Shown here: piece after piece, positions 1 through 29,383 of the stretch
Layout of the letters: every line of letters starts with the position of its first letter
How positions within the stretch are numbered: the first letter of the stretch is position 1
IMG/VR virus record: IMGVR_UViG_3300043357_000059
Location: 1-29,383 of that record
DNA: 29,383 bases
DNA from: a virus
Direction: 5' to 3' (one strand)
Notes under the pieces: generated by a model
Databases searched by the model: none
The model's input: the letters and a program-made list of their open reading frames with translations, nothing else
What the model was told of the DNA's origin: nothing
Translations under genes and position numbers: made by a program

Positions 1-388
1 GATCGTCCCCCAGGTCAGCAATGCGACGCCGGATGCCGGCCTGATCGTCCCAGTCCTCCGCCAGTGCGGCATGATCGCGATCAATCTGCGCCGACGCCGA
101 GTTGTCGGGTCCGGTCAGGCGAGGCGGTGCCGGGCGGTGCTCGCGCCACCATTGGGCCAGCCATTCGGCCAACTCGCTGTAGGTCGGGAAGCCTTTGGAC
201 GCGCGGAAGGCGACGTGCTCCAGGCTAGCGGTCGTGAAGGCCGCATCTGGGAACCGGTCGACCAGCAGCGGCACGTAGGCTGCCAGTTTCATCTCGGCTT
301 CCTGCCGGCTGATGCTAACAGCCGACAGCACGCCGAGAGATTGGCACCACTGTCGCACCACCGGCACGTGGGTTCGTTGGCTCGGCAT
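1..388 (-). CDS. Phage protein of the replication region, 3' end outside window
   Basis: The reading frame is open from an ATG at 388 to the window edge, so the C-terminus is missing. The visible part (about 129 residues) contains AEMKLAAYVPLLVDRFPDAA followed by a segment rich in Trp and acidic residues (ELAEWLAQWWREH). This pattern resembles small hypothetical proteins found next to replication genes in alphaproteobacterial phages; I do not assign a function. It overlaps the upstream replication-type gene by 74 bases in another frame. An AGGGAG lies about 10 bases before the ATG at 388. A second good candidate start is the ATG at 292, preceded by AGGA. I prefer 388 because the sequence resembling the family begins before residue 33. 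Confidence 0.6.
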   Translation of the reverse strand, partial: MPSQRTHVPVVRQWCQSLGVLSAVSISRQEAEMKLAAYVPLLVDRFPDAAFTTASLEHVAFRASKGFPTYSELAEWLAQWWREHRPAPPRLTGPDNSASAQIDRDHAALAEDWDDQAGIRRRIADLGDD

Positions 389-965
389 TGTTGACGGTCT
401 CCCTCATGTCATCGGCGGCGCTCTCCGCCATGCCGTTCCGAAAGGTGGGCACCTCCTGCTTTCGGCGAGGTCGAGACTTACGGGGGCGCCCTACGGGGGG
501 GGAATCTGACTCTGAGTCTGAGTCTGCGATTGGGTTGCGCTCCAATGGGCCTTTCGACTCCCCATTGCCGGGTCCCCTTTTGGGGTGGCCTTTGGGTGGG
601 CCTTTGCGCTTTGCCCATCCTTTCTCAGCCGCGCTGCGCCCTAATTCCGATAGTTCGGCGTCGCGGATCATGCGTCTGGACACGATGCAGCCCACATGAT
701 CACGGTCAAATACCCCCCTCGTTTCTAGTTCCTCAATAAGGGGGCGCACTTGCCTTGCATCGCTGTGACACATGCGGGCGACTTGCTTCGCCTCGGTCTC
801 ATTGCGGCGGGTCGGCGGTAGCGTCAGATGGCCGGGCGGGTTCGACATCGACATGATGCACAGCATCCGCATCCACAGGCCCTGCGCGGCAAGCGAGCAG
901 ATCGAAAGGGCCGGATCAGTCAGCCAGTCCTTCCAGAAGAACTTGCCCCAGGGCAGGCCGCTCAT
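315..965 (-). CDS. Phage replication-type protein (putative initiator/replisome organizer)
   Basis: A 216-residue protein starting PWGKFFWKDWLTDPAL after the first few residues, a start typical of phage replication proteins with an N-terminal winged-helix region (YdaU/DUF1376-like or replisome-organizer-like). Residues 1-110 are predicted folded. The rest is a charged tail with K-G-P repeats (KGPPKGHPKRGP), an acidic run (DSDSESDS) and a basic patch (RPRKSRPRRK), plausibly DNA binding. The start at 965 is chosen because its ATG overlaps the methyltransferase stop as ATGA; an in-frame extension upstream to 1256 lies entirely inside the methyltransferase gene and is discarded. Position in the early operon after a methyltransferase and nucleases fits DNA replication. 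The exact family is an inference. Confidence 0.6.
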   Translation of the reverse strand: MSGLPWGKFFWKDWLTDPALSICSLAAQGLWMRMLCIMSMSNPPGHLTLPPTRRNETEAKQVARMCHSDARQVRPLIEELETRGVFDRDHVGCIVSRRMIRDAELSELGRSAAEKGWAKRKGPPKGHPKRGPGNGESKGPLERNPIADSDSESDSPPVGRPRKSRPRRKQEVPTFRNGMAESAADDMRETVNNAEPTNPRAGGATVVPISRRAVGC

Positions 966-2089
966 GACACCTGATTGCCCCATGCGTCCCACCCATCCCG
1001 AGCGCATCGCGCGAACATTTCCAGCTTGGGAGTGTTGGGGAACATGGCGGCGATCATGTCGGCGAAAGCGTCGGGCTTCTCGCTGTGCTTGCCCCGTTCG
1101 ATGGTCTGCACCTGCGGTGGCTGATCGCCCATCGCTGGCGCCGGCACATCGCCGCGCGTGCCCACGAGTAGAAGCTCCAGGGTGTTGCGGAACCAATACC
1201 CGGTTCCGATCGCGGGCTTGTGCCACGCGCAAGCGGTCTTGTAGGTGAAACCCCATCGCTCAATCAGCTTGATGCCGAGCGCGAGCATCGGCACGGTCAC
1301 CCATAGGAACAACACGCAATTGGTCGCGGCTGGTGGCTCGATGTCTGCAATGTCGTTAATCGTCATTGTCGGGTAATGATTATCAGCGGCGCGATCCGAA
1401 CCGGTTTCCTCGCTGTAGGGTTTGAAGCGCCACGGCGGGTCGGCGTAAATGACGCCGTAACGGTTAACGCCCAGCGCGCGGGAAGCTTCAGCAGTCGCCT
1501 CGGCAAGCCCTCGCTCGCGGTCGGCACGTGCGGAGCGTTTTACCATATGCTTAGCGCGATCGGGCGCAAGCACGGCCTCGCGCTGCTGATCCTTCGGCAG
1601 CTTGGCGACCTTGGCCGCGACCGATACGGGGATTGCACCTTGCTCGACCGCTTGAGTGAGGGCGTGCGATCCGTTGGTGCGGACGAACGCAGCGCTCGCC
1701 AGCGTGCGAGTAGAGACGTTGAGTAAATGTGCAGCGTCTATCTGCGAAGTCTGCAAATTTGCAGACTTATTATTTGGACGATGCGCCGACATGTTCGCCA
1801 GCTTCGCCGCGATCATCGCGCGCTGGCTTTCGTTGAGGTGTCGTCGATGTAAGTTGCTCGCGATAACGAAGCCCAGCGGGTCATCACCAGCGAATGTCTC
1901 AACCCTGATCGCGACATCCGCCTTCAGGCACGCGCGGTATCGGTTGCGACCGTCTAGTATCTTGTCGTCGTGCACCACAATCGGGTGGAGCAATCCCCGT
2001 TGCTTAATGTCAGCGGCGAACGCGTCGAATGCGTCGCCCTCCATCATCGGGAACAGGTCGGCGAGCTTGTGGAACTGCAATTGCTTCAT
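962..2089 (-). CDS. ParB-like N-terminal domain fused to MT-A70 adenine methyltransferase
   Basis: A 375-residue two-domain protein. Residues 1-100 are ParB/Spo0J-like: they contain IKQRGLLHPIVVHDDKILDGRNRYRAC and later ASNLHRRHLNESQRAM. A central helical section (100-200) includes an HTH-like stretch (AAHLLNVSTRTLASAA). The C-terminal domain has VIYADPPW with the DPPW catalytic motif at 217-220 and HSEKPDAF near 335, typical of MT-A70 family N6-adenine methyltransferases that act on DNA in phages. The expected activity is SAM-dependent adenine methylation, perhaps to evade restriction; the ParB part may direct DNA binding. It overlaps both neighbours by ATGA, so it is translated within the early operon. 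Family assignment is strong; target site is unknown. Confidence 0.9.
   Translation of the reverse strand: MKQLQFHKLADLFPMMEGDAFDAFAADIKQRGLLHPIVVHDDKILDGRNRYRACLKADVAIRVETFAGDDPLGFVIASNLHRRHLNESQRAMIAAKLANMSAHRPNNKSANLQTSQIDAAHLLNVSTRTLASAAFVRTNGSHALTQAVEQGAIPVSVAAKVAKLPKDQQREAVLAPDRAKHMVKRSARADRERGLAEATAEASRALGVNRYGVIYADPPWRFKPYSEETGSDRAADNHYPTMTINDIADIEPPAATNCVLFLWVTVPMLALGIKLIERWGFTYKTACAWHKPAIGTGYWFRNTLELLLVGTRGDVPAPAMGDQPPQVQTIERGKHSEKPDAFADMIAAMFPNTPKLEMFARCARDGWDAWGNQVS
1747..1768. repeat. 22-bp perfect palindrome inside the ParB/MT-A70 gene
   Basis: The sequence reads AAGTCTGCAAA followed directly by its exact reverse complement, with no spacer. It encodes residues around 108-115 (KSANLQTS), in the linker after the ParB-like domain. 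It contains TGCAA and TTGCA half-sites, the same pentamers as the operator set, but in everted order (TGCAA-AT-TTGCA). It could be a binding site for the ParB-like protein or the repressor, or a chance palindrome. Confidence 0.75.
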
Positions 2090-2679
2090 AATCCACGCTC
2101 CCGCATGATGACTTTGACCGCTGCGGAGTAGCGCTGCCGGGCTGTCATGATGTGCGACCTGGCATGTAATCCGTAGAGCCTGCCGAGGTCGTCCAGGGTT
2201 AGCCCTTCCTTGAGGCGCGGCTGACCGCTAACGAATACTATGTGATAATGCACGTGCTCGGTCGGAAAGAGCGGCAGCGCATTACGGATCAACGGCGGGA
2301 TCGCTTGCAAGTCGGAGCGAAACTCGCGCAGGGTTTTGGAATCATGTTGTGACCCGCGCTTGATCTCAAGCACCACGACCCAACTACTGCTGCGTATCTC
2401 GAATTGAACATCCGGCACGCGCGGTAGCCGACGATCGACTTGAAGTAGCCGCAAGTGCGGAAGCTGCTCGATCGCATCCATGATCGCGGCCTCAAGGATT
2501 TTGCCCTCACGCTTTTCGGCCGAGGTCATTAGTGACTTTCGGAACGAATCAGCGGCGTCCCATAATGGGTCCTGTTCGAATTGAGCGGTGCGCAGCGTCT
2601 CGATCGTGCGTTGTATTTGCAAGTCGGCGCGCGGGATGCCCGTCAGCCCGACCGGCATGAGATGCGGACGCGTCGTCAT
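2086..2679 (-). CDS. Putative PD-(D/E)XK nuclease-like protein
   Basis: A 197-residue protein. Residues 86-109 read LPRVPDVQFEI, a short turn, then VVVLEIKRG: this is the PD...ExK layout of the PD-(D/E)XK fold, with D90, E105 and K107 as candidate catalytic residues and an acidic helix before it (EGKILEAAIMDAIEQ). The likely role is DNA cleavage or processing in phage replication or recombination, but I cannot name the family and a degenerate non-catalytic member is possible. The start at 2679 has a strong AGGGAGG five bases upstream and overlaps the stop of the preceding mini-ORF as ATGA. The 3' end overlaps the methyltransferase start as ATGA. An in-frame extension to 2793 lies over other genes and lacks such support. 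Confidence 0.65.
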   Translation of the reverse strand: MTTRPHLMPVGLTGIPRADLQIQRTIETLRTAQFEQDPLWDAADSFRKSLMTSAEKREGKILEAAIMDAIEQLPHLRLLQVDRRLPRVPDVQFEIRSSSWVVVLEIKRGSQHDSKTLREFRSDLQAIPPLIRNALPLFPTEHVHYHIVFVSGQPRLKEGLTLDDLGRLYGLHARSHIMTARQRYSAAVKVIMRERGL

Positions 2680-2738
2680 GCTGCCTCCCTGACGCATCGC
2701 TTGCGCGGTATGTTCCACTGGTCGAGGCACGCGCTCAT
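2676..2738 (-). CDS. 20-residue mini-ORF linking two nuclease genes
   Basis: Starts ATG at 2738, overlapping the VRR-NUC stop as ATGA, and stops at TGA 2678-2676, overlapping the next gene's ATG as ATGA. It encodes MSACLDQWNIPRKRCVREAA, 20 residues. No family is recognised. Exact four-base overlaps at both ends suggest it lets ribosomes pass from one nuclease gene to the next, or encodes a tiny peptide. The ribosome binding site of the downstream gene lies inside this mini-ORF. Confidence 0.45.
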   Translation of the reverse strand: MSACLDQWNIPRKRCVREAA

Positions 2739-3169
2739 GCTGCGATCCTCCCCCTAAGCGGCACACCCCAGGCGGCGAGCTGATCGAGCACACCGACCAC
2801 CGTCTCGCACACGGCGATCTGCATCCCGGCCGCTTCCAGCTTGGGGAACGTCTCGCGCTGGCCCTCGACGTAGCGCCGACCGCCCGTTCGCCGGCTGACG
2901 ACCCAGCGTGAGATGCTCAGCCCCTCGCCCGGTCGTTTGAGTTCCACGCCATAGATGTTGCGGTGCAGCACCAGGATGTCAGGCCAGTTTCGCTTGAGGC
3001 CAAGCCGCAGGAGCTTGACCGCGTAGCGCGCCGGCAACGGGACATGCCCCGCCGGGAAGGTTGTCCACATAGCCGGCGGTATCAGCAGCAGATCGAGGGC
3101 GTCAGCCACCGCTTGGTGGAGGTCATCCTCCGGCGGAATCGGAGCGGTAAGGCGGAACGGGCGCCCCAC
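2735..3169 (-). CDS. VRR-NUC domain nuclease
   Basis: A 144-residue protein matching stand-alone phage VRR-NUC proteins (PD-(D/E)XK superfamily). It has HQAVADALDLLL near the N-terminus, LKRNWPDILVL with PD at 63-64, YGVELKRPGEGLS with the E76-x-K78 pair, and a GQRETFPKLEAAGMQIAVC segment at about 103-121, followed by a helix (VVGVLDQLAAWG). Such proteins are predicted structure-specific or Holliday-junction type nucleases acting on phage DNA during replication or recombination. The start is a GTG at 3169, one base after the Cro-like gene's stop; later starts would remove the conserved N-terminal helix. It is the second gene of the early minus-strand operon. Assignment is firm at domain level. 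Confidence 0.85.
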   Translation of the reverse strand: MGRPFRLTAPIPPEDDLHQAVADALDLLLIPPAMWTTFPAGHVPLPARYAVKLLRLGLKRNWPDILVLHRNIYGVELKRPGEGLSISRWVVSRRTGGRRYVEGQRETFPKLEAAGMQIAVCETVVGVLDQLAAWGVPLRGRIAA

Positions 3170-3170
3170 G

Positions 3171-3419
3171 TTAGGACGCCCGCGCTAGATCATCCTTGGG
3201 CTTGGCAGCGGCCTTCCGCTGGACCATCGGCGACGCGCGCATGAGCTGGTCGAGGGTGACGATCAGCCCCTTGCGCTTGGCGAGCTGCAGAACGGCGGGC
3301 CAGCGTTCCGGCGGGATGCCATTCCCCTGCCAGCGCCACACTGTCGTCGGGTCGAGGCCCAGCTTGCCAGCGACGTGACGGAAGCCCCCCAGGTGGTCGA
3401 TGATCTTGTCGTGGCGCAT
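3171..3419 (-). CDS. Cro-like helix-turn-helix regulator
   Basis: An 82-residue protein. Residues 1-48 (KIIDHLGGFRHVAGKLGLDP, TTVWRWQGNGIPPERWPAVL) form a helix-turn-helix of the small Cro/carph-isopro type, in which the W-R-W segment lies in the recognition helix. It is the first gene of the minus early operon, facing the repressor, the classic position of Cro. It would bind operators in the switch and tune or shut down repressor expression. The only promoter I see has its -10 box at 3430-3435, so transcription would begin about four bases before the ATG: the message appears nearly leaderless. No Shine-Dalgarno sequence is seen. Whether it binds the same TTGCA-N5-TGCAA sites as the repressor is an inference. 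Confidence 0.8.
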   Translation of the reverse strand: MRHDKIIDHLGGFRHVAGKLGLDPTTVWRWQGNGIPPERWPAVLQLAKRKGLIVTLDQLMRASPMVQRKAAAKPKDDLARAS

Positions 3420-3429
3420 GATGCGGCGG

Positions 3430-3459
3430 ATTAGATTGCAGGACTTTCAATCGAGTCAA
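3430..3459 (-). promoter_or_regulatory. Early minus-strand sigma70-type promoter
   Basis: Reading on the minus strand, TTGACT (3459-3454) matches the -35 consensus at five of six positions, followed by an 18-base spacer and TCTAAT (3435-3430), five of six to the -10 consensus. The spacer contains operator 3436-3450. It drives the Cro-like gene and the early operon. Binding at the operator would block polymerase directly. Confidence 0.75.
3436..3450. promoter_or_regulatory. Operator site 1 (in the early promoter spacer)
   Basis: TTGCAGGACTTTCAA, one mismatch in the second arm from TTGCA-N5-TGCAA. It lies exactly between the -35 and -10 boxes of the minus early promoter. One of five related sites in the window; the least perfect, which could make it the weakest. 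Confidence 0.7.
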
Positions 3460-3494
3460 GGCACACCTCCCGCTCTGGGATGCCAAAAACCTTT

Positions 3495-3523
3495 TTGCTG
3501 AGAATGCAAGCATGGGATACGGT
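3495..3523 (+). promoter_or_regulatory. Weak candidate promoter for the repressor
   Basis: TTGCTG (3495-3500), 17 bases, then TACGGT (3518-3523). The -10 match is poor. Predicted start of transcription near 3530 would put operator 3531-3545 at the transcription start, consistent with autoregulation. Tentative. Confidence 0.35.
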
Positions 3524-3530
3524 GTCCATG

Positions 3531-3545
3531 TTGCAAGCACTGCAA
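3531..3545. promoter_or_regulatory. Operator site 2 (upstream of the repressor)
   Basis: TTGCAAGCACTGCAA, a perfect TTGCA-N5-TGCAA. It ends 13 bases before the repressor start codon. An additional TGCAAGCA half-like copy lies at 3504-3511. Confidence 0.7.
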
Positions 3546-3558
3546 TGAGGGACCGGAC

Positions 3559-4011
3559 TTGCCAGGGTTAGGGGCGAAACGAGAGGCCAATCGTGAGCTG
3601 CTGCGTCTTATCGGCGCGCGGATGCGTTGGATCAGAGAAGCCTATGAGGCTCGTGAACCGTTTGCCCATTCGCAAAAACAATGGGCGGAGGCGCTCGACA
3701 TCCAGGCGTCGCTGCTATCGCGGTTTGAAAACGGCAATCAGATGGCGCCGCCGGACATCCTTATCCGGCTGGTGTATTATTCGGGCGCTTCGATGGATTA
3801 CCTGTTTTTCGGTGTGCTTTCCGAGGATATGTTGCCTTGGCTGCGGAAGGTTTTGGCTGCGGCACACCCAACAGACGTTTCATCCAGCCGCGCGTTCCTA
3901 TCTGACCGGGACGTGAAGCTGCGATCAGGCCCAATACGTCAGGCACGAACTCGGCAGCGTCGGCTCGCGAAGCGTGGGCCCGAGAAGCCCCGGCCCTTAA
4001 AGCCTCGTTAA
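3559..4011 (+). CDS. Phage repressor, XRE-family helix-turn-helix
   Basis: A 150-residue protein. An XRE-type HTH covers about residues 12-70: SQKQWAEALDIQASLLSRFENGNQ is the HTH core, followed by PPDILIRLVYYSGASMDYLFFG, the standard fourth/fifth helices and D-Y-L-F-F-G end. The tail after residue 100 is basic and disordered-looking (RTRQRRLAKRG). There is no LexA-type (S24) peptidase domain, so RecA-stimulated self-cleavage is not expected. The start is a TTG at 3559 preceded by GAGGGA; the ATG at 3545 is out of frame, and the next in-frame ATG (about residue 22) would cut helix one. Divergent placement from the Cro-like gene and adjacent operators make it the immunity repressor. Function is inferred from fold and position. 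Confidence 0.8.
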   Translation: MPGLGAKREANRELLRLIGARMRWIREAYEAREPFAHSQKQWAEALDIQASLLSRFENGNQMAPPDILIRLVYYSGASMDYLFFGVLSEDMLPWLRKVLAAAHPTDVSSSRAFLSDRDVKLRSGPIRQARTRQRRLAKRGPEKPRPLKPR

Positions 4012-4039
4012 CTCTCCCCTTCATCGTCATCGTTCGTTT

Positions 4040-4062
4040 CGCCTTTCACGAAGGTGAAAGCG
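4040..4062 (+). terminator. Terminator-like hairpin after the repressor
   Basis: CGC-(C)-TTTCAC, loop GAAG, GTGAAA-GCG: nine paired bases with one bulged C, followed by TTT. It lies 29 bases after the repressor stop and would separate repressor transcription from the early plus-strand operon. The short T-run makes it a weak candidate. Confidence 0.5.
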
Positions 4063-4186
4063 TTTAGTCATGGCATCGTGTCGGCACGCGAATAAGGATT
4101 GTAGCCTGCCACGCCAGAATTGCACCAGCGCGAAATTGACGACGATTTATCGGTGCGGCTCATTCCCTGTTCACGCGATACCCCTA

Positions 4187-4201
4187 TTGCAAGTCTTGCA
4201 A
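4187..4201. promoter_or_regulatory. Operator site 3 (head of the plus-strand early operon)
   Basis: TTGCAAGTCTTGCAA, a perfect TTGCA-N5-TGCAA, 49 bases before the first gene of the operon. Together with the following bases it aligns well with operator 1 plus its -10 box read on the minus strand (TTGAAAGTCCTGCAATCTAAT, 21 bases, compared position by position: four differences). The aligned -10 (TCTTGT, 4202-4207) is weak and I see no good -35. Confidence 0.7.
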
Positions 4202-4250
4202 TCTTGTGCTTGCGTCGGACGCTTCCAACCCGCGAGAGATGGAAGCACCT

Positions 4251-4790
4251 ATGTCAGATACGCCCCAGACCCCCTCCGCATTCCAGATCGAACGGGCGAT
4301 GTCAGCGTGGCATCAGATACGCACGGCGCTTGGCAGCGACCCCGACCTTCTGACCGAGGACGCGATCCGCGCGGCGTTTGATGAAGCACACGCGACCCAC
4401 CCGGACGATCTGCTGCCTCGGCTGATCGATGCGATTTGGTGGACCGGGCGCCAGATCGATGATGCAGAGCAATTGTGGCGTCTGATGATCGCGCGGCGGG
4501 ACCGCTACCGGGACCGCGACGTTATGCTGCGACTGCTGCTGCAAGACCTGATGACAGCCTTCGGCGCGAAGTCAAAGCGCGGGCGTTATGCCAGCGCTAG
4601 CCTTGCGTCATCCACGCGCCAGTCTGTCGTGATCACCGACGCCGAGCTGTTACCCGACGAGTTCGTAAAGATCACCCGCGAGCCGCGTCGCACGGCAATC
4701 AGCGACGCTATCAACAACGATGGTCTGGTGATCCCCGGCGCGGTGTTGAGCAACCCCGGCGCCCCTGTGCTGACGATCAGGACACTCTGA
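4251..4790 (+). CDS. Siphovirus Gp157-like protein
   Basis: A 179-residue protein. The C-terminal third is the signature of the Gp157 family: VVITDAELLPDEFVKITREP, then TAISDAINNDGLVIPGAVLS, then a PVLTIRTL end. The N-terminal 110 residues are helical and more divergent than the usual coiled coil. Gp157 proteins sit beside single-strand annealing proteins in many phages and are thought to act with phage DNA recombination or resistance; their biochemistry is not settled. Here it directly precedes Bet, with one base between the stop and the Bet start. The start at 4251 has GGAAG upstream; an ATG four codons earlier (4239) is also possible. First gene of the plus early operon, behind operator 3. 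Confidence 0.75.
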   Translation: MSDTPQTPSAFQIERAMSAWHQIRTALGSDPDLLTEDAIRAAFDEAHATHPDDLLPRLIDAIWWTGRQIDDAEQLWRLMIARRDRYRDRDVMLRLLLQDLMTAFGAKSKRGRYASASLASSTRQSVVITDAELLPDEFVKITREPRRTAISDAINNDGLVIPGAVLSNPGAPVLTIRTL

Positions 4791-4791
4791 G

Positions 4792-5982
4792 ATGGCGCAA
4801 GCTGCGACTGCCCTAACCATCGCGCCGCGCCATCTGAAGCCACCGAGCTTTGCTGGGAGCGAGAACGCGTGGCGTGCGTTGTGCGAGGTCTATCCGTCCG
4901 CCGAAACGCCCGAGGTCGTTATGGCCGTGGTCGAATACTGCGCGGTGCGCAAGCTCGACCCATACAAGCGGCCGGTCCACGTCGTGCCGATGTATAACGC
5001 GCGGTTGCGCCGTAAAGTGCAGGTCGTGATGCAAGGCATCAACGAGGTGGAGATTACCGCAGCGCGCACCGGGCAGTGGGCAGGGATGGACCTGCCGGTA
5101 TGGGGGCCGATGGTGCGGCGCACGTTTCGCGGCGAGCTTGAAGAAAACGACGGCTCCAAGCGCGCGGTCGACACTGAGCTTGAATTTCCAGCGTGGTGCG
5201 CGGTCACGGTCTACCGGCTTGTCGGCGGTGCGCCTCGTGCTTTCACCGAGCAGTTATTCTGGGAGGAAAGCTATGGCCGCGCCGGGTTCCGCAGCGAGGT
5301 TCCTAATCAGCGCTGGCAAACCGCGCCCCGGCAGATGCTTCACAAGTGCACCAAGGCGGCGGTGATCCGTGCCGCGTTCCCCGAGGAGGGTTTCGGCTAT
5401 ACCGCCGAGGAGATGGAGGATCACGACGTTGATGCCGGCGGGATCACCATTGACGGCGTGATCGACCAGGGCGTGGAGAAGCCGAGCGACAAGGCGACGA
5501 TCGGGCACCAGCGGACGACAACCACCAAAGACAGCTCGCCGGACCCGCCGCTCGACCCGCTGGAGGAGGCGAATGGAACGCTCTGGCTGGCCAACCTGAA
5601 GCGGCTTCTACGCGAAGCGGAGACCGTCACGCGGGTTGTCGAGTTGCGCGGTCATCGCCGGGTGAATAGTGCCCTGGACGGAAAGACCAAGGCGCCAGCG
5701 ATGATCCGCGAACAGATCATCGATGCATTCAAAGAGGCGCACGAACGGCTCGCGCCGACCGGGGACCCACGCGACCAGGATGACGACGGACCCGGCTGGG
5801 ACGATCCGGTGGCGGAGCTAATCGCCGCGGTTGAGGCAATGGACGCCGAAGCGCTGTCGACGCTGCCCAGCAACGCGGCGTGGAAGGTGAAGACCCGCGA
5901 CCTGTTCCCGCCTGACCACGACCGGATCAATGAGGCGATCGAGCTGCGCAAGGCGACACTGAAGGGAAGCACGAGCCAATGA
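4792..5982 (+). CDS. bet: Bet family single-strand annealing recombinase
   Basis: A 396-residue protein. Residues 25-210 match phage recombination protein Bet (lambda Redbeta/RecT superfamily): EYCAVRKLDPYKRPVHVVPM at about 48-67, VMQGINEVEITAARTGQWAG, and the diagnostic RQMLHKCTKAAVIRAAFPEE, GFGYTAEEMED end of the core (180-210). It anneals single-stranded phage DNA during recombination-dependent replication. Lambda Beta is about 260 residues; the extra 170 here form a linker rich in D, P and K plus two short helical segments (about 255-315 and 335-390) that look alike and resemble C-terminal appendices of alphaproteobacterial RecT-like proteins. No lambda Exo/YqaJ exonuclease adjoins it; the two nucleases across the switch might supply the partner activity. 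Overlaps the next gene by ATGA. Confidence 0.9.
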   Translation: MAQAATALTIAPRHLKPPSFAGSENAWRALCEVYPSAETPEVVMAVVEYCAVRKLDPYKRPVHVVPMYNARLRRKVQVVMQGINEVEITAARTGQWAGMDLPVWGPMVRRTFRGELEENDGSKRAVDTELEFPAWCAVTVYRLVGGAPRAFTEQLFWEESYGRAGFRSEVPNQRWQTAPRQMLHKCTKAAVIRAAFPEEGFGYTAEEMEDHDVDAGGITIDGVIDQGVEKPSDKATIGHQRTTTTKDSSPDPPLDPLEEANGTLWLANLKRLLREAETVTRVVELRGHRRVNSALDGKTKAPAMIREQIIDAFKEAHERLAPTGDPRDQDDDGPGWDDPVAELIAAVEAMDAEALSTLPSNAAWKVKTRDLFPPDHDRINEAIELRKATLKGSTSQ

Positions 5983-6203
5983 GCACCAAGCACAAGCCGG
6001 ACCACGAGATGGAAATCATGCGGCGCGGCCTGCGCGATCTGGCGAGCCTATCACTCGGCGGCCGGCGACGCGTCCTGGCCTATTGGGGCGCGCGGATCGA
6101 GGCCATGCCGGCCGATGATGACGATACGCGCAATCCGCAACAGCTTGACATCGAGGACGTGCCACAAATGCCGCCGCTGCATGTGGCGGGCGCGGCGGCG
6201 TGA
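5979..6203 (+). CDS. Small hypothetical phage protein
   Basis: A 74-residue protein starting MSTKHKPDHEMEIMRRGLRD, with a predicted helix (LRDLASLSLGGRRRVLAYWG) and an acidic, proline-containing tail. No family recognised. The start overlaps the Bet stop as ATGA and its stop overlaps the next ATG, so it is co-translated in the early operon. High coding-style GC3 and tight coupling support it as real. Confidence 0.65.
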   Translation: MSTKHKPDHEMEIMRRGLRDLASLSLGGRRRVLAYWGARIEAMPADDDDTRNPQQLDIEDVPQMPPLHVAGAAA

Positions 6204-6421
6204 TGCAGGCCGAGGCGCGCGAGGCCCCGCCGGTCGAGGCGTTGCTATCGGCGGATGAGGTCGGCGCGGCACTCAGCGTGCATCGCACCACGGTGTTCCG
6301 CATGGTCCGCACGGACCCAGACTTTCCCCGACCGTTAAAGCTATCACGTAACACACCGCGCTGGTTTGCTACCGAAATAAACGCGTGGCTCGCGGCGCGT
6401 GCGGCGGAGAGGGGGCGGTAA
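6203..6421 (+). CDS. AlpA-like DNA-binding regulator
   Basis: A 72-residue protein. LLSADEVGAALSVHRTTVFR (residues 14-33) is the HTH of AlpA/MerR-like excisionase-type regulators, followed by DFPRPLKLSRNTPRWFATEINAWLAAR, the standard beta-wing and final helix of the AlpA family. AlpA proteins act as transcription activators of int/xis genes or as excisionases in P4-like elements. Here it is upstream of a P4-type integrase by about 3 kb and could serve as the excisionase or an operon activator; which one is an inference. The ATG at 6203 overlaps the previous stop as TGATG; a GTG one codon earlier is possible. Confidence 0.85.
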   Translation: MQAEAREAPPVEALLSADEVGAALSVHRTTVFRMVRTDPDFPRPLKLSRNTPRWFATEINAWLAARAAERGR

Positions 6422-6624
6422 TGTCCGATCTGCTGCCGATCGAGCTGCGGGATATGCGCGAGGAATGCCAGCGCGAGCTGGACATGCGCAAGCGCGTCTA
6501 CAGCGACATGGTGGCGCACCGGCAGATGAACCGGCGCCTTGCAGATCGGCGCATCGACATCATGGCGGCGGTGGTCGCGTTGCTGGACCGGCTGATCAGT
6601 GAGCAGGAGGTGAACACGCAATGA
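6421..6624 (+). CDS. Small helical hypothetical protein
   Basis: A 67-residue protein (MSDLLPIELRDMREECQREL...) predicted almost wholly helical, with a heptad-like pattern and many charged residues. No family recognised. Start overlaps the AlpA stop as TAATG and the stop overlaps the next gene as ATGA. Part of the coupled cluster after bet. Confidence 0.65.
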   Translation: MSDLLPIELRDMREECQRELDMRKRVYSDMVAHRQMNRRLADRRIDIMAAVVALLDRLISEQEVNTQ

Positions 6625-6839
6625 CCAAGCAAGTAGATCGCTGGATCGAGGGCAAGCGGAGCGATGGACTTGTGATCGCCGAGGGCGTCGACGGGTTCGT
6701 GATCCTACCCAAGAGCGACGGCCTCGCCCTCGATCGCTGCCCATGTTGCGACAAGCCTTTCCGCAATATGCGCGCGGCGCAGCTTGTCGCCGATGCGGTG
6801 TATGCGATGACGCGGGACCACGACCCGCAGGCGACATGA
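6621..6839 (+). CDS. Small protein with CPCC motif
   Basis: A 72-residue protein. The first half is likely a beta sheet (DGLVIAEGVDGFVILPKSDG). The centre carries LDRCPCCDKPF, three cysteines in a C-x-C-C arrangement that could bind a metal together with other residues, followed by a helix (MRAAQLVADAVYAM). Resembles small hypotheticals of alphaproteobacterial phages. Function unknown. Overlaps both neighbours by ATGA. Confidence 0.65.
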   Translation: MTKQVDRWIEGKRSDGLVIAEGVDGFVILPKSDGLALDRCPCCDKPFRNMRAAQLVADAVYAMTRDHDPQAT

Positions 6840-6952
6840 CGAACCGACAGCGCAAGCTGCGGCGTGTCTGGCGCGCGGCGCGGGCCGATCTGTACGTGGC
6901 CGTGGTCGGTGCGGCGTTCCTCTATTTGACCGCGATCCTGTTGTTGCACTGA
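6836..6952 (+). CDS. 38-residue single-span membrane peptide
   Basis: The peptide begins with a basic stretch (MTNRQRKLRRVWRAARADLY) and continues into one hydrophobic segment (VAVVGAAFLYLTAILLL) that is long enough to cross the inner membrane, N-terminus inside by the positive-inside rule. No family recognised. Its ATG overlaps the preceding stop as ATGA and its stop overlaps the next start as TGATG. Small phage membrane peptides may act in exclusion or lysis control, but nothing here decides it. Confidence 0.5.
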   Translation: MTNRQRKLRRVWRAARADLYVAVVGAAFLYLTAILLLH

Positions 6953-7365
6953 TGCAGACGGAGCCGGTCAACGCGGTGATCGAGCGGCGCGCGCTGGCGA
7001 AAGCTGCGGGTCTGGCATCGCGGTTGTCGGATGACGTGCGGCTATTGGTCGCGCAGACCTCGATCCTGTCGCTGACAATCGCGCGCCAAGGCGTGGCGGT
7101 GATGGAGGAACTCGACCTGCTACGGTTCCACCTCCGCGAGGCGACGCTACGGGCCGCGATAGGGGAGCCGGGCGCGTTGATCGAGACCAGACCGCTACCG
7201 CCCCAGGACAGCCCCCAGGCCCCGGCGAAGCGGGCATCCAAGGCAAGGGCGAACGGCGGGCACGCGAGGGCGGCAGCGTTGTCGCCCAAGCGGCGGCGTG
7301 CGATCGCCAAGGCGGCCGCAGCGGCGCGGTGGGGGAAGCGATCAAAGGAAAGGGAATTACGCTGA
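6952..7365 (+). CDS. Hypothetical protein with basic GGHARAAALS tail
   Basis: A 137-residue protein. The N-terminal 75 residues are helical. The tail after a proline-rich linker contains ANGGHARAAALSPKRRRAIA and KAAAAARWGK, a short motif that recurs at the end of many small bacterial and phage proteins (GG-x-ARA-x-x-LS-x-x-RR-x-x-IA-x-x-AAxxRW) and is probably nucleic-acid binding. Function unknown. Coupled to both neighbours by one-base TGATG overlaps. Confidence 0.65.
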   Translation: MQTEPVNAVIERRALAKAAGLASRLSDDVRLLVAQTSILSLTIARQGVAVMEELDLLRFHLREATLRAAIGEPGALIETRPLPPQDSPQAPAKRASKARANGGHARAAALSPKRRRAIAKAAAAARWGKRSKERELR

Positions 7366-7454
7366 TGCCGCGCTGGTCAGAATGGATCAGGCACCGCGAT
7401 TACTGCGCACACCACCCGACGCCAGAGGTGCGCGAGCGAAAGGGCAGACCATGA
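7365..7454 (+). CDS. 29-residue ORF
   Basis: The peptide MPRWSEWIRHRDYCAHHPTP (first 20 residues) fills the gap between two coupled genes, starting in a TGATG and ending in an ATGA overlap. Histidine- and tryptophan-rich; no family recognised. Supported only by the exact couplings. Confidence 0.4.
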   Translation: MPRWSEWIRHRDYCAHHPTPEVRERKGRP

Positions 7455-7657
7455 GCGAGCGGGCGGAATTTAGCGTGTGGGTGTTCCTGCCAGACGATTG
7501 GCATTTTCCGCTGGCGCAATTCATCGATGCAAAGCGCGCGGTGGAGGTAGCGGCGTTGGCGTCACGACGTGACGATGCGGTGCGCGTCATCATTACCGAT
7601 GGCGGCGACCACACCTGCTTTGAATGGATACGCGGCAAGGGCGTGACTTTCGGGTAG
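7451..7657 (+). CDS. Small hypothetical protein
   Basis: A 68-residue protein beginning MSERAEFSVWVFLPDDWHFP, with an alternating beta pattern followed by DAKRAVEVAALASR helix and VRVIITDGGDHTCFEW. It looks like a compact alpha/beta domain; similar short proteins occur in alphaproteobacterial phages, without known function. Starts in an ATGA overlap with the 29-residue ORF. Confidence 0.6.
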   Translation: MSERAEFSVWVFLPDDWHFPLAQFIDAKRAVEVAALASRRDDAVRVIITDGGDHTCFEWIRGKGVTFG

Positions 7658-7812
7658 CGCTGGAGTCCGAGCAAGCCGAGGCGGCGTTGGCTGGCTTGCG
7701 CGACGCGGTGCGCGAGCATCCCGAGTTATTAACACCTCGGATCGAGATGTTCGGCGTGGCGTTATCGGCGGCGATCGATCAGGTGACCGGCGCCGGTCAG
7801 ACGCGGCACTGA
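7624..7812 (+). CDS. Small helical hypothetical protein
   Basis: 62 residues, mostly helical and acidic (ALESEQAEAALAGLRDAVRE). It overlaps the previous gene by 34 bases in another frame, longer than elsewhere, so the true start may lie further in. It ends the run of coupled genes, just before a GC-rich hairpin. No family recognised. Confidence 0.45.
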   Translation: MDTRQGRDFRVALESEQAEAALAGLRDAVREHPELLTPRIEMFGVALSAAIDQVTGAGQTRH

Positions 7813-7869
7813 TGACGGAGCAAATGAGTTCGCGGACCTTCGACGGCGGACCGGGTGAAGGCGAGCGAA

Positions 7870-7910
7870 GGGGAGGGTGCCCGGCCGGTCCGCTTCGCCG
7901 GCCCCTCCCC
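7870..7910 (+). terminator. GC-rich hairpin at the end of the early gene run
   Basis: GGGGAGG (7870-7876), a six-base bulge, GGCCGG (7883-7888), a nine-base loop, then CCGGCC (7898-7903) and CCTCCCC (7904-7910) with no interruption. Thirteen GC-rich pairs. There is no T-run, so it may act as a transcription pause or RNA-end stabiliser rather than an intrinsic terminator. Operator 4 follows within seven bases. Confidence 0.45.
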
Positions 7911-7916
7911 ACCCCG

Positions 7917-7931
7917 TTGCACAGACTGCAA
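7917..7931. promoter_or_regulatory. Operator site 4
   Basis: TTGCACAGACTGCAA, perfect TTGCA-N5-TGCAA, 42 bases before the gene at 7974. The first TTGCAC could overlap a weak -35 with GATATG 17 bases on. With its next four bases it matches operator 5 in 18 of 19 positions. Confidence 0.65.
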
Positions 7932-7973
7932 TGGGGCATGATATGTGCAGCGGGCACCGAACGGAGTCCGACC

Positions 7974-8192
7974 ATGAGTGACCAAGCGACCGACCTCCAA
8001 TTGATCCTTCGCGGTCAGGAACAGATGATCCAGGAGCACGCGACCTTCCGTGACGACATGCGCGTGATGTCCGCTATGCTCATGCGGATGGACAACACCC
8101 TGGCTGCCCTACTGGTCGAGGTCCGCGCCATGCACGCGCGGCACGATCGGCTGGCGCAGCGGGTGGAGAGGATCGAGGCCAAGATCACATGA
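7974..8192 (+). CDS. Small coiled-coil protein
   Basis: 72 residues. After a short acidic start (MSDQATDLQLILRGQEQMIQ) almost all of it is one amphipathic helix with hydrophobic residues spaced three and four apart (MRVMSAMLMRMDNTLAALLV; RHDRLAQRVERIEAKI), a coiled coil likely to oligomerise. No family recognised. An in-frame extension to 7812 would run through the hairpin and operator 4, so I choose the start at 7974. The next gene overlaps as ATGA. Confidence 0.6.
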   Translation: MSDQATDLQLILRGQEQMIQEHATFRDDMRVMSAMLMRMDNTLAALLVEVRAMHARHDRLAQRVERIEAKIT

Positions 8193-8362
8193 ACGACCGC
8201 GAGATGGCGTTGCATGAGGCTGGCAACGCAGCCGCCGACTGTGTGCAGCGCCTGGAGCGCGTCAAAGGGTGGTTGGACGATCTGACGCCAGAGGAGGCGC
8301 AGCTCTGGTTCAAGGCGCGGCAGGCGTGCGACTTCCTCTATGTCGCGGTCAACAAGCAATGA
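8189..8362 (+). CDS. Small helical hypothetical protein
   Basis: 57 residues, beginning MNDREMALHEAGNAAADCVQ and ending in a helix with AQLWFKARQACDFLYVAVNK. The pattern resembles two antiparallel helices. No family recognised. It overlaps both neighbours by ATGA. Confidence 0.6.
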   Translation: MNDREMALHEAGNAAADCVQRLERVKGWLDDLTPEEAQLWFKARQACDFLYVAVNKQ

Positions 8363-8550
8363 CAGACGACACTACCAGTTATTCGATCGCCATCACCCGC
8401 CACGCGGACGGTGGTCGCGCCACCATCGAGTGGGACGGTTACGGCCTGCTGCACGAGCTGCTGACCGACATCATGGCCGAGGCGACGAAATACGGGTGGC
8501 TGATCGAGTGTCCAGACCTGCCACTAACCCCCGAAAAGCGCGAAAGCTGA
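8359..8550 (+). CDS. Small hypothetical protein
   Basis: 63 residues. A beta-hairpin-like N-terminal half (SYSIAITRHADGGRATIEWD) is followed by a helix (LLHELLTDIMAEATKYGW). Last gene of its group; operator 5 begins at the base after its stop codon. No family recognised. Confidence 0.6.
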   Translation: MTDDTTSYSIAITRHADGGRATIEWDGYGLLHELLTDIMAEATKYGWLIECPDLPLTPEKRES

Positions 8551-8565
8551 TTGCACCGACTGCAA
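8551..8565. promoter_or_regulatory. Operator site 5 (border of the attP/int region)
   Basis: TTGCACCGACTGCAA, perfect TTGCA-N5-TGCAA, directly abutting the stop codon of the preceding gene and opening the 397-base non-coding gap before the integrase cluster. Confidence 0.65.
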
Positions 8566-8610
8566 TGGGAACCCGGCCGCTATGCGTGCCGAACGGGCTA
8601 GCCGTGCGTA

Positions 8611-8633
8611 AGTGGTGACTCAAGTGGTGACTC
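8611..8633. repeat. Tandem 12-mer repeat element, copy 1
   Basis: AGTGGTGACTCA immediately followed by AGTGGTGACTC. Identical to the copy at 8819-8841. Candidate integrase arm site. Confidence 0.75.
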
Positions 8634-8818
8634 GCGCGGCGGCTGCTTACAAGAAACCGAACAAAATCAGCAAGTTATAGCGTCGGGCGGCGTTGTCCTT
8701 GCTAATTCCGCCGCTCCTGATCTGCATTGCATGGCGTGGCAAAATCTCTTGTTTTCCTGGGGTTTAGCGATCATACGGATTGCGGTTCTTGCAATCGAAT
8801 GCACCGGGTGGCAGCGTG

Positions 8819-8841
8819 AGTGGTGACTCAAGTGGTGACTC
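8819..8841. repeat. Tandem 12-mer repeat element, copy 2
   Basis: Exact copy of 8611-8633, same orientation, 208 bases downstream, and the match continues one more base (A) here. Two such elements in direct orientation flank a 185-base interval. Confidence 0.75.
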
Positions 8842-8899
8842 AAAAAGTTGCAATCTAAGCGGCTGAGGGCAAGGACTGAACAACCCTCACAACGAAAAA

Positions 8900-8927
8900 C
8901 GGCGGTCCGGGTGCAACCAGACCGCCG
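8900..8927 (+). promoter_or_regulatory. Stem-loop in the 5' leader of the integrase cluster
   Basis: CGGCGGTC, a 12-base loop, then GACCGCCG: a perfect 8-bp stem. It ends four bases before AGGAG (8931-8935), the likely ribosome binding site for the gene at 8948. No T-run follows, so a role in translation control or mRNA stability is likelier than termination. Confidence 0.4.
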
Positions 8928-8947
8928 CTCAGGAGCCAAAGCAGAAC

Positions 8948-9193
8948 ATGCAAGTCACATCTAACCACGAGACCACCAAACCGCAAGCCCTCACGCTGGC
9001 GAAGGTCCGCGCCGAACTCCGTGCCATTGGCGTCGTCATCGCCCGCACCGAGTGGGACGAATACCGGGTCAATTTCCGGGGCGGCAACGAGGCGACCGCC
9101 TACTACACCAACGACCTGGAGGACGCGCGCGACACCGGGTTGGCGATGATGCGCCGGCACATGGCGCTCCTCGTCGCCGGGGGGATCGCGTGA
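8948..9193 (+). CDS. Small conserved phage hypothetical protein
   Basis: 81 residues. The core reads VRAELRAIGVVIARTEWDEY, RVNFRGGNEATAYYTNDLED, ARDTGLAMMRRH, a compact alpha-beta-beta-alpha domain that I recognise as a recurring hypothetical in alphaproteobacterial prophages near integrases. Function unknown. AGGAG lies 12 bases upstream of the ATG, a long spacing. First gene of the integrase cluster; TGATG overlap with the next gene. Confidence 0.7.
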   Translation: MQVTSNHETTKPQALTLAKVRAELRAIGVVIARTEWDEYRVNFRGGNEATAYYTNDLEDARDTGLAMMRRHMALLVAGGIA

Positions 9194-9429
9194 TGACCAA
9201 GCAGCACATCTCCTTCGAGTTCGACACGCGGAACTATGAGTGGACCCACGGCCGCGCCCCGAAGGGGTATGGCATGTGGGCCTTCGCTGCGCGGGAGAGC
9301 CACGGCAAGGAAGTGATCTGGGCGCCGTCGTCCACCTACGGCGAGGCAAAAAACTGGATCAAGAACCACATCCGCAACGCGGCCCCGACCGACTATCGCG
9401 GATACGTGGTGATCGAGGTGCTCACATGA
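9193..9429 (+). CDS. Small hypothetical protein
   Basis: 78 residues, beginning MTKQHISFEFDTRNYEWTHG, rich in aromatic residues and with a beta-then-helix pattern (TYGEAKNWIKNHIRNAA). No family recognised. Coupled to both neighbours. Confidence 0.65.
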   Translation: MTKQHISFEFDTRNYEWTHGRAPKGYGMWAFAARESHGKEVIWAPSSTYGEAKNWIKNHIRNAAPTDYRGYVVIEVLT

Positions 9430-9692
9430 GCATGCTCCAGAACCTCCGACTGGTGGCGTATTCCCACAAGGTCCGCCGGCTCCTCAAAGAACGCCACGGT
9501 ATCTGGCTGACCGGCTTACCGGTCGGCGGACCGGGCTTTGATACGTTCATCGACATCTGCACGTATCGCTTTGTCGACAAGGGGTCAGCGGAGCGGACGG
9601 CGGAGCTTTATGCCACCGCCTGCCGCGTCCTCGACCGACACCCGGAGTCTTTCACCGAGTATGCCGACGCTATGCACGGGGCGCGGTCATGA
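9426..9692 (+). CDS. Small hypothetical protein
   Basis: 88 residues starting MSMLQNLRLVAYSHKVRRLL, mixed helix and loop, with a C-terminal helical part (AERTAELYATACRVLDRH). No family recognised. Overlaps the preceding gene and the integrase gene by ATGA, so its expression is tied to integrase. Confidence 0.65.
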   Translation: MSMLQNLRLVAYSHKVRRLLKERHGIWLTGLPVGGPGFDTFIDICTYRFVDKGSAERTAELYATACRVLDRHPESFTEYADAMHGARS

Positions 9693-10969
9693 GCGCACTC
9701 ACCGATCTGAAGGTCCGTCGCCTTGAGCCGAAGGCCGAGGCGTATCGGGTCACCGATGGGGCCGGGCTGTTCCTGGTCGTCCTCCCCGGTGGCAGCAAGT
9801 CCTGGCGATGCGTCTACTCGCTGGACGGCAAGCGCCACCTGATCACCCTTGGCACCTACCCCGAGATGTCCCTGGCAGCCGCGCGAGCGGCGCGCCAGGG
9901 CGTGCGGGGGCAGGTCCGCGAGGGCGCCAGCCCAACCCACGACCGGGCGGCGATGCGGCGTGAACGGCTCGACCGCAACGAGATGACCTTTGAGGTCATG
10001 GCGAGACGGTGGCACGAATACATGGCCACCACCGAGTGGTCTAACACCTACGGCACGCGCGTGTTGCAGCGGTTCGTTACTCACGCTTTCCCTGCGTTCG
10101 GTCGCCGCCCGATCGATCAGGTAACGCGGGCGAATGTGATCGACCTGTTGCAACGCGTCGTGATGCGGAACGGCAAGTGGCAGGCCAATCACCTGCGGCA
10201 GCATCTGGTGTCCGCGTTCGATCATTGGCTGGACAAGGAACTCATCACACGCAACCCAGCCGATCGGCTGGCGAAGAAGTTCCGCCTCCCGACGAAGCGG
10301 ATGCAGCCGGCGGTGCTCACCATTGAGGATGCGCGGCGCGTCCTGTCGCTGGTCGACAACAGCGGCGGCGCGGTGGCGTTGCGATTGCTGCACCGGTTCC
10401 TCGCGTTGACGGCGGTCCGGCCGTCCGAGGCGCGCGAGCTACGCTGGCGCGAACTTGAGGGGCGGCGCGATGTCTGGACGATCCCGGCCGAGCGCATGAA
10501 GGGCCGGCGCGGGCGGCAGGAGTCGCACGACGTCATGCTGTCACCCCAGGCGCGGGACGTGATCGCGGTCGCCGCGGAACTCTCCCCCGGCCACGGTCCC
10601 GACGACTTCGTGTTCCCGTCGTGGTGGGCGAAGAAAAAGACCGCGCCGATGCATCGTAGCTCGCTGGCGGAACTGCTTGATCGCGTGCTTGCTGACAGCG
10701 GCATCAAGCATGTGCCTCACGGCTGGCGGGCGGCGTTCTCCACCGTGATGAACGAACGGCACCCCGGCAATCATCGGGTGATCGATCGCGTCCTGGCACA
10801 CGCGAGCAAGGGGGCGGTCGAGGGGCGATACAACCGCGCGCAGCACGAGACCAAGGCGCGGGCGCTGGTGTGGGAGTGGGCCAACGATCTGTTGGCCGGC
10901 GCACCGTCCGCCTGGGAGCTGGCCGGTTTGGCGACGCCGATGCCCGTCGTCACGCTGGTGGCGGCATGA
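9689..10969 (+). CDS. int: Tyrosine site-specific integrase, P4 type
   Basis: A 426-residue recombinase. Residues 1-80 are the DUF4102 arm-binding domain of P4-type integrases (DLKVRRLEPKAEAYRVTDGAGLFL; ITLGTYPEMSLAAARAA). A SAM-like core-binding domain spans about 98-190. The catalytic domain (205-390) has R244 (TAVRPSEARELRW), H344 and R347 (HGWRAAFST), H371 (LAHASKGAVEGRY) and the nucleophile Y381 (GRYNRAQH). All expected catalytic residues are present, so it should integrate and excise the phage at attP/attB. The start overlaps the upstream gene as ATGA and the stop overlaps the downstream gene as ATGA. P4-type enzymes often use tRNA genes as attB; that cannot be tested here. Confidence 0.95.
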   Translation: MSALTDLKVRRLEPKAEAYRVTDGAGLFLVVLPGGSKSWRCVYSLDGKRHLITLGTYPEMSLAAARAARQGVRGQVREGASPTHDRAAMRRERLDRNEMTFEVMARRWHEYMATTEWSNTYGTRVLQRFVTHAFPAFGRRPIDQVTRANVIDLLQRVVMRNGKWQANHLRQHLVSAFDHWLDKELITRNPADRLAKKFRLPTKRMQPAVLTIEDARRVLSLVDNSGGAVALRLLHRFLALTAVRPSEARELRWRELEGRRDVWTIPAERMKGRRGRQESHDVMLSPQARDVIAVAAELSPGHGPDDFVFPSWWAKKKTAPMHRSSLAELLDRVLADSGIKHVPHGWRAAFSTVMNERHPGNHRVIDRVLAHASKGAVEGRYNRAQHETKARALVWEWANDLLAGAPSAWELAGLATPMPVVTLVAA

Positions 10970-11187
10970 AACTCACCGCGATCTACAAATGTGCCGACGA
11001 CCTCGTTGTGGGCGATGTCTGGACGGAGCGGCACAAGGGAGTCGTCCGCCGCTATCGGGTGCTTGGGGTGCGCGACGGGCCGGCCCCCGCCACAACCCTC
11101 CGCGTCATCGCGGAGAACCTCGAGACCGGCAAACGTCGGGCCACTTACTTTTTCCGCATCAATCGGGTGGAGGTCGTTGCCGAATGA
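10966..11187 (+). CDS. Small beta-rich hypothetical protein
   Basis: 73 residues. MKLTAIYKCADDLVVGDVW is followed by alternating beta strands (RRYRVLGV; TTLRVIAENLET; ATYFFRINRVEVV), suggesting a small SH3-like or barrel domain; proteins of this type follow phage integrases. Function unknown. Coupled to int and to the next gene. Confidence 0.65.
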   Translation: MKLTAIYKCADDLVVGDVWTERHKGVVRRYRVLGVRDGPAPATTLRVIAENLETGKRRATYFFRINRVEVVAE

Positions 11188-11336
11188 CCGTCAAGCTGCC
11201 CCCGATGATCCTGCGGCTCCTGATCGAGCGTGCCGCAGGGATACCCAGCGAAACAGCCGCGCCGGTCCTGCGGCTCCCCGTCATCACGCACGAGCAAGTG
11301 CTCGCAATCCTCAACGCCACGAAAGGTTCCAACTGA
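11184..11336 (+). CDS. Small hypothetical protein
   Basis: 50 residues: MTVKLPPMILRLLIERAAGI, then a short linker and VITHEQVLAILNATKG. Two helices, no family recognised. ATGA overlap upstream and TGATG overlap downstream. Confidence 0.55.
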   Translation: MTVKLPPMILRLLIERAAGIPSETAAPVLRLPVITHEQVLAILNATKGSN

Positions 11337-11623
11337 TGCGCACGCACATTCTCGCCGCTTGTCTCGCTCTGGCCACCATCACCGCCGCCCAGGCAGCGGG
11401 GCCGAACTGTGAAACCCTAGTCTCGCACCGTGACGGTCTGAGCAATGACGAAATCACCGTGATCGAGCAAAATGCCCACCGCCTCGGCATGTCGCCCGAT
11501 GAATTGCTCTACTGGCAAACTCAGGCACGAGCGAAGGGGATGGACCCTTATGCCTGGGACACGTTCAAGCTGACATCAAAAATGGCGCACCCGGCAGGCG
11601 CTCCGGTCTGCGTGCCTCACTAG
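11336..11623 (+). CDS. Secreted or periplasmic small protein
   Basis: 95 residues. The N-terminus is a clear Sec signal peptide: MRTH, hydrophobic ILAACLALATITAA, and AQA before the likely cleavage site at residue 20-21. The mature part has two cysteines (25 and 92) that could form a disulfide, and helical segments (SNDEITVIEQNAHRLGMSPD; LLYWQTQARAKGMDP). No family recognised. A single exported protein within the integrase cluster is a candidate lysogenic conversion gene or an envelope-acting factor, though a lysis accessory role is possible. TGATG overlap with the gene before; the next gene starts at the base after its stop. Confidence 0.65.
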   Translation: MRTHILAACLALATITAAQAAGPNCETLVSHRDGLSNDEITVIEQNAHRLGMSPDELLYWQTQARAKGMDPYAWDTFKLTSKMAHPAGAPVCVPH

Positions 11624-12613
11624 ATGCTGGCGGATGATGTCCTGGCCGCTGCGGGCGGCATAGACGACAAGCTGTATCGCGGCGCGTTCACTGCTCTGGC
11701 AAAGCAGGTGCGCGCCGCGCAACGCTTCGACCTATCGCCCGAGGTCATGAAATCGGCGTGGACGATCGCGCATTCCCCGACCGGGCCGCAGTTGCGCGCG
11801 CTGCCCATGTGCAAGCTGCCATTCGAGCGGACGTGGTTTGAATGGCCGGCGGGGTTCACCGGCATCGCGTCAGCGCGGACGGACATCTATGCGCCAGTGC
11901 CGAAGCGCATGGGCGTGCTGGTCGAGGTCGACGCCAGCTTGCAGCGCGGCACGATGGTGTATGCGTGGTTGCACCCTGACCAGGGCGTCAACGTCTGCCC
12001 GCTGGCGGTGACGTTCGACTGGCGGGAGGACGCGGAGCCGGTCGCCGATCTGACCAACGCGGCTCGCTGGCACGTCAACGCGACCGACGAAAAATGGGCC
12101 GAACTCGGCAAGCAATATCCCAAGGTAGGGATGAGCCGGCGGGAGGATATCGTTGCCGACAACCTGCGGTTCGGAGTGATCGTGTGGCCGCCCATGCAGG
12201 CGTTCGTGGACATCGCCAGCAGAAAGGCGAACGCGCTCCAACTGCTGATGGATGCCTCGATTAAGGACATCGAGGGCGAAGCCCCAATGTTGCGCGCCGC
12301 CATTATGCTGTTGAACTCGCGCAACCTCGCGGAGCACGAGCCGAGGCCCACGCCGCCGAAGCTGAACGCGGCCAGGGCGCGTCGGGGCAAGCAACCGCTA
12401 TTGGACTATACGCACGTCCGGGTCCGCCTCACGCGTGCCCTGGCGGGCCGTGCGGGGATGGCGGCGGATGCGCGACAACCGTCGCGGCTGCACCTTGTGC
12501 GCGGTCACTTCAAGATCAGGAAAAGCGGCGTCTACTGGTGGTCGGCCTTCGCGCGCGGCACCCCGGCCCCGCAGCACGCGATCGAGCGGCAGCACCGTCA
12601 TGTGGCGATGTAA
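11624..12613 (+). CDS. Conserved phage hypothetical protein, 329 residues
   Basis: The largest unassigned gene of the plus strand. It starts directly after the preceding TAG. The C-terminus carries HLVRGHFKIRKSGVYWWSAF ARG, a motif I recognise at the end of hypothetical proteins in alphaproteobacterial phages, which may bind metal or nucleic acid. The middle contains a beta-rich section (MGVLVEVDASLQRGTMVYAW) and a helical section with LLMDASIKDIEGEAPMLRAA. I do not assign a function. Location beyond int, away from replication and structure genes, suggests an accessory or regulatory role. Confidence 0.7.
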   Translation: MLADDVLAAAGGIDDKLYRGAFTALAKQVRAAQRFDLSPEVMKSAWTIAHSPTGPQLRALPMCKLPFERTWFEWPAGFTGIASARTDIYAPVPKRMGVLVEVDASLQRGTMVYAWLHPDQGVNVCPLAVTFDWREDAEPVADLTNAARWHVNATDEKWAELGKQYPKVGMSRREDIVADNLRFGVIVWPPMQAFVDIASRKANALQLLMDASIKDIEGEAPMLRAAIMLLNSRNLAEHEPRPTPPKLNAARARRGKQPLLDYTHVRVRLTRALAGRAGMAADARQPSRLHLVRGHFKIRKSGVYWWSAFARGTPAPQHAIERQHRHVAM

Positions 12614-12626
12614 AAGGGAGCAACCA

Positions 12627-12935
12627 ATGTGGCTCATGCAGATTGCGGTCGATCAGATACAGCCCGGCACGGCGGGCAAGGTGCGGCACATGTCCGACAT
12701 CGTCGGCGGCAAGGTCACACTGCTCTGGCTGAAGTCATTCGACGCCAATGCCCTCGGAGGCCGTGGCAGCATCACAATGACGGACCTGCGCGAGGACGCA
12801 ATGCAGTTCGACAGTCTTGAGGCGGTGTTCAAGTGCTGGAAAACCCAGAGCACCGTCGTGCCGTTGCGGGATGACGGGAGGCCCAATCGCCCGCTCACCG
12901 CGTATTCGATCCAGCCCATTGAGTGGCGGCCATGA
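12627..12935 (+). CDS. Small hypothetical protein
   Basis: 102 residues starting MWLMQIAVDQIQPGTAGKVR. It looks like a mostly beta domain with one helix (SLEAVFKCWKTQ). A good ribosome binding site, GGGAG, lies seven bases upstream of the ATG at 12627; in-frame extension further upstream runs inside the previous gene. No family recognised. ATGA overlap with the next gene. Confidence 0.65.
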   Translation: MWLMQIAVDQIQPGTAGKVRHMSDIVGGKVTLLWLKSFDANALGGRGSITMTDLREDAMQFDSLEAVFKCWKTQSTVVPLRDDGRPNRPLTAYSIQPIEWRP

Positions 12936-13204
12936 CTGAGCTGATCGCGAGCGAGCGGACCCCAGGCCAGCGGATCACGGAACTGCATTGCTGGATCGCG
13001 ACCTATGCGGACGGCACCGAGGGGATTATTGCCGGTGGTCTCCCAGGGCTTGGGATGACACCGCTTGTCACCTCGCGCCGGCACGCTGCGGAGCAATTAG
13101 AGGTGGTCGCACACAATGCAATGCGACTATCGCGGGCCACGCCGCACCGTGTCACCAGCGTCCGGCTAGTCACGTTCACCACGACCGAAGGCACCCGGCA
13201 GTGA
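12932..13204 (+). CDS. Small hypothetical protein, last of the plus-strand block
   Basis: 90 residues: MTELIASERTPGQRITELHC, then beta strands and a helix (RRHAAEQLEVVAHNAMRLSR), ending in beta strand (VTSVRLVTFTTTEG). No family recognised. It converges with the tail fibre gene, with 18 bases between the stops and no clear terminator in that gap. Confidence 0.65.
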   Translation: MTELIASERTPGQRITELHCWIATYADGTEGIIAGGLPGLGMTPLVTSRRHAAEQLEVVAHNAMRLSRATPHRVTSVRLVTFTTTEGTRQ

Positions 13205-13222
13205 CATGCCGGGGCGATGTGA

Positions 13223-14740
13223 TCAGGAGTAGATGCCGCCCGGCGCGACGGTGCCGACCGCGTTACCCGGCAGGTAGTTGATGGCAGCGCCCGTGTTGGT
13301 AATCGAACCGGTGGCGTCCACCTGATAGCGCTTGCCGGTGATGCCAGTCTTGACGTTCCACGGGTAGCTTTGGCCGGTATCGGGCGCGAGGATTTTGCCG
13401 CCGGTCTCGGCGAACGCGAACGCGCTGGGCGTTCCTTGGTTGGAGGCAATGACGACGCCAACGGGCGCGGGGCTATAATTGACCATCCCGAGCGACAAAT
13501 CGATCGTGCCAGCATTCCGTGCGTGCCAGTGCGACATTGATCCCGCCCCGCTTGCAGTAAAGCTAATGGTCGAAACGCCGCCGGCCTGTGTGCCGAATAC
13601 GATCGATCCGCCATCGGCGAGGGTGTGCGCATATTGGCACGGGCCAAAATTAAGAGTTTGACCGGTTGTAACGACAATCTGGCTGCCCGCGCCTTGCGCC
13701 CAAAGCCCAACCGATGGGCCATTATTCGTCGGTCCCGCATTGGTCGATGACAAGCTAAGGCCGTTGCCCGCCGTGGTCGTGCCCAAGGTCAGCATGGCGC
13801 CGCCGGTCACGCCGACAGCGGCCCCCGTCACCGCCGTTATGACTGCGAAGTTTGGTGGATTAGCGCTCCCGTTGCTCACCAGAATGAGCTGGCTCGGCGA
13901 GGTTTGTCCGTATAGCCGGCTGTCACAGATCAGCCCCTGCGCGGCCGGGAAGGCCGTGCCATTGGGATTGTCATACGTTGTCAAAGAGATCGTAACGGTA
14001 AAGCCGTTTAGGTCCATCCGGCGAATTTTCGCCCAGGCCCCAGGTAACGTTGCTAATTGAGTGGTCGGGCTTAGGCCGTCGTGGGTGTCGTTGCCGCCGT
14101 AGCTGTTGCCGCAGGCGTTCACATAGATCGTCGTATTCTGATTAAGCACCGATGTCGGCGGATCGGTCGGCAGGTTGCCGCCACTCGGACCGCCGCCCGC
14201 GATGCCAGAGCCGTAGGTGATCCCCATTGGAAAATCCACGGCCCCGGTATTCCGGCTGCAACGCATCACCACATCGATCACGTTGCCGCTGTCATCGCAG
14301 CGCGTCAGCGTCCAATCCGATCCGGTGTTGCCGCCATTCTCGGCGGAGTTGTCGGCCAGCGCGGTGATCCAGCGGTTTGCCGTTCCGGTCTGCGAGGTCA
14401 GCGCGCGCGCGGTGCCGGCCGCTGCCCTGCTGAAGATCGTGCCACCCATGACGCCGCCGGCCAGCGGTAGATATGGGCCGCCTGTCGCCAGTCCGACCTC
14501 GCGGTTGATGATGGTGATGATCGAGTTAACAAGCTGCGCGTCATTCTGTTTGTCGGGCGTCAGGCCCGCATTAACCACGACGTTGATCAGCTCAGACTGG
14601 ATCGTGTTCGCCCAGTCATAATCAACGACGGTGGCCAGGAGCGAGGTCGCTTCATCGCCCGGCTGGAACCATCCAGGTGTGCCGACTGGTTGTGTGGGCG
14701 GCTTGGTGGTGGCGACCCAGGGGTTGTCAATCTGATGCAT
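13223..14740 (-). CDS. Tail fibre protein (distal end of the tail operon)
   Basis: A 505-residue protein. The N-terminal 90 residues (ATTKPPTQPVGTPGWFQPGD; SELINVVVNAGLTPDKQNDA; QLVNSIITIINREV) are the virion-attachment region of many alphaproteobacterial tail fibres. The rest is rich in G, T, S, N and V with short periodic stretches, as in trimeric beta-helical fibres. As the last gene of the tail operon, following the gp48 homologue, it occupies the Mu fibre position and probably recognises the host surface. The start at 14740 is backed by GGGGAGG upstream; an in-frame extension to 14827 has no such support. Overlaps the small gene before it by 14 bases. No chaperone or S74 autoprotease domain is seen. 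Confidence 0.8.
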   Translation of the reverse strand: MHQIDNPWVATTKPPTQPVGTPGWFQPGDEATSLLATVVDYDWANTIQSELINVVVNAGLTPDKQNDAQLVNSIITIINREVGLATGGPYLPLAGGVMGGTIFSRAAAGTARALTSQTGTANRWITALADNSAENGGNTGSDWTLTRCDDSGNVIDVVMRCSRNTGAVDFPMGITYGSGIAGGGPSGGNLPTDPPTSVLNQNTTIYVNACGNSYGGNDTHDGLSPTTQLATLPGAWAKIRRMDLNGFTVTISLTTYDNPNGTAFPAAQGLICDSRLYGQTSPSQLILVSNGSANPPNFAVITAVTGAAVGVTGGAMLTLGTTTAGNGLSLSSTNAGPTNNGPSVGLWAQGAGSQIVVTTGQTLNFGPCQYAHTLADGGSIVFGTQAGGVSTISFTASGAGSMSHWHARNAGTIDLSLGMVNYSPAPVGVVIASNQGTPSAFAFAETGGKILAPDTGQSYPWNVKTGITGKRYQVDATGSITNTGAAINYLPGNAVGTVAPGGIYS

Positions 14741-14888
14741 GTGTTGCCTCCCCGTCTTGCAGCCGCGCCTGCTCGCCGATCTTCTGCACCACGGGGGCGC
14801 CGGGCCGATATGCCAACAGGGCAGCAATCACCACGTTCCACTCGGCCGCCGTCAGCGTAACCGATACCGCTTCGGGTCCGTCAAACAT
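14727..14888 (-). CDS. Small tail-fibre-associated protein (WN-type), copy 1
   Basis: 53 residues: VSVTLTAAEWNVVIAALLAY, then PGAPVVQKIGEQARLQDG. The L-T-x-x-x-W-N-x-V-x-x-A-L helix, a proline-containing turn and a second helix ending near Q-x-R-L-Q are shared with the gene at 25721-25963, its paralogue in this genome. Such small proteins occur beside phage tail genes; role unknown. The start at 14888 is the last ATG before the conserved segment and overlaps the gp48 homologue by eight bases. Confidence 0.65.
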   Translation of the reverse strand: MFDGPEAVSVTLTAAEWNVVIAALLAYRPGAPVVQKIGEQARLQDGEATHASD

Positions 14889-15498
14889 GTTTCCCGTCCT
14901 CATAGACATAGCTGAAAATGACCGTCGTATGCGCTGGCTTATAGGCGTTGAATACGCATTGCAGGATCGATGCGACATCGCTCAGCGTCACCAGACGCTC
15001 GCCCACACGACTTCCTCCGGTGCGGAAGTAATTGACCACCTCGCCCGATAGCGTGACCTGCCAGACATAGGCCCAGCCGGTGTTGAACAGCCGCTGACCG
15101 ACGCGATTGCGGCCGGCATAGAACGGCGAGAACTGCGTGATCGTAATAGCCACGCCCATCGCTGCGGCGAGCGCGATAAAATACGCCATCGAGGCGCCAC
15201 CGCGCGCGGAGAACTTTGCACAGACTGCCGCCTGTCGCGCGGCGAGTGAGTCAATCGGACCGGTGCACGGATCAGGCAGGCCGAGCGAGGCTTCCCATTC
15301 CGGCAATAGCTCCATAGTCGAGCAGGGGAACGCATCGACCAGGAGCTGTTGCGCGCGCTGGTCGAGACGCGCGGGCGTCGGCATCAGCGTCAATAGGTGC
15401 TGCGCCTGCAACGTGCCAAGGCCGCGATGCCAGACGCGGCCGCGCGGCAACAACCGCTGAAACTGGATCAGGTAGTCGAGCGCGGTGCGGAGGATCAT
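14881..15498 (-). CDS. Mu gp48-like baseplate protein (DUF2313/YmfQ family)
   Basis: 205 residues, the usual size. It begins with a LIQFQRLLPRGRVW segment and continues with STMELLPEWEASLGLPDPCT and RQAAVCAKFSARGGASMAYF, the hallmark blocks of the YmfQ/DUF2313 family. These proteins sit between baseplate J and the fibre in Mu-like tails and help link the baseplate to fibres. Start at 15498 overlaps the baseplate J stop as ATGA. Confidence 0.88.
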   Translation of the reverse strand: MILRTALDYLIQFQRLLPRGRVWHRGLGTLQAQHLLTLMPTPARLDQRAQQLLVDAFPCSTMELLPEWEASLGLPDPCTGPIDSLAARQAAVCAKFSARGGASMAYFIALAAAMGVAITITQFSPFYAGRNRVGQRLFNTGWAYVWQVTLSGEVVNYFRTGGSRVGERLVTLSDVASILQCVFNAYKPAHTTVIFSYVYEDGKHV

Positions 15499-16607
15499 AG
15501 CGAGGTGAATTGCCCCAGGATCGGCAGTTGACCGGCAGCGGCAACGATCGGCGCGGCCGGCGCGATCACTTCAAAATGCTGCACCCCCGGCGTCAGCAGT
15601 ACTGCCTGATAGACATCGGACGGATAGATGGTGCCGGCGACCTCGGCGGTGTGCAGGAACATATCCTCCAGCGATGCCACAACGGCGTCGCGTTGTTCGA
15701 TCGTATTCGGCGACAAATCCTTCAGTGTAACGGCCACCTGCAGAAGCACGGGCGTGACGACATAGACCAGCGCGGTCACCGGCTGCACCGGCCAGATCGC
15801 GTCGGCGACCGCGAGCTGATCGCCGGTTGCGGTCACGGAGCGATACTCAAGGGACGCCACACCATCCGTGCCGATCGGCACGCCGCCGACCGCTTCGTTG
15901 ACCACATCAAACATGACGAACACCGTGATGGTCCCCGGCCCCTGCGCCTCCGCGAGTGGCCACGCCCGCGTGCAACCAGGGACGGAGGTTGCCCATAGGA
16001 CGTAATCGCTCCCGCTGCCGCCGTGCGGCGGGGCGGCGTATTCCTGCAACATGCGCGTGCGTAGCGCGGCCTCGGTTTCCTGGTCGGTGCCGCCGCGCGT
16101 CAAGCCCACGGTCACGCCGCCCGCGTTGATGCCAGGGGGCGGCGTATCAAGTGAGATCGGCGTGCCGTCATCGCAGTTGGTAACCGCGCCCGTGATCGAG
16201 GCGACGAATGGCACCAGGGCAACGCCGGTCGCGTCCGATCCGGCATCGGCGGTCGAGACGTAGGGCGTGCCGTCCTGGCGCCGCATGGTGGCGCCGATCG
16301 GTATGGCGATGTTGGGCGAGCCGTTGAATTGCGCGACGCCTGACGCGGCGGTGGCGTCGAGCTGATAGACATCGATCAGCGCGGCCCATGCGTGCAGATA
16401 TTCGTCGGTTGCGGTGAACGGCACCGCTTGTCGGCTCACCCAATCAATGAACCCGTAGAGCGAATAGGTCAGCCCGGCGATGCACCACGCGAGAACGCGC
16501 AGCACCGAATTGCGCAACAGGCCGTCGAGCCCAGGCACACCGGAAGTCGTTATGTCCTGGATTGCGGTGTTGCGGAGCGCGGTCAAGGTCGGGCGGGCAA
16601 AGGGCAT
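15495..16607 (-). CDS. Baseplate J-like protein (Mu gp47 homologue)
   Basis: 370 residues, matching the family length. The N-terminus has FARPTLTALRNTAIQDITTS and GLDGLLRNSVLRVLAW, followed by the YSLYGFIDWVSRQAVPFTAT block and a central GLTRGGTDQETEAALRTRML segment, all typical of baseplate J/gp47 proteins, which form the wedge of contractile-tail baseplates. Its stop overlaps the gp48 homologue as ATGA, and it begins directly after the gp46 stop. Confidence 0.93.
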   Translation of the reverse strand: MPFARPTLTALRNTAIQDITTSGVPGLDGLLRNSVLRVLAWCIAGLTYSLYGFIDWVSRQAVPFTATDEYLHAWAALIDVYQLDATAASGVAQFNGSPNIAIPIGATMRRQDGTPYVSTADAGSDATGVALVPFVASITGAVTNCDDGTPISLDTPPPGINAGGVTVGLTRGGTDQETEAALRTRMLQEYAAPPHGGSGSDYVLWATSVPGCTRAWPLAEAQGPGTITVFVMFDVVNEAVGGVPIGTDGVASLEYRSVTATGDQLAVADAIWPVQPVTALVYVVTPVLLQVAVTLKDLSPNTIEQRDAVVASLEDMFLHTAEVAGTIYPSDVYQAVLLTPGVQHFEVIAPAAPIVAAAGQLPILGQFTSL

Positions 16608-17291
16608 TTATCGGGTCATCCGTAGTTGCCGCATCGGAACCGGAGGCACGAACACGGGTGACGGCAACGTTGCAAGCCCCTGCCACGCCCAGCCGAAGGT
16701 GAAGCGCGTCAGACTGCCGTCCGGCTTGATGATGGCGAGCGCGATCCCGAGCATGGTCGAGCCGGCGCCGCCCAGCCACATGGTGTTGCAATCAACCTGC
16801 GCGGCGACGCCATCGGTAATCAGACATTGCAACGCGTCGAGCGCATAGGTGCGCGCCAGCCCCAGCGTGTCGCGGGTTTTCTTGGCGCGCGCGAGTTGCC
16901 AGAGGTTCGAGCCAAGCGGCTGGTCGTTGTAAGGATCGGCCCACCAGCCCCGGCGATCGGTCGTGCCATCGGTCGGCATGTAGTCCGGTGTCGCCAGCTT
17001 GTCGGTGAACAGCGAGACAAGGCACGCGGTCTCCAGGTCTTGCCCGGTTTGCAGGTCACCATCCGCAAGCTGCCAGTCCCCGATGGCGTTGTTATTGTCC
17101 CACAGCAGTAGGATATCGCCGGACAGGTTCGCGTCCGCCAGCGTGGGCAGCAACGTGGCGGACGGGTCCCATATCGTGCCACCCGCGTCCCATTGCGTTG
17201 CGAGGCTGTCCCACGTCGTAGAAGTAGCGACGAACGAATGGCTGCCGGTGTAGATCGGCAGGCCGAGTTCGTCCTCAATCCAGCCGGTCAT
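16608..17291 (-). CDS. Mu gp46-like baseplate protein (GP46 family)
   Basis: 227 residues. The segment ACLVSLFTDKLATPDYMPTD, GTTDRRGWWADPYNDQPLGS, NLWQLARAKKTRDTLGLART is the conserved heart of the GP46 family, corresponding to the P2 gpW/T4 gp25-like wedge part. The N-terminal stretch with repeated WDxxATxWDxGGTIWDPSAT is less usual. The start at 17291 overlaps the gp45 stop as TGATG; an in-frame extension to 17456 runs within gp45. Confidence 0.88.
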   Translation of the reverse strand: MTGWIEDELGLPIYTGSHSFVATSTTWDSLATQWDAGGTIWDPSATLLPTLADANLSGDILLLWDNNNAIGDWQLADGDLQTGQDLETACLVSLFTDKLATPDYMPTDGTTDRRGWWADPYNDQPLGSNLWQLARAKKTRDTLGLARTYALDALQCLITDGVAAQVDCNTMWLGGAGSTMLGIALAIIKPDGSLTRFTFGWAWQGLATLPSPVFVPPVPMRQLRMTR

Positions 17292-17827
17292 CAGGTGCCC
17301 GGCGTCGGCGCACGGGTCGGTTGCTCGCTGTCGCCATGCGAGTCGGCCCCTTGCTGATGAGTGTGCTGGCCGAGCGTCACAGAACCGCCTGTGCCATAGC
17401 CACGCACAACCTCCCCTTTGACGTGCAGATCGCCCGTCATCTCGACCAGCGGGCAATCGATGTGCACCTTTGTGCCGCAGGTTATCGCCACGATCTTGCC
17501 GCGCGAGAGCACAACCTTGTCGCCCTCGTCGGTGTAGAGCGCGACCTCGCCCGACTTCAGATTGCGCAGGCGGAATTGCTGATTGCCGGTCGCGATGATG
17601 GTTCCGTTGCTGCGGTCGCCGCTGGTGAATAGCGCCGTCGCGTCGGACCCCGGCATGGCGTGCGAGGCGAGGCCATAGATTTGCAGTACCGGCATGTTGT
17701 CGATCGTCTCGGGCGGAAAGCCGCGTATCTGGGCGCGGTGCACCGGGCCGGTATCGTCGGTCGCGGTAATCTTGACCGTGGCGACCATGTTCATCACGCG
17801 ACGATACAGGCGATCGGCCGCGCTCAT
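17291..17827 (-). CDS. Baseplate spike protein (Mu gp45/P2 gpV-like)
   Basis: 178 residues. An OB-like N-terminal region (VATVKITATDDTGPVHRAQI, GFPPETIDNMPVLQIYGLAS) is followed by DEGDKVVLSRGKIVAITCGT and repeated beta turns of the needle. LGQHTHQQG near the end gives an H155-x-H157 pair, as used by P2 gpV-type spikes to hold an iron ion at the tip. It forms the membrane-piercing tip of the contractile tail. ATGA overlap with the gp44 homologue upstream. Confidence 0.9.
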   Translation of the reverse strand: MSAADRLYRRVMNMVATVKITATDDTGPVHRAQIRGFPPETIDNMPVLQIYGLASHAMPGSDATALFTSGDRSNGTIIATGNQQFRLRNLKSGEVALYTDEGDKVVLSRGKIVAITCGTKVHIDCPLVEMTGDLHVKGEVVRGYGTGGSVTLGQHTHQQGADSHGDSEQPTRAPTPGT

Positions 17828-19032
17828 GTCTGCACCGTGGAAGCCGGCGGATTGAACGCCGTTGGTGCGGCGTCAGGTTTGGTCGGGTTGTTCGCGTTCA
17901 GCCCTTCATTCGTTATGAAATAATTCGGCGAAGTCGGCTCGACGCTGAACGCCTCTTTCGGCCACAGCCCAAGGTGCGCGTGCTGGCCGTGTTCATCGCG
18001 CGTATAAGTGACGGTGCCGATTAGCCATGACTTGTTCGGGTCCACCTTGAGTTGCGGCGCGTTGACCGGAGCTAGCATGTTCGGCGCCCAGAGCTTGCCG
18101 GCGGCATCGCGCCATGAGTCGCATGTGACGCTGAAGGCGAACGACTGGCCCCAGCGGCGGTTCTTCTCCCAGATCGCGCGCTGACCGGCGATCGGCTGGC
18201 CGTTGATGGTTTGCTCACTGACGATGTAGAGCTTGCGGAAGCGCGGAACTTCATCATCACGCACGATCTGGCCAACCAACGGCGCATTCACCCCGGCATC
18301 GGTGCCGAGCGCCATTGTTGACATCAGGTGCCCCTCATATTCCTGATAACGCTGATCCATCGACATCATGATGTCGGCGGCCTCGATGTTGTCGCCGAGC
18401 GTGAAACCCGACGCCATCGACTGCGTGCCCACCGTCGCCAGCATCACCGAACCGTCCGGCATGTCATAGGCGATCAGTTCGGAATAGCGCGTGATCCGAT
18501 CGATGATCTCCCAGACTGTCTCGCCCAGGTTGATGTTGAGTTGCGGGATGGCCCGAAACGGCCCCTCAGCGCTGGTGTTGATCGTGACGTTGTATTGTTC
18601 GGCGAGGGTCCGCGCGATCGATACCGCGTCGCCGTTCAGGATTTGCATCCCCGGCGTGCTGGGACTGCCGGCGCTGGTGTTCCGCACCAGGGCGGAGCAA
18701 TCGACCAGATCACAACTCTTGCTGCGGCCCTCGATCCGGACGGTATGGTTGCCGGCGCTGACCGACGACGCGTAGCGATCGACGTAGCCGGTCAGCACGA
18801 GGTCGGAGCCAATCTGGACGATGCATGGCTGGCCGGCTTGCAGCGCAACATCGGGGGCGTTCGGATAGCGCTCCGTTGTCTCGATCTGGAATGACGCCGG
18901 GATGGCGGCAAGCGGACGGGTTACCGCGACGCGCTGCCAACCGGTCAACGACTGTTTGCCGACGATCAGGGTGAGCTGATCGGTTGCCCCCGGCGGCGGG
19001 CCGCGCGTGACGACGCCGTGCGCTTCGCTCAT
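17824..19032 (-). CDS. Baseplate hub protein (Mu gp44/P2 gpD-like)
   Basis: 402 residues. It begins DQLTLIVGKQSLTGWQRVAV, then IEGRSKSCDLVDCSALV and VNAPQLKVDPNKSWLIGTVT, typical of phage tail hub proteins of the gp44/gpD/T4 gp27 group, which connect the spike with the tail tube. The start at 19032 overlaps the preceding gene as ATGA; the in-frame extension to 19185 lies in that gene. The C-terminal tail is rich in N, T and P. Position between the circularisation protein and spike is exactly as in Mu. Confidence 0.88.
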   Translation of the reverse strand: MSEAHGVVTRGPPPGATDQLTLIVGKQSLTGWQRVAVTRPLAAIPASFQIETTERYPNAPDVALQAGQPCIVQIGSDLVLTGYVDRYASSVSAGNHTVRIEGRSKSCDLVDCSALVRNTSAGSPSTPGMQILNGDAVSIARTLAEQYNVTINTSAEGPFRAIPQLNINLGETVWEIIDRITRYSELIAYDMPDGSVMLATVGTQSMASGFTLGDNIEAADIMMSMDQRYQEYEGHLMSTMALGTDAGVNAPLVGQIVRDDEVPRFRKLYIVSEQTINGQPIAGQRAIWEKNRRWGQSFAFSVTCDSWRDAAGKLWAPNMLAPVNAPQLKVDPNKSWLIGTVTYTRDEHGQHAHLGLWPKEAFSVEPTSPNYFITNEGLNANNPTKPDAAPTAFNPPASTVQT

Positions 19033-19595
19033 GCGTTCAGCGCCGGGAAGCTCAGTGGCATGAACAGCGGATGCCGCACGTCGGCGGACGCGACCAGTCC
19101 CGGCTCGCGCGGCGTGTCCTGGTAGAGCGTCCAGGCTTCGGCCAGCGACGGCATCGAGGCGCGGGTGTCTATGTTGACCAGCCACGCCAGGGAGGCGCCC
19201 CGCACGCCGAGGTCGAGGGCGACGGCGGCGCGGAGCGTCCGCAACGCCTCATAGGTCGCGTCCCGGCCATCGTCAGCGGCACGGGTCGCTTCAGCGTCGA
19301 GCGCGCCGCATACGGCGACGCGGACCGCCTGGGCGTCTTGGTAGCTGATCGGCTGATACGCCGCCGTAGCCCCCGCCAAGGCGCCGCAAGCGGCACACCG
19401 TAGGTTGCTGGCCACGGCGTCCTGCGCGCCCTCCATCTTGGCGGTCACCGGACCATGCCCCGCGAGCGGCGGCGGTATCCAGCCGGCGAGCGGAAGCAAC
19501 AGCCGGATCGCGTCGGCGGGATCGGTCGCGGCGGCGGCGAGCGCGGTGGCGAGCTGCACCGCGGCGGCGGCGAAGGAGTCGGAATGCGCGCTCAC
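19029..19595 (-). CDS. C-terminal part of the split tail/DNA circularisation protein
   Basis: 188 residues. The end of the protein (LAEAWTLYQDTPREPGLVAS, then ADVRHPLFMPLSFPALNA) matches the C-terminal end of Mu gp43-type circularisation proteins, where a Y-x-D-x-x-R...HP-x-F-x-P pattern is conserved. The start, an ATG at 19595, overlaps the N-terminal gene's stop as ATGA, so the pair is translationally coupled rather than fused. The N-terminal 35 residues are Ala-rich (AAAAVQLATALAAAATDPAD) and probably helical. Confidence 0.75.
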   Translation of the reverse strand: MSAHSDSFAAAAVQLATALAAAATDPADAIRLLLPLAGWIPPPLAGHGPVTAKMEGAQDAVASNLRCAACGALAGATAAYQPISYQDAQAVRVAVCGALDAEATRAADDGRDATYEALRTLRAAVALDLGVRGASLAWLVNIDTRASMPSLAEAWTLYQDTPREPGLVASADVRHPLFMPLSFPALNA

Positions 19596-20401
19596 AGGAA
19601 GCTCGCGGCGGTGTTGACCAGATCGGACGCCGCATAGACCGCCGTCCGCGCCGTCGTGGCGGCTGCCAGGGCCGTCTGGACGGTCGCGGCGGCCGGCTGA
19701 AGGGTTGCGCGGCTCCCGGTATCGAACCGCCCGAAGTAGCCCTGCAGGCCCCGCACGCTGTTGAATATGCGCGCGGCGTCCCCGACGGCAGTCTGCGCGA
19801 TCGCGGTAAACTGCCCGACCCCGTTGGCGACGGCGCCCGCCACGTTGCCGAGGCCTGACAGGGATCCACCCAGGTCAGAGGCCGACGCGAGGTTGAGCCC
19901 GTCGATCGCCGCGCCGACGTTTTGGAGCGTGGCCGTGAGCGAGGACGGGAATTGCACATCCCCGGCCAAAATGAAGCTGAACTGCACCTCGACGTAGCGA
20001 CCGCGCTCGCGCCGGTCGGTTGTCTGGAACTCAAGCAAGACGCACTGGATCGCGCCGAGCGTCGGATGCAGCAGGGTGCCTGGCCCGGACTGTTCGCAGG
20101 CGGTGACCATTGCGTCGCGCTGCTGATAGACATCATCGCCGACCAGATACGCCTGGATCGAGAACCGGCGCGGCAGCTTGCCGAGGTCCTCCGCCCAGGC
20201 GGTGTCGCGGTAGGGGTATTCGTGGATCGCGACGCGGCGGCCAGCGGCGGTATCACCGGCATCGAGCACGAAGCCGACGCCGCGCCATGAGCCGGGTTGC
20301 AGTTGCTGCCACCAGGAACCTTCCGACCAGGACGCGCCGGAATTGTCCGGTTGCAGGAACCCTTGCTGCCCTAGGCGGGCAACGTCCGTAAGGTCGCTCA
20401 T
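19592..20401 (-). CDS. N-terminal part of the tail/DNA circularisation protein (DNA_circ_N domain)
   Basis: 269 residues. WRGVGFVLDAGDTAAGRRVA, IHEYPYRDTAWAEDLGKLPR, RFSIQAYLVGDDVYQQRDAM and EQSGPGTLLHPTLG form the complete DNA_circ_N domain of Mu gp43 (about 490 residues in Mu). The remaining part is Ala-rich. It acts in tail/baseplate assembly in Mu-like phages. It stops at 19592, where the next gene takes over with the family's C-terminal end; see that entry. The start overlaps the tape measure stop as ATGA. Confidence 0.85.
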   Translation of the reverse strand: MSDLTDVARLGQQGFLQPDNSGASWSEGSWWQQLQPGSWRGVGFVLDAGDTAAGRRVAIHEYPYRDTAWAEDLGKLPRRFSIQAYLVGDDVYQQRDAMVTACEQSGPGTLLHPTLGAIQCVLLEFQTTDRRERGRYVEVQFSFILAGDVQFPSSLTATLQNVGAAIDGLNLASASDLGGSLSGLGNVAGAVANGVGQFTAIAQTAVGDAARIFNSVRGLQGYFGRFDTGSRATLQPAAATVQTALAAATTARTAVYAASDLVNTAASFL

Positions 20402-22602
20402 ATGCTGGCCATGTCCTGATGCTCGACGCGGACGGGCGCGACGTTGACCGAACCGGTGCCGGTCGCGGTGACCGCGCTATTCGGCGGCGCGTTCTTGTGG
20501 GTGATGTCCACGTTGACCGAGCCGTTGACCGCCGCGGGCGATGGCACGGTGACGGGCGGGGCTTGCGCAGCCGGCGCGGCGGCTTGGGCGGTAGCGACTG
20601 GCGGCACGGGCGGCACCGGAAGCGTCGGCGGTGCGGGTGTCCGCGCGGCAATCTGTGCGCGCGTCTTTTGCAACGCCTCCGCCATTTCCGCCGCGCTGAT
20701 CGAAGCGCGGTTGTTGCCCTGACCGGCATAGTAGCTCTGGCCCGTCTTGGGATCGGCGACGGAGGCCCATTCCTGCGCCGCTGCCAACTGTGCCGCTGCG
20801 AGATCGTTGCTTTTGCCGCTTAAGTAGTCGCGGATCGCCGGTCGTTTCTCGCCCGCGAGATATTCGCCGAAGATGCGATCCTGCATCGCGCGGTCGAACT
20901 TTTCGTCACCCTTGAGGCCCATAGAGGCAACGGCGGATTTGAGCGTCGAACCGATGATCTGATAGCGGCCGGCGGCGTTGTATTTCTGCGCCGCCTGATC
21001 GGCCATCACCTGGGCCACAGTCTTGTTCTCCAAATCCTCCGTGCCGGCGGCGTAGCCACCAGCCGCGCCACGGTTGACCGAGCTATAATCACCCTCGCCG
21101 CGCGAGATCAGGCTACCAAGCGGTGTCGCGGCGAGACTACCGGCGGCGGATGGCGCTGCGCCCGGCGGTGCCCAGGCGCCCCCCGGTGTAAAATTGCTAT
21201 TGGGCGACGGCGCCCAGGCGCCCCCTGGCGTGGCCTGCGGTCCTGTCGGCGCCCATGCTCCACCCGGTGTGCCTGTTTGCGGTAGATACTGCGGCACCTC
21301 TCCCGGTTTGCGCGGCGGGTTCGTCCGGCGCCCAGCCCAGAAGTCGGAAAGCGTCTGACTGAGGCGCGATGCCGCGCTATCAAGACCATTAAGGATATCC
21401 GTAGCTATCCGCCCAAAATCCTTCCAGTGATCGATGATCAAGATCGTTGCCAACACGACGGCACCAAGCCCACCCAACAGGCCAACGGTGCCGCCCGCTA
21501 TTCCAATCGCGCCGGCCACTTGCGCGATCGAGGCGACGATGCCGATCGCCCATTTCGCCGCGAACAGGACCGCGATCGCCTCGGCAACGTCCTTGATAGT
21601 ATCGAGGTTGTTGATCACCCATTTCAGCGAGTCGATGAACGCGTTAATCCCGGCCTCGACCTTGGACCAATCGATGCTTTGCAGCCACGCGGTGAACCTC
21701 TGCGATATCTGATCGATCGCGGCAACAATCTCCGGCGTGTGCTTTTCTACGAACTCGGAAAGCCGGTTGAGCAGCGGGCCGAAGTCGCGCGCGAGCACTA
21801 CCGAGATTTGCTGGCCCAGGTGATCGAACGCGACGCCCGCGCGGCCCTGCGCCTCGGTGAACTGTTGCAAGCTCCGCTTTTGGTCGTCGGTCAACTCGGT
21901 ATAGCGGCTGGCGTCGGTGAACCATTCCGCGAAGCTCTGGTGTGACTGGCGGAACGTCTCGACCAGCTTGTTGCCCTCGCCGCCCAGTAGCGCGGTTGCG
22001 ATGCGCGCGCGGTTCGCCGGATCAGGCAGCGCGGCAATCTTCGCGATCAATTCCGGCATGAGGTCGGCGGCGTTGCGGATTTGCCCGTTGGCGTCGCGAA
22101 GATGGACGCCAAGGAACTCGGCCATCTGGCCGACTTCGGCGAAGTTCCCGCGCCCGATGGCGAAGTCAGCAAGATTGGTGTGGAGCGATTGCAGGCTACT
22201 TGTCATGTCGCTGGCGTTGCCGCCCGCGCGCCGCGTCGCGTCCTGGAACCGTTGAAGCTGTTGCGTCGTGATGCCGATGTCATCGGCGTTCTGCACAAGC
22301 TGGTGCGACCAGTCGGCGTAACTGTTCACCAGCTTGACCATGCCGGCGATCGAGGCGGCGCCGGTAATGGCGCCCATCACCGGCACGATCTGCGACAGCG
22401 TGCGGAACACAGTGGCGGCCGACTTGCCGATCCACTCAAAGCCCTGCGCTACCTTGCGCAGTCCTGACACATCGATGAAGCGCGAGACTGACCGCGACAT
22501 GCGCTCCATCGGCGCGCGCATCGCTGTGATGCGGCGATTGATCGCGTCAATCTGCTTGGTCGCATTGTCAACGACCGAATAGGTGACGCTATAGCCGGCC
22601 AT
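20398..22602 (-). CDS. Tail tape measure protein with muramidase-like domain
   Basis: 734 residues, the longest gene. Residues 1-300 are helical with heptads, starting VTYSVVDNATKQIDAINRRI, typical of Mu-like tape measure proteins. Hydrophobic, Gly-rich segments lie at about 340-395 (AIAVLFAAKWAIGIVASIAQ; GLLGGLGAVVLATILII), suited to membrane insertion. Three PGGAWAP repeats follow at about 440-486. Residues about 497-650 resemble a peptidoglycan hydrolase: ISRGEGDYSSVNRG with a candidate catalytic Glu, then AAGRYQIIGSTLKSAVASMG and DRIFGEYLAGEKRPAIRDYL. It sets tail length and likely opens the cell wall locally during injection. The C-terminus is P/A/V-rich. The hydrolase reading is my inference from motifs. 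Confidence 0.85.
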   Translation of the reverse strand: MAGYSVTYSVVDNATKQIDAINRRITAMRAPMERMSRSVSRFIDVSGLRKVAQGFEWIGKSAATVFRTLSQIVPVMGAITGAASIAGMVKLVNSYADWSHQLVQNADDIGITTQQLQRFQDATRRAGGNASDMTSSLQSLHTNLADFAIGRGNFAEVGQMAEFLGVHLRDANGQIRNAADLMPELIAKIAALPDPANRARIATALLGGEGNKLVETFRQSHQSFAEWFTDASRYTELTDDQKRSLQQFTEAQGRAGVAFDHLGQQISVVLARDFGPLLNRLSEFVEKHTPEIVAAIDQISQRFTAWLQSIDWSKVEAGINAFIDSLKWVINNLDTIKDVAEAIAVLFAAKWAIGIVASIAQVAGAIGIAGGTVGLLGGLGAVVLATILIIDHWKDFGRIATDILNGLDSAASRLSQTLSDFWAGRRTNPPRKPGEVPQYLPQTGTPGGAWAPTGPQATPGGAWAPSPNSNFTPGGAWAPPGAAPSAAGSLAATPLGSLISRGEGDYSSVNRGAAGGYAAGTEDLENKTVAQVMADQAAQKYNAAGRYQIIGSTLKSAVASMGLKGDEKFDRAMQDRIFGEYLAGEKRPAIRDYLSGKSNDLAAAQLAAAQEWASVADPKTGQSYYAGQGNNRASISAAEMAEALQKTRAQIAARTPAPPTLPVPPVPPVATAQAAAPAAQAPPVTVPSPAAVNGSVNVDITHKNAPPNSAVTATGTGSVNVAPVRVEHQDMASI

Positions 22603-23083
22603 CAGCGATAGGTCTCTTGTGCGCTGCGCTCGCGTTCAGCGATGCGACGTGCCTGTTCGGCCCACCAGATGAGCTGCGTCCCGGTCAGGCCCCAGGCGTC
22701 GTGCGGCCCCCAACCCCAGAAACGCGTCAGGTCGGCAATCAGCTCGCGCCATCCTTGGGGGTAGGCGCGAGCAGTTCGGCTAAAAAATCGAATGCCTTGG
22801 TCAGCTCGCTATGGCGCAGCTCCAGCACCACCTCGCGCGGCACCCCTGCGACGGCGGCAACCAGCGCGATCTGATAGCGGCGCATCGTGTAGGCGGTCGG
22901 GCTCGTGGTGTTCAGTTCCAGCTCGGCACGTTCCAACTGCTTCGCCGTGGGTTCTTCCAGGTGCAGCGATGTGAAGCGCTTCTTTTGAAACGTCACATCG
23001 ATATCGAGGTCAAGCGTGCGCGGTAGCGCCTCGTCCTCGCCGCCGTCGTCCGCGTCGAACTCGCTTGATATCGCGTCCATCAT
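22602..23083 (-). CDS. Tail assembly chaperone, -1 frameshift product
   Basis: A 160-residue fusion read as 23083-22781 then, after slipping back one base, 22781-22602. The first 101 residues are those of the short chaperone; the second frame adds 59 residues: SRTARAYPQGWRELIADLTR, then FWGWGPHDAWGLTGTQLIWW and a charged helix. The R-F-W-G-W...L-T...L-I-W-W pattern is that of the gpE'/GT-type extension found between chaperone and tape measure in other phages. The stop overlaps the tape measure start as TGATG. The extension frame has no suitable start of its own, so it must be reached by frameshifting. Both products are expected in a fixed ratio, as in P2 E/E+E'. Confidence 0.85.
22739..23083 (-). 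CDS. Tail assembly chaperone, short form (gpE/Mu gp41 family)
   Basis: 114 residues. An acidic start (MMDAISSEFDADDGGEDEAL) is followed by the family core: DVTFQKKRFTSLHLEEPTAK, QLERAELELN and MRRYQIALVAAVAGVPREVV. This is the E/41/14 family of tail assembly chaperones, which coat the tape measure protein before the tube is built. Two ATGs (23083, 23080) follow GGAAGG; the first overlaps the HNH gene stop as ATGA. A -1 frameshift site near codon 99 gives the longer form. Confidence 0.88.
   Translation of the reverse strand: MMDAISSEFDADDGGEDEALPRTLDLDIDVTFQKKRFTSLHLEEPTAKQLERAELELNTTSPTAYTMRRYQIALVAAVAGVPREVVLELRHSELTKAFDFLAELLAPTPKDGAS
22742..22787 (-). promoter_or_regulatory. Programmed -1 ribosomal frameshift signal
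   Basis: On the minus strand: slippery heptamer T-TTT-TTA (22787-22781) in the right phase (codons GAT TTT TTA), an 8-base spacer, then GCTCGCGCC (22772-22764), a 13-base loop and GGCGCGAGC (22750-22742): a perfect 9-bp GC-rich stem. Spacer and stem size are those of known -1 frameshift stimulators. The frame entered is open for 59 codons. Confidence 0.88.
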
Positions 23084-23685
23084 GGCAGCACCTTCCTTGG
23101 CCGCCGTTGATTATCCAATCGCCAGAGCGGCCTTAGGTTCGTGTAGTGGAAGCACAGCAGCACCTGATCGTGCTGCGTCAGGTCAAAGCTGGCGCATGGC
23201 TTGATGTGGTCCATTTCCCAGCCCTTGCGGCCGTAGTTCGACCAGGACATGCCGGGCAGGAACTGCGCTTCAATGTGTGCGATCAGGTCAGGCTTGGAGC
23301 AACCGACAATGGCACCGGTCTTTGCGTCAGATCGCCAGTCTTTCCCTGTCTTGTGCCGCTTTAATGCACTACGAAGACCGGAACGTAGCACGTCAGCAAT
23401 CCGCACGTGCTCCACAGTCCGATAGCGGTCGCGAGAGTAATGTGGATTGTTCTCGTGAAAGCTCCGGACGCTCGCTTTGGCTAGTTCCGGGTTAGCTATC
23501 CGCCAAGCTACTGCATAGGCTCGTCGGGCGTCGGCGTTTGCTTCATAGTTTGCACGCATCGCGGCATTGCGTTTTGCGCGATGCCGCTTGTAACGCTCGC
23601 GATCCTGGGCGCGCGCCAATTCCGGGTTGTTGGCCCGCCACGCCGCCTTCCAGCTTCGATGGTATTCACGTTGTTCTGGGGTCAT
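23080..23685 (-). CDS. HNH endonuclease within the tail operon
   Basis: 201 residues. The N-terminal third repeats R/K-rich helical units around NPEL (NNPELARAQDRERYKRHRAK; ANPELAKASVRS), a layout seen in the DNA-binding part of phage HNH endonucleases. The catalytic part is WEMDHIKPCASFDLT with D159-H160, then HYTNLRPLWRLDNQRR with N183 and N192. It likely cuts DNA as a free-standing homing-type enzyme or helps packaging, and seems intact. It lies between tube and chaperone genes, where Mu has none, yet overlaps both by ATGA, so it is built into the translation chain. Confidence 0.85.
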   Translation of the reverse strand: MTPEQREYHRSWKAAWRANNPELARAQDRERYKRHRAKRNAAMRANYEANADARRAYAVAWRIANPELAKASVRSFHENNPHYSRDRYRTVEHVRIADVLRSGLRSALKRHKTGKDWRSDAKTGAIVGCSKPDLIAHIEAQFLPGMSWSNYGRKGWEMDHIKPCASFDLTQHDQVLLCFHYTNLRPLWRLDNQRRPRKVLP

Positions 23686-24053
23686 GTGAAAGTTTCCGAG
23701 ACATCTATCCCATCAAAGCGCACCTGGAACGTGCCTTCGGCGGCGCGGACCTCGGTCGCGCTGACGCACCACATATTGGCACCGCCCACCACTTTGCCGC
23801 TGGCCAACGACACCTGGACCTCAACGCAGCGCATCTCGTTGAAGTCGCCCACGGTGATGTCCGCGCTATCGCGCAAGGTCGCCTCGATGAAGCCTTGCGA
23901 CGGCACTTCGCTGAAGCCGTGCACGGAGTCGAGGCCGAGCAAGGTCTCGCGCTTCCAGCGCACGGGCGACCACGTTACATCCGACACCACCATGTAGGCG
24001 TTGCCATCTACCGTCAGGCCGGTGATCCCGGCCAACGCTACACAATTCGCCAT
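23682..24053 (-). CDS. Tail tube protein (Mu gpM-like)
   Basis: 123 residues, the usual length. It contains ALAGITGLTVDGNAYMV, TWSPVRWKRETLLGLDSVHG, FSEVPSQGFIEATLRDSADI and GTFQVRFDGIDVSE, all typical of the Mu gp40/gpM tail tube family. It forms the inner tube, next to the sheath gene as expected. The gene lies 15 bases after the sheath stop; its stop overlaps the HNH gene start. Confidence 0.9.
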   Translation of the reverse strand: MANCVALAGITGLTVDGNAYMVVSDVTWSPVRWKRETLLGLDSVHGFSEVPSQGFIEATLRDSADITVGDFNEMRCVEVQVSLASGKVVGGANMWCVSATEVRAAEGTFQVRFDGIDVSETFT

Positions 24054-24068
24054 ATTCTAGCCTCCGGG

Positions 24069-25541
24069 TTAGCTCTTTCGGAATTGCAGCAGAACGGCGA
24101 TCTGGCGGAGCTGGTTGACCAGATCGACCGGCGCGAGGATTTTGACCAGCCCGTTCCCCGCGTTCTCGACCACCACGCTGCGCGCGAACGTATTGGCGTT
24201 CTGCACGTAGCCGGCGGACTGCAAGGCGCGATACTCCATCACCACGCTGGCCTTGATCATCGGCGCGTTGACACAGTTGGAACCGGCGAGGATCGGCGTC
24301 GTGTCGCTGACCAGTTTCTTGCGCGCGTAGCGGGTCAGCAGATAGTTGGCGAGGTCGCGGGCGACGAACATCAGCCCATACATCGTTTCCACGTCGAGGT
24401 ATGAATTATCCGCCGCGCCGGCTGCGTTCTTCTGATAGGTCGTGGCCGCGCGCTCGATGACCACCGTATTGCCGTCGCTGACACGCGTCGTGGACATCCC
24501 GTCATACAGCAGCGTATTGCGCTCGCCGATGGTCCACTGCGCGGCGACGGGCGGCGGGAGCAGCGTCGTGTTGATGTATTGCAGCGGCAGCCCTGGATCG
24601 ACCCGCAGGCTGGCGGCGGCAGCGGCGCAATACTCGGCGGCCCATATCCAGACCGGATCGGGCGAGCCGTTAAACGCGACAACCGACATGTGCTGATCGT
24701 TGCGCGCGGTGCCGAACGCGGTGCAGGCGCCGAGCGTGCCGCGAAAGGCGGAGAACGCCCCGCCATAGATCATCTGTTCCCACGACCAACGGCCCGCGTC
24801 GTCGGCGAAGAACGCCTGCAACGCATTAAGCGACGCGGTGTCGTTATAGGGCGTGCAAACGAAGTCATACGGCTTCGAGGACAGGTTCGCCAAACCGTTC
24901 GCCAGTGACGGGCTTGCGGTGCCGCCGGTCATCGCCGCGAACGCGAGCGTCACCCCAGGCACCGGGTATTCGCCGCCGTTGACGCCGAGATAGTTGGCTT
25001 GCAGTTGGGTATCGTTCCCAAGCGCGCCCTTGTTAAGCGCGGTCAGGGTGACGACGCCCGCCACTGCCCCGCTGGTCACCGGCAGATCGTTGTCGGCGTT
25101 GATGGCGGTATCGATGTTCGGCCCGATGACCGCAGCGGTATCGCCCGTGCTGACGCCGACCTGAACGCGCTGGCCACCGATCCAGAGATTGAGCGTGCCC
25201 GAGGCGGTGGCGGTGCCGGTGACGGTGATGGTCCCGGTTGCGGCGGCGCCTGCGACTGGATCGACCAGCGGCAAGAGCCACAGATCGGCGAACGGATCGC
25301 GCGCTAGATAGCGTTGCGCCATTGCGGCGAGGACGGAGCCTTGGCCGCAAAGCTGAAGCACCTGCGCTACGCTCTGCACCTCGATCGGCGTATCGGCGAC
25401 GGCGGTGCCGGCGGCGCTCTTTTGGCCGATGAGCAGCGTGCTTTGCAGCACGGTCCCGGTGTTGGCCTGCGACGGGTCCATTTCCACGAACACGCCGGGA
25501 ACCCGGTTGCTCGTGGGGTAATATGTAAAATTGATGGCCAC
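24069..25541 (-). CDS. Contractile tail sheath protein (Mu gpL-like)
   Basis: 490 residues, close to Mu gpL (495). N-terminal NRVPGVFVEMDPSQANTGTV and LLIGQKSAAG are the standard start of Mu-like sheath proteins; SYLDVETMYGLMFVARDLAN and YLLTRYARKKLVSDTTPILA in the C-terminal third are the conserved core, and the protein ends ILAPVDLVNQLRQIAVLLQF. Its contraction drives the tube through the envelope. The start is a GTG at 25541, six bases into the gap after the DUF2635 stop region, with GGGAGG upstream in the DUF2635 gene's end. Confidence 0.95.
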   Translation of the reverse strand: MAINFTYYPTSNRVPGVFVEMDPSQANTGTVLQSTLLIGQKSAAGTAVADTPIEVQSVAQVLQLCGQGSVLAAMAQRYLARDPFADLWLLPLVDPVAGAAATGTITVTGTATASGTLNLWIGGQRVQVGVSTGDTAAVIGPNIDTAINADNDLPVTSGAVAGVVTLTALNKGALGNDTQLQANYLGVNGGEYPVPGVTLAFAAMTGGTASPSLANGLANLSSKPYDFVCTPYNDTASLNALQAFFADDAGRWSWEQMIYGGAFSAFRGTLGACTAFGTARNDQHMSVVAFNGSPDPVWIWAAEYCAAAAASLRVDPGLPLQYINTTLLPPPVAAQWTIGERNTLLYDGMSTTRVSDGNTVVIERAATTYQKNAAGAADNSYLDVETMYGLMFVARDLANYLLTRYARKKLVSDTTPILAGSNCVNAPMIKASVVMEYRALQSAGYVQNANTFARSVVVENAGNGLVKILAPVDLVNQLRQIAVLLQFRKS

Positions 25542-25544
25542 GGC

Positions 25545-25724
25545 TTATGCCTCCCTTTGCGGCTGTTGTTCCGGCAGGGGCGCGCCGGCCACGGTCACGT
25601 CGGCGTCGCGGACGCGGCGCAGCCAGAACGGATCATCGTCGGGCACCTCGCGCCCATCGTCGGGCAATAACATCATGCTGCGCGGATCACGCACGGCCTT
25701 GCCCGGCGCCGGTATGATTTTCAT
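25545..25724 (-). CDS. DUF2635 small tail protein (Mu gp38-like)
   Basis: 59 residues: MKIIPAPGKAVRDPRSMMLL, then PDDGREVPDDDPFWLRRVRD. This is the DUF2635 pattern (P-x-x-G-x-x-V-R-D-P...L-P-x-x-G-R-x-V-P...W-x-R-R-x-R-D-x-D). These proteins lie directly before the sheath gene in Mu-like phages; role unknown. Start 25724 has AGGAGG upstream and overlaps the preceding gene as ATGA. Confidence 0.85.
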   Translation of the reverse strand: MKIIPAPGKAVRDPRSMMLLPDDGREVPDDDPFWLRRVRDADVTVAGAPLPEQQPQREA

Positions 25725-25963
25725 TGTGAAGCCTCCTGATTGTTACGATGAAGCCCGGAGATTGCGCGTTCAACATCCTCCGAAGTCGCGGATTGCAGGC
25801 GCAATTGCTGCATGAGGTTGTCGGTAACCGGGCGGGTCAGACGCTGCGGCATCAACACCTCGTTCAGTGCCGTTAGCACGATGTTCCAATCCTGCACTGT
25901 CAGTCGCGTTGTCATCATCCGGTTTAGATCGATGATCGGTGGTGGCTGCTGCATGTCCATCAT
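25721..25963 (-). CDS. Small tail-fibre-associated protein (WN-type), copy 2
   Basis: 80 residues. TRLTVQDWNIVLTALNEVLM and VTDNLMQQLRLQS parallel the gene at 14727-14888, its paralogue; here a longer Q/N-rich C-terminal tail is added. Two ATGs in tandem (25963, 25960) are possible starts. It lies 28 bases after a fibre gene. No known function. Confidence 0.65.
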   Translation of the reverse strand: MMDMQQPPPIIDLNRMMTTRLTVQDWNIVLTALNEVLMPQRLTRPVTDNLMQQLRLQSATSEDVERAISGLHRNNQEASQ

Positions 25964-25991
25964 GCTGCCCCAACCGGAAAGAGATGAGTCA

Positions 25992-27893
25992 TCATGCCGC
26001 TCCCGCTGATAGTGTCACATGAAACCATGCACTGCCGTTGTAGACATTCAGCGTATTGGTCCCTTTGTTGTAGGTCAGCATGGGGGCCGACGCAGCATTG
26101 AGCGGTGTCCCTGTCGGCACCCCCGGCGTCGCTGGCAGACCGAGGAACCCGGTCGTCGCAGCATTCGCGGTCGTGCCGCTGCCAACCAACACGTCGTTGG
26201 CCGATTTGTTGAGCTGCAGCGCTTTGTTGGCGCTCCAGGTCAGGGTTGCCGTGCAGCCTGCGCCGCTTTGATTGGATGCGGTGGTCTTGCTGCCGTTGGT
26301 CAGCGTTACCGGGTTAGCCGGGGGCGACGTTGCGACCCCCGGCTTGAGGATTGACAGCCCGGTCACAGCCCCCCCCGACGCCGAGGTGACGCTATAACGA
26401 CCGCCTGACGCATCGTGCAGTGTGTCGTTGGCCAGATAGCCGCTGCCGCCGGCGGCCACAGCAACGTCGGTGACCAATTGATTAGGCACATCGATCGATA
26501 TGCCCTGTGCGGTGCTGGTGAACAGGCTGTTGACGAACGCGAGGCTAAAACCGGCCAGATCAATGCGAGCGTTGCTGGTGGGGCCGCCCGCGACGGTGGC
26601 CATGAACGTGTTCCCGATGTTTATCGTGCTCGAAGTCGCCGCCGCAACGGTATCCAACCCGTAGCCGAGGATGATGTTGTCGCTGCCGCTGACCAGATTG
26701 GTTGACCCCGCCAGATGCCCGAACAGCGTGTTGCGATTGCCGTTGACCAGTTTGCCGCCAGCGGAATTACCAAAAATATGGTTGAACGATCCAGTGTCGA
26801 GAGAAAGCCCTGCCTGATAGCCGAATAGCGTGTCGGCATTGCCAGACGTGAGCTTGCTCGCGGCGTTGAAACCCACGGCGGTCAACTGATTGCCGGTGGT
26901 CAGAGCCACCCCGGTGTTGGCGCCCACGCAGGTGGCGAACGCAGTTGCGGCCATCGATGAACTGGCGCCGGAATTGTAACCCACCAGCGTATTGTAGTTG
27001 CCGCTTTGCACATATCGCCCAGCCGCCGTGCCCACAAAGACATTGCCCTGCACAGTTGTCGCCGGGGCCATGCCTTTGCCGAGGTTGGCGCCAGTGAACC
27101 AGCCGACATTGACGCAGTTGGCGATGACCCCCTGTGCGGTGGGGTCGCCAGTCATGGAGCCATAACCAATCGCTATACTGTTACTAATTGTCACCTGATT
27201 TGAAGTCGTGTTTTGATACTGCATGGTGAAAGCGCCAAGCGTGCAGCATTGGTCAAATGATCCATTGCGCATAACTCGTGCACCGACGCCGGTATTATTA
27301 CTCCCCGAGTTGAACAGTCCAAATTCCGGACTTCCTCGAAAAACATCCATGCCGAGGTAGGTGCAATTGTCGGAATCGTAATTACAGCCCCATCCCGTCA
27401 CGTTCCCCAGATACGTGTTAAAATCGCCCGACGGTTGATTTGCTCCCGAGAGTGTGCCGATCATCACATTCTCGGTGGAGGTCGGCGTGGACGCGGCGCT
27501 GCCAGTCATGGCGTTCCCGGCCTGATAGCCGATGAACGTATTCCAGCCGAGATGAGCGGTATCGAGCCTGACGCCTGCGCCGACACCGAGCATCAGGTTG
27601 CGTGTCGTGGCGGCGGGCTGGTTCCATGTGCCGAGCGGATCAGCAGCGAGGTCGACGAACAGACCGAACTTGTCGAAAAATCGTTTAGTGATTGGTTCGA
27701 GCGGGTTGATGGCATCGCGGAATAACGTCAACGGCCCCAACATCGTGCCACCTAAGGTCGGTACGAACGGGGCGCCGATCGAGGCGGTTTGCAGCGCTTC
27801 GATTTCCGACTTTGCCGCAGCAAAATTCGCACGCACGTCGGCGGTCTCCGCCTGCCCTGACCTGGGCTTGGTTGCGTCGATTGCGCTGGTCAT
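25992..27893 (-). CDS. Second tail fibre-like protein with NTxxGYxAG repeats
   Basis: 633 residues. It starts TSAIDATKPRSGQAETADVR, ANFAAAKSEIEALQTASIGA, a common N-terminal region of phage fibre and virion decoration proteins. The middle has at least eight short imperfect units such as NTFIGYQAGNAMTG, NTLVGYNSGASSS, NTLFGHLAGS and TLFGYQAGLSLDTG, built for a trimeric beta-roll like that in YadA-type heads. The C-terminus is NVYNGSAWFHVTLS, typical of a fibre tip. It is placed between the tail terminator and DUF2635/sheath genes, away from the usual fibre position. It starts in an ATGA overlap; an in-frame extension to 28181 is inside another gene. Confidence 0.8.
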   Translation of the reverse strand: MTSAIDATKPRSGQAETADVRANFAAAKSEIEALQTASIGAPFVPTLGGTMLGPLTLFRDAINPLEPITKRFFDKFGLFVDLAADPLGTWNQPAATTRNLMLGVGAGVRLDTAHLGWNTFIGYQAGNAMTGSAASTPTSTENVMIGTLSGANQPSGDFNTYLGNVTGWGCNYDSDNCTYLGMDVFRGSPEFGLFNSGSNNTGVGARVMRNGSFDQCCTLGAFTMQYQNTTSNQVTISNSIAIGYGSMTGDPTAQGVIANCVNVGWFTGANLGKGMAPATTVQGNVFVGTAAGRYVQSGNYNTLVGYNSGASSSMAATAFATCVGANTGVALTTGNQLTAVGFNAASKLTSGNADTLFGYQAGLSLDTGSFNHIFGNSAGGKLVNGNRNTLFGHLAGSTNLVSGSDNIILGYGLDTVAAATSSTINIGNTFMATVAGGPTSNARIDLAGFSLAFVNSLFTSTAQGISIDVPNQLVTDVAVAAGGSGYLANDTLHDASGGRYSVTSASGGAVTGLSILKPGVATSPPANPVTLTNGSKTTASNQSGAGCTATLTWSANKALQLNKSANDVLVGSGTTANAATTGFLGLPATPGVPTGTPLNAASAPMLTYNKGTNTLNVYNGSAWFHVTLSAGAA

Positions 27894-28513
27894 TCCACCA
27901 GTTCCTTTGTGGTTGCGGGCCAAGGCCCATCGGTCGCGGGCGGATAGGGCGGATCGCCGGTCGGGACCAGCACCACGGCCGGCGGCACATCGCCCGGCGC
28001 CACAGGCGCCTTGAAGATGTCCACCTCGATCGCATCGAGCGGAATGGATTGCGGTTGCACACCATCGGCGTCGCTGATCTGCCAATCGAGGGCGAACTCC
28101 CATTGGTAGAACAGTCGCGCGCGGTCGAGGTCGAGATAGCGTGCGCCTTGGAACGCGATGCCGCGCGTCATGCGCGGACAACCTTCCGCGTCATTGATGA
28201 TCAGGTTGAGCACTGAGCGGAATATCTGCGTCTCGATCAGGTCAAACTGCATGACCGGCGCCTGCCCGCGCCGATCGGTCTGCGCGTCAAGCTCGACCGC
28301 GACCCCGATGCTCTTATGAACGATCTGGATCAACCCGTTCATGACGGGATTAGCCTCCGCGTCCTGGCCGAGCGGCAGCACATAGGCGGCGGGGAGCGCG
28401 AGCGACGTGTTGTAATTCTTCAGCCCGGCATAGAATTCCGCAGCACCCGCGATGCGGCCACCGAACAGCGGCGCGTTGGCGCGCAACTGGGCAATGAACG
28501 TTTCAACGATCAT
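27890..28513 (-). CDS. Tail terminator-like protein (Mu gp37-type position)
   Basis: 207 residues. MIVETFIAQLRANAPLFGGR, IAGAAEFYAGLKNYNTSLAL, PAAYVLPLG is typical of phage tail terminator/Gp37-like proteins, and its place two genes upstream of the sheath matches. It probably caps the tail tube for joining to the head. The C-terminal 50 residues are proline-rich and flexible. Overlaps both neighbours as ATGA. Confidence 0.7.
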   Translation of the reverse strand: MIVETFIAQLRANAPLFGGRIAGAAEFYAGLKNYNTSLALPAAYVLPLGQDAEANPVMNGLIQIVHKSIGVAVELDAQTDRRGQAPVMQFDLIETQIFRSVLNLIINDAEGCPRMTRGIAFQGARYLDLDRARLFYQWEFALDWQISDADGVQPQSIPLDAIEVDIFKAPVAPGDVPPAVVLVPTGDPPYPPATDGPWPATTKELVE

Positions 28514-29034
28514 GGCGCCTTGGTTTGTTTCCAGGTCAGCGACTGATCGATCGCCTTACGGACGCGGCGGTTCAGCTCCGGTTCCTCCTGCGTCATGACG
28601 CGATCGAGGAACGGGCGCGGCTCTAATACGCGGCTGGTGTAGACGCCTTTGGCGCGCATCCGCCGGCCGGTGCGCCGGTTAATCGGCTTCACTGAACGGG
28701 ACCCGGGATTGCCGCCACCGCGCGCGCCGACTTCGAGGAACAGGGCATAGAACTGACGCGCACGAACCGCGAAGCCCTCGGCCGATTTGAATACGAACGT
28801 TTTAAGCGAGGATCGCAGATCACCCGACACGCGCACGGGCGGCGCCCCTGGTGCTGATGCGCGATAGCGGCCGGCGGGACCGAAGTAGAACCGCCCGCCT
28901 CCCTGGCTCTGATTGATCAGGCGGCCGGCCTTGTTCTTCACGTCGTTGCCGGCGGCGCGCATCAGCTTGCGCAGCTCGCGCTTGTCGACCGCGACCTCGC
29001 CCCAGCTTGTGACGGTCAGCTTGAGGTCGCTCAT
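28510..29034 (-). CDS. Phage virion morphogenesis protein, HK97 gp10/Mu gpG-like
   Basis: 174 residues. VDKRELRKLMRAAGNDVKNK, AGRLINQSQGG, APGAPPVRVSGDLRSSLKTF, and near the C-terminus VLEPRPFLDRVMTQEEPELN form the usual layout of gp10/gpG-like head-tail joining proteins: N-terminal helix, P-x-x-R-x-S-G-x-L-R-x-S block and the R-P-F-L end. It likely works in head-tail completion. The start at 29034 overlaps the upstream stop as ATGA. Confidence 0.75.
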   Translation of the reverse strand: MSDLKLTVTSWGEVAVDKRELRKLMRAAGNDVKNKAGRLINQSQGGGRFYFGPAGRYRASAPGAPPVRVSGDLRSSLKTFVFKSAEGFAVRARQFYALFLEVGARGGGNPGSRSVKPINRRTGRRMRAKGVYTSRVLEPRPFLDRVMTQEEPELNRRVRKAIDQSLTWKQTKAP

Positions 29035-29383
29035 GGTGGCGGCGTGATGCCCAGGTCCCACAACGTGCCGGCCCATGCTGCATCCGGGGGCGAAGCGTCA
29101 CCCGCTGAACTGTCCCAGATCGTGATTGCGTTGCTATAGGGTTCCGTCAACAGCGCGTTGCGCGTTGCGTCGCTATCGTCGGGGGTGACGCGGCTGTGCT
29201 CAAGCTCGCATTCCATCTGGATGAACCGCTTGCGTCCGCCGACCTCTTTTGTCCGTCGCACCCGGTAAAGTTCAGACCGCAGCATCCCGTCCGATCGCTT
29301 CGTGCTGCGCACCACGACATCGATCGTCGGGAGGTAATCGAACCACCGCACATTGATCATGTGGGTGATCGGGGTATCGACCT
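29031..29383 (-). CDS. Head-tail region protein, 5' end probably outside window
   Basis: The frame is open to the window edge. An ATG at 29360 gives 109 residues (MINVRWFDYLPTIDVVVRST...), but no ribosome binding site precedes it and the frame continues upstream (VDTPITH before that Met), so the real start is probably outside. The visible part shows FIQMECELEHSRVTPDD and ends with WAGTLWDLG. By position it is a head-completion or connector protein; I do not recognise the family. ATGA overlap downstream. Confidence 0.6.
   Translation of the reverse strand, partial: VDTPITHMINVRWFDYLPTIDVVVRSTKRSDGMLRSELYRVRRTKEVGGRKRFIQMECELEHSRVTPDDSDATRNALLTEPYSNAITIWDSSAGDASPPDAAWAGTLWDLGITPPP

Follow-up and report, generated by a model that had tools for sequence, protein, structure and literature searches.

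The phage recorded here, whose virus record of 29,383 nt was analysed in full (the window), is temperate and carries about seven copies of one mirror-image site, placed at early promoters and beside the integration site, and it is not alone in this, being a member of a group that shares one regulatory layout. From the sites themselves, their conservation, their concerted change between operator classes and the homologies of the two neighbouring regulatory proteins, it is very probable that these palindromes serve the phage's own immunity regulators as operators, with the repressor occluding early promoters. The binder is most likely a P22 c2-like repressor (3559-4011), and the sites would probably be common to a Cro-like protein (3171-3419).

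The palindromes of the window

A preliminary description of this DNA listed five TTGCA-N5-TGCAA sites, and we found all of them where it placed them: perfect at 3531-3545, 4187-4201, 7917-7931 and 8551-8565 (operators 3 to 6) and with one arm mismatch at 3436-3450 (operator 1, TTGCAGGACTTTCAA). Its statement that no sixth site exists holds for perfect sites but fails at one mismatch, as two sites in the early region, 3495-3509 (operator 2, TTGCTGAGAATGCAA) and 8780-8794 (operator 7, TTGCGGTTCTTGCAA), had been overlooked. Two more one-mismatch matches, at 13107 and 20297, both fall within genes and are probably due to chance. The roughly seven sites all lie inside 3436-8794 by the scan of the window (the record may be incomplete), and only 3495 and 3531 are close together, the other sites being single.

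Compared with simulated sequence of the same composition (first-order Markov model), the motif is strongly enriched, with 4 perfect occurrences against 0.03 expected (maximum 1 in 1000 simulations) and 9 matches with at most one mismatch against 0.82 expected. TTGCA-N5 is also the best-scoring palindromic word in the window, at log10 E = -5.1 after correction for 1024 five-base arms x 13 spacings (1 to 13). That the sites are chance palindromes, or pieces of hairpins or terminators, might be argued from the two of nine matches that fall inside genes, but no T-runs follow the sites, and the enrichment over expectation, together with the conservation of position and sequence in relatives described below, leaves this explanation next to no probability; for the set as a whole, chance is refuted by enrichment and conservation.

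All seven sites lie between genes, as had been claimed for the original five, if the gene at 7974 begins at its ATG, 57 nt downstream of operator 5, but not otherwise, since a longer ORF starting at 7812 would include site 7917. Operator 3 is immediately upstream of the repressor start. Operator 6 directly follows the last early gene's stop codon, to the left of the presumed attP, on whose right side, upstream of the int operon, lies operator 7. Just upstream of operator 5 there is a GC-rich inverted repeat (7870-7912) without a T-run, which perhaps separates transcription units. The sites had further been divided into two oriented subclasses: the likeness of 7917 and 8551 at 18 of 19 positions is correct, but the orientation is weak, because the arms form a perfect palindrome, a core without direction, and the shared flanks rest on two pairs of sites.

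Conservation and concerted change in related phages

Searches with the repressor and Cro against viral contigs gave no matches, nor did an annotated phage collection when queried with the repressor or the window's first 12 kb, and a RecT search of genome contigs returned distant relatives only. Relatives were found through the RecT-type annealing protein (4792-5982, plus strand) and the gene at 2735, and are environmental phage contigs that share the early region of the window; all those compared are metagenomic, several are close to each other, and their gene calls are mechanical.

Six relatives with the operator version of the window (class A) have perfect sites at matching positions, four each in L010, L011, L012, L014 and L022 and two in L019, and across these relatives the arms are 100% identical while the 25-nt flanks are 30-73% identical. 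Spacing is conserved as well: the cro site lies 21-29 nt ahead of the cro ATG (17 nt in the window), and the recT-operon site starts 59-64 nt before the ATG of the head gene in six class A relatives and 64 nt before it in the window, where operator 4 precedes the likely ATG (4251) of a Gp157-like gene (4206-4790, plus strand). In contigs that reach the int gene, a pair of sites 204-205 nt apart lies to its left, corresponding to 8551 and 8780 in the window, which are 229 nt apart. For operator 3, a counterpart at the equivalent position is present in class B relatives; the 7974 gene has no relative in the loci fetched. A weight matrix derived from 20 relative sites, none of them from the window, gave 8551, 4187, 7917, 3531 and 3436 as its top five matches in the window, with 8780 ranking seventh and 3495 eleventh. 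The idea of a distributed operator set, put forward in the preliminary description, is therefore strongly supported by conservation in relatives.

The arms change in concert. Class B phages L009, L016, L018, L020 and L023 have TTGCC-N5-GGCAA at three positions, those of cro, the repressor and the recT operon, and at that of the int operon too in contigs that cover it, a change of one base per arm relative to class A; the same word is carried by L111 and L112. Class B phages have a different repressor subtype, and within each class the arms are invariant and the flanks variable. In L017, which encodes a Cro homologue together with a dissimilar HTH repressor, GACAA-N5-TTGTC occurs four times in the switch region. 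A further four phages (L008, L013, L015 and L109, the only ones of this kind) have Cro, and in them neither a c2-like repressor nor a dispersed palindrome of the TTGCA-N5 type was found. Because the arms change with repressor type at the same places, the motif follows the phage repressor and not the host, nor Cro alone.

This bears on whether the sites are instead targets of a host transcription factor that the phage has borrowed, which might be considered as host regulators often bind palindromes of similar size. Three arm sequences at the same places in close relatives, tracking the phage repressor type, nevertheless make such an origin very improbable, and we rejected it. Independent origins of classes A and B were likewise rejected, as a repressor tree built without helix 3 and without the class A insertion places the difference at a single change; the match between protein and operator is thus one event, not a replicated correlation.

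Other palindromes were noticed elsewhere. In L113, whose c2-like repressor is more distant, a further class of roughly GTGCC-N5-GGCAC occurs at 5679 (repressor) and 6341 (next gene); in the more distant phage L152, class A sites at 4653 and 5383 flank a related repressor gene; and L140 has six GTGCC-N5-GGCAC palindromes in a tight, iteron-like array with mostly 33 nt spacing (7609-7820).

Candidate regulators, promoters and the presumed attP

The protein encoded at 3559-4011 (plus strand, 150 aa) gives a profile match to P22 c2 (1adr, E 3.8e-14), and its structural model superimposes on operator-bound c2 (3jxb) with an rmsd of 1.0 A over 69 columns. A Foldseek search of pdb with the model yielded no E below 0.001, so the match to P22 c2 rests mainly on the profile. 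Only the HTH was found: Pfam matches include no self-cleaving C-terminal peptidase domain, and no second DNA-binding domain is recognisable in the repressor, whose model is of low confidence at residues 111-136. In P22 c2, Val33 reads the operator directly. At c2 positions 33 and 36, in helix 3, class A repressors have S/A/F and S/G and class B repressors Q/H and N, and we regard these two positions as candidate specificity residues. This environmental phage group thus offers two main operator versions, one base pair per arm apart at matching places, and, given the candidate residues, a question of specificity that can be tested by swapping few residues and bases.

The Cro-like protein (3171-3419, minus strand) is encoded by the first gene of the leftward operon and gives a profile match to P22 Cro (1rzs, E 1.2e-6), as well as YdaS_toxin and P22_Cro matches slightly below the Pfam cut-off. 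Its residue before a conserved W is R in class A versus H/K in class B. Since Cro also differs between the two classes, its share cannot be separated from that of the repressor, and both proteins may bind. In L111 (7217-7642) and L112 (8077-8502), the Cro-like protein consists of two fused Cro/YdaS HTH domains. The leftward operon of the window also encodes a ParB-like N-terminus fused to an MT-A70 adenine methyltransferase (962-2089).

Promoters were read by comparison with relatives and not from a consensus scan, which returned a single match, at 3752 inside the repressor gene, and none of the proposed promoters. The predicted cro promoter (3430-3459, minus strand) has a -35 element TTGACT (3459-3454), an 18-nt spacer containing operator 1 and a -10 element TCTAAT (3435-3430), and class B cro promoters read TTGACC-N17-TAnnnT, again with the operator within the spacer. 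At the recT operon the left arm of the operator forms the -35 element, and in 12 relatives a TAnnnT -10 element starts 23-24 nt from the beginning of the site, a position at which the window itself has only a poor -10. Promoters at 3495, where operator 2 overlaps what may be a weak -35 element for the repressor, and at 7917 and 8780 are plausible but weak. As the operator overlaps the -35 element or spacer of the readable promoters, occlusion of polymerase is the simplest mechanism. A dimer of the c2-like repressor would sit on each 15-bp palindrome, each of its monomers contacting one TTGCA arm, and in the lysogen would block RNA polymerase at the leftward cro/replication promoter, its own promoter and those of the recT operon, the 7974 unit and the int operon, and during lytic growth the Cro-like protein would probably occupy the same sites, as in lambda and P22.

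Operators 6 and 7 flank a region that we take to be attP because tandem repeats and an int gene are present. The left repeats (8606-8633, plus strand, two copies of GTGGTGACTCAA with a 12-nt period) are presumed integrase arm sites, the right repeats (8814-8841, plus strand) are 96% identical to them and 208 nt away, and a tyrosine integrase is encoded at 9689-10969 (plus strand). No integrated copy of the phage was found, and a tRNA search for placing attB was also negative. Relatives have CGCATG repeats with an 11-12-nt period in the same layout, and their operators keep fixed distances to them. From operator start to the repeats downstream, the distance on the left is exactly 40 nt in five class A phages and in L020; on the right it is exactly 43 nt in these six and also in L016 and L018. 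The corresponding distances in the window are about 61 nt (left) and about 40 nt (right), 8551 matching the left att operator of five class A relatives and 8780 the right att operator of relatives. In L014, CRISPR-like repeats (GGTTCATCCCCGCATGCGCGGGGAAC) lie at 10850-10960 of the phage contig, just left of the att operator.

The left att operator of class B phages keeps the class A letters: it is intact in L020, has one mismatch in L018 (TTCCAATCCATGCAA) and is reduced to its right half in L016. In these three related phages, a small sample, it looks to be decaying, which would fit a remnant from an exchange of immunity type. The presence of operators next to the presumed attP hints that immunity and integration are linked, and a bolder reading, which we consider rather unlikely, is that the immunity regulator is wired into site-specific recombination: repressor or Cro bound at the att operators would directly promote or block assembly of the integration or excision complex, and a swap would change the promoter operators while the left att operator decays. 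Operator 6 may help control integration, or it may keep early transcription out of attP and int.

The same arrangement raises the question whether the Cro-like protein, rather than the c2-like repressor, is the main binder and regulates recombination in the manner of phage 186 Apl, which binds both switch and att (PMC7498355). The Cro-like gene heads the early operon with an operator on its own promoter, and operators flank the presumed attP at set distances. We think this fairly unlikely, as Apl recognises direct repeats with a spacing of 10-11 bp and the sites of the window are single palindromes, the motif is absent from phages that keep Cro where no c2-like repressor was found, and an AlpA/Xis-like gene is present at 6200-6421.

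Stoperators and other dispersed operator systems

The dispersed sites had been said to recall the stoperators of mycobacteriophage L5, at which the repressor would halt elongating polymerase within transcription units. L5 sites are asymmetric, direction-dependent 13-mers, numbering >20 per genome, and are bound by a monomeric repressor with an HTH and a second DNA-binding (Stoperator) domain (PMC9283540). Of these features, the asymmetry, the number of sites and the second domain were not seen in the window: the recognition sequence is a perfect inverted repeat in four window sites and in relatives, there are about seven sites, mostly on promoters, and in the repressor only an HTH was found by Pfam and in its model. 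The likeness to stoperators was hence not borne out, and we judge stoperator action quite improbable here. Some observations do point towards it. As no promoter is visible at 8551, which comes after a stop codon, it is the only site of the window that could act as a stoperator (roadblock) or as part of an att complex. Outside the window, the 43 kb of G012 (the L112 record) contain nine exact class B sites and one with mixed arms, of which the one at 28054 sits in a 31-nt gap between two co-directional genes, so that control of elongation is possible elsewhere in the group. The G012 sites span 5845-36186, some of them in the later half, and this phage is a better stoperator candidate than the window.

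Occlusion of early promoters by a c2-like repressor has its closest counterpart in the P22 c2/Cro switch, with which the window shares divergent repressor and Cro genes, homologous HTH domains and palindromic operators that overlap early promoters (those of cro and the recT operon here, as predicted by comparison). Operators of P22 and the lambdoid phages form clustered triplets (OR1-3, OL1-3), whereas those of the window are single and dispersed, and the int operon and presumed attP have them too; the window repressor, at 150 aa, moreover differs from P22 c2 in that no peptidase domain was found. Streptomyces phage phiC31 likewise has conserved inverted repeats that serve as dispersed operators near early promoters. 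In phage P1, one repressor, C1, acts at 22 operators scattered across the genome (PMC8546580), as proposed here, but its operator is an asymmetric 17-mer as opposed to a palindromic 15-mer with about seven sites in the window. The sites of 186 Apl and P2 Cox resemble those of the window in lying at switch and attP alike, but they are direct repeats 10-11 bp apart with cooperative binding that spreads along DNA (PMC7498355); direct-repeat sites shared by switch and attP were not found in the window, where the repeats at 8606 and 8814 differ in sequence from the operators. With mycobacteriophage L5, finally, the window shares dispersed, mostly intergenic repressor sites and a motif that drifts along with the repressor (PMC6550527).
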